This document shows, piece after piece, positions 1-61,045 of a stretch of 61,045 bases of DNA. The first letter of the stretch is position 1. Each line of letters starts with the position of its first letter. Position numbers and translations under genes: made by a program. This DNA is from Armatimonadota bacterium (lineage in GTDB: Bacteria; Armatimonadota; Chthonomonadetes; Chthonomonadales; CAJBBX01). A model generated the notes under the pieces. It made no database searches and had not been told where the DNA came from. It was given only the letters and a program-made list of their open reading frames with translations. The stretch is taken from the NCBI GenBank assembly GCA_026392115.1, contig JAPLCQ010000151.1, forward strand, positions 1 through 61,045, in the 5' to 3' direction.

Positions 1-522
1 GTCACCCCAGTGGACCGTGACGTTGCCGCCGGCGTCCACGGCCGAGTAGATGTCGTAGGAGAAGGTCCACTTGTACCCGAGTTCGCTGTTGTGGGTGCCC
101 TGGCTGTTGTGGTAGAGGGCGAACTCCACGGGCATGCCGCCGCAGGCGGTCCAGCCCACGAGCGGGATTCGGGTGAGCTTGTTGCCGTTGCCGGTGTTGG
201 TCCCGGCGGACGTGCCTTCCCAGGAGTACGTGGTGCCGGGCGCGGGATCGACGGAGATGACGTGGTTCTCGCCGCCGCCGCCGCCCATGAGGCGGATCTC
301 CGGCCCGTCGGCGCCGGCAGGGGACTGCGCCGCGTGGGGCCGGCGGGGCGCAACCAGGCGCGGGCCTACGGCCCGCCGCGCGGCGGGCGACCGAACCTGC
401 CCGAGCGGCTGGGCCTCGGCCGACGCCGGCGCGGCCGGCACACAGCCGAGGAGCAGGCTGACGGAGAGCGGCCCGGCCAGCCATCGTGCGAAGCGCTGAA
501 GTCTGCGAACGGAACGGCTCAT
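1..522 (-). CDS. RHS-repeat family lipoprotein, N-terminal part (runs off the window)
   Basis: The 174 visible codons are open to the window edge, so the C-terminus is missing. A basic N-terminus and hydrophobic stretch end in a lipobox-like LLLGC with Cys27, which suggests a secreted, lipid-anchored protein. After a low-complexity Ala/Pro/Arg linker comes a conserved block, with GGMPVEFALYHNS and YKWTFSYDIY at about residues 125-160, typical of the module that precedes YD/RHS repeats in large cell-surface or toxin-delivery proteins. The ATG at 522 is preferred to the out-of-frame ATG at 526 because GGAGGG lies six bases upstream of it and only this frame gives the conserved block. The leader carries hairpins and repeats (below). 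The RHS assignment rests on remembered family similarity; the C-terminal toxin or repeat region cannot be seen. Confidence 0.75.
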   Translation of the reverse strand, partial: MSRSVRRLQRFARWLAGPLSVSLLLGCVPAAPASAEAQPLGQVRSPAARRAVGPRLVAPRRPHAAQSPAGADGPEIRLMGGGGGENHVISVDPAPGTTYSWEGTSAGTNTGNGNKLTRIPLVGWTACGGMPVEFALYHNSQGTHNSELGYKWTFSYDIYSAVDAGGNVTVHWGD

Positions 523-531
523 TCATTCCCT

Positions 532-555
532 CCTTCAGGGTGGTCGGCCTGAAGG
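532..555 (-). repeat. Inverted repeat touching the RHS ribosome-binding site
   Basis: CCTTCAGG at 532-539 is the exact reverse complement of CCTGAAGG at 548-555, with an 8-base loop. In the RHS transcript the stem would take in the first two bases of the GGAGGG ribosome-binding site (528-533), so it could modulate translation. The structure is seen; the regulatory role is inference. Confidence 0.45.
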
Positions 556-579
556 CGTAGCCGGTACAATGCCGGCGTA

Positions 580-591
580 CCCCTTCAGGGG
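580..591. repeat. Second CTTCAGGGG palindrome
   Basis: CCCCTTCAGGGG is a near-perfect palindrome that repeats the CCTTCAGG core of the inverted repeat 45 bases away. The two may be copies of one small element in the RHS leader. Confidence 0.35.
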
Positions 592-700
592 TTGGCCGCC
601 CGGTTCATCGCTCTTGCAGGGGAGGGGCCGGGCGGCCCTTGTTGTTAGTGCTGCTTCGGACGCTCCGGTGGGTCCGTGTGCGGTGGGAGCCGGACTTCGC

Positions 701-740
701 CACGGACACACACGGACGCACACGGACGTCCACGGACTGC
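701..740. repeat. Four tandem 10-base units CACGGACNNN
   Basis: CACGGAC occurs at 701, 711, 721 and 731, each followed by three variable bases (ACA, GCA, GTC, TGC). The exact 10-base period is close to one DNA helical turn, so the units face the same side of the helix. It is too short and spacer-less for a CRISPR array. Confidence 0.7.
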
Positions 741-748
741 CGAGGCGA

Positions 749-797
749 CGGGGCGCATGGGTGCGCCGATGGAGTCGGGGCCCTTCGCGTTGCTCAG
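749..797. repeat. 49-base intergenic direct repeat, copy A
   Basis: This copy begins CGGGGCGCATGGG and ends GCCCTTCGCGTTGCTCAG. Both ends match copy B at 1096-1144 exactly, and the 18 bases between differ at several positions. The equal lengths suggest a dispersed repeat unit rather than chance. Confidence 0.65.
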
Positions 798-999
798 GGC
801 GACGGCAAAGGCGGCGCGGGCGGGGGTGGCGAAGGCAGGCGTGGAGGAGGGCGGTTGGCTGCATCCGCCTGACTGTGCCGCGCCGGCAAGCGCCGGCATG
901 AGAACTAACCGTGCCGTTTGCATCTCTGCTCATCCCACGAGAACCACGAACCAGCCCCTCACTGACCTGCTGAAGACTTTAAGTACTTGACGCACGCAC

Positions 1000-1028
1000 A
1001 TGATAGCGGGTTGCATCTGGCTTGTCAA
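1000..1028 (-). promoter_or_regulatory. Sigma70-type promoter reading towards the RHS gene
   Basis: On the minus strand a perfect TTGACA (1023-1028) is followed by a 17-base spacer and TATCAT (1000-1005), which matches five of six consensus bases. Transcription would start near 993, giving the RHS gene at 522 a leader of about 470 bases unless a small RNA or unseen peptide lies between. Confidence 0.6.
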
Positions 1029-1095
1029 GGGGCAAATCGGGCGCTCCGCGAGCTTGCCCCCCGAGGCCGCGTGAATGCCGGGGCAGATCGTCCGT

Positions 1096-1144
1096 CGGGG
1101 CGCATGGGCGCGGCGCCGGCGTCGAGGCCCTTCGCGTTGCTCAG
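1096..1144. repeat. 49-base intergenic direct repeat, copy B
   Basis: This is the partner of copy A at 749-797, in the same orientation and 347 bases away. It has identical 13-base and 18-base ends and a diverged middle. Such repeats are common in large high-GC environmental genomes; I cannot name the family. Confidence 0.65.
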
Positions 1145-1266
1145 AGCGGCGGCGCCCGCCGGCGAGGCGCCTCCGCGCGGGGCAGGAAGCGCGACCCGCC
1201 GCGGTGAACTCTCTGCCCCGAGGCCGCCCAGCGGCGGCCATCCCCCACGCAGGCGGATCGCCACCC

Positions 1267-4200
1267 ATGACGCTCGTACACAGGGCCCTGGCCGTGCTGG
1301 CCCTTGCCGCACCGATGGCCGCACTGGCCGCCCCAGCCCGGCCCGCGAACCCCGGATACAAGCGGCCCATCAGCTTCGAGGCGCTCCGCGGCGGCTTCGC
1401 GCAGCCGGACATGCTCTATGCGCCCTTCGCCTTCTGGTTCTGGGATGAGCCCATCCAGGCCGCCAAGATGACCCGCATGGCCGCCCGCATGGCCGAGGGG
1501 GGCATGAACCCCGGCTACGCGCACGCCCGCATGTCCATGGTCGGCACGCCGCCGCTGCCCGGCGAGCAGTGGCTGGGCGACCTCTGGTTCAAGACCTTCG
1601 GCGCGGCGCTGGGCGAGGCCGAGAAGCGCGGCGCCTACCTGGGCTACTGCGACGAGTACTGGTGGCCCAGCTTCCAGGCAAACGGCCGCGTGCTGAACCA
1701 GCATCCCGGGCTGAAGGCCGTGTCGCTGGCCTGGAAGTGCTACGACGTGAAGGGCGGCGCCGCGCTCACGGCCCCGTCCTCCCTGTTCGTCAGCGCGGCC
1801 AAGCGGCTTGAGCCCGCGCCGGACGCCGGCGAGACACCCGCCGAGACCCGCCTCGGCCGTTGGATCTGGCACCCCGAGGCCCAGCCCATCGAGCATCGCT
1901 GCTGGTTCCGCAAGCGCGTGGACGTGCCGGCCGACCGTCCATTGCGCCGGGCCGCCGTGCGCATCACCGCCGACAACGCATTCCGCCTCTTCATCGACGG
2001 CCGCGAGGCGGCGGCGTCCGACGACTGGCACGTGGTGCAGGAGGTCGATATCACCGCCCGCATGGCGCCGGGCCCGCACACGGTGGCCGTGGAGGCGCGG
2101 AACGTGGACGGCGGCTTCGGCCTCACCGCGGGGGTGCTGCTGGACTTCGGAGGCGGTCGATCGCAGCTCATCCTCACCGATGGCAGCTGGCGCACCAGCC
2201 TGCAGGCGGCGCCGGGCTGGTCGGAGCCGGGGTTCGATGACAGCGGCTGGCGCGGCGCGGCGGTCATCGCCGAGGCGGGCGCGGCGCCCTGGAACCTCTC
2301 GCCCGGGCCGGCCGATCTGCACGTGCCCGCGACGATCCGGTCGGCCTCGCTCCGCGTCATCGGCGGCGGCAAGCCCTTCCGCTGGACCGCGCCGGCGGGC
2401 TCCGATTGGCGCGTCTACGCGTTCACCCTCTACGACCATGCGGGCGTGGACGGCGGCCAGGTGAACTGCCTCGATCCGAAGCTGGCGCCGGCCTTCATCC
2501 AGATTGCCCTGGAGCCCTACGCCCGGCGCATGGCCGGGAAGATGGGCAAGGGCATTCCGGGCGACTTCATCGACCACGAGGGCGCGTACGGTTGGAGGCT
2601 GGCCTGGTCCGACGCCCTGGCGGCCCGGTACAAGTCCCGTTACGGCGCCGACCTGCGGGCCCTGCTGCCCCTCATGGCCGACGTCGACGCCGAGGGCTTC
2701 TATCCGGCGCTCCGCTGGCGCTGGTACGACCTGGTCTCGGAGCTCTACTCGGGCCAGTTCGCCCAGGTCACCGCCTGGCATGAGAAGCGGGGCATGTACA
2801 CCACGGCGCACGTCTGGGAGGAGAGCCTGCCGGCCCAGGCCTACGCCGTGGGCGACCACATGCGGCTGCTCCGGTCGCTCACCATGCCGGGCCAGGACTG
2901 CCTGGGGACCAAGGCCGTGCTGGTGCACGACTTCAAGGAGGTCGCCTCCGTGGCCGAGTTCGGCGGGCGGCGAGCGGTCACCGAGCTCATGGGCGCCGGC
3001 GGCTGGGGCGTCATGACCCCCGGGTTCCTGAAGCAGTCGATCAACGCCTGCACCGCGTGGGGCATGGGGCACGTCATCCCCCATGCCGTCTTCGCCCAGC
3101 GCAAGCTCACCGGCAACCCCTGGATGCCCGACTTCTACGAGTCGAACCCCATGTTCCCCTGGCTGCGGGTCTGGAACGACTTCGTGCGGCGCACCAGCTA
3201 CGTCAACAGCCACTGCCATGCCGTGCCCGACGTGCTGCTCTACAACCCGCTGGAGATCCTCTGGACGCTGGCCGACCACAACCTGCTCCATGCCCAGCGC
3301 AACCTGCCGGGCCTGGTCTGGACCTGGCCCGAGGACAACGCCAACGGGCGCCGCGCCAACGCCATCGACCGCGCCTACAGCAAGGCCATGCAGGACCTGA
3401 CCGACGCCCGCGTGGAGTTCCTCATCGGCGACCGCCACTACCTGGGCGGGATGCAGGTCCGCGGCGGCAAGCTGGTGACCGGGCCCTTCGCGTTCGGCGC
3501 CGTGGCCCTGCCGCCGCTGGAGGTGTTGCCGCTGGCGGTGGCCCGGAAGCTGGCGGCCTTCGCCGAGGCAGGCGGGCGGGTCTACGCGCTGGGCGAGCTG
3601 CCGCGCGCCTCGGCCGAGCGCGGGGTGGCCGACCCGGAGATGGCTGCGCTCATGGCCCGCCTGGCGGCCGCACGCACCTTCACGCAATGTCCCGCCGAGC
3701 CGGCCGCAACCCGGTCGCGCTGGGAGTATGGCCCCGGCTCCATCGTCGAGGGCTCCGGCGGCTTCGGGCTGGCGCCGCTCCTGGCCGCCGGCGCACCCGG
3801 CCTGACGAGTCCGGTCAGCTTCGAGCAGGGCGGCTTCGCCATGCTGCAGCGGCGCATGAACGTGGACGGCCGCGATCTCTACTGGCTGGCCAACAACACC
3901 GGCAAGGCGCAGGAGTGCCGCCTCCACCTGGCCGGAGCCCGCGGGGCAGCCGAGCTATGGGACGCCGAGACCGGCGCCACGCGGCTCGTGGCCTCGAGAC
4001 GCGACGCCACCGGGAGCCGGGTCACGCTTCGCTTCGGCCCCTACGAGGGCTTCTGGCTCGCCTTTGACCCGAAGCGGGCGGCCGTGGCCACCGAGCGTGG
4101 AGCGGGCGTGGCAGGCGTCGTGCCGGTGACGGGTCCGTGGACCGTCCGCTGTGAGCCCGGCCTGCAGCCCGTGGTCGATGACCCCGTGGCCGCGCCGGCC

Positions 4201-4548
4201 GAGTTCGCCGCCGGGGTGGAGAAGCCGCTGGAGGATTGGTCACGCTGGATGTCGGCCCGCTTCAGCGGCGTGCTCACCTACCGCACCACGGTGATACTCA
4301 ATGCCCAGCCGGGCATGCGCCTGACGCTGGACCTGGGCACGGTACACCACGCGGCGGCCGTCACGGTGAACGGCAAGCCCTGCGGCGCCCGCATCTGGGC
4401 CCCGCACACCGTCGACATCACCGATGCCGCCCGCCCCGGCGCCAACGTGCTGGAGGTCCGCGTGGCCAACCTGGCCAACAACAGCTACGGCGACCTCCGC
4501 CCGTCGGGCCTGATCGGCCCGGTCAGCGTGTGGGTCACCGTGCCGTAG
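1267..4548 (+). CDS. Secreted glycoside hydrolase, GH106 (alpha-L-rhamnosidase)-like
   Basis: The 1093-residue protein has a Sec-type signal peptide of about 22 residues, so it acts outside the cytoplasm. The first catalytic-barrel signature, PFAFWFWDEP, is at about residues 53-62 and is followed by a GxNPGYAHAR-like strand, as in GH106-like enzymes. A beta-sandwich insertion (about 199-350) interrupts the barrel, and a galactose-binding-like sandwich ends the protein (about 1010-1093, containing LTLDLGTVHHAAAVTVNGK). An alpha-rhamnosidase or related debranching role on plant or microbial polysaccharide is likely but not proven. The ATG at 1267 starts the signal peptide; longer in-frame extensions lack one. 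It converges on the next gene with 28 bases between them. Confidence 0.65.
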   Translation: MTLVHRALAVLALAAPMAALAAPARPANPGYKRPISFEALRGGFAQPDMLYAPFAFWFWDEPIQAAKMTRMAARMAEGGMNPGYAHARMSMVGTPPLPGEQWLGDLWFKTFGAALGEAEKRGAYLGYCDEYWWPSFQANGRVLNQHPGLKAVSLAWKCYDVKGGAALTAPSSLFVSAAKRLEPAPDAGETPAETRLGRWIWHPEAQPIEHRCWFRKRVDVPADRPLRRAAVRITADNAFRLFIDGREAAASDDWHVVQEVDITARMAPGPHTVAVEARNVDGGFGLTAGVLLDFGGGRSQLILTDGSWRTSLQAAPGWSEPGFDDSGWRGAAVIAEAGAAPWNLSPGPADLHVPATIRSASLRVIGGGKPFRWTAPAGSDWRVYAFTLYDHAGVDGGQVNCLDPKLAPAFIQIALEPYARRMAGKMGKGIPGDFIDHEGAYGWRLAWSDALAARYKSRYGADLRALLPLMADVDAEGFYPALRWRWYDLVSELYSGQFAQVTAWHEKRGMYTTAHVWEESLPAQAYAVGDHMRLLRSLTMPGQDCLGTKAVLVHDFKEVASVAEFGGRRAVTELMGAGGWGVMTPGFLKQSINACTAWGMGHVIPHAVFAQRKLTGNPWMPDFYESNPMFPWLRVWNDFVRRTSYVNSHCHAVPDVLLYNPLEILWTLADHNLLHAQRNLPGLVWTWPEDNANGRRANAIDRAYSKAMQDLTDARVEFLIGDRHYLGGMQVRGGKLVTGPFAFGAVALPPLEVLPLAVARKLAAFAEAGGRVYALGELPRASAERGVADPEMAALMARLAAARTFTQCPAEPAATRSRWEYGPGSIVEGSGGFGLAPLLAAGAPGLTSPVSFEQGGFAMLQRRMNVDGRDLYWLANNTGKAQECRLHLAGARGAAELWDAETGATRLVASRRDATGSRVTLRFGPYEGFWLAFDPKRAAVATERGAGVAGVVPVTGPWTVRCEPGLQPVVDDPVAAPAEFAAGVEKPLEDWSRWMSARFSGVLTYRTTVILNAQPGMRLTLDLGTVHHAAAVTVNGKPCGARIWAPHTVDITDAARPGANVLEVRVANLANNSYGDLRPSGLIGPVSVWVTVP

Positions 4549-4576
4549 CATCAAGCAAAGGGCGCTGGGCCGGTCC

Positions 4577-5959
4577 TCAGGCCATGTCCAGCGCCCAGAG
4601 GCTCCCCTGCCGGAGGCGGAGATCCAGCCGCACCGGCTGGCCAGCCGGGAGGCGGGGCATGCGGCGCCAGCGGATGGGCAGGGCCACGCCGTCGCCTCGC
4701 ACCGCGACGCACTCCGAATGGGTGTAGCCGGGGATCGGCTTGCCCGCCGCGTCCAGCAGGCACACGGTGAGTTCGCCCGCGACAGCAGCGTTGACGGTCA
4801 GGGACGTGCCGGACGGCAGCAGCAGCGGCGTTCGGAGCGTACCCGGGTCTTCGCTGGCCCGCCGGGCCACGTAGCGGTCTCGGGGCATTCGCGCCAGGCC
4901 GATCTGCCGCTCCGTGAAGCGCTCGACCTTGTGCCCGCGGGCGTAGCCCGCATAGTAAATGTACGTGCGGTCGCCTACGAGCAGTTGGCAGTCGCCCCAT
5001 GCCATGGCATGGTCCCAAGCGCCCACGCGCGGGTTGCGGTCCATGAAGGGCGTCCGGTCGCGGGTCCAGCGTTCGCCGTCGCGGCTCCATGCCAGCGTGG
5101 TATAGCCGAGCCCGTAGCCGCCCGGCGGCGCGTTCTCCACCTTCAGGTCGTCGCGCAACACCTTGACGAGGCCGATGAGGAGCCCGCCCCGCGCCAGCAC
5201 TCCGGACATGCAGTAGAACTGCGTCTCGCCGGGGTCGTCGGCCTCGGGGGTGATGATGCGCCACGGCTCGCGCCAATGGACCAGGTCATCACTGACGCTC
5301 TGCATGGGAATGCGCTGCTGCCCGGCCCAGGCGGGCCCGGTCGTGTAGCTGGAGACGAGGGCCAGGTATCGCTTCCGGATGGGATCCCAGTGGATGCTGT
5401 TGATATCGTGGTCGTGGCGGATCACCGGGCCGGCCGGCAGGCGCGTCCAGCTGAGGCTGTCAGGCGACGTGGCGATCTGTAGACCGCCGTCGTCCCAGTA
5501 GCCGTACTTGAAGCGCCGCGCCGGGTCGCGCTCGCGTGCGCCGTCGTCGAGGATACTGACGCCGAACTGGATGTGCCCCGGGTCCGGCAGCACGCGGTGT
5601 GGCCGCTCCCAATGGACGCCGTCGTCCGAGGCCATGGTGGCCAGATGCGACTGCGAAGCGCTCTCGGGTACGCCGTACCAGATGCGGAAGCGTCCGCCGG
5701 GCTCGCGCAGCACGGTGACGTAGGGCTGGAAGCACTTATCCTCCGGCCCGGTCACCACCGGCTCCGGCAACCGATCCGGCGGCGTCACGACGCGCTCAAG
5801 GCCCTGCGAGGTCTCGATCAGCGCATCGTCCAGCAGCAGTTGCGGGCCAGGCCCCAGCTCCATCGGAGCATGGCCCAGGCCGTCGGCCGAGCCCGACAGC
5901 CCCGCCGCAGCAGCGACGGCGGAAACGGCCAGTTCACGGCGGCTGAGTTCGTGGGTCAT
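4577..5959 (-). CDS. Secreted five-bladed-propeller glycoside hydrolase-like protein (GH32/GH43 fold)
   Basis: The 460-residue protein begins MTHELSRRELAVSA, a twin-arginine-like export signal, then the LLLDDALIE-GLERVVTPP opening common to secreted five-bladed propeller proteins annotated near GH32/GH43/GH117. Repeated blade motifs follow, such as ASDDGVHWERP, TSPDSLSWTRL and SDDLVHWREP, and a small C-terminal sandwich ends the protein. The ATG at 5959 is chosen over an in-frame GTG at 5971 because AAGGTGG sits eight bases upstream. It lies 39 bases after the next gene and is probably co-transcribed with it. Substrate unknown; hydrolytic activity is inferred from the fold only. Confidence 0.65.
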   Translation of the reverse strand: MTHELSRRELAVSAVAAAAGLSGSADGLGHAPMELGPGPQLLLDDALIETSQGLERVVTPPDRLPEPVVTGPEDKCFQPYVTVLREPGGRFRIWYGVPESASQSHLATMASDDGVHWERPHRVLPDPGHIQFGVSILDDGARERDPARRFKYGYWDDGGLQIATSPDSLSWTRLPAGPVIRHDHDINSIHWDPIRKRYLALVSSYTTGPAWAGQQRIPMQSVSDDLVHWREPWRIITPEADDPGETQFYCMSGVLARGGLLIGLVKVLRDDLKVENAPPGGYGLGYTTLAWSRDGERWTRDRTPFMDRNPRVGAWDHAMAWGDCQLLVGDRTYIYYAGYARGHKVERFTERQIGLARMPRDRYVARRASEDPGTLRTPLLLPSGTSLTVNAAVAGELTVCLLDAAGKPIPGYTHSECVAVRGDGVALPIRWRRMPRLPAGQPVRLDLRLRQGSLWALDMA

Positions 5960-5998
5960 CAGGTATTCCACCTTGTGGTGCGCTCCATCGTCAACCCC

Positions 5999-7717
5999 TC
6001 ACGGCTCGCCCAGCGCCACAATCGCCCACAACCCGAGGGTGGGCACGACCACGCGACCGTCGCGGACCGGCAGTATCTGCGGCTCGCATCCCGGCGCGTA
6101 GACCCGAGCCTCACGGGCGGACGGCACTCCCAGCGCCTTCAGGTCGAGCGTGAGGGTTACGTTGGCCTGGGGCGTCACATCGTCGGCCTTGCCATCGTAT
6201 GCGTAGCTCACCAGGTGCACCAGGGCGGACCCGCGCTTCACCCTCGGGAACGCTCGCACGGGGCCCGGCGCGACCGCCTTGGCTGCGGGATGCAGCGCGG
6301 CCATGGCGGCATCCACCGCGTCGTAGACCCCTCCGCGCCTCGCCCGACGCTCCAGCAGGCGGCCGTCCGCCGGGTCGAGCTTCTCGCGGTGCGGTGCGAC
6401 CAGCGGACGCCTCGATGATAGGTCGGCGGCCACCAACGGCTTGTCCACGATCTCGTCGCCCGCCAGCACGAGCCGGAACGCGACGTTGGCCGCGGTCAGC
6501 CGGGACGCCGCGTCGATCCATGGCTGCGGACCGTTGCGGAAGGAGCGGTGCGGCATGAGCAGGTCCATGTCGGCATAGGCCTCGTAGCCGTCGAACAGCC
6601 CGGCGTTCTCGCGCACGAACCGGTAGAGCGGCGCGAACCGCTCCGCCGGGCCCTGGTACCAGTGGGTGCCCTTCTCGGGCGTGTAGCACCACTGGCGGTG
6701 CGGCGCCATCAGGCGATGGCCCGCCGCGTAGCCCAGCGCGATCCAGTGGCGCACCAAACCGTGTAGCTGCTTCTCCTGGACGTAGGCCCAGTCTTGGCCG
6801 CTTGCCGTGGCGGCATAGGGGCGGCCCACCGCGTCGGCCAGACGGTAGGCAAGGATTGGCGCGTCACTGGGTTTGCGGCCGGCGGCATGGTGGTCGGTCT
6901 CGGCGCTGAAGAGATCGAGCACCTTGAAGTCGGCCAGGTGGAGCGGCCAGAGAAGCCCGGCGTTGGCGCCGACGGGCACCGGCTTACCGGCGACCGCCTC
7001 GGCTGTCGCGCGGAGCTCGGCCATGAGGGCGGCGGCCGCCTTGCACTGGTACGCGGTCCAGACCGGCCAGGCGGGATGCTGCGTGGGCTGTCTGCCGGGC
7101 GCCGCGGCCAGCCAGGCCCGCACATCGGCTCGGAAGTCGAACGCGGCGGCGTCGGCCTTCGCGAGGGCGCCGCGGCGATCCGGCGGCTGCGCGGCGAGGT
7201 AGCCGCGGAAGCCCTCCACGCACCGGTCGCAGAAGCAGACGCCCAGCCAGAGCCCGCCGGACGTGCCCATGTGGTCATCGACGTGGAGACCCTCGGCTCC
7301 GGCCTTGATGGTCTCGGTGACGCGCTCGCGGAGGTAGGTGCGGAACCGCGGCTGGTTGGTGCAGCACCACCAGTAGGGTATGCCCTTGTGCTGGTGGTCG
7401 GTTAGCCACGGCACCTTGACGGGCTTGCCGTCGATGTCCCGGCAGAGCGCCTCGGCGTAGGTCTCCGGGAAGCGGTCATGGTAGCGGTTGAACTCGGTGA
7501 CCATGCCGACGCTGCCGAGCCACCGCACGCCCTTGGCCTCGGCCAGCGCCCTGGCGTCGGGCTTGCCGCCCCATGCCAGCACGGTTGCGCCGTAGTCGGC
7601 GTAGGTCTGCCGGTCGGCCTGGTACATGAACACCACATCCGACCGCGACAGCGCGGGTCCGGCGGCTCGAGGCTCCATCGCCGTCGCCGCGAGAAGGCTC
7701 AACGCCAGCATGACCAT
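5999..7717 (-). CDS. Secreted TIM-barrel protein, putative glycosidase
   Basis: About 572 residues begin with the short signal peptide MVMLALSLLAATAMEPRAAG. The body reads like a glycosidase barrel: a strand with GVRWLGSVG, a GLHVDDHMG segment with paired acids, a Cys-rich CFCDRC loop, and late strands FSAETDHH and GYAAGHRLMAPH. A small beta-domain ends the protein (APGCEPQILPV...LGLWAIVAL). This resembles uncharacterised beta-galactosidase-like proteins of Planctomycetes and Armatimonadota, but I cannot assign a GH family. The ATG at 7717 is preferred to the in-frame ATG at 7747 because AAGGAG lies six bases upstream and the signal peptide then begins properly. Confidence 0.6.
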   Translation of the reverse strand: MVMLALSLLAATAMEPRAAGPALSRSDVVFMYQADRQTYADYGATVLAWGGKPDARALAEAKGVRWLGSVGMVTEFNRYHDRFPETYAEALCRDIDGKPVKVPWLTDHQHKGIPYWWCCTNQPRFRTYLRERVTETIKAGAEGLHVDDHMGTSGGLWLGVCFCDRCVEGFRGYLAAQPPDRRGALAKADAAAFDFRADVRAWLAAAPGRQPTQHPAWPVWTAYQCKAAAALMAELRATAEAVAGKPVPVGANAGLLWPLHLADFKVLDLFSAETDHHAAGRKPSDAPILAYRLADAVGRPYAATASGQDWAYVQEKQLHGLVRHWIALGYAAGHRLMAPHRQWCYTPEKGTHWYQGPAERFAPLYRFVRENAGLFDGYEAYADMDLLMPHRSFRNGPQPWIDAASRLTAANVAFRLVLAGDEIVDKPLVAADLSSRRPLVAPHREKLDPADGRLLERRARRGGVYDAVDAAMAALHPAAKAVAPGPVRAFPRVKRGSALVHLVSYAYDGKADDVTPQANVTLTLDLKALGVPSAREARVYAPGCEPQILPVRDGRVVVPTLGLWAIVALGEP

Positions 7718-7743
7718 GGTCGCTCCTTGTCCGTTGTGACGGC

Positions 7744-7854
7744 TCAATGCCGTTTCGCAAGCCTCGCATTCGTAGCGGAGGACGCGTCGGCGACCTTCAG
7801 CCGGTCATCGGCCAGCGTGAACCAGTCGGCGGGATTGGTCTCGCTTGTCCTCAT
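7744..7854 (-). pseudogene. Truncated HEPN-domain gene, toxin partner of the MNT gene
   Basis: The 36-codon remnant starts MRTSETNPADWFTLADDRL, the usual first helix of HEPN proteins in which a conserved Trp and Leu/Ala-rich helix begin the fold. It then diverges (SSATNARLAKRH) and stops, while intact HEPN proteins are about 110-140 residues. The ribonuclease motif R-x4-6-H region is missing, so toxicity should be lost. The ATG overlaps the MNT stop in an ATGA arrangement, the normal layout of MNT-HEPN pairs. The break falls immediately before the ribosome-binding site of the downstream glycosidase gene, which suggests a deletion or insertion joined the two. Confidence 0.6.
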
Positions 7855-8234
7855 ACGAGCCGTATCCCCCGCGATGTGATCTCGCGGTAATATGCCCCGC
7901 CATCGGCCAGACGCTTCTCGTGGCCGGCCGGTCCCTCCACCAACAGGTCGACCCCAAGGTTTGCTCCGGTGGCCCGGACAGGTCGCCATGACCTGCGGAT
8001 GCGTGTCGCCTCTCGGCACGGCGATGCGGTGAGGTCCTTCACGACGAGCAGGTCCACGTCGCTGTGACGGTCGGGGTTGCCGTAGGCATACGAGCCGAAG
8101 AGAATCACCTGGTGTGGGGAGAACTGCTCAACGAGGACGCGGAGGTAGGGCAGCAGGTCGTCGGCGATCCTGCTGACCGGGTACCGCGGATCACGCAGCA
8201 CGCCTTCGCGTATGTGCGGATGCTCGTCGTTCAT
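7851..8234 (-). CDS. MNT-type nucleotidyltransferase, antitoxin-like
   Basis: The 127-residue protein has the minimal nucleotidyltransferase signature ILFGSYAYGNPDRHSDVDLL, i.e. GS-x-x-Y-G then DxD, at about residues 44-63. In MNT-HEPN systems this protein modifies and silences the HEPN ribonuclease by adding nucleotides. Here the HEPN gene that follows, with a four-base ATGA overlap, is truncated to 36 codons, so the MNT is probably an orphan. The N-terminal sequence before the fold is ordinary, and the ribosome-binding site at 8234 is weak. A role in another nucleotidylation reaction cannot be excluded. Confidence 0.75.
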   Translation of the reverse strand: MNDEHPHIREGVLRDPRYPVSRIADDLLPYLRVLVEQFSPHQVILFGSYAYGNPDRHSDVDLLVVKDLTASPCREATRIRRSWRPVRATGANLGVDLLVEGPAGHEKRLADGGAYYREITSRGIRLV

Positions 8235-8423
8235 GGGCTTGAGTGGCGCTCCATCGAATTCGGCTCAGGCTGCCAGGTTGACTCGTGTACCAGTATATAC
8301 GACGACCGACCGTAATACCGGGTGTGCCGATGGTCCCGCGCCCCGCCGACATCGCGTAGACTGAGTCTGCTCGCTCGCGGCCTGCGCCCGGGAGGGCGAT
8401 GCCTGCTGCCGTTAGGAGGTCCT

Positions 8424-11081
8424 ATGCGCGCACACACCCTCGTACTTGTGCTGACGCTCTGGCTGGGGCTGCGGGCCTCGGCGGCGCCGCCACTCCGCTG
8501 GGACTTCAGTACCGGCGCCGATGGCTGGACGTCGGGCCACGAGTGCAGCCTTGCCGCGTCGGACGGCTCGGTGCGCGTCACCTCCACCGGGCCCGACCCC
8601 TTCATGCATGGACCCGCCGTGCGCGTGCAAGGCCCCGTGCAAATCCGGATGCGGGCGCGCTTCGCCACGGCCGGGCAGGCCCGGCTCTACTGGACCGTGC
8701 TGCAGCCATCGCTGGTCTCCTCTGCCTGGGGCGAGAACGCCGTGGTCTACTTCGATGTGGCGCACGACAACCAGTGGCGCGAGATCACCGTGCCCGTGGA
8801 CGTGGACGGCGTCATCACCCAGCTCCGGATCGACCCCGGCAAGGCAGCCGGCGCCGCCGAGTTCGATTGGGTCGCCGTTGAGCCGCTGCGCGTGGCCGAA
8901 CCGACCGGAGGCTCGGGCGGCGCGGCGAAGCCGGTCACGGTGGCTGCGGGCCCCATCTCCGTGACGCTGGATCCGCGCGGCCGAACCCTCGCGGTGCGCG
9001 ATGCCCGCACGCGTCGCCTCTGGCGATCCGACCGGTTCCGCGGCCTGGCGGTCACGTCGGCTCGGAAGCTCGGCGCATCGGCCATGCAGGTCGGATTGCG
9101 CGACCTCTCGTCCGGCCTGGCCGCCGGCTGCCGCATTCAGGCCGCCGCCGACGGCTCCGTGCGGTTCGCCCTGAAGGCCGCCGAGCCGCGCGGCGCATTC
9201 AGCCGCTTCTCCTTCCCGCCGGCGCTCCGCTCCGATCTGACCGACGGGGCGCTCGTATTCACCAACCGCTCCTGCGGCCAACTTGTGGGCCAGGGCGTCA
9301 CCGACTACCCGGTGGCCGCGCTGGGGAGCTACGGCAACCTGGGTCTCGATATGCCCTGGGTGGGCGTGGTGGACCGCGCGCGAGGCGACGGCGCCATGCT
9401 GCTGCTCGAGACGCCCTGCGACGCCTTCGTCTCCTTCGAGCGCGACCCGCGCGGGCGCATGTGGCCGCAGGCGCACTGGTCGCCCGCCAAAGGCGCCTTC
9501 GCCTACACCCGGGCTGCCTCCTACCGCTTCACGCCGTCGGGCGGCTACGCGGCCCAGGCGCGGCTCTACCGGCGCTACGCCGACGCCACGGGCCTCACGA
9601 GGACGCTGGCGCAGAAGGCCGCGAGCCGTCCCCGCGTCCGCGGGCTGCTCGGCTCTGCCAGCGTCTGGGGCCTCCCCGGCGGCATGGGCGATCCCATCCC
9701 CGCCGTTCGCATGGCCGCCCAGATGAAGGCCCACGGGCTCTTCCCGGCCCTCCTGAACCTGGCAACGGACGTGCCCGACGCGGCGGTCCCCGCGCTCAAC
9801 GCCATGGGCTTCCTCACCGGCGAGTACGACAACTACGACGACGTGCGCGAGGGACCCATCGGCATCACGTCCGGCCCGGTGGAGAAGCACGCCCTCCGCC
9901 TCCAGGGCGGCGCCAAGGCCACCGGATGGGTCAACGAAGACGGCTCGCAGATGTACCGCCGCTCGACCTCGGTCGTCACCGGCGTGGCGCGCGAGGTCGT
10001 TCCGGCCATGCTCAGGCGCCGGCCCTTCTCGGCTCGATTCCTGGATGTCACCTGCACCGTGGATCTGATGGAGGACCACAGCCCCACTCAGGGCTACGAC
10101 AAGCGCGGCGACCTGCACAACCGCCTGCGGCTCTACGGCTACATTGGCTCGTTGGGACTGGTGGTGGGCGGCGAGCACGCCAAGGCCTGGTCCCTTCCGG
10201 TGGTGGACTACGCCGAGGGCAAGCTGAGCGGCCCCTTCTGGTGGGAGATGCCCGCCGGCTACCTGAAGGCGCCCAAGACCCGCGCCGACATCAAGCCCAA
10301 CTACCTGCGCTGGGGCGTCAACCCGGCGGCCCGGATCCCGCTCTGGGACCTGGCGTTCCATGACTGCATGGTCAACACCTGGTATTGGGGCGACTGCAGC
10401 GGATACTACACCGACGTCGCGCCTGAGCTGGACGAGTTCCAGGACCTGAGCGCCATGCTGTACGGCGCCGTGCCGCTCTACTGGATGAACCACCTGGGCT
10501 ACGGCTGGGACCGGCACCGGGCGCGTCTGCTGGAGAGCTACTGGCTCGCTTCCAGCCTGCACAAGCAGATCGGCTTCGCCAGGATGACCTCGCACCGCTT
10601 CCTGACGCCGGACGGCATGGTGCAGGAGACCCGCTTCTCAGGCGGCGGCCGCGTCACGGTGAACTACGGGAAGGCCCCGTACCTGATGCCCGGCTCGGGC
10701 GCGCTCCTCGCGCCGTACGGCTTCGTGGCGACCGCGCCCGGCGTCACGCAGTCGCGCACGCTGGTGGGCGGCTCGCCGGTGACGGTGGTCCGCACGACGG
10801 ACCGTCTCTTCGTGCGCACGACACAACGCCAGACAGTCGGGAGTGTCACCGTCAACGGGCGCGCCTTCATCTACCCCGGCGGCGACGGGCGGACGCGCAT
10901 CCTGGTCGAGTCGGCTGACGACTGCCGCATCGCCCTGGGGCCCGGCGCCCACCGTGTCGCCAGACTGGATGAAGAGGGCAAGCCCACCGAGGCGTTCCGG
11001 GAGGTGCAGGGCATGGTCGAGATCCCCGGCGGCGAGGGACTTCGGCTGTATGGGGTGGAGGGGACGGTGGCGGTGCGGTAG
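8424..11081 (+). CDS. Secreted multidomain glycoside hydrolase with N-terminal carbohydrate-binding-like domain
   Basis: The 885-residue protein starts with a signal peptide ending near RASAAPP and has AGGAGGT three bases upstream of the ATG at 8424. Residues about 24-155 form a jelly-roll-like module with TGPDPFMHGPAV and TQLRIDPGKA. A supersandwich-like region follows, then a TIM barrel beginning VRGLLGSASVWGLPGG and containing MGFLTGEYDNYDD, SARFLDVTCTVD and DCSGYYTDVAPELDEF, whose Asp/Glu pairs could be catalytic. The organisation resembles GH101-related and DUF5696-type proteins, but no family is certain. It is divergent from the MNT gene. The N-terminal module resembles the C-terminal module of the frameshifted protein at 56675-59202. 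Confidence 0.6.
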   Translation: MRAHTLVLVLTLWLGLRASAAPPLRWDFSTGADGWTSGHECSLAASDGSVRVTSTGPDPFMHGPAVRVQGPVQIRMRARFATAGQARLYWTVLQPSLVSSAWGENAVVYFDVAHDNQWREITVPVDVDGVITQLRIDPGKAAGAAEFDWVAVEPLRVAEPTGGSGGAAKPVTVAAGPISVTLDPRGRTLAVRDARTRRLWRSDRFRGLAVTSARKLGASAMQVGLRDLSSGLAAGCRIQAAADGSVRFALKAAEPRGAFSRFSFPPALRSDLTDGALVFTNRSCGQLVGQGVTDYPVAALGSYGNLGLDMPWVGVVDRARGDGAMLLLETPCDAFVSFERDPRGRMWPQAHWSPAKGAFAYTRAASYRFTPSGGYAAQARLYRRYADATGLTRTLAQKAASRPRVRGLLGSASVWGLPGGMGDPIPAVRMAAQMKAHGLFPALLNLATDVPDAAVPALNAMGFLTGEYDNYDDVREGPIGITSGPVEKHALRLQGGAKATGWVNEDGSQMYRRSTSVVTGVAREVVPAMLRRRPFSARFLDVTCTVDLMEDHSPTQGYDKRGDLHNRLRLYGYIGSLGLVVGGEHAKAWSLPVVDYAEGKLSGPFWWEMPAGYLKAPKTRADIKPNYLRWGVNPAARIPLWDLAFHDCMVNTWYWGDCSGYYTDVAPELDEFQDLSAMLYGAVPLYWMNHLGYGWDRHRARLLESYWLASSLHKQIGFARMTSHRFLTPDGMVQETRFSGGGRVTVNYGKAPYLMPGSGALLAPYGFVATAPGVTQSRTLVGGSPVTVVRTTDRLFVRTTQRQTVGSVTVNGRAFIYPGGDGRTRILVESADDCRIALGPGAHRVARLDEEGKPTEAFREVQGMVEIPGGEGLRLYGVEGTVAVR

Positions 11082-11096
11082 AGGGACGGGGTACCG

Positions 11097-11509
11097 TCAG
11101 GGGAGGGCGCCCTTGGACGTTAAGGGATGCGCCCTCAGCGTGCAGGTCACGCTCACCTCGTCGGCGATGTATCGGGGTTGTGGGCGCCCCGCGAGCCGCA
11201 TCTGCTCGCGGATCGTGGCAAGCCCCTGCCCTTCGCCCTGCGCCAGGCCGAGCTTCATGAAGACCCACGCCAGCGTCTGGTTCCGCCAGCGGGGCGCCAG
11301 ATCGCCTCGGCGCAGACCGGCCAGGGTGCTGCCGGTCGGCAGGGCGCCCGGCGAATGAAACTCGATCCGATCGGCGAAGACCGTGATGCGCGTGGGATCG
11401 GGCAGGCAATAGTCGCGGTGGGCGAGGACATTGCCGAGGGCCTCCTGTTCCATTCGGTCTGCTCGCTCTCGCGCCGGGCGAGCTCGTTCAGATCGATCCT
11501 GGGTCTCAT
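11097..11509 (-). pseudogene. Decayed AlbA_2/RecG-like ATP-binding regulator
   Basis: The ATG at 11509 begins MRPRIDLNELARRESEQTEW, the N-terminus of proteins with an AlbA_2 (schlafen-like) domain and a RecG-like C-terminal ATP-binding domain. After codon 20 this frame loses similarity, and another frame continues with MEQEALGNVLAHRDY, ITVFADRIEFHSPG and GQGLATIREQMRLAG, which are C-terminal motifs of the same family. About 250 residues are missing between them, so an internal deletion joined the ends out of frame near 11445-11455. A longer open frame upstream gives only non-native sequence. The product should be non-functional. Confidence 0.7.
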
Positions 11510-11630
11510 GTCGAGGCCACCTTTCGCGCCGGGTACGTGGGCCAGGCCGCCGCTCCGTGCGCGGCAGGCTCCATCGCGTAAGCATACCCAAGCGGAACGG
11601 AAGGCGCTGGCCGCGGGCGTCGAGGCCGGC

Positions 11631-12584
11631 CTACAGCCCCTCCGCCAGTTTGCGGACCTCCTCGAAGCGGCCGTCGGCCAGCAGGCTGCCGTAGGCGCGC
11701 ATGGCCCCTGACCCGAGGTTGCGCCAGGCGGCCCAGACCTGCTTCTGCGAGGCGGCCAGCGACACCTGGCGGTTGACGATGGCCTCCTCGGCTCGGAGGA
11801 AGGCCTCCAGCGTCGCCTCATCCCACTTCGGCATCGCGGCGCCCACGCGCGCCAGGCGTCCCGTGATGACCTCGGTGATGCGGCGGCCCTCCTCGGCGGT
11901 GGCCTCGCGCGGGTCGCGGCCGCCCACGCCCTTGTGCGGCGGCTCGCCCAGCCGGGTCAGGTCCACCGAGGCGGGGTCGAGGTGCATCATCAGCGAGGTC
12001 TCGCCCCAGGCAGCGTGGTCGCCCATGTAGCCGGCGTCCAGCGCAAGGACGTACTCCGGCGTGCCCAGCACGGGGATACCCAGCGCCCGTCCGGCCTGCA
12101 CCGCCGTGCCGCGCACCACCATCTGCTGGGCGGCGCCGTAGTGGCCGGTGAGGATGATGATCGCTTTGAAGCCCTGGCGCGCGGCCTCGCGGCATAGGCG
12201 GTCCAGCCAGGCGCGGAGCAGCACCGAGTGGATGTCGTTCTCGGGCTCCATGACGAAGGTGTGCGGCTCATCCAGCCCGCCCACGCCGCCGAAGAGCGCC
12301 GGCGCCACCAGTCCCCCGCCCTGCCGCGCGGCACGCACGCAGAGGTGGTGCGCCTTCACGGCGTCGAGACCCACGACGTTGTGGACGCCGTGCCACTCCA
12401 CGGTGCCGATGGGCATGTAGAGCGTGGGGCAGGCCTTCATGGCCGCCTCGATCTCCCGCGGCCGCAGATGCTCCAGCCGCACCTCCGGCGCGGCGACCGC
12501 CGAACCCTCCACCCCCGCGGCCAGCGCCGCCGCCCCAGCCGTCACCTCTGCCATGAACCGCCTCCTCGCTATAGGTCGAGCCAT
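11631..12584 (-). CDS. Creatininase-family metal-dependent amidohydrolase, exported
   Basis: The 317-residue protein has the creatininase fold signature: GTVEWHGVHNVVGLD (metal ligands Glu, His and Asp, about residues 60-75), ILTGHYGAAQQ, and WGETSLMMHLDP near the end of the fold. Members of the family hydrolyse amides or participate in cofactor synthesis; some are creatinine amidohydrolases and others act on formamides such as in flavin or mycofactocin pathways. The N-terminus MARPIARRRF with an Ala-rich stretch looks like a Tat export signal, which is unusual for the family. The start at 12584 has GGAGGTGA four bases upstream. Substrate unknown. Confidence 0.75.
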   Translation of the reverse strand: MARPIARRRFMAEVTAGAAALAAGVEGSAVAAPEVRLEHLRPREIEAAMKACPTLYMPIGTVEWHGVHNVVGLDAVKAHHLCVRAARQGGGLVAPALFGGVGGLDEPHTFVMEPENDIHSVLLRAWLDRLCREAARQGFKAIIILTGHYGAAQQMVVRGTAVQAGRALGIPVLGTPEYVLALDAGYMGDHAAWGETSLMMHLDPASVDLTRLGEPPHKGVGGRDPREATAEEGRRITEVITGRLARVGAAMPKWDEATLEAFLRAEEAIVNRQVSLAASQKQVWAAWRNLGSGAMRAYGSLLADGRFEEVRKLAEGL

Positions 12585-12750
12585 GCCGTCACCTCCCGTA
12601 CCGCGCACCGTCGATGTGAGGATACCGGATTGGGGGCGGCAAGGCCGGAGCGGACCCGTACGAACCGCCAGGAGCGCCCGGCTGCAACTCACCATCCTCG
12701 CACCGCCGCGGGCGGGCGCTACGCGCCGCCCAACGGCCACGTCGACGGCG

Positions 12751-12769
12751 AGCCGCGCGTTGCGCGGCT
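12751..12769 (-). other. Perfect GC hairpin downstream of NACHT-FGE gene 1
   Basis: AGCCGCGC and GCGCGGCT form an 8-base perfect stem with a 3-base loop. It begins 33 bases after the stop codon of the NACHT-FGE gene, following a TTGC/TTTGC-rich tract. There is no U-run after the stem, so it is a weak candidate for an intrinsic terminator. It may instead match the stem-loop found just after DGR variable regions. Confidence 0.55.
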
Positions 12770-12802
12770 TAAGTGGCAAACCAGCAAAACCGCAAGCCGT
12801 TA

Positions 12803-15688
12803 TCAGGCAGTCCTGGCGCCGCGGAAACCGCGGTCGATGTTGCGGTAGTCCGGGTTCCGATTGCCGCTGCGGAGGGCACAACGGAACCGGAGTTCGCGAC
12901 CCAGACGGAACGAGCCACCGCGCAGTACTCGCGATCGGCCCGTCTGCCTCGTTTCGCCTTCCCCAAGAGCAGGATACCCAGACCACTCCCAGACGTTGCC
13001 CACCATGTCGCGGCACCTGGTTGGGCTCTCGCCGGAGGGGAACGCGCCCACCGGTGCCGTGCTGCGCAGGTCCATGTCGCCCTGGGAGTTTGCGCACTTC
13101 CGGTTGTCCCACTTATCGCCCCATGGGAACACGCGTCCGTCCGTGCCGCGGGCCGCCTTCTCCCACTGGCGCTCCGTGGGAAGCGAGAACGGCTGCTTCG
13201 TTGTCTCCGCAACCCACTCGCAGAAGACCTGCGCGTCTTGCCACGAGACGTTCACCATGGGATGGTTGTCGATCCAGCCCCAGGGGGGAGCAGGCGGCAT
13301 CTCCCGCCCTCTCGCCTTGCAGAAGAGCCGGTACTCGCCTACGGTCACGGGGTACTTCCGGATCCAGAACGGCTCCTCGTGGAGGGGTTCCTTCTTGTCT
13401 CCATAGAGGAACTTGCCGCCCGGAACCTTCACCATCTCCGTCAGGTCCCGACGGTCGCCCACGGCGGCCAGGGCCGCACCCGCGGCCAGACGCTCGGGCA
13501 CGGGCAGCCGCTCGTGCTCCAGGATATCCACCAGCCGAGACCTGACGCGACGCAGCGTCTCCTTGTCCTGTCCGGCCACTAGACGGCCCGCCCCGATCTC
13601 GGCCATGCACTCGCCCGCAGTGACCACCGCACGCCAATCCGCCTCGTCGGCAGGGACGGATTGGGGACACAGCTTGCCCACAAGGAGCATGGGACGATCG
13701 ACCTCGCCCTGGTACACAAGCCGGTTCACGGCAAGGAGCACCACTTCGCGCCAGTAGGCCCCCTTGCGAGCCAGACCGTCCAACTCGGTGGCAACCTCGC
13801 TCTTCGAGCAGACATGGCAGGCAGCCAGGTATTCCTGGAAGGTCCGGTGCGGGAAGGTGCAGCAATCGCCCTTCGCCGGTATGAGCAGCCCTGCCCGCAG
13901 CTTGACCAGACGCAGCACGCTGTTGGCCCAGGTGTAGTCCTGGCCGTCGGGCGTAAGGCACACAAACGCTTCGCGCAATGTACTCTCAGGAATGTCGGCC
14001 GCAGCACGGACGCCTGCCGCCTCGGCGCCCTCATGGGCCTCGAAGGCCACCAACGAGAGGACACGGCGGAAGTCGATATCCTTCTGCGCCTGCAGCGCAA
14101 GCAGGTCACGAAGCGATTCGCGGCCGTCCTGGCGGCGTTTGTCGACCTCGCGCCATGTCCAGAGCAACAACTCCACCACATGCTCATAGACCACGGAGCG
14201 TGCGTCGGGAATCTCCCCTTTGTCGGCGTGGTCGATCGCCATCATCGTGAGCAGCAGCGGCGTCCGGGCCATGTCGGCAAGATCGGGACGACGCGTGCCC
14301 ACACGAAGCTTGTCGGCGCGGTCCTTCCAGTCGGGCCAGCGCAGCTGCACCGCCGGTGTCCTGTACCACGCCGCCACGAACGCGTCGATCTGCTCCTCAT
14401 CGAAGAGGAGGAGGTCGGCCCGGGTCCAACGGCTTTCGTCCAGCAACCAGGGCCTCTGGGTTGGATCCAGTTTCGCGTGGTCCAGGTAGCTCCGGATGCG
14501 GCAGGTGACCAGCATGGGCATGCCGGTGTAGGCCTGCGGCAGATGGTTCAGCATTTCGCGAATGACGTGCATGGCCGGATCGGTATCGGCGACCTCGTCC
14601 CAGCCGTCCAGCAGAAGGAGCGCCTTCTGCGATGCGACGGCCTGGTTCACGGCATCGGCGGCGCCGGGGCACTCATTGGCCATCTGGGCCTTGAGGTAGT
14701 CGGACAGCAGGCCGAGCTTCGTGGCCTTGGAGCCCGACTCACCGATCCAGACGGCCAGGCGACGCAGGATCACACGCACCGGCAAGAGCTCGGCCCACTG
14801 CGGCGGCAGGCCGGGCAGGGCCTTGCCCAGGTCAATCTCCTCCCCGAGTTGCTTGCGGCCGACGCAGTTGGCGAGGTGGTTGAGGAACGTGGTCTTGCCG
14901 CCGCCCGGTTCACCGATGAGCAGCAGGTGCGGGTTGTTCGCAAACATCTCAAGCGCAGTCTTGGCTCGGGACTCGGGCTGCTTACCCGACCGAGCCGCGC
15001 GGAGGCCGATGTAGACATCGCTCAGGCAGGGCGGCGCGACCTGGCTGGTGGCGTCGGCGCCCGACTTCTCGGGGCCAGCGAGGGGCAGCGTGCCGGTCTC
15101 CGTAACGAGGAGGCGCAGGTAGGTCTCGCGGGCGCCGGCTGCGAGGGCCGCCGCGGCCTGCGCGGTGGCTTCGACCGCAGATGCGACGAGCGTCAGCTTC
15201 GAGAGGACTTCCTGCAGCAGGGCACTGTCATTGATGCGGGACCGACCGGTCACGGTGGCATACATGTTGTTGACGAGGTTGAGCAGGAAAGTGAACTGGT
15301 CCTTGTCGAGGTACTCGGCCGTCCAGCCCGCCGCCAGGTACTCCGTGTACAGGAGATCGGGGTCAAGGTGCGCCTGAGGTCCGCCCAGCAGGAACCTGGC
15401 CATCTGCTCCTGAACTCCGGGCCGCTCGGCGAGGTTGCCCCACATACGGGTCAGGTCCTCTTCCGTCACCGGCGCAGGCGACTGGGACTGCGCGCCGGCG
15501 GCGTAAAGGTCGGCGGCATAGGCGCTCGAAGCCATGGCCATGGCGCGCCCCAACGCGCCGTGCGCATGCTCCAAGGCCTGGGCAGTCTCCGGCGTAGAGC
15601 CTGCCTTGCGCTTCACCGCAGCATAGATGAGCTCACAGCCCCTGAATATGACGCTCGCGACGAAGCTCTGACTGATCGGATCAAGCAT
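12803..15688 (-). CDS. NACHT NTPase with C-terminal FGE/C-type-lectin-like domain (paralogue 1)
   Basis: The 961-residue protein has three parts. Residues 1 to about 240 are an uncharacterised, mainly helical region with DPDLLYTEYLAAGWT and a LSDVYIGLRA segment before the ATPase. The NACHT ATPase follows, with Walker A GEPGGGKTT (about 259) and Walker [10 protein letters not shown] (about 357), then a helical [12 protein letters not shown] region. From about 750 an FGE-sulfatase-type domain contains [17 protein letters not shown] and [13 protein letters not shown]. Its end, RGGSF...RGFRG, lacks the two FGE catalytic cysteines. This is a STAND-type sensor or effector, probably cytoplasmic, and not a sulfatase activator. 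The start at 15688 has GGAG upstream; longer starts add Arg-rich sequence. It is paralogous to 53781-56636. Confidence 0.8.
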   Translation of the reverse strand: MLDPISQSFVASVIFRGCELIYAAVKRKAGSTPETAQALEHAHGALGRAMAMASSAYAADLYAAGAQSQSPAPVTEEDLTRMWGNLAERPGVQEQMARFLLGGPQAHLDPDLLYTEYLAAGWTAEYLDKDQFTFLLNLVNNMYATVTGRSRINDSALLQEVLSKLTLVASAVEATAQAAAALAAGARETYLRLLVTETGTLPLAGPEKSGADATSQVAPPCLSDVYIGLRAARSGKQPESRAKTALEMFANNPHLLLIGEPGGGKTTFLNHLANCVGRKQLGEEIDLGKALPGLPPQWAELLPVRVILRRLAVWIGESGSKATKLGLLSDYLKAQMANECPGAADAVNQAVASQKALLLLDGWDEVADTDPAMHVIREMLNHLPQAYTGMPMLVTCRIRSYLDHAKLDPTQRPWLLDESRWTRADLLLFDEEQIDAFVAAWYRTPAVQLRWPDWKDRADKLRVGTRRPDLADMARTPLLLTMMAIDHADKGEIPDARSVVYEHVVELLLWTWREVDKRRQDGRESLRDLLALQAQKDIDFRRVLSLVAFEAHEGAEAAGVRAAADIPESTLREAFVCLTPDGQDYTWANSVLRLVKLRAGLLIPAKGDCCTFPHRTFQEYLAACHVCSKSEVATELDGLARKGAYWREVVLLAVNRLVYQGEVDRPMLLVGKLCPQSVPADEADWRAVVTAGECMAEIGAGRLVAGQDKETLRRVRSRLVDILEHERLPVPERLAAGAALAAVGDRRDLTEMVKVPGGKFLYGDKKEPLHEEPFWIRKYPVTVGEYRLFCKARGREMPPAPPWGWIDNHPMVNVSWQDAQVFCEWVAETTKQPFSLPTERQWEKAARGTDGRVFPWGDKWDNRKCANSQGDMDLRSTAPVGAFPSGESPTRCRDMVGNVWEWSGYPALGEGETRQTGRSRVLRGGSFRLGRELRFRCALRSGNRNPDYRNIDRGFRGARTA
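12806..12931 (-). other. Candidate DGR-type variable region of NACHT-FGE gene 1
   Basis: The last 42 codons begin RVLRGGS, then 27 codons, then GFR and the stop region. This matches the layout of C-type-lectin variable regions that DGRs rewrite. Of the 27 intervening codons 22 end in C or T, as expected if AAC or AAT template codons were mutated at adenines. No template repeat is visible here, so this is a candidate only. Confidence 0.35.
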
Positions 15689-15818
15689 GGCATGCGTCTC
15701 CGGTGCGGGATGTGCTTGCCGATAGGTTCGATGCGGCGGCGGCGCACTCCTCCTCCGTCGGCGGAGGATCGGGCGGCGCGCCACCCCGCCGTAGGCGATC
15801 AGGGGCCAGGCGACCTGC

Positions 15819-16826
15819 TCAGTCCGGCGAAGGCGTGGCGGAGGCCAGGGCCGTTGAGGCCCATGCCGCGTCCCAGAGCATGCCGCGTCCGACCGCCACG
15901 AAGTCGGCGTGGCCGCCCGCCAGAGCGGCCTGGACGTTTTGCGGGTCCTGGAGTTCGCCGGCGAGGATCACGGGCGCGGGAACGTGCGCACGCAACGCCT
16001 GGCCCAGGGTCTGGTCGGAGCCCGGCAGCGGCTTCAGGGCGCCGTCGGTGCTCAAGTCGATGACCTGCGCTCCGGCGTCCACCAGGGCGGCGGCGAGGGC
16101 GAGCAGGTCGGCCACCGTGAAGCCGTCGGCGAGTTTGTTGAAGAGGCTGATGCGGCAGGCCGTGAGGGCCGCGTCGCCGGCCGCGGAGGCCATGCGGCGC
16201 ACCACGTCGCACATGAAGCGGCGGCGGTTCTCGGGCGTGCCGCCATACTCGTCCTCGCGCGTATTGCGGACCGGGGAGAGGAAGCTATCCAGCAGGTAGC
16301 CGTGGGCTCCGTGGACGTCCAGGAGCCGGTAGCCCGCCGCCACGGCGCGCGCCGCCGCCGCCGTGAAGCGGTCCGTGATGGCCCCGATCTCCTCCCGCGT
16401 GACGGCCCGCGGGCGCGGAGCGGCCTTGCTTGGAGCCACCCGGGAGGGACCGTACGTGACGCCGCCGCAGGCCGCCGGGTCGCACTGGGGTCCGCCGTGC
16501 ACAAGCTGGATGCCCGGCACGCACCCCTCGGCGCTGATGGCCTCCGCGATGCGCGCCATGCCCTCGGTGTGGCCGTCGTCGGTGAGGTTCAGGCCGTTGT
16601 TCCAGGCGCGTCCGGTCGGGTCGACACAGGTCGCCTCCACGATGATCAGGCCCGTGCCCGCGGCGGCGCGGAGCCGGTAGTGCTCAACGACCTCGGGGGT
16701 TACAGAGCCGTCCACACCCACCACATCGGGCGGCATCAGGGGCGACATGCGCACCATGGGCGGCATCACAAGGCGGTTGCGGAAGGTCAGGCCGGCGACA
16801 CGGATGGGGCTGCTCAGATCCAACAC
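15819..16826 (-). CDS. Old Yellow Enzyme family NADH:flavin oxidoreductase
   Basis: The 335-residue FMN-dependent TIM barrel has the family features LTFRNRLVMPPM near the N-terminus, a conserved QLVHGGP strand, and HGAHGYLLDSFLSP followed by RNTREDEYGG in the middle, which form the FMN and substrate site. The C-terminal phosphate-binding loop reads VGRGM. These enzymes reduce activated alkenes or related substrates; the natural substrate is unknown. The start is GTG at 16826, three bases after the glnD stop codon, so translation is probably coupled to glnD. An Fe-S tail like that of 2,4-dienoyl-CoA reductases is absent; the protein ends at the barrel. Confidence 0.85.
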   Translation of the reverse strand: MLDLSSPIRVAGLTFRNRLVMPPMVRMSPLMPPDVVGVDGSVTPEVVEHYRLRAAAGTGLIIVEATCVDPTGRAWNNGLNLTDDGHTEGMARIAEAISAEGCVPGIQLVHGGPQCDPAACGGVTYGPSRVAPSKAAPRPRAVTREEIGAITDRFTAAAARAVAAGYRLLDVHGAHGYLLDSFLSPVRNTREDEYGGTPENRRRFMCDVVRRMASAAGDAALTACRISLFNKLADGFTVADLLALAAALVDAGAQVIDLSTDGALKPLPGSDQTLGQALRAHVPAPVILAGELQDPQNVQAALAGGHADFVAVGRGMLWDAAWASTALASATPSPD

Positions 16827-16829
16827 GTC

Positions 16830-19487
16830 TTAGCTCTCCTCTGCCGGCGCGGCGGCGGCGTCGCCGTCCTTGTCGGCGTGCAGGGCGCTCCGGAGCATGG
16901 CGGCAGCCTGTCCGGGGTCGAAGCCCAGTACGTCCTTGACATAGAAATTGCCCCGGGCCTTGTTCTTGAAGACCGAGACTCGGGCGCTCAGGATGTCCCA
17001 ACCAAGAGCGGCCAGCGCCTCGGCAACGCGGTAGAGCGTGGCCTGCAGGTCCTGCGACGCCACCTGCACCATGGAGAAGCCTTCGCTCCGCATATGCTGC
17101 ACCGTGGTCTCGTCGGCCACGAACGGATGGGCCTTGCGCCGCTTCCGCGAGACCAGGTCGGCCACCGCCACCGTGCCGGTGAGGACCGCCGTGACGTGGT
17201 CCGACACCTCCTTGCGCTTACCGGGGGTGAGCTGCCGGCCTCGGAAGTCCACGAACAGGGTGTCGAAGGCGATGCGCTCGTCGCCGGAGACGCGGGTGAA
17301 GACCTGGGCGCTGTGGACCGCCAGGTCGGCGGCGTAGAGCGCACCGGCGATCTTGGCGAGGAGGCCCGGCTGCGGTTCGTCCAGCGCGCAGACCGTGACC
17401 TCGGTGTAGCCGGCGCCGCGCGGGTCGTGGAATGCGACGCCGGGCGCTCCACGACGCGCGCCGCGGGCCAGGCCGATATGGAGCGCGATCTCCTCGAAGC
17501 TGGTGTTGAGCATGTAGGAGCCGGGCAGGCCCGCCACATGGGCCTCCACCTCGGGAGCCGGCAGATTGTCAACAGCCAGCTCACGGACCAGGTGCTTGCG
17601 CGCCCGGATGAGGCCCGCCGCGTCCATGTCGTCGGCCAAATCGCCGGCAAGCGCCTGATCGGCTCGCCGGTAGAGGTCGCGGAGGAACCGGGCCTTTACG
17701 TCGGTCCAGACGCCCGCGCCCACGGCCCGCGTGTCGGCGTAGGTGAGCAGATAGAGCATCTGGAGGCGGTCGACGTCGGAGACGATCCCCACGAAGCGCT
17801 GGATCGTGCTGTCCAGCGTCAGGTCGTGGAGGCCCGACAGCTCGGCCATGCGGAGGTGGTGCCGCACGAGGAACGCTACGGTATCGCCGGCCTCCTCGGA
17901 CCAGCCCAGGCGGGCGCAGATGCGGCGCGCGGCGTCGGCCCCGCTGTCCGCATGGGGCCGGTCGGTGCCGATCTTGCCCACGTCGTGCAGCAGGGCGGCC
18001 ATGTAGAGGCACTCGCGGTGCGGCAACTCGCCGAAGATGTGGCGCAATTCGCGCAACGCCTCCGGCCCGCCCTTGTCCAGCAGCTCGTCGAGGTAGCGGA
18101 CCACGTAGAGCGAGTGCTGTCCCACGGTGAAATCGTGCGCGGAGTCGAAGGGCACCAGGCCCATCACGTCGCCGAACTCGGGCAGCAGCCAGCCAAGCAG
18201 GCCGATCTCGGCCATATGCTGCAGGACCCGGTCGCAGGGCCGACCAGACGCGAGCATCCGGGTAAACGCCTCGCCGGCCACCGCGGGCGCCGCGCAGACC
18301 GGCTCGTCGGCGATGGCGCCGACGATGGCCCGGTCCAGTTCGGCGGTGAAGCCGAGTTCATAGCGCTGCGCGAGATCGAAGGCCATGACCATCCAGTCCG
18401 GCTCCACGGCGCCCAGGAGGACGGGCGCCGGCGTCACCTTCCGGCTGACGCAGTCCAGTCCCACACCCAGCATGAGACGGCCGCCCTCCACGTGCGACGC
18501 CACGTCGGCGCCGATGCGATGGACGGCGGACATGTGGCGGTAGAGGTCGCGCATGAAGCGCTGGAACGGCGGCATGGCCCCTTCGACGGGCTCGTCGCCG
18601 TAGCCGAGCATGGCGGCCACGTCCTCCTGGCGGTCGACGTTGAGCTGGTCCAGTTCGCGCCCGGCGAGGACGTGCAGGGCGTTGCGCGTGCGAAAGAGGA
18701 ACTCCTTGGCGGCGCGAATATCGTCCACCTCACCCGGCAGCATCCCGCCCAGGCGGCTCAGCACCTCCCAAGCTCGATCGCCGCGCGCGCGGGCGGCCTC
18801 CAGGGCCTGGCTGGCCTGTGACACCCAGACGGCGGCGTGCAGGTCGCGCAGACCGCCCACGCCGGACTTCAGGTTCGGCTCCACGGTCCAGGGCGTGCCG
18901 CCCTCGGCGCTCTGCTGCGCCCGGCGCTCCTCGAGTTTCTCAAAGATGAAGCTGGTGGCGTTGAACGAGGACCAGAAGGCGTCCTCGAACTGGATGAAGA
19001 GCCGCTGGCTCCCGGCCACGAGGCGGGCGTCCAGCAGGCCCGATGTGGTCTGGTGGTCCAGGGCGGCGCAGTCGTCCAGCAGGCGGTAGGCATAGCCCAC
19101 TTCGACCTTGTTGCCGTCGATGAAGACGTGCATCACCAGGCTGAAGAGCTCCTTGATGATGGCGTCCAGGTCGGGGTCGCCGTCGCGGTGCGGGATGAAG
19201 GTCAGGTCCACATCGGAGTAGGGGCAGACCTCGCGGCGCCCGTATCCGCCGGTGGCGACGACCGCCATGGGCAGCGTCTCCGGCGTGCGCGAACTGCCCG
19301 CGCGCTCCATGGCGATGGCGAGCATGCGCCGGATGACGGAGTCGACAAGGTCGCTGTAGGCGGCGGCGGTGGCGAGACCTCCCGCACCGGCGCGAACCTG
19401 AGCGGCAAGGGCCTCCCGCTCGGTCTTCAGCGTCTGGGCCAGCTCCTTCACGATGCCGGCGCGGGGATCGACGGGACGATCGCTCAA
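16830..19487 (-). CDS. glnD: Bifunctional [protein-PII] uridylyltransferase/uridylyl-removing enzyme
   Basis: GlnD senses glutamine and uridylylates or de-uridylylates PII proteins, which set nitrogen assimilation. The 885-residue length is normal. Order of domains: nucleotidyltransferase with GGYGRRE (80-86) and SDVDL (91-95), the helical linker domain, an HD phosphohydrolase with LLHDVGKIG (about 495), and two ACT domains (about 690 and 805) that bind glutamine. The start is TTG at 19487, which overlaps the permease stop codon as TTGA; no ATG gives a better N-terminus. The gene sits between ABC-2 permease genes and an Old Yellow Enzyme gene. No glnB, amtB or glnA lies in the window. Confidence 0.92.
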   Translation of the reverse strand: MSDRPVDPRAGIVKELAQTLKTEREALAAQVRAGAGGLATAAAYSDLVDSVIRRMLAIAMERAGSSRTPETLPMAVVATGGYGRREVCPYSDVDLTFIPHRDGDPDLDAIIKELFSLVMHVFIDGNKVEVGYAYRLLDDCAALDHQTTSGLLDARLVAGSQRLFIQFEDAFWSSFNATSFIFEKLEERRAQQSAEGGTPWTVEPNLKSGVGGLRDLHAAVWVSQASQALEAARARGDRAWEVLSRLGGMLPGEVDDIRAAKEFLFRTRNALHVLAGRELDQLNVDRQEDVAAMLGYGDEPVEGAMPPFQRFMRDLYRHMSAVHRIGADVASHVEGGRLMLGVGLDCVSRKVTPAPVLLGAVEPDWMVMAFDLAQRYELGFTAELDRAIVGAIADEPVCAAPAVAGEAFTRMLASGRPCDRVLQHMAEIGLLGWLLPEFGDVMGLVPFDSAHDFTVGQHSLYVVRYLDELLDKGGPEALRELRHIFGELPHRECLYMAALLHDVGKIGTDRPHADSGADAARRICARLGWSEEAGDTVAFLVRHHLRMAELSGLHDLTLDSTIQRFVGIVSDVDRLQMLYLLTYADTRAVGAGVWTDVKARFLRDLYRRADQALAGDLADDMDAAGLIRARKHLVRELAVDNLPAPEVEAHVAGLPGSYMLNTSFEEIALHIGLARGARRGAPGVAFHDPRGAGYTEVTVCALDEPQPGLLAKIAGALYAADLAVHSAQVFTRVSGDERIAFDTLFVDFRGRQLTPGKRKEVSDHVTAVLTGTVAVADLVSRKRRKAHPFVADETTVQHMRSEGFSMVQVASQDLQATLYRVAEALAALGWDILSARVSVFKNKARGNFYVKDVLGFDPGQAAAMLRSALHADKDGDAAAAPAEES

Positions 19488-20632
19488 CCGTCACCATCCA
19501 CGGGCACGTACTCCTTCAGCGAGAAGACCAGCAAGGCCGCGCCCAGCCCAACGACGATGATGCCGACCAGCGCCCCCCACGCCACCCGAACCGAGATGGC
19601 CTCCGGCGTGAGCACCTGGAGCAGGAAGGTCAGGTCGACGGAGGCGGCGTCGATCTTGGCGTGCGGCGCCAGCGTGCGGAGGTAGCTCATGATGGAGAGC
19701 ATCTGGAACTTGCCGTTCACCATCGGCACCCATGACTCCCAGCCGAAGGCGAAGAGCAACCCGGCCACCAGGGCGCGCCGGATCAGCGCGGCCAGGAGCA
19801 GGAAGAGCGCCGTGTAGGCCAGCGCGCCGATGGGCAGGATCAGCAGGTCGCGCCCCAGCCTCATGCCCGTGGTGCGGCTCCGATAGAGGTGATCCGGCAG
19901 GCCGTCCTCCAGGATCCAGCGGTTGGCGCGGCGCAGGGCCGCACCGTGCGGTCTGGTCGCCATGAGCTGGCGCGTGTCCGGCTGCAACGGGACGTTGCCG
20001 AACGTCGCCTCGGTGTAGATCAGGGGCCCATCGATGAGGCGGTTCACGTCGCGCAGCACGCCACGCACCAGTCCCCGGCGCAGGATGCCGCCGGAGTCCC
20101 ACCCATCGACGTCGCGCAGGGTCTGCTCCGACAGGCTGTCGCGCACGAACTGCACCACCGGGTCCGCGGGGAACTGGAGGGCCTTGATGAACTGCGTCCT
20201 ATCCCGCAGGGAGACCACGCGGAGTTCAACAGCGCCGGAGACCTCGCGCGGAGCGGTGGTTGCGGCCGCCAGCAGTAGGATCGAAACCTCCACGGTCACC
20301 GTCACTGCCAGCGCCGCGGCCAGATACTTCATCAGCAGGATGCGCCAGCGGGCGATGGGGCGCGTCAGCAGGTAGACGATGGTCTTCTGCTCGATCTCTC
20401 GAGTGATGACGCCCGTGCCGAAGACCACCGAGAGGATGACCAGGACGAAGCCGAAAACCAGCAGCGCGGCCAGCGTATCGTACGTGGCGATGCCATCGAA
20501 GTCACCCCGTCCCACCCCTCGGATGAGCATGGCCACGCCGGCGGGCGCAAGCACCAGCAACCCGCAGACCAGCAGGCGCGCGGGTCTGGCGAGGTCGAGG
20601 AGCGCGTTGCGCAGGATATACAGGTCAGCCAT
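19484..20632 (-). CDS. ABC-2 type transporter permease
   Basis: The 382-residue membrane protein has a first hydrophobic segment (about 18-38), a second (about 55-80) followed by ITREIEQKTIVYLLTRP, which is the cytoplasmic motif typical of ABC-2 permeases, and several C-terminal membrane segments. A large soluble loop of about 120 residues lies between the third and fourth segments. It is the partner of the ATPase encoded just upstream (20677-21597); together they probably export or insert an unidentified substrate. Its stop overlaps the glnD start by four bases, so expression is coupled. Substrate not predictable. Confidence 0.8.
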   Translation of the reverse strand: MADLYILRNALLDLARPARLLVCGLLVLAPAGVAMLIRGVGRGDFDGIATYDTLAALLVFGFVLVILSVVFGTGVITREIEQKTIVYLLTRPIARWRILLMKYLAAALAVTVTVEVSILLLAAATTAPREVSGAVELRVVSLRDRTQFIKALQFPADPVVQFVRDSLSEQTLRDVDGWDSGGILRRGLVRGVLRDVNRLIDGPLIYTEATFGNVPLQPDTRQLMATRPHGAALRRANRWILEDGLPDHLYRSRTTGMRLGRDLLILPIGALAYTALFLLLAALIRRALVAGLLFAFGWESWVPMVNGKFQMLSIMSYLRTLAPHAKIDAASVDLTFLLQVLTPEAISVRVAWGALVGIIVVGLGAALLVFSLKEYVPVDGDG

Positions 20633-20676
20633 GGGCGCTCCCCGGGTACGAACCGCTCGCGGTCGGCGATGCGCTC

Positions 20677-21597
20677 TTACTCATTGACGAGGTACCGGAA
20701 TACGGCTTCCAGGTTGTTGTCCGGCGACTCGAAGGCCGCCACCACCACGCCGAGGCCGATGACGATATCCGGCAACGCGCGGTAGAGCGCATCCGGCGCC
20801 CGGGTCTCGATCTCCACCGAGCCGCCGGCGGCTTCGTCCACCTTGGCACTGATCACGTAGCTCTCGGCCAGCAAGGCCCGGGCCAGGTCGCGCGGGCGAT
20901 CACAGCGGATCAAGACGTGGTGCGGGTGCAGGTCGATCAGCGAGCGGATGCCGTAGATGTCGCCCTGGGCGCGCAGACGGCCGCGGTGCATGAGCAGGAT
21001 GTTGTGCGTGAGCTGCTCCACCTCGTAGAGGATGTGGCTGCTCACCACTACGCACTTGCCCTCGGCGGCCAACCCCTGGAAGAGGACCGACATCTCGCGG
21101 CGCCCCACGGGATCCAGGCCGTTCAGCGGCTCGTCCAGACTCAGCACGGCGGGATCGTGCAGGATGGCCTGCGAGACCTTCAGGCGCTGGCGCATTCCCT
21201 TGGAGTAGCCGCCCACCTTGCGCTCGGCGGCGTAGAGGATGCCGGTGCGCTCCATGGAGGAGTTGACACGCTCGGTCCGGCCGTGCGGGGGCAACCCGGC
21301 AAGGACGTCCATCAGCTCGATGAAGGCCCGGCCCGACATATCCTCGTAGCAGTTCTCGACCTCGGGGCAGTAGCCGACCTGCCGCAGCACGCCGGGATTG
21401 GCGAACGGCCGCTTGCCGAAGACCGACACGGAGCCGGAGGAGGGGCGCAACTGCCCCGTCACCAGCTTCAGCACGGTGGACTTCCCCGCTCCGTTGGGTC
21501 CGAGCAGCGCGGTGATGCCCGCGCCAACCGTGAACGTGATATCGTTGATGCCGATCACCTGGCCGTACCATCGCGACGCCCGCGCCAGATCGATCAC
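20677..21597 (-). CDS. ABC transporter ATP-binding protein
   Basis: The 306-residue ATPase has Walker A GPNGAGKST (about 33-41), the signature region YSKGMRQRL, Walker B AVLSLDEPLNGLD and the H-loop SSHIL. A C-terminal region of about 90 residues follows, as in CcmA/NatA-type exporters. The start GTG at 21597 overlaps the stop codon of the preceding permease gene as GTGA; the long upstream open frame on this strand is only a shadow of that gene. This ATPase and the permease after it form the second of two adjacent ABC-2 modules. The signature YSKGM departs from the usual LSGGQ, as is common in this subfamily. Confidence 0.85.
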   Translation of the reverse strand: MIDLARASRWYGQVIGINDITFTVGAGITALLGPNGAGKSTVLKLVTGQLRPSSGSVSVFGKRPFANPGVLRQVGYCPEVENCYEDMSGRAFIELMDVLAGLPPHGRTERVNSSMERTGILYAAERKVGGYSKGMRQRLKVSQAILHDPAVLSLDEPLNGLDPVGRREMSVLFQGLAAEGKCVVVSSHILYEVEQLTHNILLMHRGRLRAQGDIYGIRSLIDLHPHHVLIRCDRPRDLARALLAESYVISAKVDEAAGGSVEIETRAPDALYRALPDIVIGLGVVVAAFESPDNNLEAVFRYLVNE

Positions 21598-22589
21598 CCT
21601 CGCACCACCTCGACGGCTCGAATGCGCATGCGCGCCGCGACGATTCCGGCCACGACCAGGGCCGCGTAGGCTCCCAGCATCAGCCACAAGTTGGGCTGCT
21701 GTAGGGTGACGTGTTCGATGCCGCGCCCGCGGTGCATGGTGGTCTGCGTCACCGTGGCGCCCAGCACGCGCCACATGGCGGCGCTGATGATGCCTCCGAT
21801 GGACGCATGCTGCAGCACCGGGGGCCAGAAGCCCTTGACCGTGAGGTCGCCATGGTAGAGGAGCAGCCAGAGGATGCCCGACACCACTCCAGAGCCGACG
21901 TAGGCCCCGGCCTGCGCGGCGCCCGCGATGAGTGCCGACCGGCACCATGCGCTGATGCCCACCATCACGCTCGCCATGCCGGCCGCCACGACGGCGCAAG
22001 CTCCCAGCAACTTGAAGAGCAACCACGGATCGTTCTTGAGGAAGCCGACACCCACATACGTGAAGAGGCAGTAGAGGTAGAGCAGCAGCGAGGGCATGGC
22101 GGCCGCCAGGAAGACCACGCCGAAGACGCCCATCCACTTCCCCGCCACGTAGTCGGCCTTGCGGATGGGTTTGGAGAGGTAGACGAGCAAGGCATTGGTC
22201 TTGTTGTCGTCGGCGATGCTGGACGCGCCGACCAGCAGGCCCAGCACCATCAGCCCCAGGAGGTGGGCGTCCAGGACCGTGTAAAAGAGCATGGGGAAGC
22301 GCGTGGCAGGATCCGACGAGACCAGCATCCCGCCCATGGGGTTGTTGGGCCCGGCCACGCGATCCTGGATGTACATCATGAAGGCAAAGAAGAAGTAGGG
22401 GCCGAGGGAGAGCAGGAAGACGAGCCAGAACCACCACTTCCGCAGCGCGCCCCGCACCAGCGCCACCGCGATGGGCGCCCAGCGGAGGCGCCGGGCGCGG
22501 ATCGGGCCGTCGTAGCCGCGGTAGCTGACGTCGGCGATGGGGCCCGTGGCTGCCGGAGCCGCCTGGGGCGGCGTGACGTCGGCGCTCAA
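21594..22589 (-). CDS. ABC-2 type transporter permease
   Basis: The 331-residue protein begins with a soluble segment of about 45 residues, then hydrophobic segments including WFWLVFLLSLGPYFFFAF. It contains DDNKTNALLVYLSKPIRKADY, the cytoplasmic element seen in ABC-2 permeases. The start TTG at 22589 is chosen because it overlaps the ATPase stop as TTGA and has GGAGG seven to eight bases upstream; earlier starts translate the ATPase gene in another frame. It pairs with the ATPase at 22586-23500. Substrate unknown. Confidence 0.8.
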   Translation of the reverse strand: MSADVTPPQAAPAATGPIADVSYRGYDGPIRARRLRWAPIAVALVRGALRKWWFWLVFLLSLGPYFFFAFMMYIQDRVAGPNNPMGGMLVSSDPATRFPMLFYTVLDAHLLGLMVLGLLVGASSIADDNKTNALLVYLSKPIRKADYVAGKWMGVFGVVFLAAAMPSLLLYLYCLFTYVGVGFLKNDPWLLFKLLGACAVVAAGMASVMVGISAWCRSALIAGAAQAGAYVGSGVVSGILWLLLYHGDLTVKGFWPPVLQHASIGGIISAAMWRVLGATVTQTTMHRGRGIEHVTLQQPNLWLMLGAYAALVVAGIVAARMRIRAVEVVRG

Positions 22590-23500
22590 TCCACTGCCTC
22601 CATGAAGACTTCCTCCAGGCTCCGGCGGGCCGGCATGATGCCGCGCACCTGCGCTCCGGCCTCGCGAGCAGCCTCGAAGACGGCGCGGGCCACATCCGCC
22701 ATCTCGGCCGGAGCGACGAGACGGTACCGGGCGCCCACCTGCGAGACAACCTCCAGCGACCGCCATTCCAGGGCCTGCTCAAACGCCAGCACGGCGATCT
22801 GGACCTCGACCTCGTAGAGGCGACCGTCCGTCTTGCGCAAATCCTCCACGGCGCCCTGGGCGGCCAATCGGCCTTGCTGCATCAGGATCACCTGGTCGCA
22901 GGTCCGCTCGATATCGGGCAGCAGGTGCGACGAGACCATGACGGAGAGGCCCTTGCCATGCGAGATGTCGCGCACCAGAGCCAGCATCTCCTCGCGCCCG
23001 GCGGGGTCGAGGCCGTTGGTCGGCTCGTCGAGGATGAGGATGCCCGGGCCGTGCACCAGTGCCTGAGCGAGCTTGATGCGCTGTTTCATGCCGGTGGAGT
23101 AGGTCTCCACGTTGCGGTAGCGGGCCTCGCCCAGGCCGCAGTACTCGAGCACCTCGTGGGCGCGCCGCAGAGCCGCCCGCGAAGGCATGCCCGCCAGCTC
23201 GCCGGCATAGGCCACGAAGGTAACGGCGTTCATGCCTGGAATATGGCAGTCGCTCTCCGGCATAAGGCCCACTCGGGCGCGTATCTCCAGCTCCTGTGTG
23301 GCGACATCGAGGTCCATCACCTTGGCGGAGCCCGATGACGGACGGATGAAGCCCAGAAGCGTCTTGATCAGCGTGGTCTTGCCTGCACCGTTGGGCCCCA
23401 GGATGCCCGTGCAGCCCGAAGGTATCTCCAGCGTGAGGTCGCGCACGGCCACGGCGGCGCCGTAGCGGACCGTGAGACCTTCGGTGGCGGCAATAGGCAT
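22586..23500 (-). CDS. ABC transporter ATP-binding protein
   Basis: The 304-residue ATPase has Walker A GPNGAGKTT (about 35-43), the signature YSTGMKQRI, Walker B LILDEPTNGLD and H-loop SSHLL. It is the first gene of the overlapping run ATPase, permease, ATPase, permease, glnD, Old Yellow Enzyme. The C-terminal 90 residues form the regulatory tail usual in CcmA/NatA-like proteins, ending EEVFMEAVD. No clear ribosome-binding site precedes the ATG at 23500, and the operon promoter was not found in the 114 bases upstream. Confidence 0.85.
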   Translation of the reverse strand: MPIAATEGLTVRYGAAVAVRDLTLEIPSGCTGILGPNGAGKTTLIKTLLGFIRPSSGSAKVMDLDVATQELEIRARVGLMPESDCHIPGMNAVTFVAYAGELAGMPSRAALRRAHEVLEYCGLGEARYRNVETYSTGMKQRIKLAQALVHGPGILILDEPTNGLDPAGREEMLALVRDISHGKGLSVMVSSHLLPDIERTCDQVILMQQGRLAAQGAVEDLRKTDGRLYEVEVQIAVLAFEQALEWRSLEVVSQVGARYRLVAPAEMADVARAVFEAAREAGAQVRGIMPARRSLEEVFMEAVD

Positions 23501-23614
23501 GGGCGACGCGTCACTCCATTCGGGCGGACGCCGAGGGTGTCGGCGCGATGGCTACACTACGGCGCGCCCGCCCGGAGCGTTTCGGTCACGCGCCGGGCAC
23601 GGGCTAAGGGACGG

Positions 23615-25390
23615 TCAGCCGCCCCCCAGGAGCGACCCATACTTCTGGCTCACGACGCTGCGCTTCACCTTGAGCGTCGGCGTCAGTTCGCCGCCCTCGA
23701 TGGTGAAGGAGTGGTCCAGCAGGGCGATCTTACGGATGCGCTCGTAGTCGGCCAGATCCTGCGAGACGCGGTCGACCTCGCCTTTGATGAGCTTGATCAC
23801 CTCGGGCGCCCGGGCCAGGTCGGCGGGCTCGGTCGCGGCGATCCCCTGCTCGGCGGCCCAGATCCTCACACGGTCGAAGGTGGGCACCACCAGGGCGTGG
23901 ATCACGTTCTGGCGGTCGCCGATGAGGACCACCTCCGAGACGAAGGGGCTCCGCTTGATGCGCGCTTCGATGGGCTGCGGCGCCACGTTCTTGCCGTTGG
24001 CCAGGACGATGATGTCCTTCTTGCGGTCCGTGATGTGCAGGTGGCCGTGCTCGTCGATGACGCCGATGTCGCCGGTATGGAACCAGCCGTCCGCGTCGAT
24101 GGCGGCGGCGGTGGCCTCGGGCTGGTTGTAGTAGCCGTCCATCAGGCACGGGCCGCGGCCCAGCACCTCGCCGTCGGCCGCGATGGAGATCTCGATGCCC
24201 GGCAGCGGCGTGCCGACCGTCCCCAAACGCGCCTTGCCCGGCCGGTTCAGCGTCAGGACCGGCGACTCCGTGAGCCCGTAACCCTCCAGCATAGGCACGC
24301 CCACTCCACTGAAGAGCGACGCGGTCCCCACGCCCAGCGGCGCCCCGCCGGAGACGAAGTAGCGCGCACGCCCTCCGGTCACCTTCTCGCGCACCTTGGA
24401 GAGGACCAGCTTGTCGGCCAGCGCCCTTGCGGCCGTCTGTATGGGACCCAGGGCGCGGCCGTCACGCAGCGCCGCAGCGCACTCCTCGCCGGTCTTCAGG
24501 GCCCAGTCGAATATCCTGCGCCGGAGCGGCGGAAGCTTGGCGCCATGCTCCCGCACCTTCTCCTCGATCGCCTCGAAGAGCCGCGGAACGCAGATGAAGA
24601 GCGTGGGCCGGATGGTCGTGATCTCGTTGGCCACGCCGAACGGGCCGTCGGAGTAGTAGATCTGCGCGCCGATGGCCAGCGGCAGGTAGTGGCCCGCCAC
24701 TCGCTCAACGACATGGCAGAGAGGAAGGAACGAGAGGAAGATGTCGGTCTCATCGAGTCGGACGATCTGCACCGCGGCCTTCCAGGTGTTGAGCAGCGCG
24801 GTATGCGACAGCATGGCGCCCTTGGGCGCGCCGGTGGTTCCCGATGTGTAGATGAACGTGGCTACGGCGGCGGGATCGATGGCTGCCGCGGCCTTGTCGA
24901 GGTCCGCATCCACGAGGCCGGACTCGCGCCCAAGGTCGACGGCATCCTGCCAGGAGAGGACACCCTCGATGGCGTCGCCGGACATCAGCACCACATGCCG
25001 CAGCGCCGGGATGCGGTCGCGGACCTCGGCGATCTTGGCGTACTGCTTGGCATCCTCCACCACGACGATGCCCGCGCCGGAGTCGCGCAGGTAATGCTCC
25101 ACCTGCACCGGCGGCAACGTGTGGTAGATGGGAACCAGGACCGCGCCGATCCCATGGACGGACAGGTCGGTGACGGCCCACTCGACGCGGTTGTACGACA
25201 GAACCGCCACGCGGTCGCCGCGGCTCACGCCCAGCGCCGCCAGGCCCCGGCGGAAGTCGCGCACACGCTCGTTCAGCTCGCCGTAGGTGACGTGGCTGTA
25301 GTTGCCACGAACCTTGTACGCCAGGGCGCGACGGTCGGCGAACCGACTCACGGTGTCCTGGAACATGCCGTAGATGGTTGTCACTGCCAT
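23615..25390 (-). CDS. Long-chain fatty-acid-CoA ligase (AMP-forming)
   Basis: The 591-residue enzyme activates fatty acids to acyl-CoA through an acyl-adenylate. It shows the AMP-binding P-loop YTSGTTGAPKG (about 185), the GYGLTES motif (about 345) and DGWFHTGDIG (about 420), and it ends with the KVKRSVVSQKY region common to the FadD15-like long-chain group. Cytoplasmic or membrane-associated. The start ATG at 25390 has GGAGG four bases upstream; an in-frame GTG at 25402 would overlap that site. It stands alone, with 114 bases before the ABC operon. Confidence 0.88.
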   Translation of the reverse strand: MAVTTIYGMFQDTVSRFADRRALAYKVRGNYSHVTYGELNERVRDFRRGLAALGVSRGDRVAVLSYNRVEWAVTDLSVHGIGAVLVPIYHTLPPVQVEHYLRDSGAGIVVVEDAKQYAKIAEVRDRIPALRHVVLMSGDAIEGVLSWQDAVDLGRESGLVDADLDKAAAAIDPAAVATFIYTSGTTGAPKGAMLSHTALLNTWKAAVQIVRLDETDIFLSFLPLCHVVERVAGHYLPLAIGAQIYYSDGPFGVANEITTIRPTLFICVPRLFEAIEEKVREHGAKLPPLRRRIFDWALKTGEECAAALRDGRALGPIQTAARALADKLVLSKVREKVTGGRARYFVSGGAPLGVGTASLFSGVGVPMLEGYGLTESPVLTLNRPGKARLGTVGTPLPGIEISIAADGEVLGRGPCLMDGYYNQPEATAAAIDADGWFHTGDIGVIDEHGHLHITDRKKDIIVLANGKNVAPQPIEARIKRSPFVSEVVLIGDRQNVIHALVVPTFDRVRIWAAEQGIAATEPADLARAPEVIKLIKGEVDRVSQDLADYERIRKIALLDHSFTIEGGELTPTLKVKRSVVSQKYGSLLGGG

Positions 25391-25490
25391 TCCCCTCCCC
25401 ACGGGGGTACTGCGGCGATTACGGCTCCCCGGCGCACGCCGGCGAGCGCCGACACCTCAATGCGGCCACGGCACAACCGGTGCGACGCGC

Positions 25491-25847
25491 TCAAGCGTCA
25501 CGGTCCGCTTGCATGATCTGGATCACCAGACCCTCGGGATCCCTGAACGCCGCCAGCCTGCCCTCGCCCAACTCGCGAGGCAGGACCAGGAAGGGCACGC
25601 CGCGCCCAACCAGCCGGTCGTACCACCCATCTACGCTGTCCACCATGAAGCAGACCTGCACCGCGCTGATGCGCAGGTCATCGCCGGGAACGCCGTCGGC
25701 GCCGGACATCAGGCCGAAGCCCTCGGCGAACGCCGCCCAGTCCTCCTCCTCCGCCACCAGCGTGAGGCCCACGACGTCGCGGTAGAAGCGCACGGCCGCA
25801 TCCATGTCGCGAACCAATGCCATGCACCTAATGCCCATTACGGTCAC
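25491..25847 (-). CDS. VOC-family (glyoxalase/bleomycin-resistance fold) protein
   Basis: The 118-residue protein is a single vicinal-oxygen-chelate module: ALVRDMDAAVRFYRDVVGL at the start, VQVCFMVDSVDGWYDRLVGRG in the middle and FRDPEGLVIQIMQ at the end. These proteins bind a metal and small electrophilic or lactam-like substrates as dimers; the substrate is unknown. The start is uncertain: GTG at 25847 has GGAGG twelve bases upstream, and ATG at 25838 is further from it, so GTG is used. Confidence 0.8.
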   Translation of the reverse strand: MTVMGIRCMALVRDMDAAVRFYRDVVGLTLVAEEEDWAAFAEGFGLMSGADGVPGDDLRISAVQVCFMVDSVDGWYDRLVGRGVPFLVLPRELGEGRLAAFRDPEGLVIQIMQADRDA

Positions 25848-25929
25848 AGGGGTCTTGTTCCTCCCGGCGGCGGCCCGCCCGGTGGCATTCTACACGTCAG
25901 CCGTGCAACCGTCAACCGGGCGCAGGCCG

Positions 25930-26277
25930 TCAGGGCGCCACTGTCGGCTTGGGCGGGCCATGGAAGGCCACCGTATGGCGCACCGCGACCGGATGCTGGT
26001 AGTCGATCTGAAGCTGCACACAGCCCTTCTTGCAGGCCTCGGCGCAAGCGCCGCACTGCACGCACTTGAAGGGGTCGAACTCCAGGCTCTTGGCCACGCG
26101 GTCGACGCAGATGGCATTGGCGGGGCAGCGCGTGGCGCAGGCGCCGCAGTAGATGCAGACCTCCTCCTCAAACTCCACGGCTCCCCGGTACCCCTGGGGC
26201 GCGGTGCGCGCGGCCGGCGCAAAGGGGCGCGTGGCCGGCTTGCTGAAGAGGTTGCGGATCACGCTGCTGAGCATCAT
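25930..26277 (-). CDS. echF: Ech-type hydrogenase ferredoxin subunit EchF
   Basis: The 115-residue protein has two [4Fe-4S] motifs, CIYCGACATRCP (about 42-53) and CVQCGACAEACKK (about 72-84), as in NuoI/EchF. It would pass electrons from ferredoxin to the small subunit at the membrane surface. It is the last gene of the hydrogenase operon, ten bases after the large subunit. The N-terminal 30 residues are basic and probably contact the membrane arm. Two adjacent ATGs (26277 and 26274) are possible starts. Confidence 0.85.
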   Translation of the reverse strand: MMLSSVIRNLFSKPATRPFAPAARTAPQGYRGAVEFEEEVCIYCGACATRCPANAICVDRVAKSLEFDPFKCVQCGACAEACKKGCVQLQIDYQHPVAVRHTVAFHGPPKPTVAP

Positions 26278-26287
26278 GGGTTATGTC

Positions 26288-27367
26288 CTAGCGCTCCGTG
26301 CAACTGATGCACGGGTCGATGGAAAGCACGATCACCGGGACGTCCGCCAGTTCGCTGCCGGGGAGCATGTGGACCAGCGGGGCCACGTTGGCGAAGGTGG
26401 GCGTCCGCACGCGAAGCCGCTCCAGCTTCTGGCTCCCGTTCGCGGCCAGGAAATAGAGGAGCTCGCCCCGTGGCTGCTCGACACGCGAGATGGTCCGACC
26501 GTTGGGCCTGCCCTTGGGACGCACTGCGATGTCGGTGTCCGGCAGCCCCGCGATCGCCCGGCGCACCAGGTCCAGCGACTGGCGGACCTCGCGGATGCGG
26601 ACCTTGGCGCGGGCGTAGCAGTCGCCGGCGGTCTCGACGACGGGCTCCACACGCAGTTCGTCGTACGCGGCGAACCCGGTCTGGCGGGCATCCTGCTCCA
26701 CGCCACTTGCGCGAAGCACCGGCCCGGCGGCGCCCAGCATGATCGCCTTGTCGGCCTGGAGGACGCCCTTGCCGACGGTGCGCTTCTTCACGGTGTAGTC
26801 GTTGAGCATCACCTCGGACGACTTGTCGAAGGCGGCCTCAAGCGTCTTGAGGGTTTCCAGCGTCTCCTGGAGATGCTGGTCCGAGATGTCGCGCCGCACG
26901 CCGCCGATGCAGCAGGCGGAGATGATAACCCGGCTCCCGGCCGTCTTCTCGAAGATGTCCATCAGCATCTCGCGCGAGCGCCAGAACTCCATGAAGAGGC
27001 TCTCGAAGCCGAACGCGTCGGCATAGAGGCCCAGCCAGAGGTGGTGGCTCTGCAGGCGGTGCAGCTCGCTCCAAATGACGCGGAGATACGCCGCTCGGCG
27101 AGGAACCTCAAGGCCCATGAGGCGCTCGAGGCCCTGGCAGTAGCAGAGGGCATGGATGAAGCTACAGATGCCGCAGATGCGCTCCACGAGGAAGACATTC
27201 TGCGTGTAGTCCATCCGCTCGGCCGCCTTCTCGACGCCTCGGTGGACGTAACCGATATGGGGCAGCGCCTCCTCGACGATCTCGTCCTTCAGCGTTAGCT
27301 TCAGTTGGATCGGCTCTGGGAGGACGGGATGCTGCGGGCCGAATGGGATGACGGTGCGCTGTGCCAT
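26288..27367 (-). CDS. echE: Group 4 [NiFe] hydrogenase large subunit EchE
   Basis: The 359-residue catalytic subunit keeps all four nickel-iron cysteine ligands: ERICGICSFIH near residue 62 and DPCISCTER at the extreme C-terminus. That makes it a real hydrogenase rather than a NuoD-like respiratory subunit. It is of Ech/CooH size and coupled to proton-pumping subunits. No C-terminal peptide follows CTER, so no maturation endopeptidase cleavage is needed, as for CooH-type enzymes. The start at 27367 is seven bases after the echD stop; the longer in-frame extension runs through echD. No hyp or cyanide-ligand assembly genes lie in the window. Confidence 0.88.
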   Translation of the reverse strand: MAQRTVIPFGPQHPVLPEPIQLKLTLKDEIVEEALPHIGYVHRGVEKAAERMDYTQNVFLVERICGICSFIHALCYCQGLERLMGLEVPRRAAYLRVIWSELHRLQSHHLWLGLYADAFGFESLFMEFWRSREMLMDIFEKTAGSRVIISACCIGGVRRDISDQHLQETLETLKTLEAAFDKSSEVMLNDYTVKKRTVGKGVLQADKAIMLGAAGPVLRASGVEQDARQTGFAAYDELRVEPVVETAGDCYARAKVRIREVRQSLDLVRRAIAGLPDTDIAVRPKGRPNGRTISRVEQPRGELLYFLAANGSQKLERLRVRTPTFANVAPLVHMLPGSELADVPVIVLSIDPCISCTER

Positions 27368-27374
27368 GTGGCCG

Positions 27375-27791
27375 CTACTCCCCTTGCCCGGCAGGCGTTG
27401 CGCCGGATTGGACCTTCGCCATGGGATGCGGCTGGTCAAGCTCCGTCATGAAGAGGCGGCCCTTGTAGTCGATGGCGATGTCCACAACGTTGATGCCGAA
27501 CAGCTCCTTCATCTCGTTCTCGACGAGGAAGGCGCCCAGATAGACCGCCGTGATGCTGGGCAGCTCGGCCTCGCGCGGGATCGTCACCAGCAGGTTGTCC
27601 AGCTTCACGCCGTCGGCGAAGTGGTAGTAGATGTCGAATCTCCCGCCCATGTCCAGACAGGTGGCGGTGACGAACCGCAGGCGCCGCGCGGCCATGGCCT
27701 CGACCGCGGCGACGAGGTCACCCACCGAAACCGGGCGAGTGGGCTGCACATCGCAGACGGGCGCGATGGGCGGACGGGCTGCCTCGGTCAT
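27375..27791 (-). CDS. echD: Hydrogenase subunit EchD (NuoC-like)
   Basis: The 138-residue protein matches the 30-kDa NuoC/EchD family: the segment LPSITAVYLGAFLVENEMKE-LFGI (about 85-110), a shortened form of the family signature, is visible, followed by DIAIDYKGRLFM. It probably stabilises the hydrogenase peripheral arm and carries no cofactor. The ATG overlaps the echC stop codon as ATGA. The N-terminus is Pro-rich and poorly conserved. Confidence 0.8.
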   Translation of the reverse strand: MTEAARPPIAPVCDVQPTRPVSVGDLVAAVEAMAARRLRFVTATCLDMGGRFDIYYHFADGVKLDNLLVTIPREAELPSITAVYLGAFLVENEMKELFGINVVDIAIDYKGRLFMTELDQPHPMAKVQSGATPAGQGE

Positions 27792-28237
27792 GCGGCGCCT
27801 CGCTTCCGTGCGTGCTCACGCTCCTGCATCTTCCCCAGCGCCATGACGACGCCCTCGATGATGGCCTCGGGCTTCGGCGCGCAGCCCGGCACGTAGACAT
27901 CCACAGGGAGGACCGAGTCGACGCCGCCGAGGACGTTGTAACACTCGTGGAACACGCCGCCGGAGAGGGCGCAAGCTCCGATAGCCACCACGGCCTTGGG
28001 GTCGGGCATCTGGTCGTACAGGTTGCGCAGGACCCGGGCGCTCCGCTTGTTGACGGTGCCCGTCACCAGCAGCACATCGGCGTGCTTGGGGTTGCCGATA
28101 TTGATGATGCCGAAACGCTCCACGTCGTACACGGGCGTCAGGCAGGCGAGTATCTCGATGTCGCAGCCGTTGCAGGCCCCGGCATCGAAGTGGAGGATCC
28201 ACGGCGACTTGGATCGCGCTATGTCAATGAGGCCCAA
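27788..28237 (-). CDS. echC: Hydrogenase small subunit EchC (NuoB-like)
   Basis: The 149-residue protein carries the proximal [4Fe-4S] cluster ligands: GACNGCDIEI (about 20-29), VAIGACALSGG (about 85-95) and VPGCAPKPE (about 117-125). The two cysteines separated by two residues in the first motif are the Ech/group 4 pattern rather than the adjacent cysteines of NuoB. It forms the catalytic core with EchE. The start is TTG at 28237 with AGGAG six bases upstream; the echB stop codon lies within this ribosome-binding region, so translation is coupled. Confidence 0.88.
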   Translation of the reverse strand: MGLIDIARSKSPWILHFDAGACNGCDIEILACLTPVYDVERFGIINIGNPKHADVLLVTGTVNKRSARVLRNLYDQMPDPKAVVAIGACALSGGVFHECYNVLGGVDSVLPVDVYVPGCAPKPEAIIEGVVMALGKMQEREHARKRGAA

Positions 28238-28246
28238 CGAGCGCTC

Positions 28247-29113
28247 CTATCTGGGCAGCGGGCCGGTCGCGTAGAGCGCGGCCAGATTGGCGGCTGCCAG
28301 CGCCAGCCCGACAGACCATGTGAAACCGAACATCCACCGCGTGGTCATGCGGGCGGAGACATTGTCCAGCACGATCACCGCCGCATGGCAGGCCAGGGCC
28401 AGCACGATGCCGACGACGAGGTTGGTGTGCCAGAACAGGACGATGAACCCGAGGAGCAGCACCAGCTCATAGAGGTGCGCCAACTCGATGACGGCCATCT
28501 GCGGGCCGGAGAACTCGGTATAGATCCCCCTCACCAGCTCCTGATGGGCGTGGTGCGACGCGGAGACGTCGAAGGGCGACTTGTGCAGCTTCATCGCCAT
28601 CACCAGGGTCTGGGTGATGACGAAGGCCGGCATGCTCAGCGCCAGCGGGCGCTCAAGGCCGAAGACGCTCGCGGCCGAGAAGCTACCCGTCAGGATGTAC
28701 GTCCCCACCACCATGCAGACCAGCAACGGCTCGTAGGCGAGGAGCACGATCACCTCGCGCTGGCTGCCCAACTGGCTGTAGGGCGACTTGACGCTGAAGC
28801 CGCCCAGGATGAGCATGATGTTCCCCAGCGCCAGGATGAAGAGAAGCACCAGCAGGTCTTGCCCCATGACGAGGAGCGCAAGGCTCAGCACCATGGAGGC
28901 CAGGTAGACCGACACGCTGATCATCTGGAATGTGTTGGCGGCCATGCGGCGCTTGGCGAAGAGCTTCAGGATGTCGTAGAAGGGCTGAACGAGGGGCGGC
29001 CCCTGGCGGCTCTGCAGCCGGGCGGAGACGACACGATCGAGGCCCATGAGGATGCCGCCGAGGAACGGCGCGGCAAGCACCGCGGCCAATGCCGTGAGAT
29101 ACTCGGCCATCAT
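28247..29113 (-). CDS. echB: Hydrogenase membrane subunit EchB (NuoH-like)
   Basis: The 288-residue integral membrane protein has about eight hydrophobic segments and the NuoH/EchB signatures RLQSRQGPPLVQPFYDILKL (about 32-51) and HKSPFDVSASHHAHQE (about 176-191). It links the peripheral arm to the ion-pumping subunit. The ATG overlaps the echA stop codon by four bases. The length is usual for hydrogenase-type NuoH homologues, shorter than respiratory NuoH. Confidence 0.88.
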   Translation of the reverse strand: MMAEYLTALAAVLAAPFLGGILMGLDRVVSARLQSRQGPPLVQPFYDILKLFAKRRMAANTFQMISVSVYLASMVLSLALLVMGQDLLVLLFILALGNIMLILGGFSVKSPYSQLGSQREVIVLLAYEPLLVCMVVGTYILTGSFSAASVFGLERPLALSMPAFVITQTLVMAMKLHKSPFDVSASHHAHQELVRGIYTEFSGPQMAVIELAHLYELVLLLGFIVLFWHTNLVVGIVLALACHAAVIVLDNVSARMTTRWMFGFTWSVGLALAAANLAALYATGPLPR

Positions 29114-31092
29114 CGGACAGCCACCGAGCCGAACATGCCGGCGATCAGCGACGCCGCCACGAGGGACATCCAGAGCGTGTGCCTATCCTCGCCGACGTAG
29201 CGCTCGAAGTAGTGGCCCCGGATGGACAATGAGCAGCTCTGCTCGGCGACGGTGATGAAGCCGCTGCCGTTCGGCGTTTCGATCTGCTCGCCGCACATGT
29301 ACGCACCCACCTCCTCGTCGGGCCGGGTGCGCGCCACCAGCACGGGCGCCAACACCGCGGTGGCCATGACCCCGAAGACCAGCAGCCAGGGCACCGCCAA
29401 TACGTCGGTCGAGAGGTCCACCCCGCCGGCGGCGCCGGGCACCAGCGCGTAGTATTGCGTGACAGCCGGCTCAACCAGCTCCGTGAGCAACGGGAAGACG
29501 GCCAGGCTGAAGGCGACGGCCCCGACGGTGAGCAACACAAGCGGCACGAAGTACATCACATGGAGGTGCTCGATCTTCGGGTGCACCGCGCCGGGCTCGG
29601 ATGCGAGAAGGCGGCCGGTCCACTTCGTCCAGAAGGCGACCGTCAGCGTGCTGCCGATCACCAGCATGCCCATGGCGAGAGGCAGGTGTACGGAGGCCTC
29701 GATGGCGGCGAGCTTGGCGATCAGCACGCCGAAGGGAGGCAGTAGCATGGATAGAATGCCGATGACCATGATCAGCGTCGTCAACGGCATGCGGTTCACC
29801 AGGCCCTGCATGTCCTCGATATCGCGGCTGTGGATTCCGTGTTCCACCACGCCGCAGGCCATGAACAGGAGGCCCTTGGAGAGGGCGTGGAATATCAGCA
29901 GCATGACTGCGGCGGCCAACGCCAGCGGCCTGTTCAGCCCGGTGCAGGCGATGATCAGCCCCAGGTTGCTGATGGTGCTGTAGGCCAGGATCTTCTTGGC
30001 GTTGGTCTGTCCGATGGCCAGGAACGCCGTCGCGACAAAAGTGAACCCGCCGGCGATGGCCAGAACGTTGCTCAACTGCGTGCCGTGGAACGCCGGCGCG
30101 AAGCGCATCAGCAAGTAGACGCCGGCCTTCACCATGGTGCTGGAGTGCAGCAGGGCCGACACCGGCGTCGGCGCCACCATGGCGCCCAGCAGCCATGAGT
30201 GGAAGGGCATCTGCGCCGACTTGGTGAACGCGGCGAACATGAGGCAGGCCAGAGCCGCCAGGATGGGCAGCGATGCCGCGGCGCCCATGGGGCTGCGCAG
30301 GAGCGCCTGAACCGAGTAGGTGTGGGCGTGCGCGCCGAAGAGCACGATGGCAACCGCGAAGCCCACGCCGCCCAGGGTGTTCATCCAGAGCGCGCGGAGG
30401 GCGTTGGTGTTGGCCAGGTCGGTGCCGTCATGCCGGATCAGCAGGAAGCTGCAGAGCGTCGTCACCTCCCAGAAGAAGAAGACCCAGCGGAGGTCGTCGG
30501 AGATCACGAGCCCGTTCATGGCGCCCAGGAAGACCAGCATGGTCAGGAAGAAGCCTGGCCTGTGGCTACCGGCCTCGTCGATCCCCAGGTGGCGCTCGTG
30601 CTCCTTCATGTATGGCAGGCCGTAGACGGCGATGATGCTGCCGATGACGGAGACGATCATCACCATGACGACGGATAGCCAGTCGATGAAGACCGAGGGC
30701 GCCGCCTCGGCCGCGTGGCCTCCGGTGAGCTCGGCATAGAGGACCACCGCCAACTGCACCAGGGCGACACCGAACACCATGGCCGAACGGAAACGCACGG
30801 CGATCACCAGGATGGCGGCCAGAAGGGCGAGATCGCCGCCGGCCACGATCATCGACCAGGGGGCGGCTTTGGCCGGCAGTGTTGCCGAAAGGGCCGTGCG
30901 GCTGACGAAAGCGATCGCAAAGACCGTGATGGCAGCCAGGGTCAACACCCAGCCCGCCACCGTCACGACGCCCTTGCGCGACCACTTCGTGCGCACGGCG
31001 AAGACGACGACGCCGAACAGCGCCGGAGAGAAGACGAGCACGGCAGCCAGCGTCAGGGGCGATATCTTGAGCAGCGGTTCCAGAAGCCCCAT
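29110..31092 (-). CDS. echA: Hydrogenase proton-translocating subunit EchA (NuoL/MrpA-like)
   Basis: The 660-residue membrane protein has about 16 hydrophobic segments. The antiporter core contains FFFWEVTTLCSFLLIRHD, SAQMPFHSWLLGAMVAPTPV with VSALLHSSTMVKAGVYLL, and LAYSTISNLGLII, with the conserved Glu, Lys and His of ion-pumping subunits. It should move protons or sodium when ferredoxin oxidation drives hydrogen evolution, or the reverse. It opens the Ech operon and starts two bases after the Tricorn gene stop, so it may share that transcript. Confidence 0.88.
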   Translation of the reverse strand: MGLLEPLLKISPLTLAAVLVFSPALFGVVVFAVRTKWSRKGVVTVAGWVLTLAAITVFAIAFVSRTALSATLPAKAAPWSMIVAGGDLALLAAILVIAVRFRSAMVFGVALVQLAVVLYAELTGGHAAEAAPSVFIDWLSVVMVMIVSVIGSIIAVYGLPYMKEHERHLGIDEAGSHRPGFFLTMLVFLGAMNGLVISDDLRWVFFFWEVTTLCSFLLIRHDGTDLANTNALRALWMNTLGGVGFAVAIVLFGAHAHTYSVQALLRSPMGAAASLPILAALACLMFAAFTKSAQMPFHSWLLGAMVAPTPVSALLHSSTMVKAGVYLLMRFAPAFHGTQLSNVLAIAGGFTFVATAFLAIGQTNAKKILAYSTISNLGLIIACTGLNRPLALAAAVMLLIFHALSKGLLFMACGVVEHGIHSRDIEDMQGLVNRMPLTTLIMVIGILSMLLPPFGVLIAKLAAIEASVHLPLAMGMLVIGSTLTVAFWTKWTGRLLASEPGAVHPKIEHLHVMYFVPLVLLTVGAVAFSLAVFPLLTELVEPAVTQYYALVPGAAGGVDLSTDVLAVPWLLVFGVMATAVLAPVLVARTRPDEEVGAYMCGEQIETPNGSGFITVAEQSCSLSIRGHYFERYVGEDRHTLWMSLVAASLIAGMFGSVAVR

Positions 31093-31094
31093 GC

Positions 31095-34000
31095 CTACCG
31101 CCCCCCGCCCGGCCGAGGCGGCAGGCCCGTGGGCAGCTCCAGCCTGGGCCGCCCCTCGAAGGTGGGCCTCAGGGGCGGTTGCAGCTCCAGCAGCCTCAGG
31201 GCCTCGGCAATGCCGGCCTGTAGTTGCGGATCCTCGCCGGCGACCGCTTCGTGGGGGAGGATGTCCACCACGAGGTCGGGGTCGGTCCCGTAGTTCTCCA
31301 CGCCCCAGCCCACATCCTTGAACCAGAACGAGAACTCGGGCTGCGTGGTCACCGAGCCGTCGACCAGCGGGTTCCTGGGCCAGATGCCGATGACACCGCC
31401 CCAGGTGCGGGTGCCGATCAGCGGTCCCAGGCCCATGAGCTTGAACGCATGGCTCACGATGTCGCCGTCGGACCCGGCGTGCTGGTTGGTGAGCATCACG
31501 ATGGGCCCGGACGGAGCGTCGGCCGGATAGGGCTCCGGCGAGCCCCAGCGCGTCATGTCATAACCCAGACGGCGCCGGGCCAGCTTCTCCAGCAGCAGGC
31601 CGGAGACATGCCCGCCACGGTTGTTCCGCACGTCCACAATCAGCCCGTCGCGGTGCGCCTCGCCCAGGAAGAGGCGGTGGAACTCGGCATAGCCGCCGGC
31701 GCCCATGTCCGGCACGTGGAGGTAACCGCACCGCCCGCCCGCGGCCTCGCGGACGCGGCGCCGGTTGCCCTCAACCCACGAGCGGTAGCGTGCCGGGAAC
31801 TCCGAACGCAGGGCGCGCACGCAGACGGTGCGCGGAGCCGCGTCGCCGGACACCACGGTAAGGGCCACCTCGGCGCCCGCCTTGTTCACCAGTGCATGGC
31901 TGGGGCCGAACTCGGCTGTCAGGGCGACGCCGTCGATCGCGGCAATCCGATCGCCTTCGACGACCCGAGCGCCGGGAGCCAGCAACGGCGACGAGGCATC
32001 CGGCTCGCCGGCGGCGCCGCGGACGATGGAGCGCACCGTCCAGCCGCCGGCCTCGGCGTCGTACGCCAGGTCGGCGCCCAGGAATCCCTGGCCATACTGG
32101 GGCCGCGACGGGTAGTCGCCGCCGCCCTCGTAGGCGTGCGAGGTGCCCAGTTCGCCCTGGATTTCCCAAAGCAGGTCGGAAAGCTCGCCGCGCGTGGCGA
32201 CGCGGTCCACCAGCGGCGCATAGCGCTCCCAGACGCGGTTCCAGTCGATGCCCGACATATCGGCGCACCAAAAGAACTCGCGCTGCAGCCGCCAGGCCTC
32301 GCGCGCCATCTGGCGCCACTCACCGGGCGGGTCGATGGAGAGGCGCGCCCGATTGATGTCAACCACGCCGGAAAGCCGGCCGGGACCGCCCGACGCATGT
32401 TTCTCGTCAGGCTTCTCGCCCGCCTTGCCGACACGCACCTTCTTCTCGCCGACCGTCAGCATGGTGGAGCCGTCGGCGCTCAGTTCGACGGTCTTGATGC
32501 CGCCCAGGAGCGTCTCGGCGGACTGCGTCTTGAAATCGTAGGCGATCAGCTTGCCCTGCGCCGGCGGCGGGTCGGGATTGCCGGGATCGGCCACGGCGTT
32601 CTGGATGCCGAACGCCGTGAACAGCGCCTTGCCCTCCGTGCCGACCACCTGCCCGTACCGTCCCACCGGCGTCGGAAAGCCCACCACGCGCTCTTGCAGG
32701 CCCTCCAGGTCGATCCGGACCGGCTTGGGGGCCTTCTTGTCGACCTTCTCGGCGGGCGGCTCGGGCGCCTTCTCCGGCAGCGGCGAGAAGGGCGAGCGGG
32801 CCTCGTTGGAGAGCACGAGCAGGTGCGGCCGCTCGGAGCGCGGGAAGCCGAGGTCGAAGTGGAGGCTGTCGTAGACCGGCACCACGTCGCGCTGAGAGAT
32901 GAAGTAGAGGTAGCGGCCCTGCGGATCGAAGCTGGGCGAGTGGTCGTTGAAGAGCGGGGCCGTGGCGGGATGGACGGCGCCATCGGCGCGCGACCAGAGG
33001 CGCAGGCCCGTGGTCCCCGGCGATGTGGCGAAGCCATAGGCCACCCAGGCGCCGTCGGCCGACCAGCAGGCGCCGGCGATGGCCCGGTGGTCGCTGCGGT
33101 CCACGGCCTTGAGCGTTCGATCAGCGAGGTCCACAAAGAGGAGCTCGTTCCGGTGATTGGTCAGCGCCAGCTCGTCGGCGGTCGGCGACGGATGAAGGGC
33201 GGTCACTCGGCCCAGGTCGCCCAGGTCGAGGCGCTCGGGAGCGCCGCCGTCTGCGGGTACGAGCTCCAGCACATCGGCGTCACCCGTATCCACGACCTGC
33301 ACGAGCCGGTCGCCTCCGTGGAGCCAGCGGCTCAGGCGCACACGGACCGGTACTTCCGGAACCGCCCCGGGTCCCGCCGACAGGGAGCGCACGGGGCCGT
33401 CCCAGGCGCCCATGGCGAAGCCCCGCCCGCGCGCCACGAGGGCCACCGAATGGCCCTGCGGATGCAGTGAGACGCCCTGCAGGTGCTCCGTGGCGGCGGC
33501 GTACTTTCGCTGCCTCTGCGCTCGGCCCGCGGCCACGGAGACCTCCACGCGGCGGGGCGCCTCGGCGCCGGGGTCCAGCGCCCAGAGGTCGCCGCCCGCA
33601 TGGTAGACGATGGTCTCGCCGTCGGTGTCCGGGTAGCGGGCATAGTACTCGTCGTGATCGGTATGCCGGCGCAGGTCCGAGCCGTCCTCGCGGCAGGAGT
33701 AGAGGTTGCCGATCCCCTCGTGGTCGGAGAGGAAGACGATGCGGCCTCCCAGCCACATGGGCCTCGCCAGGTTGCCCGGCAGGTCGATGAGAAGGCTCAG
33801 TCGACCGTCACCGGCGCGGTCGATCCAAAGCTGGCCGGCGGTCCCGCCGCGGTAGCGCTTCCAGCGGGCGGGATCGCCACCGAAGCGGCCGATGACGGAG
33901 CGGCCGTCCGACGCCACATGGAGGCTCACGGCGGGCCCCACGGGCCAGATGCGCATGCCGGAGCCGTCGGGGGCCATGACATGGGGGACGCCAAGGTGGT

Positions 34001-34331
34001 CGAACGCCTGGCCGCTCGTCGTGCTGAAGAGGATGCCGGAGCCGTCGGGCATCCATCCAAGCGTCGCGGTCGCGCAACCGAGGTAGGTCACGCGGGTCGC
34101 GGGACCGCCCTCGGCAGGCATGAGGTAGACCTCGGTGGGTCCCTCGGTGCATCCCGTGAAGGCGATGTGGCGCCCATCAGGCGAGAAACGCGGGTGGGAC
34201 ACCGGTCCGGCGCCCGAGGTCAGGCGGCGGGCGACGCCGCCCGCCAGAGGCGCCAACCAGAGGTCGTCGTCACAGACAAAGGCGACGGTGTCGCGCCAAA
34301 CGGCCGGCCAACGGCAGTAGCCCTGCATCAT
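31095..34331 (-). CDS. Tricorn protease homologue (S41 family)
   Basis: The 1078-residue cytoplasmic peptidase has two N-terminal beta-propellers (repeats like HPRFSPDGRHIAFTG), a long middle region with an acidic/Lys linker, a PDZ domain (about 755-850) and a C-terminal S41 core. The core has VRNNRGGHVSGLL, then NQHAGSDGDI (about 945-954) with the nucleophile Ser, and GTRTWGGVIG. Tricorn degrades oligopeptides released by proteasome-like proteases. The ATG at 34331 has GGGAG seven bases upstream. Only two bases separate its stop from the hydrogenase gene echA, an unexpected pairing for a peptidase. Confidence 0.9.
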   Translation of the reverse strand: MMQGYCRWPAVWRDTVAFVCDDDLWLAPLAGGVARRLTSGAGPVSHPRFSPDGRHIAFTGCTEGPTEVYLMPAEGGPATRVTYLGCATATLGWMPDGSGILFSTTSGQAFDHLGVPHVMAPDGSGMRIWPVGPAVSLHVASDGRSVIGRFGGDPARWKRYRGGTAGQLWIDRAGDGRLSLLIDLPGNLARPMWLGGRIVFLSDHEGIGNLYSCREDGSDLRRHTDHDEYYARYPDTDGETIVYHAGGDLWALDPGAEAPRRVEVSVAAGRAQRQRKYAAATEHLQGVSLHPQGHSVALVARGRGFAMGAWDGPVRSLSAGPGAVPEVPVRVRLSRWLHGGDRLVQVVDTGDADVLELVPADGGAPERLDLGDLGRVTALHPSPTADELALTNHRNELLFVDLADRTLKAVDRSDHRAIAGACWSADGAWVAYGFATSPGTTGLRLWSRADGAVHPATAPLFNDHSPSFDPQGRYLYFISQRDVVPVYDSLHFDLGFPRSERPHLLVLSNEARSPFSPLPEKAPEPPAEKVDKKAPKPVRIDLEGLQERVVGFPTPVGRYGQVVGTEGKALFTAFGIQNAVADPGNPDPPPAQGKLIAYDFKTQSAETLLGGIKTVELSADGSTMLTVGEKKVRVGKAGEKPDEKHASGGPGRLSGVVDINRARLSIDPPGEWRQMAREAWRLQREFFWCADMSGIDWNRVWERYAPLVDRVATRGELSDLLWEIQGELGTSHAYEGGGDYPSRPQYGQGFLGADLAYDAEAGGWTVRSIVRGAAGEPDASSPLLAPGARVVEGDRIAAIDGVALTAEFGPSHALVNKAGAEVALTVVSGDAAPRTVCVRALRSEFPARYRSWVEGNRRRVREAAGGRCGYLHVPDMGAGGYAEFHRLFLGEAHRDGLIVDVRNNRGGHVSGLLLEKLARRRLGYDMTRWGSPEPYPADAPSGPIVMLTNQHAGSDGDIVSHAFKLMGLGPLIGTRTWGGVIGIWPRNPLVDGSVTTQPEFSFWFKDVGWGVENYGTDPDLVVDILPHEAVAGEDPQLQAGIAEALRLLELQPPLRPTFEGRPRLELPTGLPPRPGGGR

Positions 34332-34486
34332 GCACGCACTCCCTTGCGCCGGCGCGGGGTCGGCAGTTGCAGCCGACCGCCTGGAGTCGTGGCGCCAACC
34401 GGCGTCGATAGACCGTGTGAGGTCCTGAGGAAAAGTCGGGGGAGCGCCGCAACCCCGGAATGGCTGCCGCGGCAGATACCCTACAG

Positions 34487-34492
34487 ATTATA
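34487..34492 (-). promoter_or_regulatory. TATAAT -10-like element upstream of the Tricorn gene
   Basis: A perfect TATAAT lies on the minus strand 156 bases before the Tricorn start, in an AT-rich pocket of a GC-rich gap. No -35 match occurs at 16-18 bases, so this is a weak candidate for the promoter of the Tricorn/Ech transcript. Confidence 0.3.
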
Positions 34493-34527
34493 CTGCAAGA
34501 AGACCCGCGATAGCGGCGCGCGGCGCG

Positions 34528-35589
34528 TCAGGCCGGGGCGAACGGCCGCGAGGCCTCGTCGAACATCGCAACGATGTTCTCGGGCGGCGTGCCTGCCTGG
34601 ATGGCGTGCGACGGCCCGAGGATGTAGCCGCCGCCCGCTCCCAGCACATCGATGCGGTCACGGACCTCGCGCCGCACGTCTTCGGGAGTGCCGAAGGGCA
34701 ACGTGCTCTGAACGCTGATGCCGCCCTCGAACCCGATGCGGTCCCCCAGGCGCCGCTTCAGGTCTGCGGGGTCCATGCCCCCGGCGTCGAACTGCAGCGC
34801 CTGCAGCACGTCGATGCCGGCGTCGGCGAGACGCTCGGCAATCGAACCGATGGCGCCGTCGGAGTGGTAGACGACGCGGGCCCCAAACTGGTGGATGGCC
34901 CGGTTGAGCGCCTCGTGGCAGGGCCTGATATGCCTCTCCCAGAGCTTGATCGAGAGCAGGAGGCCCCTCTGGCCGCCCAGGTCATCGGCGGTGAACACCA
35001 GGTCGACGAGGCCGTCGGCGGCCTCCAGCTGCCGCACAGTGTGCTCGACGTAGAAGGCCGTGACGCGGTCCAGCACCGCCCGCACCAGCTCCGGCTCGAC
35101 GGCAAGGCCCTCCAGGGCGCGTTCCAGTCCCAGCATGTACCACGTCGTCTCGAAGGGGTTCCCGCCTGAGATCATGAGGCAGTGGTCGGCCTCCGAGGCC
35201 GCCCGAAGGTCATCGCGGAAGCGGTCGTAATCGAACCAGTCGGTCGTTGGCCAGGGGTAGCGGTCCAGTTCGGATGCGTCGCGCACGTCGGCCAGGGGAT
35301 GGCGGACGATCTCCTCATAGGCGCCGCTCCCGTAGCTGACGGGGCTCCGCTCGACGCCCCAGATGTCGACGCACGCCGCCGGGTTCGGTCCCGCGTAATC
35401 GGGGCCTACGTGGCGGATGTCGATCAGGGGTTCGAGGTACTGCTGGACCGTGAGGCCGCGGCGGGCGCCGAGGTGGCGCTCAAGCTCGCGCATGGCCGGG
35501 GCGTTGATGCCCGAGCAGACAAGGGCGATGGGGATGCGGTCGGTCGACTGGTGGTCGAGGGCGGCGATGACCCGCTCTCGGTGCGTCAT
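34528..35589 (-). CDS. Uroporphyrinogen decarboxylase-family protein (UroD-like methyltransferase fold)
   Basis: The 353-residue protein starts MTHRERVIAALDHQSTDRIP, the typical opening of UroD-family proteins, and continues with GGNPFETTWYM, DDLGGQRGLL, YHSDGAIGSIAERLADAGID and GGISVQSTLPFGTPEDVRRE. Such proteins often transfer methyl groups from substituted methylamines or aromatics to corrinoids rather than making haem, and no haem genes lie nearby. The ATG at 35589 begins the conserved sequence but lacks a clear ribosome-binding site; TTG at 35616 is an alternative. Substrate unknown. Confidence 0.8.
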   Translation of the reverse strand: MTHRERVIAALDHQSTDRIPIALVCSGINAPAMRELERHLGARRGLTVQQYLEPLIDIRHVGPDYAGPNPAACVDIWGVERSPVSYGSGAYEEIVRHPLADVRDASELDRYPWPTTDWFDYDRFRDDLRAASEADHCLMISGGNPFETTWYMLGLERALEGLAVEPELVRAVLDRVTAFYVEHTVRQLEAADGLVDLVFTADDLGGQRGLLLSIKLWERHIRPCHEALNRAIHQFGARVVYHSDGAIGSIAERLADAGIDVLQALQFDAGGMDPADLKRRLGDRIGFEGGISVQSTLPFGTPEDVRREVRDRIDVLGAGGGYILGPSHAIQAGTPPENIVAMFDEASRPFAPA

Positions 35590-35664
35590 CGGAGGCGCGA
35601 GATCGCTGCGAGGCAACGAAGGCGAGGCGCTGCCGGTGCGACAGCGCCTCGCCGCGTGATCATC

Positions 35665-35937
35665 CTAGCGGCCGTAGCCGCCGGAACCCATCATGCCGCC
35701 GCTGGAGCTCGAGGGAGCTCCGGCCGGCGCCCCGCCGGACATGAAGCCTCGATTGCCACCGGACCCCATGGGGCCGCCGGACGAGAAGCCGGTGCTGTTG
35801 ATGAGACCGGACTTGACGGTGCCGGGCTTGACGCTCTTGGCCTTGGCGAAGAACACCTTCCACGCGATGCCCGCAACGAGGACCGCGATGCACGCGAAGA
35901 TGATGGCCGCGACTTTTGGGCTGATCTCTTGGTTCAT
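35665..35937 (-). CDS. Small membrane protein with Gly/Ser-rich tail, pseudopilin-linked
   Basis: The 90-residue protein has one membrane helix (about 8-30, VAAIIFACIAVLVAGIAW) and then a flexible tail rich in Gly, Ser and Met (GGPMGSGGNRGFMSGG). AGGGAG lies four bases before the ATG. It follows the prepilin gene by eight bases, so the two are made together. I do not recognise a domain. The low-complexity tail could be a linker, assembly partner or surface spacer. Confidence 0.75.
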   Translation of the reverse strand: MNQEISPKVAAIIFACIAVLVAGIAWKVFFAKAKSVKPGTVKSGLINSTGFSSGGPMGSGGNRGFMSGGAPAGAPSSSSGGMMGSGGYGR

Positions 35938-35945
35938 AGGACTCC

Positions 35946-36737
35946 CTACTGGTACTCAGGCGCCATGTTGGCGATCTGGTTGCGCAGCCAGCTCGGGTGC
36001 TCCCAATCGCCACCGTTCCACCATGCCCACAGCTGGTCGTCGGCGGGCACACAGGTCTCGCAGTAGTTCAGGTTGCCGAACGTCGCCTTCAGCCGCATGG
36101 CCTTTGCGTGGCCGTCGTAGAAGGTGAAGTTGCTGGTGCCGCTGTGCGTGGTCATGATACCCTTGGAGCCGTCGAACCATGCTCGACCGGATACCATGCC
36201 CATCGCCCAGTCGGCATTCCACTCGCGGCTCTCGGTGATCATGATGGAGCTCGCCGGGCGGATGCAGTTGTCCATCTTGTTGCCGGGGCACCACCAGTGG
36301 GCCATGCTGTAGTTCAGGGCGTAGCTGCGGTGAATCTTGCCCTGGACTTCGTCGCGGATGTAGCGCCACAGGGGCTCGTCCGGCTGCTCGTAGGTGGGAC
36401 AGGTGTACAGCCCGCCGTTCTTGACGTACGGCGAGATCATCCAGCGCCAGGAGACTTCGGGACCGCAGCCCCAGCTCCAATACGGCCAGCCACTGGGGAC
36501 GGTGAAACCGCAGTCATCCGCCCAGCCGTGGGGCGAGCGCTGGTCGTAGTCCTGCACGTACATGAGCAGACCAAGCCCGAGCTGCTTCATGTTGCTGAGG
36601 CAGCTGGACTGACGGGCCTTCTCCCGGGCCTGCGCGAAGACAGGGAAGAGAATCGCGGCCAGAATCGCGATGATCGCGATGACGACTAGCAGCTCAATGA
36701 GCGTGAACCCCGCTCGCGTTTTTGGTCGGTACTGCAT
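35946..36737 (-). CDS. H-X9-DG type prepilin-like protein with N-terminal cleavage/methylation site
   Basis: The 263-residue protein has a class III/IV pilin-like leader [27 protein letters not shown], cleaved before Phe by a prepilin peptidase, and the [13 protein letters not shown] extension common in Armatimonadota. The C-terminal half contains an H-X9-DG motif ([12 protein letters not shown]), many Trp and several Cys. It would be displayed by a type II-like secretion or pseudopilus machinery not seen here. GGAGGT precedes the ATG at 36737; the longer frame is non-native. A strong promoter lies about 200 bases upstream. Confidence 0.88.
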
Positions 36738-36939
36738 CGGGACCTCCCTGACAGGAATCGCCCGGCCACCCGGCGCATGGTTCTTGCCCTGGGCCTGAGC
36801 GGTAGAAAGACCGACTACCCAACCGGACACTCTTAGGCCCGGCGTTCGACCATCCGCCTCCTTTCGCCGCCCAGCGCAGGGCATCCGTCACCAGACGGGC
36901 AGCCGGTCGCGCATGGGCATACACCGGTTGCTGGCAGAT

Positions 36940-36968
36940 AATCTATCACGATGCGCGGCGATTGTCAA
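36940..36968 (-). promoter_or_regulatory. Promoter of the prepilin operon
   Basis: On the minus strand a perfect TTGACA (36963-36968) is followed by exactly 17 bases and TAGATT (36940-36945), which matches four of six -10 bases. It lies in an AT-rich pocket of the gap between the kinase and prepilin genes and reads towards 36737, giving a leader of about 195 bases. Confidence 0.6.
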
Positions 36969-37032
36969 CTGCCGCCCTTCGGTCTTTGTCGGCGGATGTC
37001 GATTCCGGGGCCTCCAAGCCGTGCGAATCCGA

Positions 37033-39609
37033 CTACCGCGGCTGGTCCAGCGCCTCGCGGATGGCGGCGGCAAGGGTCTCGCGCGCGAAGGGCTTCGCGA
37101 GGAAGCGCACGCCGTCACCAAGGACGCCCTCCTCGGCGATGACGTTGGCGGTGTAGCCGGACATATAGATGCACCGGAGGCCCGGTCGCGCCGCGCACAG
37201 GGCCTGCGCCAGCTCCACGCCGCTCATATGGGGCATCACCACATCCGTCAGCAGCAGGTCGATCTCGCCCTCGAACGCTCCCGCAGTGGCGACGGCCTCC
37301 TCGGGCGACTCCGCGGACATGACGCGGTACCCGAGCCGCTCCAGCAGCCGCTGGGTCGATATCCGGATGGGCCGCTCATCCTCGACGAGCAGGATCGTCT
37401 CGCCGCCGCGGCGGGGCGGGGCGGCCTCCGGCGCCGAAACCGCGACCGCGGCATCGGCCGGCGCCTCTTCGCCCGACCGCGGCAGATACATCCGGAACGT
37501 GGCGCCCCGGCCCGGCTCGCTCTCCACGCGCACGAAGCCCGAGTTCTGCTGCATGATCCCGAACACGGTCGCCAGGCCCAGCCCCGTCCCCTCGCCCACG
37601 ACCTTGGTGGTGTAGAAGGGCTCGAAGACGTGCTGCAGCGTTTCGGCATCCATGCCGTGGCCGGTGTCGCTCACCGCCAGCATTACATAGTCGCCGCCGT
37701 CGAGCGTCACGTTCGCCGTCTCAACGGTCAGCGTGCCGGGTCCGAGCATGGCGTCGCGGGCGTTGACGCCGGCATTGACCATCAGTTGGTCGATCTGCGA
37801 GGGGTCGACCTTCACGAGCCAGAGCCCCGGGCCCGGCTTCCAGACCAACTCGATGTCCTCGCCGATGAGCCGCCGAAGCATCTTCAGCATGGCGCCGACT
37901 TCCGCGTTGACATCCAGGACGACGGGCGCACTCGGTTGCCGTCGTGCGAACGCCAGCAGCTGCCGCGTCAGGTTGGCGGACCGCCGGGCGACACCGTCGA
38001 TCTCATCCAGATGCTCGACGGCCGCATGCCCGGACGGCAGCTCGTCGCGGGCCAGTTCCGCGTTCGTGAGCACGGCCATCAGCATGTTGTTGAAGTCGTG
38101 GGCGACGCCTCCGGCCAGCCGACCGACGGCCTCCATTTTCTGGGCCTGGGCCAGTTGCGCCTGTAGGGCCTCTCGTTCGGCGTCGGCCCGCTTCTGGTCC
38201 GTCACGTCGGTCACGACGCAGGCAAAGCGGCCCGGGTCCGCGCGGAAGGCCACCACGTCGAAGTGCCGTCCCAGGCCCGCCGAGTAGTCGGTGAACCGGG
38301 CCGGCACGCCCGTCGCAACCACTTCGGCGTAAGCGGCGACCCAGACCGGCTCCAGGCCCGGAAGGACCTCGGTGGCCGTCCGGCCGATGATGTCGGCGAC
38401 TTTCAGGGTGGTGATCGTCTCAAAAGCCGCATTCGCCGCGAGGAAGCGGTAGTCGATCGCGCGACCGTCGTCGTCGTAGACCATCTCGTGCAGGGCGCAC
38501 CCGGCGGGCATGGCGCCGAACAGGGCATCATACTGCCGCCTGCTCTCCACGGCGGAGCCCCGCGACTCGGCCACTCGCGCCAGCATGACGTTGATGCAGG
38601 CCGCCAGCGACGAAATCTCGTCCGTACCGCCCGCGGCCACCTGCGGCAGCGTCTCGGCCTTCAGGTCGACCCGGCCGACCTCGTCGCTCAGCCGTTCCAG
38701 GCGACTGATGACGTGGCGGCGGAGCACAAACGCGAAGGAAAAGGCGAACGCCAGGCACGATGCAACCAGCAGGAGGCCGAAGAGGGCGGTGGCCCTCTGG
38801 CCCTGCCGGGAGATGTCGCGCGGCATGGTCACCTGCAGCAGGAGCGCAGGAACGCCTGCGACGTCGCGCACTCGACCGCAGACGCTCACGGCGCCTCTGC
38901 CGTAGATCGGCGCGTCGTCGCGGGCTGCCTCGTCGAGCGCCGCAAGGTCTCGACGGGCCTCGGGCGCGAGCGATGGCGCATCGAGCTCGTGGAGGACGAC
39001 GCGGACCTGGAGGTCATCGCTGATGCGCCGTACCCGTTCCGGGCCCAGGTACCGGCCCATGACGAGCACTCCCCGGGCCGGGCCGGTTCCAGCGCTGGTC
39101 AGAAGCGGACGCGCCGCCACGGCCATGGCTCCGCCCCTGAGCATCACCACGCCCTTGGCGGCGGGGTCGCCTGCGCGGGACCGGTGCAGCGGGCCGCCGG
39201 GGCGGACGAGATCGGCCAGGGCTGTCGGCGCGGGATCGATCCTGATATGCGCCCGACCGAACTCGCCCGACCAGACCGGACGCCCGGCGGTGTCGGTGAT
39301 CACGAGGGCGTCCAGATCGAGGGCGTTCATGACAGACGGCGTGAGGTTCGCCTTCACGAAAGCGTCGCTACGGGTGCGGGCGAAGGCGTAGGCGTCGTCG
39401 AAGTGGGACCAGTCGGCGACCGACCGGTCGATGTCGTCCACCACATTGTTCAGCGCGACGCGGGCGCGCGCCAGATCGTGGCGGGCGTACGTGGCTTCGG
39501 TCTCCTCGAAGGCGCGGTGCACCACGAGGGTGGCGGCGGCGTAGAGCAGCAGCACCAACGCGCCGACCAGAGAGATGAGGATCGCAGCCACCCGTCTGCC
39601 AAGCTTCAT
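37033..39609 (-). CDS. Hybrid sensor histidine kinase with CHASE4, PAS, HisKA, HATPase and receiver domains
   Basis: The 858-residue membrane kinase has an N-terminal membrane helix (about 7-31), a periplasmic CHASE4 domain with DWSHFDDAYAF (67-77), a second membrane helix (about 275-297), HAMP-like helices, a PAS domain with FLAANAAFETITTLK (about 400), the phosphoacceptor GGVAHDFNN (about 500), an ATPase with NAGVNARDAM and FEPFYTTK-VGEGTGLGLA, and a C-terminal receiver with LLTDVVMPHMSG and FLAKPFA. It can autophosphorylate and relay to its own receiver; the output partner is unknown. The signal is unknown. It is followed 295 bases later by the prepilin pair. Confidence 0.9.
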   Translation of the reverse strand: MKLGRRVAAILISLVGALVLLLYAAATLVVHRAFEETEATYARHDLARARVALNNVVDDIDRSVADWSHFDDAYAFARTRSDAFVKANLTPSVMNALDLDALVITDTAGRPVWSGEFGRAHIRIDPAPTALADLVRPGGPLHRSRAGDPAAKGVVMLRGGAMAVAARPLLTSAGTGPARGVLVMGRYLGPERVRRISDDLQVRVVLHELDAPSLAPEARRDLAALDEAARDDAPIYGRGAVSVCGRVRDVAGVPALLLQVTMPRDISRQGQRATALFGLLLVASCLAFAFSFAFVLRRHVISRLERLSDEVGRVDLKAETLPQVAAGGTDEISSLAACINVMLARVAESRGSAVESRRQYDALFGAMPAGCALHEMVYDDDGRAIDYRFLAANAAFETITTLKVADIIGRTATEVLPGLEPVWVAAYAEVVATGVPARFTDYSAGLGRHFDVVAFRADPGRFACVVTDVTDQKRADAEREALQAQLAQAQKMEAVGRLAGGVAHDFNNMLMAVLTNAELARDELPSGHAAVEHLDEIDGVARRSANLTRQLLAFARRQPSAPVVLDVNAEVGAMLKMLRRLIGEDIELVWKPGPGLWLVKVDPSQIDQLMVNAGVNARDAMLGPGTLTVETANVTLDGGDYVMLAVSDTGHGMDAETLQHVFEPFYTTKVVGEGTGLGLATVFGIMQQNSGFVRVESEPGRGATFRMYLPRSGEEAPADAAVAVSAPEAAPPRRGGETILLVEDERPIRISTQRLLERLGYRVMSAESPEEAVATAGAFEGEIDLLLTDVVMPHMSGVELAQALCAARPGLRCIYMSGYTANVIAEEGVLGDGVRFLAKPFARETLAAAIREALDQPR

Positions 39610-39773
39610 AGCACTCCCTCGCGCCGCGGCTTGGGTCAGGTGTGTGGCTCAGGCCATCAGTCTACCAGCCATGGCCGAGACGCCTGTGCTTGAGGGGGTG
39701 AGGAGGTGAGGAGGTGACAGCGTGGAACCGATGTATGGCGCGTTTCTTGCGGTGAAAGCGTCTGACTTGATGG

Positions 39774-39801
39774 ATTATTGGGCTGCATGGGAGCGTGCCA
39801 A
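39774..39801 (-). promoter_or_regulatory. Promoter of the histidine kinase gene
   Basis: TTGGCA (39796-39801), a 16-base spacer and AATAAT (39774-39779) form a good minus-strand sigma70 match, five of six at each hexamer. The site is about 165 bases before the kinase start at 39609. Confidence 0.5.
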
Positions 39802-39874
39802 CGCCTGGACCGCGTATTCCTATGATATGCCGGGCACGCGCTCGGCCCACGTGAGCCCATGACGGAGACGGGAT

Positions 39875-40117
39875 ATGGAACCCTCACTTAGAGCGACGGA
39901 GCCTATGCAACAAGAGAGGATGCCGGGTAGGGCCGCCGATACAAGAACGCAGACCGATCGACGCTGGACCGACGAGGAGTTGTGGCGCAGGTACGCGGCA
40001 GAGGAGTGGGTGCGTGACGAGGTCAGGGAGCTGCTGGAGGAGTTCCCGCGCCTCTCAAAGCTGGACGCGGTAACGGCTGTGCTCAGCGCGGCGGGCCCGC
40101 GGCGCGTTAGGGGCTGA
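39875..40117 (+). CDS. Small hypothetical protein
   Basis: The 80-codon frame has protein-like composition: a polar N-terminus, then RWTDEELWRRYAAEEWVRDE and VRELLEEFP, two amphipathic acidic/basic helices. GGAGACGGGAT precedes the ATG. I recognise no family. It is the only plus-strand gene candidate in this part of the window. It could be a short regulator or a chance frame; coding status is uncertain. Confidence 0.45.
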   Translation: MEPSLRATEPMQQERMPGRAADTRTQTDRRWTDEELWRRYAAEEWVRDEVRELLEEFPRLSKLDAVTAVLSAAGPRRVRG

Positions 40118-40415
40118 TGGGGTGAAGGGGCCGGCGGAGCGTTAGGGGTCGGGTCGGCGGCGCATCCGCCGCACGGACGAGCTGGTCGGCGTCCGTGGCG
40201 AAGACGCCTGCGGCGGCGGGGCGGTCCAGCCTGTCGCCCTGCGACGAGGGCTCAGCCGGACGCAGGAGCGTGCCGGCCTGCGTCAGCCTCCGAGAGAAGC
40301 GCGGCGAGGCCGGGTCTCTTTCTTGCACTTGCGCGGCGCGTTGGCGCCTGATCATGCGGCACGGGTGCACACTGCAACGCCACCGGCAGTTCACCGACAA
40401 AGTGGCCAACCGACC
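40118..40415. other. Gap with no recognised gene
   Basis: The 298 bases between the small ORF and the HIRAN gene contain only shadow frames rich in Arg and Ala. The one repeat noted is GCGTTAGGGG at 40104-40113 and again at 40139-40148. No promoter, RNA or mobile element is evident. Confidence 0.5.
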
Positions 40416-40814
40416 TCAAACCTCCTCGAGGGATATCTCCATCTCCAGGTGCAGCCATGCGCCGTCCCACTCCTTGCTCACGAGTGCGGCGGTAAGGCGT
40501 TTGCCTGCGTCCATCAGGCGGGCGAGGGCCTCGTTGCGGTCGGCGGGCACGTAACCGAGCTTCCGGCGCCGGGAACTGAGCACCCGGATGGCCATGGGGT
40601 CGTGCCTGTTCGCCGGCTCGCGCAGCAGGACGAGGCACTCGCCGCTCTGAAGCTTCGGCTCCTCTACCTCGAGATCGGCATATCCCGTGCCCGCCACGTG
40701 GCACCGAAGCAGCTTCACCCGGCGGCCGTAGGGCAGCGCCAGGCCACCTTCGCGGTCGGGTCCGACCACCAGCCCCACGTGCCCGCCGCCAACGATCACC
40801 AAGTCAGCGCCCAC
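40416..40814 (-). CDS. HIRAN-domain protein
   Basis: The 132-residue protein ends in a HIRAN domain (about 34-120): HVAGTGYADLEVEEPKLQSG, LVLLREPANRHDPMAIRVL and RKLGYVPADRNEALARLM. In SNF2 helicases such as HLTF this fold binds 3'-OH single-stranded DNA ends; a free-standing HIRAN protein may bind damaged or branched DNA. The first 30 residues look like an unrelated lead-in. Start uncertain: the GTG at 40814 overlaps the J-domain gene by 11 bases; a GTG at 40799 just after its stop is possible. Confidence 0.7.
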   Translation of the reverse strand: MGADLVIVGGGHVGLVVGPDREGGLALPYGRRVKLLRCHVAGTGYADLEVEEPKLQSGECLVLLREPANRHDPMAIRVLSSRRRKLGYVPADRNEALARLMDAGKRLTAALVSKEWDGAWLHLEMEISLEEV

Positions 40815-41646
40815 TGGTTGCCTCGCTCTCGATGCCGGCCAGCGCCAGCATCAGGTCCACCCGACGCTCCTTCTCGACATCGATGGCCGCGCCGATCACG
40901 GCGCGCCGCTCCTCCACCCACGTCTCATCCTCGATGGACTCCATCATCGTGAAGGGCCACATGGCCTTGATCTCGGCCAACCTCGCCACCACGCCGCCGA
41001 CCTGCGCCTGCAACTCCCGGCGGCGCGCCCGCAGCGCCTCCAGGCTGTCCAGCGCCGGCGGCGGGAGCCCATGCCCCTCGGCCAGGAGCGCCAGCGCCTT
41101 CATTCGGCCCAGGTCGCCGCGCCGGTAGGCATCCTGGATGGCCAGCCAGACCTGAGCTGCCCTGGTCGTCTGGCCGGGGTTCACGTCGGGGTGCAGCTTC
41201 AGCGCGAGGGTGCGGAACAGGCTCCGCAGGGCGCGCTCCTCTTCCGGGGTGACCGTCTGCGATAGCATCTCGAGCGCCGTGTCGACCTTCGCCCGCTCCA
41301 CGCGGAGCCGCGCCTCCCACTCAAGGAACTCGGCGTCCAGGACACGGTCGACCCCCTCGAGATCGGGCAGGGCGCCCCGGTTCAGGGCGGCCCGCATGAG
41401 CTCGAGCCTGCGCACCATGCGCCGGTTGGTGACCTGCAGCGTCAGCAACTCATGCTTGAGCGGGCCGAAGTTGGCTATATAGAGCGCCTCCAGGCTGTGC
41501 CGCACCAGATGAACCAGATGCTCGCGCTCGACCAGCAGCGAGACCAGTTCCGAATGCAGGAGTTCGCATGCCTCCGTCAGGCGCGCGGAGTCGGGATGCC
41601 GCACCACGTCCGGGCCGCGTCCGTCTTCATCCTGTGCTGTGCCCAT
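40804..41646 (-). CDS. J-domain (DnaJ-like) protein with coiled-coil N-terminus
   Basis: The 280-residue protein has a long, probably coiled-coil region (about 30-160) and a J-domain-like section near residue 165 with LFRTLALKLHPDVNPGQTT and the HPD tripeptide needed to stimulate DnaK ATPase. After the HPD the helix reads WLAIQDAYRRGD. The C-terminal third is again helical. It is probably a co-chaperone for a particular client. ATG at 41646 has AGGAG about ten bases upstream; the longer frame adds Arg-rich sequence. It overlaps the HIRAN gene, which suggests joint action. Confidence 0.75.
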   Translation of the reverse strand: MGTAQDEDGRGPDVVRHPDSARLTEACELLHSELVSLLVEREHLVHLVRHSLEALYIANFGPLKHELLTLQVTNRRMVRRLELMRAALNRGALPDLEGVDRVLDAEFLEWEARLRVERAKVDTALEMLSQTVTPEEERALRSLFRTLALKLHPDVNPGQTTRAAQVWLAIQDAYRRGDLGRMKALALLAEGHGLPPPALDSLEALRARRRELQAQVGGVVARLAEIKAMWPFTMMESIEDETWVEERRAVIGAAIDVEKERRVDLMLALAGIESEATSGR

Positions 41647-41885
41647 GGGCCACCGCTCCTTTGCCCTGTCCGCCGCCGACCGATGCCTCGCGGGCCGGCC
41701 GTCGCGGCTCGGGTACCAGTACACTATCGGCGGTGGGCCGAAACCGGAAACAGGTCCATATATATCGGCGGACGAGCGTACTGGCGCGGGTGTGGCGGCG
41801 CGACGTCCGCGGCTTCATGTGGTTGACGGGGCCGGACCCGTTGTGAGAGGAGGCGCCCGCCGGTCATGGCCGTCTGGCGGCGGGG

Positions 41886-43640
41886 TTAGCCCAGGTAGGC
41901 GGCCAGCGCCTCTTCCTGGGCGCTCTTGAACTGCTCGTCGTAGAGGTTCTTGTAGACGCCGGGGCGGTGGACCAGCTCGGAGTGCGGTCCTACGTCGACG
42001 ATGCGGCCGCCGTCCATAACAACGATCCGGTCTGCGCCCATGATGGTGGAGAGCCGGTGGGCGATCACGAAGTTGGTCCGCCCCTTCATCACGCGCTCCA
42101 GGGCGTCCTGCACGTTGGCCTCGGTCTTGCTGTCCAGCGCGCTGGTGGCGTCGTCCAGAATGAGGATGCGCGGGTCCGTGAGCGTGGCCCGGGCGATGGC
42201 GAGGCGCTGCTTCTGGCCCACCGAGAGCTTGACGCCGTCCTCGCCGATCTTGGTGTCGTAGCCGTCCGGTAGCTCCTTCACCACGTCGTGCAGGTCGGCG
42301 TTGCGGCTCGCCTGCTCGATCTGGTCCGGGGTGGCGTCGTGGTTGCCGTAGGCGATGTTCTCGCGGAGGGTCACCGAGAAGAGCAGCGACTCCTGGCTGA
42401 CGTAGCCGATCTGCCGACGCACCGTTTCGAGGCGAATCTGGCGCACGTCGTGGCCGTCGATGAGGACGGAGCCGCTGGTCACGTCATAGAAGCGCGCCAC
42501 CAGGTTCACGAGCGTGGTCTTGCCTGCGCCGGACGGGCCGACGATGGCGATGACCTCGCCTGGCTCGACGGAGAGGTTCAGGTCGTGGACCACCGGGTTC
42601 TCGGGATCGTATCCGAAGGTTACATTGCGGAACTCGACGCTGCCCTTGATGCTCCCGATGGAGACGGCGTCGGGCGCGTCCACGATCTCGGGGCGCGTGT
42701 CCAGCGTCTCGAAGACGCGGTCCATGGCGGCTCCGGCCCACTGCGCCTGGATGTTGAAGTCCACCAGGCGGACGGAGGGATCGTAGAGGTAGCCGATGTA
42801 GCCCGTGAAGGCCAGAAGCTCGCCGGGCTGCATGGCTCGGCCCAGGACCATCTTGGCGCCCATCCAGTAGATGAAGCCGGTGCCCACGGCGCGGATGACC
42901 GTGGCCACGAGGCCGAGGCTGCGGTTCAGCTTCGCCTGCACCATGCCCAGGGTGAAGTTGTCCTGCACCGTCTGCATGAAGTGCTGGGTCTCGAACTCCT
43001 CGCGAACGAAGGCCTTGACGACCGTGATGCCGGCCAGCTTCTCCTGCAGTCCGCCGATGAGGGCGTCCCACTTCTCGCGCAACTCGACGCTGATGGCCCG
43101 GATGCGCTTGAGGAAGAGCTTATACGAGACGACGTAGATCGGCACCACGGCGATGGCGATGCACCCGAGCTGCCAGCTCATGGTGAAGATGACGGGGATC
43201 ACCACCAGCAGCGTCAGGATGTCCGTGATCAGCGTGACGATGCCGCCGGTGATCATGTACTGGATGACGTTGATGTCGTCGATGACCCGCGCCATGATCT
43301 TGCCGGTCTGCCGCTTGTCGTAGTAGGAGAGCGAGAGCCGGTTGAGGTGGCGGTAGGACTGGTAGCGCAGGTCGAAGACCACGCGCTGGCCCAGCCAGCC
43401 GATCAGATAGTTCAGCGCGAACGAGACAATGCCGCGGAAGGCGTAGAGGCCCAGGATGATCCAGAGCACGGTCCAGAGCGACCCGTAGCGCTTCTGCGGC
43501 AACACGGTGTCGATCATGAACTGCGTGACGCGCGGCATGGGCAGCGCCGAGAGCGTCACCAGCATCATGAGGAAGACGGCCAGCAGCACGCGGTACCGAT
43601 AGGGCTTCAGGTAGCCCAGGAGGCGGCCGAAGTTGCTCAT
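41886..43640 (-). CDS. Heterodimeric ABC exporter half, degenerate-site subunit
   Basis: The 584-residue protein has six membrane helices (about 20-310) and one nucleotide-binding domain with Walker A GPSGAGKTT (about 373), signature LSVGQKQR and H-loop AHRLSTI. Walker B is ILILDDATSALD: the residue after the magnesium Asp is Asp rather than the catalytic Glu, which marks the degenerate half of heterodimeric MsbA/BmrCD-type exporters. Its start overlaps the stop of the partner gene as ATGA. Exported substrate unknown; lipids, peptides or drugs are possible. Confidence 0.87.
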   Translation of the reverse strand: MSNFGRLLGYLKPYRYRVLLAVFLMMLVTLSALPMPRVTQFMIDTVLPQKRYGSLWTVLWIILGLYAFRGIVSFALNYLIGWLGQRVVFDLRYQSYRHLNRLSLSYYDKRQTGKIMARVIDDINVIQYMITGGIVTLITDILTLLVVIPVIFTMSWQLGCIAIAVVPIYVVSYKLFLKRIRAISVELREKWDALIGGLQEKLAGITVVKAFVREEFETQHFMQTVQDNFTLGMVQAKLNRSLGLVATVIRAVGTGFIYWMGAKMVLGRAMQPGELLAFTGYIGYLYDPSVRLVDFNIQAQWAGAAMDRVFETLDTRPEIVDAPDAVSIGSIKGSVEFRNVTFGYDPENPVVHDLNLSVEPGEVIAIVGPSGAGKTTLVNLVARFYDVTSGSVLIDGHDVRQIRLETVRRQIGYVSQESLLFSVTLRENIAYGNHDATPDQIEQASRNADLHDVVKELPDGYDTKIGEDGVKLSVGQKQRLAIARATLTDPRILILDDATSALDSKTEANVQDALERVMKGRTNFVIAHRLSTIMGADRIVVMDGGRIVDVGPHSELVHRPGVYKNLYDEQFKSAQEEALAAYLG

Positions 43641-45382
43641 TGCGGCAGCGCCTCCAGCGCGACCTTGAACTGCTGGTTGTAGAGCCCGGCGTAGATGCCG
43701 CCGGACGCCAGCAGGTCATGGTGGCTCCCCGCCTCGCGGACGACGCCGCGCTCCATGACGACGATGAGGTCCGCCTTGACGATGGTGGAGAGCCGGTGCG
43801 CGATGCAGAAGCTGGTTCGGCCCTCCATGAGCTTGTCCAGCGCGCCCTGGATGAGCGTCTCCGTCTCCGAATCCAGCGCCGACGTGGCTTCGTCCAGCAC
43901 GAGGATGCGCGGGTCGGAGAGGATGGCCCGGGCGATGGCGATGCGCTGCTTCTCGCCGCCGGAGAGCTTGATGCCCTCTTCGCCGATGCGCGTCTCGTAG
44001 CCCTTGGGCAGAGCCGCGATCACATGGTGGATGTTGGCGGCCTCGGCGGCGCCCTCGACCTCGGCGTCGGTGGCCTCCAAGCGACCGTACCGGATGTTCT
44101 CGCGGATGGTCGTGTTGAAGAGGATCGTCTCCTGGATGACGACACCCACCTGCCGCCGCAGCGACTCCACGGTAACGCCGCGGAGGTCCTTGCCGTCGAT
44201 GGTGATGGCTCCGCCGGTGACATCGTAGTGGCGCGAGAGCAGGTTGATCATCGTGGTCTTGCCGGAGCCGGACTGGCCGACGAAGGCGACCATCTGCCCG
44301 GCCTTCACGTCCAGGTTCACGCCCTTGATGACGGGTTGCCCCGGCTCGTACTCGAACCAGACATCCTCGTAGCGCACCGCTCCCTGAATCTTGGCCAGCG
44401 CCTCCGCGCCGGGAGCGTCCTTGATGTTCGGCTCCGTATCGAGCATTCCGAAGATGCGGTTCAGCGCGGCGTTGGTGCGGGCGATCTGGTCGTTGATCTG
44501 GATCAGGCGAAGGATGGGGCCGTACATGTAGCCCGTCATGAACGAGACGAAGGCGATGAGCGAGCCCGCGGTGAGGTGGCCGGCCATGACCTGCTTGCCG
44601 CCCACGAACATGATGATGGCCACGCCCATGCCGCTTCCGATGAACTCGGCGATGGTCCAGAGGCGCGTGCCCAGCATCCCCTGCCCCACGTTCAGGTCCA
44701 GCAGGTTGCGGTTCTGGCCCACGAACTGACGGACCTCGAAGCGCTCCTTGGCGTAGGACTTCACCACGAGGGCGCCGGCCAGCTTCTCCTGCAGGTCGCC
44801 CAACATGACGTCGCGCTCTTCGCGGATTTCATCCGCCGTGCGCTTGATTTTTCCGATATGGAAGAAGTAGTTCGCGAAATAGAGCGGGAAGACGCAGAGG
44901 CCCCATACCGCGAGGTACCAGTTCATGTTGAAGACGATGAAGAGGACGAAGATCAGCGTGACGACGTCGGAGATGAGCGTGACGAACCCGCCGCTGATGA
45001 GCTGGTCCAGCGTGGCCACATCGTTGGTGATCGTGGACATCAGCTTGCCGGTCTGGCTCTTCTCGAAGTAGCCGAGCGGGAGGGTCTGCAGGTGCGCGTA
45101 GAGCTTGCGCCGCATATCGTACTTGAACCGCTGGCCCAGGTACGTGACACACATGGTGAGCGCATAGCCCACGATGCCGCTGGCCGCCGCCACTCCAACG
45201 AGAAGGAAGAAGACCCCGGCGATGTTGAAGGGTTGCCGGGCCACCAGCTTGTCGACGAGGTAGCGGATGATGAGCGGGCCGGGGAGCCCGAGGCCTGCGC
45301 TCGTCAGCGTCAGGAGGCAGATGACAACGAGGACCTTCCAGTACCGCTGAACCTCGGCGAGCAGACGCGTCATGTTACGCAT
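43637..45382 (-). CDS. Heterodimeric ABC exporter half, consensus-site subunit
   Basis: The 581-residue partner has six membrane helices and a full ATPase site: Walker A GQSGSGKTT, signature LSGGEKQRI, Walker B ILVLDEATSALD with catalytic Glu, and AHRLSTI. The start at 45382 has GGGAG five to six bases upstream; the longer frame adds Arg-rich sequence. The two halves are translated in tandem and most likely form one asymmetric exporter. Upstream 45383-45624 shows no clear promoter. Confidence 0.87.
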   Translation of the reverse strand: MRNMTRLLAEVQRYWKVLVVICLLTLTSAGLGLPGPLIIRYLVDKLVARQPFNIAGVFFLLVGVAAASGIVGYALTMCVTYLGQRFKYDMRRKLYAHLQTLPLGYFEKSQTGKLMSTITNDVATLDQLISGGFVTLISDVVTLIFVLFIVFNMNWYLAVWGLCVFPLYFANYFFHIGKIKRTADEIREERDVMLGDLQEKLAGALVVKSYAKERFEVRQFVGQNRNLLDLNVGQGMLGTRLWTIAEFIGSGMGVAIIMFVGGKQVMAGHLTAGSLIAFVSFMTGYMYGPILRLIQINDQIARTNAALNRIFGMLDTEPNIKDAPGAEALAKIQGAVRYEDVWFEYEPGQPVIKGVNLDVKAGQMVAFVGQSGSGKTTMINLLSRHYDVTGGAITIDGKDLRGVTVESLRRQVGVVIQETILFNTTIRENIRYGRLEATDAEVEGAAEAANIHHVIAALPKGYETRIGEEGIKLSGGEKQRIAIARAILSDPRILVLDEATSALDSETETLIQGALDKLMEGRTSFCIAHRLSTIVKADLIVVMERGVVREAGSHHDLLASGGIYAGLYNQQFKVALEALPQ

Positions 45383-45624
45383 GGCGACTCCCGCAGACCG
45401 GCGCTTCGCACCGGAACGCGGCCGCTGCACCCCACCGATATCGTCGGGGTTGCAGGCGTTCGCTCACCGTCAGCGTGGCAAACCACGAGAGGCGCCGAGA
45501 CACCGTTTCATGCTCCCATGCGCGGCGGCCGGCCATGAGGTGCCGGACCTGGCGCTGTGCCTGAATCACTCTGTCCTTCAGCCGCGCAAGTTTACCTTAC
45601 CGGCGCGCGCGAAGGGCGCGGATT

Positions 45625-46617
45625 CTAGCGCGGAACCGGCACGGTGGCGAGGATCGCCTTCAGCACGCGGTCGGGTGTCTCTCCCTCGATCTCACTGTCG
45701 GGCTTCAGCAGGATGCGGTGCCGGAAGACCGGGAGGGCCAGGTCCTTCACGTCGTCCGGCGTCACGAAGGGCCTTCCGCGGACGCCGGCAAGGGCCTTGG
45801 CGGTCAAGAGCAGCGTCACGGCGGCTCGCGGCGAGGGGCCGAGCACCACGTGGCGATGCTCCCGGGCCGCGCGCGTCACGGCGACGATGTAGGCCCGCAC
45901 GGGTTCCGTCACGGAGATGGCGGCCACGTCGGCCTGCAGGCTCGCCAGCGCTTCGGCGTCGGCCACGGGCCGCAGGTCGGCGGCGTCCAGATCCACCGCG
46001 CGAAAGCCTGCCTCGTAGCGCGCCAGGATCGCCTCTTCCTCGGCCAGGCCGGGGTAGCCCACGTCGATGCGCAGGGAGAAGCGGTCCAACTGCGCCTCGG
46101 GCAACGGGTAGGTGCCCTCGAACTCGACCGGGTTCTGCGTGGCGCAGACCATGAAGGGGCGCGGGAGGGCGAAGGGGACGCCGTCGATGGTCGCCTGCCG
46201 CTCCTCCATGGCCTCCAGAAGGGCGGACTGGGTCTTGGGCGGCGTCCGGTTGATCTCGTCGGCCAGCACCAGCGCGGCGAAGATGGGCCCCTGGCGTACG
46301 GTGAAGGTGCCGTCCTTGGGGCTGAAGACGTTGGTGCCCAGGACGTCGCTGGGCATGAGGTCCGGCGTGAACTGGATGCGGCTGAAGCTCACGCGGCAGA
46401 GGCGGGCCAGCACCCGGACGGTGAGCGTCTTGGCGGTGCCGGGGACGCCCTCGAGCAGTACATGCCCGCCGGCGAGGAGCGCCACGGTGAGCTGCTCCAG
46501 CATGGCCGGCTGCCCGACGATGACCTTGCCGGCCTCGACGGCCAGCGCCTCGGCGAATGCGGCGATCCGGTCGGCCGGGCCTGGAGCTTCGGTGAGCGGT
46601 GGGTTTGGGTCAGTCAT
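45625..46617 (-). CDS. MoxR-family AAA+ ATPase
   Basis: The 330-residue ATPase has Walker A GVPGTAKT (about 57), Walker B LVLADEINR (about 115), sensor-1 FMVCATQNP and ends in a helical lid (TPDDVKDLALPVFRHRI). MoxR ATPases act as chaperones that mature metal-dependent or cell-envelope enzymes, usually with VWA or DUF58 partners. Here the neighbour is a DUF4350 gene overlapping by eight bases; no DUF58 or VWA gene follows in the window. It is the last gene of the argF-argG-argH-DUF4350 run. Confidence 0.88.
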   Translation of the reverse strand: MTDPNPPLTEAPGPADRIAAFAEALAVEAGKVIVGQPAMLEQLTVALLAGGHVLLEGVPGTAKTLTVRVLARLCRVSFSRIQFTPDLMPSDVLGTNVFSPKDGTFTVRQGPIFAALVLADEINRTPPKTQSALLEAMEERQATIDGVPFALPRPFMVCATQNPVEFEGTYPLPEAQLDRFSLRIDVGYPGLAEEEAILARYEAGFRAVDLDAADLRPVADAEALASLQADVAAISVTEPVRAYIVAVTRAAREHRHVVLGPSPRAAVTLLLTAKALAGVRGRPFVTPDDVKDLALPVFRHRILLKPDSEIEGETPDRVLKAILATVPVPR

Positions 46618-47755
46618 CGAGACGCAGCCTCCTTGCCCAGGCGTCGAGGCCCCGGGCGATCTCCATCAAGTCGCTCTCTCCGGCGTCTCCGCCGGCTGAG
46701 ATGTCATCGCAGCGGCACAGCAGCTTCTCAAGCTCCGGTCGGTCGACGGCATCCGGCGTCAACACAGCCAACTCCGCGGCGGGCGCGTCGGCCGATACGC
46801 CGAAGCGGCGGGCCATGCGCCGCCGGAACGAGGCGCCCAGCAGTTCAACGGCCACCGGCGCGGCCTGCGCACGGCCGTAGAGGCCCGCCATGGAGGTGAC
46901 GTAGTCCAGCGTGCTGGTTCGCTTGCCGGGTTCGAGCCGCAGCGGGGCGCCCAGGCGGCGATTGCCGTTCCAGATCAGCGCCGCCACCAGACCCAACAGC
47001 GCCCAGGCGAAGGCGTGCGGCCCTGGGCCGAGGGCGGTCCAGAGGGCGGCGCCGGGCGGGCGCGTCTCGCCGAAGCCGTGGTGCACCTCGTCGAACAGGA
47101 CCCGGCCGCCCGGCGCCAGGCCGTCGCGCGCGAGCCGAACGAAGGCCACCGGGGCGTCGGACGGGTTCCGAAGGTCCCGGTTCCGCAGGCCCAACGCCTG
47201 CGACAGGACGGTCACGGTCCCCTTGCCCAACCTGCGCCGCGCTGCCACTGCGGCATTCCCTCCGCCGGCCAGCACGCGCCACGGCGGCCGGGCGCAGATG
47301 CCTCGGCCCGGCGCAGGCGGTGCGAACCGGAGGCCGCCCAGAGGTCCGGCGTCGGGCGCGATCGGCTCGGCGGGTTTGCGGTCCGAGGTCGGCGTCAGGC
47401 CCTCCAGCAGCGCCGGCCAGGCCGAGCCGTCCCAGAGCACGAGGGCCGCGCCGCCGCCTTCGATCCACGCCGTGAGGGCGCGTTCCTCGGGCGACTCGGG
47501 CTTCTCCGCCAGCGGCATGGCGATGACGAGGAGCGTTCGGTCGCCCAGCGCCTCGTAGCCCGAGTGGAGCCTCGCCGCCGGCACGCGCTGCCGCTGCAGC
47601 AGCTCGAGGCAGGCGCGGAGGCCGCCGGGGCCGGTGCTGAACGTGGTGGGGCGGTCCATCTGCCGCTGGGCGATGGAGTCCCGGGTGAAGAGGGCTGAGC
47701 CGATCACCAGGGCTGCCAGCAGCGCCCCCAGGATGATCGGCTCGGTCTTACGCAT
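46610..47755 (-). CDS. DUF4350-domain membrane protein
   Basis: The 381-residue protein has an N-terminal membrane helix (about 7-24), the DUF4350 body with FSTGPGGLRACLELLQRQ, TLLVIAMPLAEKPE and FDEVHHGFGE, and a second membrane helix (about 248-270). DUF4350 proteins commonly sit next to MoxR ATPases and are thought to belong to the same membrane complex, but no function is known. Its stop overlaps the moxR start by eight bases. It lies 18 bases after argH, so it may share its transcript. Confidence 0.8.
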   Translation of the reverse strand: MRKTEPIILGALLAALVIGSALFTRDSIAQRQMDRPTTFSTGPGGLRACLELLQRQRVPAARLHSGYEALGDRTLLVIAMPLAEKPESPEERALTAWIEGGGAALVLWDGSAWPALLEGLTPTSDRKPAEPIAPDAGPLGGLRFAPPAPGRGICARPPWRVLAGGGNAAVAARRRLGKGTVTVLSQALGLRNRDLRNPSDAPVAFVRLARDGLAPGGRVLFDEVHHGFGETRPPGAALWTALGPGPHAFAWALLGLVAALIWNGNRRLGAPLRLEPGKRTSTLDYVTSMAGLYGRAQAAPVAVELLGASFRRRMARRFGVSADAPAAELAVLTPDAVDRPELEKLLCRCDDISAGGDAGESDLMEIARGLDAWARRLRLDD

Positions 47756-47773
47756 GCGGGCCGGTGACGGCTC

Positions 47774-49177
47774 TCAGGCGGGCGCGCCGGAGAGAAGCTC
47801 CAGGGCGCGGTCCAGTTGGATGCGCACGGCGTCGTGCCCCGTGCCGCCCTCAGAGGTGCGTGACCGCGCGCTGCTCTCGGGGTCGAGGCCCGCGAAGCCT
47901 GCGCGGAAGAGGTCCGAGAAAGGCTCCAGGTCGGCCTGCTTCAGGTCCTCCAGGCCGATCCCGCGCTCCTCGCAGTGGCGGACCATGCGTCCGACCACGC
48001 CGTGCGCCTCGCGAAAGGGCATCCCCTGCCGCACCAGCCAATCGGCCACATCGGTGGCCGTGCTGAAGTCGCGGGTGAGCGAGGCGGCCATGCGGTCCCG
48101 GCAGAACTCGGCCGTGGCCAGCATGCGGATGAAGGCCGGCAACACGGCATGCAGCGTGTCCACCGTGTCGAACAGGGGCTCCTTGTCCTCCTGCATATCC
48201 TTGTTGTAAGCGAGCGGCTGGCCCTTGATGACCATGAGCAGGCCGGTGACGTGCCCGCAGACGCGCCCGGTCTTGCCGCGCACCAGTTCGGCGACGTCGG
48301 GGTTCTTCTTCTGCGGCATGATGCTGCTGCCGGTCGTCACGGCGTCGGAGAGGCGCACGTAGCCGAACTCGGGCGTGCTCCAGAGGATGAGCTCCTCGGC
48401 GAAGCGCGAAAGGTGCGTCATCAGGAGCGCCGCACAACCCACGAACTCCACCACGAAGTCGCGGTCGGAGACGGCGTCCATGCTGTTCTCGCAGACGCCG
48501 TCGAAGCCCAGCAACTCCGCCACGCGGCGGCGGTTGATCGGGAACCCGGTGCCGGCCAGGGCCCCGGCGCCCAGCGGCAGGCGGTTGGCGCGGCGGGCGC
48601 ACTCGGAGAGCCGCTCGGCGTCGCGCTGGAGCATCCAGAAGTAGGCCAGCAGGTGGTGGCTCAGCAGCACGGGCTGGGCGTGCTGCAGGTGCGTGCAGCC
48701 GGGGAGGACCACGCCGAACTCGCGCTCGGCGGCCTCGACGAAGGCGCGCTGAAGCTCACGGATGCCGCCCAGCAGGTCGGCCGCCGCCTCGCGGAGGTAG
48801 AGCCGCACGTCGGTGGCAACCTGGTCGTTGCGGCTGCGGGCGGTGTGGAGCCGACCGGCCACGGACCCCACGCGCTGACGGAGGAGGTCCTCCACGGCGG
48901 TATGGACATCCTCGGCGGCTGGGTCCAGGCGCGCGGCCCCCGCGGCGAGGTCCTGCTCCAGCGCCCGCAGGCCAGCGACAATGGCATCGGCGTCGGACTG
49001 CTCGATGATGCGCGTCTCGCCCAGCATGGTGGCGTGGGCGATGCTGCCCCGGATGTCCCAGGGCCAGAGGCGGCCGTCGAAGGCGATGGACCGGTTCAGC
49101 CGGTCCACCGCCTCATCGGTCCGCTCGCTGAAGCGCCCGCCCCAGAGGCGCGCGCCCGAAGCCGCGGGATCAGCCAC
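47774..49177 (-). CDS. argH: Argininosuccinate lyase
   Basis: ArgH splits argininosuccinate into arginine and fumarate in the last step of arginine synthesis. The 467-residue enzyme has ARSRNDQVATD (about 113-123), a family landmark, and the flexible catalytic loop GSSIMPQKKNPD (about 281), whose Ser is the catalytic base. Length is normal. The start is GTG at 49177, overlapping the argG stop by eight bases. It is the third gene of the arg run on the minus strand. Confidence 0.95.
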   Translation of the reverse strand: MADPAASGARLWGGRFSERTDEAVDRLNRSIAFDGRLWPWDIRGSIAHATMLGETRIIEQSDADAIVAGLRALEQDLAAGAARLDPAAEDVHTAVEDLLRQRVGSVAGRLHTARSRNDQVATDVRLYLREAAADLLGGIRELQRAFVEAAEREFGVVLPGCTHLQHAQPVLLSHHLLAYFWMLQRDAERLSECARRANRLPLGAGALAGTGFPINRRRVAELLGFDGVCENSMDAVSDRDFVVEFVGCAALLMTHLSRFAEELILWSTPEFGYVRLSDAVTTGSSIMPQKKNPDVAELVRGKTGRVCGHVTGLLMVIKGQPLAYNKDMQEDKEPLFDTVDTLHAVLPAFIRMLATAEFCRDRMAASLTRDFSTATDVADWLVRQGMPFREAHGVVGRMVRHCEERGIGLEDLKQADLEPFSDLFRAGFAGLDPESSARSRTSEGGTGHDAVRIQLDRALELLSGAPA

Positions 49178-50387
49178 GGCCGCAGATCTGCCAGTACATC
49201 CGCGACTGCAAGCCGTGCGTCTTCACCATGCCCTCGCTGTCGGCCTGGTCGAAGGTCTTGCTGTCGAACGATGCCAGATCCTCGTTGTAGAGGGCCCACT
49301 TGCTGGCTCGGCCGATGACGACCGAGGAGCCCTTGGCCATGCGGAGCGTGACCGTACCGGTGACGCGGGGCTGGATCTGGTTGGTGAATGCCTCGAGGTC
49401 CTCCTTCAGCGGGTCGAACCAGAGGCCCTTGTAGGCCAGTTCGCCCCACTCGCGGTCGACGTGCGCCTTGAACTTGAGCTCGGACTGCGTGCAGACCAGC
49501 GCCTCCAGCGCCTTGTGGGCCTGAAGAAGCGCCACGGCGGCGGGGCACTCGTAGTTCTCGCGCACCTTGAGGCCCAGCATGCGGTCTTCCATCACGTCGA
49601 CGCGGCCCACGCCGTTGCGGCCGGAGATGACGTTCATGCGGAGGACGATCTCCAGCGGTGAGAGGCTCTCGCCGTTGATGGAGACGGGCACGCCGTTCTC
49701 AAAGCCGATGACGACGATCTCGGGGGTGTCCGGCGTGTCGGCAAGGCCCCTGGTCCACTGGAAGATTTCCTCCGGCGGGCAGTAGTTGGGCTCCTCCAGG
49801 TGTCCGCCCTCGATGGAGCGGCCCCAGAGGTTCTCGTCGATGCTCCAGATCTTGTCCTTGGACTGGCCGATGGAGACGCCGTGCGCCGCGGCGTAGTCGA
49901 TCTCCTCGGTGCGGGTCCAGGGCTCGCGGCCGCCGCCGGGGAGCAGCTTGCCCTGGCGCATGGGCGCGATGATGGGAATCTCGGGCGTCAGGGTGCGCAT
50001 GACGTACTCGAGGCGGAACTGGTCGTTGCCCTTGCCGGTACATCCGTGGGCGTAGGCATCGGCGCCGACGGCGCGCGCGGCGTCCACGGCCTTAAGAGCG
50101 ATGAGCGGCCGGGCGATGCTGGTGGAGATCGGGTAGCCCTGGTAGTCGCCGTTGGCCTTCACCGAGGGCCAGCAGTAGTGCTCCACGAACTCGGCGCGGG
50201 CGTCCACGGTGGTGTGCTCGGTGCCCAGCGTGCGGGCGCGCTCCTCGGCCTGCTGGATATCGGCCGCGGGCTGGCCCACGTCCACGGTAACGGTGACGAT
50301 GCGCGTGAAGCCATACTCCTCGCGCATCAGCGGGATGCAGACGGAGGTGTCCAGACCGCCCGAGTAGATCAGTACGACGGTGCTCAT
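49170..50387 (-). CDS. argG: Argininosuccinate synthase
   Basis: ArgG condenses citrulline and aspartate using ATP. The 405-residue enzyme has the P-loop-like YSGGLDTSV (about 8-16), HGCTGKGNDQ (about 115-124) for substrate binding and the usual ISGRNGVGRVDVMEDR segment. AGGAG lies six to seven bases before the ATG at 50387; a longer in-frame extension upstream is the argF antisense shadow and is not native. It sits between argF, 74 bases away, and argH, which overlaps its end. The expected arginine synthesis block is therefore present except for the acetylated-precursor genes. Confidence 0.95.
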   Translation of the reverse strand: MSTVVLIYSGGLDTSVCIPLMREEYGFTRIVTVTVDVGQPAADIQQAEERARTLGTEHTTVDARAEFVEHYCWPSVKANGDYQGYPISTSIARPLIALKAVDAARAVGADAYAHGCTGKGNDQFRLEYVMRTLTPEIPIIAPMRQGKLLPGGGREPWTRTEEIDYAAAHGVSIGQSKDKIWSIDENLWGRSIEGGHLEEPNYCPPEEIFQWTRGLADTPDTPEIVVIGFENGVPVSINGESLSPLEIVLRMNVISGRNGVGRVDVMEDRMLGLKVRENYECPAAVALLQAHKALEALVCTQSELKFKAHVDREWGELAYKGLWFDPLKEDLEAFTNQIQPRVTGTVTLRMAKGSSVVIGRASKWALYNEDLASFDSKTFDQADSEGMVKTHGLQSRMYWQICGRG

Positions 50388-50461
50388 TGCGTTCTCCTGA
50401 GCGGCCCCCGCCAACCGGCGCGGCAGACCGCGGGTCAAATCAAACCGAAGGGCGCCGGCGC

Positions 50462-51436
50462 CTATGCGCCGACGAGGAGGCTCAGCACGGCCTTCTGGGC
50501 GTGCAGGCGGTTCTCGGCCTGGTCCAGCGCCACGGAAGCAGGGCCGTCCAGCACCTCCGAAGTCACCTCGTCGCCGCGGTGCGCGGGCATGCAGTGCATG
50601 AAGAGCGCCTGCGGCCCTGCGGCATCCATGAGGCGCTGGTTCACCTGGTAGCGGCTGAAGACGCCGCGCCGCACCTCGGCCTCGGCCTCCTGGCCCATGC
50701 TGGTCCAGACATCGGTGTAGATGGCGTCGGCGCCCTGCACGGCCTCCAGCGGGTCGGAGGTCACCGTCACGGCGTCCGGCCTGCCCGCAAGGGCCTGGGC
50801 GGCGGCCACGATGAACTCGTGCGGCTCGTAGCCCGCGGGGCAAGCCGCGCGGACGCGGGCGCCCAGCAGCACGGAGACGAGCATGAGCGAGTGGAGCACG
50901 TTGTTCCCGTCGCCAACCCACGCCACGGTAAGGCCCTCCATGGAGCCCTTGTGCTGGATCAGCGTCAGGGCGTCGGCCAGCGCCTGGCACGGGTGCTCCT
51001 GGTCGCTCAGGGCATTGACGATGGGGACGCCGCAAGCGTCGCGCATGGCCACGAGCATCTCATGCCTATAGACGCGCGCCACGATGCCGTCGACCCACCG
51101 GGCCAGGTTGCGGGCCACGTCGCCGGGCTCCTCGCGGGTGCCCAGTCCCACCTCGGCGGGCCCCAGGGCCACGGCCATTCCGCCCAGCTCGCGGGTCGCC
51201 AGGTCGAAGGTCACGCGGGTCCGCAGCGAGGCCTTCTCGAAGATCATCGCCACGGCCCTACGCCCCTGCCAGTCCACCACGGTCTCCACGGAACGCCTGT
51301 TGCGGGCGTAGCAGTCGGCCAGCTCCAGCGCGGCCGTAACCTGCCGGCGGCTCCAATCCCGGATGGAGAGGAGACCCGTGCCCTTCAACCCCAGCACGTC
51401 CTGCGCTACCAGGTCCCTGGCATCGGCGATGTTCAT
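50462..51436 (-). CDS. argF: Ornithine carbamoyltransferase
   Basis: ArgF joins carbamoyl phosphate and ornithine to form citrulline. The 324-residue enzyme has [13 protein letters not shown] (the carbamoyl phosphate loop, SxRTR, with Leu in the usual Thr place), HPCQALAD, and [13 protein letters not shown] in which the HCMP motif indicates ornithine rather than acetylornithine as substrate. ATG at 51436 has AGGAG eight bases upstream; an in-frame GTG further up overlaps that site. It is the first gene of the arg run and is divergent from hisC across a 146-base promoter gap. Confidence 0.92.
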
Positions 51437-51485
51437 GCGTGTCGCTCCTGTCACTTACGGCCTCAGGCCGGTTTTCGACCCTATA

Positions 51486-51498
51486 TTGTGCTACACAA
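51486..51498. promoter_or_regulatory. Palindrome in the argF/hisC divergent gap
   Basis: TTGTG-CTA-CACAA is a perfect interrupted palindrome 50 bases before the argF start and 85 bases before hisC. Its size and place suit a repressor or activator dimer, but it does not match an ARG box. A CGGCCTCAGGCCG palindrome lies nearby at 51458-51470. Confidence 0.3.
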
Positions 51499-51582
51499 CA
51501 GGGCCAGGAGCGGCGGGCGGCTCCCGGTCCGCCGCGGAGCGCCAAGGTACACTAGTTGCCCTAGCCATCCGAGGAGACCCCA

Positions 51583-52692
51583 ATGAGTAAGGATAACGGG
51601 CAACGGATCGAGGTCGCGGCGCACATCCGCAGCCTGGTCCCCTACCAGCCCGGCAAGCCCATCGAGGAAGTGAAGCGCGAACTGGGCATCTCGTCCGTCA
51701 CCAAGCTGGCGTCGAACGAGAACCCGCTCGGCCCCTCTCCGGCCGCCGTCCAGGCGATCCGGCAGGCCGCCGCCGGGGTCCACCTCTACCCCGAGGGCTC
51801 GTGCCACGACCTGCGGAAGGCCGTCGCCGCGCATCTGGGCGTCGACGGGGAGCAACTCTCTTTCGGCAACGGCTCCGACGAGGTGATCCACGTGGCCGGG
51901 CTGGCGTTCCTGACGCCGAGCGACCAGGTCCTTACCGGCGCGCCGACGTTCGTGCTCTACCGCACATGCGCGATCCTGAACCGGTGCGAGCTGGTGGAGG
52001 TCCCGTTGCGCGACTGGACGTTCGACCTGGAGGCCATGGCCGACCGGATCACCGAGCGGACGCGCCTCGTCTTCATCGCCAATCCCAACAACCCCACCGG
52101 GACCATCGTGCGGCGCCGCGAGTTGGAGCGCTTCATGGACCGGCTGCCCGAGCGCGCCATCCTCGTGCTGGACGAAGCCTACGCCGAGTACGTCGACGAC
52201 CCCGAGTACCCCACGTCGCTGGACTACATCCGCGAGGGGCGGAACGTGCTGGGGCTGCGGACCTTCTCCAAGATCCACGGACTGGCAGGCGTCCGCCTGG
52301 GCTACGGCATCGCGCGGGCCGACATCGCCGCCGAGTTGGAGCGGGTGCGGGAGCCCTTCAACGTCAGCGTCCTGGCGCAGGCCGCCGGCATCGCCGCTCT
52401 GGGGAGCGACGAGCACGTGCGCCGTTCGTTGGCCACCAACGAGGCGGGCAAAGCCGAACTGGCGAAGGCGTTCGGGGAGATGGGCATGACGGTCACCGAG
52501 ACCCATGCGAACTTCGTCTGGGTGGACATCGGCGCCCCCTGCCGCCCGGTCTTCCAGGAGATGCTGAAGCGCGGCGTGATCCTCCGCACCGGCGACATCT
52601 TCGGCGCCGACACGCACATGCGGATCACGGTGGGGACCGCCGAACAGAACGAGCGTTGCGTGACGGCGCTCCGGGAGGTGCTGGGCAAGTGA
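51583..52692 (+). CDS. hisC: Histidinol-phosphate aminotransferase
   Basis: The 369-residue fold type I PLP enzyme has KLASNENPLGPSP (about 41-53), the substrate and cofactor segment IANPNNPTG (about 166-174), DEAYAEY and the catalytic Lys in TFSKIHGLAGVRLGY (about 227-241). HisC transfers an amino group to imidazole acetol phosphate in histidine synthesis, and homologues also act on prephenate or phenylpyruvate. The downstream overlap with a DAHP synthase gene suggests that this copy may serve aromatic amino acids. AGGAG precedes the ATG by six bases. Confidence 0.9.
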   Translation: MSKDNGQRIEVAAHIRSLVPYQPGKPIEEVKRELGISSVTKLASNENPLGPSPAAVQAIRQAAAGVHLYPEGSCHDLRKAVAAHLGVDGEQLSFGNGSDEVIHVAGLAFLTPSDQVLTGAPTFVLYRTCAILNRCELVEVPLRDWTFDLEAMADRITERTRLVFIANPNNPTGTIVRRRELERFMDRLPERAILVLDEAYAEYVDDPEYPTSLDYIREGRNVLGLRTFSKIHGLAGVRLGYGIARADIAAELERVREPFNVSVLAQAAGIAALGSDEHVRRSLATNEAGKAELAKAFGEMGMTVTETHANFVWVDIGAPCRPVFQEMLKRGVILRTGDIFGADTHMRITVGTAEQNERCVTALREVLGK

Positions 52693-53711
52693 TCATCGTA
52701 ATGGCGGCTCACAGCACCCGTGAGCAGGTGGCCGACGTCGAGCAGCGGATTACGGACTGGGGTTACGGGGTCCATCCCATCTACGGCACGGAGCGGACGG
52801 TCATCGGCGCCGTGGGGGTGCCGGACACGGACAAGCAGCGGTACATCGAGCAGCTGGAGCGGCTCGAGTGCGTCGAGCGCGTCATCGCCATCGTCCGCCC
52901 CTACAAGTTCGTCAGCCGCGACTGGAAGCCCGAGAGCACCAGCATCACCGTGGGCCCGGCCACCATCGGCGGCCCGCGGATCTGCCTCATGGCTGGCCCA
53001 TGCACCGTTGAGGACTACCCGCTGACGCTGGCCACGGCGCAGGCGATCAAGGCCTGCGGCGCCACCGTGCTGCGCGGCGGGGCCTATAAGCCCTGCACGT
53101 CGCCCTACTCGTTCCAGGGCCTCGGCGAGGAGGGGCTGAAGATACTCCGCGCCGCCGCCGACGAGACCGGCCTGGCCGTCATCACCGAGATCATGGACCC
53201 GCGCAACGTGGAGATGGTCTGCGGCTACACCGACATGCTGCAGATCGGCACGCGCAACATGCAGAACTACGACCTGCTGCGCGAGGTGGGCAAGGCCAGC
53301 AAGCCGGTCATGCTCAAGCGCGGCATGTGGGCCAAGATCGAGGAGTGGCTGCAGGCGGCCGAGTACATCTACCTCGAGGGCAACCACGACATCATGCTCT
53401 GCGAGCGGGGCATCCGAACCTTCGAGACGCACACCCGCAACACGCTGGACCTGAGCGCCGTGGCGGCCGTGAAGCAGCTCTCGCACCTGCCCGTGGTGGT
53501 CGACCCGAGCCACGGCACGGGCAAGTCGAGCCTGGTGGCGGCCATGTCCCGCGCCGCCGTTGCCTGCGGAGCCGACGCCCTGATGATCGAGGTACACCAG
53601 CACCCCGACAAGGCCATCAAGGACGCGGCCCAAGCCCTATCCCACGAGCAGTTCGACACCCTCGTGCGGCAGTGCAGACCCGTGGCGGAGGCGGTGGGGA
53701 GGACGGTGTAG
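52689..53711 (+). CDS. aroF: Type I-beta 3-deoxy-7-phosphoheptulonate (DAHP) synthase with N-terminal regulatory domain
   Basis: The 340-residue enzyme makes the first shikimate pathway intermediate from PEP and erythrose 4-phosphate. Residues 1-70 form the ferredoxin-like tyrosine-sensing domain. The barrel begins with LMAGPCTVE (about 100) and contains LRGGAYKPCTSPYSFQGLG (about 127-145), VVVDPSHGTGK and EVHQHPDKA. The usual Arg of the KPRTSP motif, which contacts erythrose 4-phosphate, is Cys here (TGC). The start GTG at 52689 overlaps the hisC stop by four bases. Two genes therefore form a small plus-strand operon. Confidence 0.9.
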   Translation: MIIVMAAHSTREQVADVEQRITDWGYGVHPIYGTERTVIGAVGVPDTDKQRYIEQLERLECVERVIAIVRPYKFVSRDWKPESTSITVGPATIGGPRICLMAGPCTVEDYPLTLATAQAIKACGATVLRGGAYKPCTSPYSFQGLGEEGLKILRAAADETGLAVITEIMDPRNVEMVCGYTDMLQIGTRNMQNYDLLREVGKASKPVMLKRGMWAKIEEWLQAAEYIYLEGNHDIMLCERGIRTFETHTRNTLDLSAVAAVKQLSHLPVVVDPSHGTGKSSLVAAMSRAAVACGADALMIEVHQHPDKAIKDAAQALSHEQFDTLVRQCRPVAEAVGRTV

Positions 53712-53712
53712 C

Positions 53713-53738
53713 GCCGCCGCCGGTGGCACGGCGGCGGC
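53713..53738. terminator. Perfect 10-base GC hairpin between aroF and NACHT-FGE gene 2
   Basis: GCCGCCGCCG and CGGCGGCGGC form a 10-base perfect stem with a 6-base loop. It begins immediately after the aroF stop codon and lies 42 bases after the NACHT gene stop. There is no U-run, so it may be a bidirectional factor-dependent terminator or a structure linked to the NACHT gene end. Confidence 0.5.
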
Positions 53739-53780
53739 AACGTCAACGGCCAAAGGGCAAGACGGCAAGAGCGCAAAGGG

Positions 53781-56636
53781 CTACGAGGAGCCCTCGGGAG
53801 AGACGCACCGAAACCCTCGACTGTTGTACCTATTGTCATGGTTGACCCTGCCGCGATAGTGCGCGCGGAAGTTGACCGTACTGCCGACGTTCCACGAGCC
53901 GCCCCGCAAGACACGGTAGGGGCTCCCACGCTCGAAGGAGTCCTGGCACCACTCCCATACGTTGCCGGCCATGTCTGAGCAGCGACACAGGCTCTCGCCG
54001 GCCGTGAAAGCGCCTACCGGCGCGGTGCTGTTCAGATCGGCGGGCCGCACCGAACAGGCGCAATGGCCGTCGCGCCAGTCGTCACCCCAGGGGTATTCCC
54101 GACCGTCCATGCCACGCGCCGCCTTCTCCCACTGCCGCTCGGTGGGCAGCGCCAACCCGGCCCACTCGCAGAAGGCCTTCGCGTCGTGCCACCGCACGTT
54201 CACCACGGGGTGGTTGTCGATCCAGCCCCAGGGCGGTGGAGGCGGCATCTTAACGCCGGGGTTCGCCCCGACGTAGGCCCGGTACTCCCCGACCGTCACG
54301 GGGTACTTGCGGACTCTGAACGTCGGCAGATCGGCTTGCTCCCTGTTCGGGCCATAGAGGAAGGGCCCGCCGGGCACCTCGACCGTCTCCCGCAAGTCGC
54401 GTGGGTCGCCGATGGCGGCCAGTGTGTTTCCCGCGACGATGCGCTCCCCGGTCGGGAGACGCTCGGGCACATCCTCCAGGATTTGCACGAGGCGGCCCCG
54501 GACGCGGGCAAGCGTCTCCTTGTCGTGGACCGAGGCGACGCGGCGTGCTCCCACCTCGGCCAGGCACTCGCCCGCCATGGCCACCGCTCGCCACCCCTCT
54601 GCGGCCACGGGTTCCGCCACAGGGCAGAGGCCGCCCACCAGGTACATGGGCCGACCGATCTCCTTGTTCTGGTAAACGAGCTTATTCACGGCCAGTAGCA
54701 CCACCTCGCGCCAGGCGGCCCCCTTGCGAGACAGCCTATTCAGCTCCGCGGTCACATCGGGCATGGCACAGACGTGGCATGCCGCCAGGTACTCCTGGAA
54801 CGTTCGGTGCGGGAAGGTGAGGCAGCCGCCCGCGCCGGGAATGAGCAGGCCCGCGCGGAGCTTTACAAGGTGCATCACCTTATCGGCCCAGGTGTGGTCC
54901 CTGCCGTCCGGCGTCAACGTGACAAAGGCATCCCGCAACGTGTGTTCGGGGATATCGGCCGCGCCTGACGTCTTGCCGGAGGCCTCGGCGCCGGCGTGGG
55001 CGTAGTAGGCGACCTCGTGGAGCACGCGCCGCAGGTCGACGTTCTGCCTGTCGGCTTCCTCCAGGAGGCCGCGAAGGGACTCGGCGCCGTCCTCGCTGTC
55101 CTGCGCCGGCTTGCGCCACTTCCAGAGGAACAGCTCGGTGACGTCCTCGTAGACCAGCGACCGGGCATCGGGCAGTTCGCCCTGCTCGGCATGGTCGATG
55201 GCCATGATGGTGAGGAGGAGCGGGTACCGGGCCATGTCGCGCAGGTCGGCGCGACGCACGGCGTCCCGGAGCTTTGACGCCTTGTCATCTGCGTCGGGCC
55301 GATTCCGGAGGGTCTTCAGGGTCGAGTACCAAGCCTTGACGAACGCGTCGATCTGGCCGTCGTCAAAGAGCAGGAGGTCGGTTCGCTGCCAGAGCCGCTC
55401 CTTCAGCCGCCACGGGCCGACCTCGTTGGCCTTCTGCGACTCCAGTCGGTACTCCTCTGCGTAGCTCCGCACGCGGCAGGTAACCAACATGGGTAGCGCC
55501 GGGTAGGTCCCGGGCAGGCAGTTGAGCATCCGGCGTATGGTCGGCATGGCCGGATCGTCTGAGGCGACCTCGTCCCAGCCGTCCAGCAAGAGAATGGCCT
55601 TCTGTTCTCTGATCGCCTTCTGCACCAGCTCCACGGCGCCGGGGCACCTCTTGGGAATCTGGTGGGCAAGGTAGTCCATCAGGAGTCCGGCTTCCGTAGA
55701 CTTCGACTCGGACACCCCGATCCACGCAGCCAACTGCCGCAGCGCCACGCGAACGGGCAGGCGCGTGGTCCACTCCGCCGGCATGGCTGCCATGGCCTCG
55801 CCCAGGTCAAGCGCGGGTTTCTGGAGCTTGCGACCGATGGTGTTGGCCAGATGGTTGGCGAAGGTGGTCTTTCCGGCACCGGGCTCGCCGATGAGGAGCA
55901 TGTGGGGAGTTTGGGCGAACAGCTCCAGGGCCGTATGGGGCTCCCGATCCGCCCGTGAGGCGACGGCGCCTTCCGCCATAGCGTCGGCCGTTCGCCTCTC
56001 GGCAGCCTGCGTTGCCCGCAAGCCCACGTACACGTCCGTGAGCGTCACAGGCTCTGCCGAAGAGGTGGCATCGGACGCCTCCTTATCGGCCAGCGGCAGC
56101 GTGTCGGTCTCGTCGAGCAGTACGGTGAGATAGGTGCCGAGCGCGGTGGTGTAGGTGGGTGGGTCGGTGAGTTGCTTCAACCCTTCGCGAACCGACTGCA
56201 GTTGCTCGCGCACATCGGCTCCCGGCGCCTTCGGGCAGTGGATGCCGTTCAGGAACGCCAGCAGCATGGCAAGGTCGGCCTGGTTGAGGAACGCGTCGGT
56301 CCAGCCAGCCGCCTGGTAGCTTGCGTAGAGCGCGGCGGGGTCCATCGGCTTCCCGTCCAGGAGCAGGGCGCCCAGCTGCACGGCAACCTCGGGGCGGTCC
56401 AACAGACTGTGCAGCATGTGTGCCAGTGCATTCCTGTCGCGCGTCGGCGTCGAGCCCTTCACGGCGATGAATGCCGCGGCCGCGCCCTCGACCGATGCGG
56501 CGAAGGACTTCTCGGCCTCCGCCAGCGCGCGGACAGCCACGTCGCTGCCCGACCGCGCCGTCGCGGCCTCACGGACGGTCTTCCAGAACAGACCGAAGCC
56601 CGTCTCCATCGCCTTCTCGCCGGGTTCGAACGCCAT
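53781..56636 (-). CDS. NACHT NTPase with C-terminal FGE/C-type-lectin-like domain (paralogue 2)
   Basis: The 951-residue paralogue of 12803-15688 has the same order: an N-terminal module with [15 protein letters not shown] (about 100-115) and [11 protein letters not shown] (about 200), a NACHT ATPase with Walker [10 protein letters not shown] (about 249) and Walker [10 protein letters not shown] (about 348), helical [12 protein letters not shown], and an FGE domain (about 750-951) with [19 protein letters not shown] and [13 protein letters not shown]. The end RGGSWNVGS...SRGFRC lacks FGE catalytic cysteines. The start at 56636 has GGAGG six bases upstream; the longer upstream frame is a shadow. 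Role is probably sensing, perhaps defence, but is not proven. Confidence 0.8.
53784..53915 (-). other. Candidate DGR-type variable region of NACHT-FGE gene 2
   Basis: The last 44 codons begin RVLRGGSW and after 26 codons reach RGFRC. Twenty of these 26 end in C or T, including AAC, GTC, GGC, CAC, TAT, CGC, GAC and TAC, which are reachable from AAC or AAT by changing only adenines. After the stop the minus strand reads CCCTTTGCGCTCTTGCC. The sequence is consistent with a DGR variable region, but a template is not in view. Confidence 0.35.
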
Positions 56637-56674
56637 TCGTTGCCTCCTCCCATCGCCGCCGCCGGGCCCCTGCC

Positions 56675-59202
56675 CTACTCTCCCCGGATCGCCTCTATCT
56701 CGAGTCGGCCCGGCGAGGCGCCGTGTTCGGGGTCGAGGCGCAGGTAGGTGATGCGCCTGCCTCGCCAGAGCGGATGATCGCCCACCGGGATGCGGATGTC
56801 GCGCATGGGGGCGCCCGGCTCCACCGGGAAGCGAACGCACGTCTCCTCGGCCCCGGCCTGCACGCCTTCGGCGCGGAAGTAGAGCTGGCCGAACTCGCCG
56901 CAGGTGGCCCGCATCCGAATGACCAGCGTCTTCACGGTGTCGGGCGGCAGGTCGAGCGGCGGGGCGGCCATGTAGGGGTCGGGACCGGTGATGTCGACCA
57001 CCATCCTGCCGCCCTGAAGGCGCATGGGTCCCAGGTCCGAGAGGCCCGTCCAGCCGTGGAGCGAGGTGTCGAACCGGAAGTCCACGCTCGTCCGCTTCAC
57101 CGACGAGGGCGGTCGCCACGGGTGGGCCTTGCCCTCCACCACGGCGTCGCCGGTGCGCGGGTCCATCTCCACGCGCTTGCGGCCGGCCACCCAGACCGTG
57201 GGCTTGCTGCAACCCATGACCGTGGCGCCGCGCGGGTTCACGTACTTCAGCGATGCGGCGCGGTCCCGCACGAAGTCGACGCGCATCGTCGAGCCCGGCG
57301 GGCAGGCTGAATAGGCCGTGAAGCTGCCGTCGGCCTTCCACGCCGCCCAGGCCGACTTGCCCAGCGTCACCGCGCCGTCGGGCGTGGCGGCCGTGCAGGC
57401 TTCGGCTCCGCGGTTCACCAGCACGGTGAGCCCGTTGGCGTAGCGGACTCGGATGCGCTCGAAGGCCCTGGGCTGCGGGTTCCAGAAGACGGGTAGCGGG
57501 TCCACGCCCGCACCGCGCTCCAGTAGCGGACTTCGCGCACGGGCTGCATGGCGGTGAGGCGCTGCAGGCAGCCCATCACCAGGCACTCGGTGAGCACGAA
57601 GTCCCACGGCATACCGGGGTAGTAGAAGAGGTAGGCGCCGTTGCCGTAGAGCGCCTCGCAGGACCGGTAGTCGTCGTACTGCGCCGGGTCGGCGAGGTAG
57701 GTCGCCTTGCCTGCGGACCAGTTCGCGAAGGGCGGCATCTCGAAGAAGCGGTACATCAACCCCATGCCGTGGAAGGTGGAGAGGCCGTGGAGGCGGCGCA
57801 GCTTGAACTCCGGCGTCATGAGCCGATGGTGGCCGTCGTAGACGCCGAAGTCGCCCGTATCCACGTACCTGCCCAGAAGCTGCTCGTCGATGTTCGTCTC
57901 GCTGCCCAACGGCCCCTGGTGCGTCGCCTTGATGAGCCGGCACAGCTCCCGCTGCCGAGCCAGCACACGGCCCATGGAGGCGAACGCGGGCTGGGCCGGG
58001 TCGTAGTCGGCATAGCCCCACGGTGCGGCGGCGCTGGTGATCTGGTCGGTGAACGATGCGTTCGACCGGAAGAGGCCCTGGATCTCGGCCTCCTGCCGGC
58101 GGGCCAGGGTGAGCCAGTCGCCGGGGCGGGTGTACCAGGCGGGCTTGCCGTCAGCTCCGACGGCCTGCCGCGCCTTGCCCTCGCGGACGCTGGGCGAACC
58201 GGGCCGCAGGTAGACATAGTTGGTCCGTAGCCCGAACCGACCCATTCCCCGCGCCAGCTGGCTGAGCCGCGCGAACTCGGCCACGCTGCCGATGCCGGGA
58301 TTGGGCGGGTAGTCGGGCATACGGATGCTGTCGGGCAGCAGACTGTCGAACCCGCCCGCCTGCCAGTTCTCGAAGAGGGTGAGAAACCGCGTGGCGCCGC
58401 CGGTGAGCAGGGCCAGGCGGCGGAGGAGGTACTCGGTGTCGGTGGCGGTCCCGTCCCAGACATCCAGGTAGAGCATCGTGGCCAGGTCCCGGCCGTACTC
58501 GCTGGGCTCGGTCTCCGGCGGCGGAGCGGCCTGCCAGAGGCTGCCCGATGCGCGAACCTCCAGCGTCTCGTCCAGCGGCTGCCTCGAGCCGTCGGCGCGG
58601 GTCGAGTAGACCACGTTCATCCCCGCGTCGAAGACGCCCGATCCGGTGAACCGCTGGTCCGGCGCGTCCCACGCGGAGCCGTTGGAGGCCGCCATGCGCC
58701 AGCCGGCGGTCAGGTAGAGGCGCTGATCCTTGAGCCTCGCCACGCGGGGCCAGAAGGGCTGGCCGTAGGGCTCGGCATTGCGGGTGTAGCCGATGCGGAA
58801 CCATGGCCCCGCCGCCTCCACGCTCCCGGCGCTGACGCGCGCAACGGGCGCGCTAGCCTCGCGGACGCGCAGCCGCAGGGCGCCGCCCGACGACGAGACC
58901 TCGACGGTCCACTGGGCCGAGGCCCGGTCCCACGTGGCCCGGTAGCGGTACCGCATCCCGCCCGCGGCACGCGCCGACTGGAGGAGCGCCACGCGCCCCT
59001 CGGAGGCCCGCGCCTCCTTGCCGCCCACCAGGAAGACCGGGTCGGTCACGCGCAGGATCGAGGCGCGGCCCGCGCCCACGGACACCCGCACCATCCGGTC
59101 GGCGGGGACGTAGACGCAGGCGGGCGCCACCGGCTCGGGGAGGCGGGGAGGTGAGGAGGCAACGAGGTGAGCGGCGAGCGCCACCGGCCAGATGATCGTC
59201 AA
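56675..59202 (-). pseudogene. Secreted glycosidase-like protein, frameshifted
   Basis: One gene is split between two frames. Translation from TTG at 59202 gives a signal peptide (ending near HLVASSPP), a beta-rich region and a TIM-barrel-like part with DVWDGTATDTEYLLRR and YGNGAYLFYYPGMPWD. At RYW, about 57520, this frame fails, while the -1 neighbour continues [18 protein letters not shown] and a C-terminal sandwich to 56675. The DNA reads TACTGGAGC where TACTGGGAGC would restore the frame, so a single G is missing. TTG overlaps the next gene's stop as TTGA, with GGAGG upstream. It may be a sequencing error or a recent pseudogene. Family not named. Confidence 0.7.
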
Positions 59203-61045
59203 GAGACCTCCCAGACCGTCCCGTCGAGGACGCCGGCTTTGGCGAGCGCGGCGCGGCACCAGGCCAGGTCGAAGGGCGGCTTGCCCGCGAGGTAGTGGCT
59301 GCGACCGTCACCCGTCTCGGCGGCCCAGGCGATGGAGAGCACCCGCTGCTCATCGGGCACGGCGGGCACGAGGCCGATCACGCAGGCGGCGTCGGCCTCG
59401 GCCACGGCCGCGCCCTGGGCCACGACGTCGCCGGTATCGACATCCGTCACGGTCCAGTCGAGGTTGATCTCCTCCCGCGTGTCGTTGCAGGCCACGAGCT
59501 GCCGCGCGCCGTCGCACTCCTCGCGCAGCGCCAGGCAGAGGGGCTGCTGCGAGGCCTTGATGACATGGTAGGCCAGCTTCTTGCCGAAGTAGTAGTCGAC
59601 CACGGCGTCGCTCAGCTGCGGCCACCCATCGAGGATGTTCCACCAGATGATGCCCGTGCGGCGCCACTTGCCCGTGCGGAACCGCTCGATGAAGAACTTC
59701 ATGGCCTCGGCTTGCGAGACCTGGCTGGCGAAGGCGTAGTCGGCCACGTTGTCGGGCACGCTGCCGAAGAGCGTGCGCACCTGGCTGGCCATCAGCTCGA
59801 CGCGGTAGTCGAAGAGGTCGACGCCCGGCACCGGCGATGTGCAATGGAGAACCCACTCGTCGTTGTACTGGTAGGGCCAGACCTTGTCGGGCGAAAGGAA
59901 GCGGACCAGGCTCTCCGGCGAGGGGCACCCGTGGTAGCCGGTCTCGCTGGCGAAGTGGCAGATGGACGACGTGTAGAACTGGCCCTTGTAGTAGTCGCGC
60001 GGGCCCCAGAGGTGCTCCTCGGGCAGAAGGTGGACGCCCTGCCGGAAGGCCGCCGGCGAGATGTAGGGCGAGCTGGGCAGGTAGTGGCGCGTCGGGTCCT
60101 CCTGCCGAACGATCTCAGGCAGCACCACGCGTGTCAGCACGTTGTTGTTGGGATCGGCCACGGAGCCGCCCCAGAGGAACGAGTAGTCGCACTCATTATC
60201 GCCGGACCAGAGCGCGATGGAGGCGTGCTGCCGCAGGCGCCGCACCACGGCCCGGGCCTCGTGAGCCAGGGTGATCTGGAAGTCGCGCTCCTGCGGGTAG
60301 ATGGCGCAGGCCATGGCGAAGTCCTGCCAGACCATGATCCCCTTACGGTCGCAGAGGTCGAAGAAGAGGTCGCTTTCGTAGACGTTGCCGCCCCAGCAGC
60401 GCACCATGTTGCAGCCGATGTCCTCCACCAGCTCGAGCGCCGGTTCGGTGCGGGAGATGTCGCGACAGTGGAAGGCGTCGAGCGGAACCCAGTTGGAGCC
60501 GAGGATGAAGATGCGGCGACCGTTGACGATGAACTCGAACTTGCCGGAGCCCGCCTCGTCGGTCAGGTCCGTGCGGTCCAGCTTCATGGTCCGGACGCCC
60601 AGCGTAAGCGCCAGCGAGTCGATCTCCGCGCCGTCCTTCAGCAGGCGCGCGGTGACGTCGTAGAGGTTCTGCTCGCCGCTGCCGCGGGGCCACCAGAGCG
60701 CCGGGTTCTCGATGTCGAACCGGAACTGACCCACGCCGAAGAGGATGCGGCGGCGCTGCGTGAAGGTCCGCTCGCCGCAGACGCCCGTCACCTCCAGCTC
60801 GTAGCGCGACGTGTAGCCGGAGCCGATCCGTCCGCGCCAGTGGAGGATCATGCTCGACCGGGAGGCGCCCTCGGCCAGCCCGACGGTCTCGATGAAGAGG
60901 TCATCCAGCCGCTCGCAGGGCAGCGACAGGAGCGACACCGAGCGCCAGATGCCCGCCGAGACGGCTCGGGGCATGATGTCCCAGCCGTACATGTGCGGCG
61001 CCTTGCGCGCGTAGAGCGACTCGGCGTTGGAGCCCATGGCGTTCA
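59199..61045 (-). CDS. GH2-family beta-mannosidase-like glycoside hydrolase (N-terminus beyond the window)
   Basis: The 614 visible codons lack the start, which lies beyond 61045. They open inside the first sandwich domain (RKAPHMYGWDIMPRAVSAGI), continue through the second sandwich and into the GH2 barrel: GSNWVPLDAFHCRD, MVRCWGGNVYESD, LWSGDNECD with the acid/base Glu, and FASETGYHGCPS with the probable nucleophile Glu. The late part, WWNILDGWPQ, is a mannosidase-type landmark. Beta-mannosidase or a related beta-glycosidase is likely. Any signal peptide is outside view. Its stop overlaps the frameshifted glycosidase gene by four bases. Confidence 0.82.
   Translation of the reverse strand, partial: NAMGSNAESLYARKAPHMYGWDIMPRAVSAGIWRSVSLLSLPCERLDDLFIETVGLAEGASRSSMILHWRGRIGSGYTSRYELEVTGVCGERTFTQRRRILFGVGQFRFDIENPALWWPRGSGEQNLYDVTARLLKDGAEIDSLALTLGVRTMKLDRTDLTDEAGSGKFEFIVNGRRIFILGSNWVPLDAFHCRDISRTEPALELVEDIGCNMVRCWGGNVYESDLFFDLCDRKGIMVWQDFAMACAIYPQERDFQITLAHEARAVVRRLRQHASIALWSGDNECDYSFLWGGSVADPNNNVLTRVVLPEIVRQEDPTRHYLPSSPYISPAAFRQGVHLLPEEHLWGPRDYYKGQFYTSSICHFASETGYHGCPSPESLVRFLSPDKVWPYQYNDEWVLHCTSPVPGVDLFDYRVELMASQVRTLFGSVPDNVADYAFASQVSQAEAMKFFIERFRTGKWRRTGIIWWNILDGWPQLSDAVVDYYFGKKLAYHVIKASQQPLCLALREECDGARQLVACNDTREEINLDWTVTDVDTGDVVAQGAAVAEADAACVIGLVPAVPDEQRVLSIAWAAETGDGRSHYLAGKPPFDLAWCRAALAKAGVLDGTVWEVS

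Follow-up and report, generated by a model that had tools for sequence, protein, structure and literature searches.

The variable C-terminal tail of a NACHT-FGE gene in an Armatimonadota genome as a probable remote target of a DGR

The window analyzed here (61,045 nucleotides, contig C26 of an Armatimonadota genome of 5.72 Mb in 181 contigs, G000) carries a gene, gene 2, whose 3' end is very likely the variable region (VR) of a target of a diversity-generating retroelement (DGR). On a different contig, C13, we found the template repeat (TR), an adjoining reverse transcriptase (RT) and an Avd homolog. The differences between template and target are concentrated at template adenines in gene 2, in other genes of the same genome and in two congeneric genomes, both rated 100% complete (G001 and G002), and the domain that holds the tail has a recognizable fold. 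Since the RT and the surviving template lie on another contig than gene 2, we infer that gene 2 is a remote target, rewritten in trans.

Gene 2 (53784..56636, minus strand; TAG stop codon at 53781-53783, minus strand), as defined by its open reading frame and Pfam matches, encodes a protein of 951 amino acids. It combines a central STAND NTPase with a C-terminal FGE domain, a layout found in STAND/NACHT antiviral sensors. The NTPase core comprises about residues 232-400 (55437..55943, minus strand, approximate bounds), with stretches matching PF05729, PF13191, PF13401 and nSTAND3; the NACHT match has an E-value of 5.6e-7 (30.0 bits against a cut-off of 26.7), and AAA families match around the P-loop. 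The FGE-sulfatase domain (PF03781, a C-type lectin of the FGE subtype; 53802..54392, minus strand) covers residues 749-945 at 1.3e-38. Pfam names no N-terminal domain in the protein, and the PADLOC matches are weak and fall in the P-loop region. By analogy, the FGE-type C-lectin would be the putative sensor face, and rewriting of its tail would probably let a defence-type sensor protein alter what is recognised.

The AlphaFold2 model of the FGE domain, built from a 59-sequence alignment, has a pLDDT of 93.9; an earlier model from a 7-sequence alignment (pLDDT 53.6) was set aside. Structural comparison with VIA-align places the model close to human FGE (Z 26.9, 1.9 A over 202 residues) and to 2y3c, the DGR variable protein of Treponema (Z 25.2, 2.2 A over 194), with a further match to Mtd, 1yu0 (Z 15.6, 3.1 A over 156). 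The predicted structure thus has a C-type lectin (CLec) fold close to those of known DGR variable proteins, and in the model the VR is the C-terminal part of the CLec domain, as in known DGR targets.

A GC-rich inverted repeat with a 10-bp stem (53713..53738, no strand assigned) is located between gene 2 and a convergent DAHP-synthase-like gene. The same stem is found at the G001 ortholog of gene 2 and is absent 3' of the other VRs examined. Since the stem is confined to gene 2 and its ortholog, we set it aside as a DGR element; a terminator serving both genes is more likely. Some VRs, but not all, have a short stem at their end, and Rfam returned 0 matches within 53000-57500.

An RVT_1 search of the source genome gave four matches, one of which, on the 6,180-base contig C13, has the DGR motif. 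This RT (C13:4528-5625, stop at 5623-5625) is an open frame matching phrog_1423 reverse transcriptase at 5.3e-133. It carries LPLGNQTSQ and YVDD, corresponding to the patterns (I/V/L)GxxxSQ in motif 4 and YxDD that we used to recognize DGR-type RTs, and GN.TSQ is kept in the five relatives aligned to it. The SQ motif is given as a hallmark of DGR RTs in a passage of PMC3521204. The genes of C13 are arranged in the order vWA gene, PP2C gene, kinase-like/FGE gene with a VR, Avd homolog, RT and TR. The N-terminal part of the FGE gene appears kinase-like on reading its sequence, with no family match. The VR of this gene, the target in cis, contains an in-frame TAA and a 2-base insertion. The Avd homolog is broken by one in-frame TAG, and its family matches (phrog_3206, 'Avd protein of DGR', 2.3e-27; PF22296, 4.2e-18) were obtained reading through it.

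The AAC-rich TR (C13:5634-5760) begins no more than 10 bases past the RT stop and has the sequence WNNNNADNFRAHYRNRNDPDNRNNNQGFR. We take this repeat as the template because it stands directly after the RT, lies outside a full FGE gene and differs from the VRs at its 3' end, which reads GAAGAC where most VRs have GAGGGC. A 3' IMH in the VR that differs from the IMH* of the template is a known feature of DGRs. Whole-genome searches with the VR and with the TR found no further match on the window's own contig.

Several observations concern the surroundings of such cassettes. Both ends of C13 (L005:229-302 and 5900-6060) carry dispersed repeats, with 46 matches in the source genome; these may be why the assembly broke there, and the cassette could have been moved by them. 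A second DGR-type RT (GIPIGNLTSQ), truncated and with an in-frame TAG, is present on contig C50 of the same genome (L060:4340-5056, minus strand), and alignment found no template near it. Contig C26 of G002 (L105:5558-5862) has a 3' end like that of the C13 target followed directly by sequence like C13:5912-6043, without Avd, RT and TR. Since the second stretch is a dispersed repeat, an empty DGR site is no more than a possibility here.

The gene 2 VR (53787..53916, minus strand) aligns base by base with the C13 template at 82% identity over 130/131 bases of the TR query. The mutated adenine sites fall in a core of 26 codons, TGG to CGA (53817..53894, minus strand). The core is followed by a 3' end (53787..53816, minus strand) that is constant in the alignment of 12 VRs and the TR and that we take, from general DGR anatomy, to be IMH-like. 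The core comprises 78 bases, 31 of them A in the template. Gene 2 is changed at 13/31 adenines and at 5/47 other bases (p 2.2e-3), which places 13 of 18 core mismatches (72%) at adenines.

The original prediction had attributed the tail to adenine mutagenesis of AAC runs, for which a template with AAC codons at matching places should exist. Such a template was found, adjoining an RT with the DGR 'SQ' motif, but on contig C13 and not near gene 2. The codon counts that drew attention to the tail are exact: from GGS to GFR there are 26 codons, 20 ending in C or T, with four AAC. The proposal that the preference for C/T endings is itself a signal of mutagenesis fails. From the encoded residues and the codon preferences of gene 2 itself, 18.2 such codons would be expected, and at least 20 occur in 17 of the 926 26-codon windows of gene 2, 9 elsewhere in the gene and 8 overlapping the tail. 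FGE tails that lack a template match reach 22/27 (gene 1) and 22/26 (contig C116), with 14/25 and 16/25 in two further ones. We therefore rejected the bias as non-diagnostic; by itself it is a poor detector of VRs. The claim that several codons differ from AAC only at adenines is correct for GTC (two of three), GGC and TAC, which stand opposite AAC or AAT in the template, but not for CAC, both CGC and GAC, which are identical in the template and so not AAC-derived. Similarly, one of the four remaining AACs is opposite a template GAC. Overall, 7/11 template AAC/AAT codons are changed in gene 2 and 4/11 are kept.

Among the 21 FGE matches of the source genome, a strong template match is seen only in the TR itself, the C13 target (VR1), the genes of contig C114 and gene 2. 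Contig C114 carries four VRs, so that five VRs in this genome are remote from C13. Relative to the TR, C13 VR1 is changed at 13/31 adenines and 1/47 other bases. The values for the C114 VRs are 16/31 and 8/47 (C114a), 21/34 and 4/79 over 113 bases (C114b), 14/31 and 1/47 (C114c), and 18/31 and 3/47 (C114d). Three VRs of G001 are changed at 15/31, 16/31 and 15/31 adenines and at 0/47 other bases each, so that all 46 core mismatches are at adenines, one 3-base insertion being set aside. Two VRs of G002 have 14/31 and 3/47, and 16/31 and 8/47. Pooled over 11 VRs of the three genomes, changes affect 169/341 adenines and 31/517 other bases, with 169/200 mismatches (84.5%) at adenines; this contrast is descriptive, as the VRs are not all independent. 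The pool leaves out one VR of G001, on contig C52, with which the totals are 169/372 and 32/564. All 31 adenine columns vary across the VRs. The substitutions at template adenines are to G in 83 cases, to T in 74 and to C in 12; G as the most and C as the least frequent is also reported in a passage of PMC3521204.

The FGE gene on G001 contig C52 (L102:5071-5961, minus strand) has a VR with changes at 0/31 adenines and 1/47 other bases, and is apparently unmutated. The four FGE genes with VRs on C114 (L039:427-7594) have a common N-terminal region and stand around a Pkinase gene (Pfam), together with genes read as vWA-like (no Pfam match) and, by sequence reading, PP2C-like. One of the four is without part of the FGE domain 5' of the VR. 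No RT was found on C114.

These patterns bear on two explanations that need no retroelement. Ordinary diversifying selection on a ligand-binding surface, combined with C/T-ending codon usage, would suit the frequency of such codons in the template-less FGE tails. It predicts, however, no template repeat adjoining a DGR RT and does not predict the absence of changes at other bases in the three G001 VRs; the template alignment contradicts it, and we regard it as highly improbable. Shuffling of tails by gene conversion or recombination between FGE-domain paralogs is also unlikely. It finds support in non-adenine variants common to tails of different genes (template columns 5667, 5669, 5696 and 5703) and in the better conservation of the FGE domain than of the NACHT middle between G000 and G001. 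Shuffling would not favour adenines, though, as the pooled counts do, and 26/31 adenine columns hold three or four bases; the adenine bias contradicts gene conversion as the sole cause. Diversification by a DGR thus remains our preferred reading.

The G001 ortholog of gene 2 has 68-70% identical residues (68% in a global alignment). If adenine mutagenesis had acted, variants of the gene should change at A-derived bases. This was observed: the ortholog VR differs from the C13 template at 15/31 adenines and 0/47 other bases (p 7e-8), and 16/21 base differences between the two orthologous tails are at template-adenine sites (p 1.5e-4). The encoded residues differ at 14/26 positions in the core and at 0/11 after it; in the FGE flank before the core, 16/120 codons have amino-acid changes. 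Between the gene 2 orthologs, changes at codon positions 1 and 2 are in excess in the core relative to the flank, without reaching significance (p 0.26). The control, gene 1 (12803-15784), a NACHT-FGE paralog, has no template match, and its 27-residue tail shows three differences from its G001 counterpart. Over the whole of gene 2 (53784-56636), the FGE domain and the N-terminus are ~80-98% identical in DNA to G001 contig C93, and the NACHT middle is often 50-70% identical, as if this part had been exchanged.

Of the five non-adenine changes in the gene 2 core, four occupy columns that are altered in other VRs as well, namely 5667, 5669, 5696 and 5703 (probability of four or more by chance, 0.04); only 5707 is private to gene 2. 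At 5667, 5669 and 5696 gene 2 has the same bases as a VR on G002 contig C167, which belongs to a different gene, and C114d, too, departs from the template at two of these columns. This suggests a second, unseen template, in the simplest reading with C at 5696 and A at the other three shared columns, which would explain most of the non-adenine differences seen in gene 2. The shared bases could alternatively stem from gene conversion between tails. According to a passage of PMC8144416, nearly all DGRs have more than 75% of mismatches at template adenines. The lower value for gene 2 (72%) points the same way: the latest rewriting of gene 2 probably used another template than that of C13, and the G001 ortholog fits the C13 type. 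A DNA search of 31 genomes with the TR, and alignment on C50 and relatives, did not find the second template in G000, G001 or G002.

In the proposed mechanism, an RNA containing the AAC-rich TR would be copied by the DGR RT, which misreads template adenines. The cDNA would then take the place of the end of the target gene in a retrohoming step directed by the constant 3' end, and this replacement in trans would alter the ligand-binding face of the NACHT sensor. Even with C13 placed directly next to the right end of C26, a distance of 7 kb or more would separate the RT from the gene 2 VR. The TAG in the Avd gene and the TAA and 2-base insertion in the cis target suggest that the C13 copy may be inactive; with the template mismatch, they speak for decay or for an active copy that was not assembled.

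Gene 2 could accordingly be a fossil target, diversified by a DGR in the past, with the machinery now broken or lost and its VR changing by ordinary mutation. Such a history, which concerns present activity only and not the DGR origin of the tail, is plausible at somewhat below even chances. The stops and the frameshift on C13 agree with it, as do the truncated, TAG-containing RT on C50, the five non-adenine differences from the sole template and the lack of any DGR RT in G001 or G002, though both have VRs. The C13 RT frame is open with its motifs kept, however, and errors of assembly could account for the stops. A further DGR, missing from the assembly, is suggested by the unmatched template, and the G000 and G001 tails differ at 14/26 core residues although the constant 3' end is without amino-acid difference. 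A more general reading, which we offer tentatively and consider rather unlikely, is that the sensor genes of this genus are shared docking sites outliving their writers. Orthologs would then be rewritten from different templates, with the conserved 3' end as a common address for successive DGR cassettes acting in trans. It draws on the fit of the gene 2 orthologs to different templates and on the several VRs that the congeners keep without a DGR RT.

The RTs closest to the C13 RT outside the genus come from the same phylum, Armatimonadota. Of nine fetched loci, six were examined (all but L064, L065 and L069), looking for a TR in the 260 bases that follow the RT on its 3' side. Five of them have such a repeat directly after the RT, together with an adenine-biased VR (p 1.6e-8, 9.1e-11, 4.5e-11, 1.1e-11 and 1.2e-8); the sixth, L067, has no adenine-biased VR on the stretch examined.

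Gene 2 shares its CLec fold with Treponema denticola TvpA and Bordetella phage Mtd, in which the VR is likewise at the C-terminus. TvpA and Mtd are surface or phage-tail proteins encoded near their DGR, whereas gene 2 is a NACHT fusion far from one. For orthologous sensor genes in two species, constant ends that match and tails rewritten at adenines provide a natural comparison, by which trans targeting, resting on few cases, becomes testable.

STAND/NACHT-FGE targets of DGRs have already been described as a class, and gene 2 belongs to this known machinery. For DGR clade 5, passages of Dore et al. 2024 (PMC10907252) report NACHT/STAND-CLec targets and propose trans activity. As in those targets, the VR sits in an FGE-type CLec at the C-terminus, fused to a STAND NTPase. 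Also shared are remote targets and multiple DGR loci within one genome, and vWA-domain genes in some loci. The systems differ in phylum, the main text of that paper being without the string 'armatimon', in the cis target, which on C13 is an FGE gene in a vWA/PP2C cluster, and in the gene 2 VR mismatching the surviving template at some non-adenine sites. In the DGR-linked VMAP ternary systems (Kaur et al. 2020, PMC7159879, in the passages concerned), the FGS (FGE) domain is similarly diversified by a DGR, whose TR may lie nearby or at another place in the genome. In those systems the vWA protein itself usually carries the FGE domain and has a MoxR ATPase as neighbour; in the present genome vWA and PP2C genes stand next to FGE genes, and no MoxR is among the C13 and C114 ORFs read. 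To these systems our analysis contributes a DGR that has several remote targets and comes from Armatimonadota, a lineage not named in the literature searched. Less common among its features are the large number of remote targets compared with a single surviving DGR that is partly broken, and orthologs that seem to have been rewritten from different templates.
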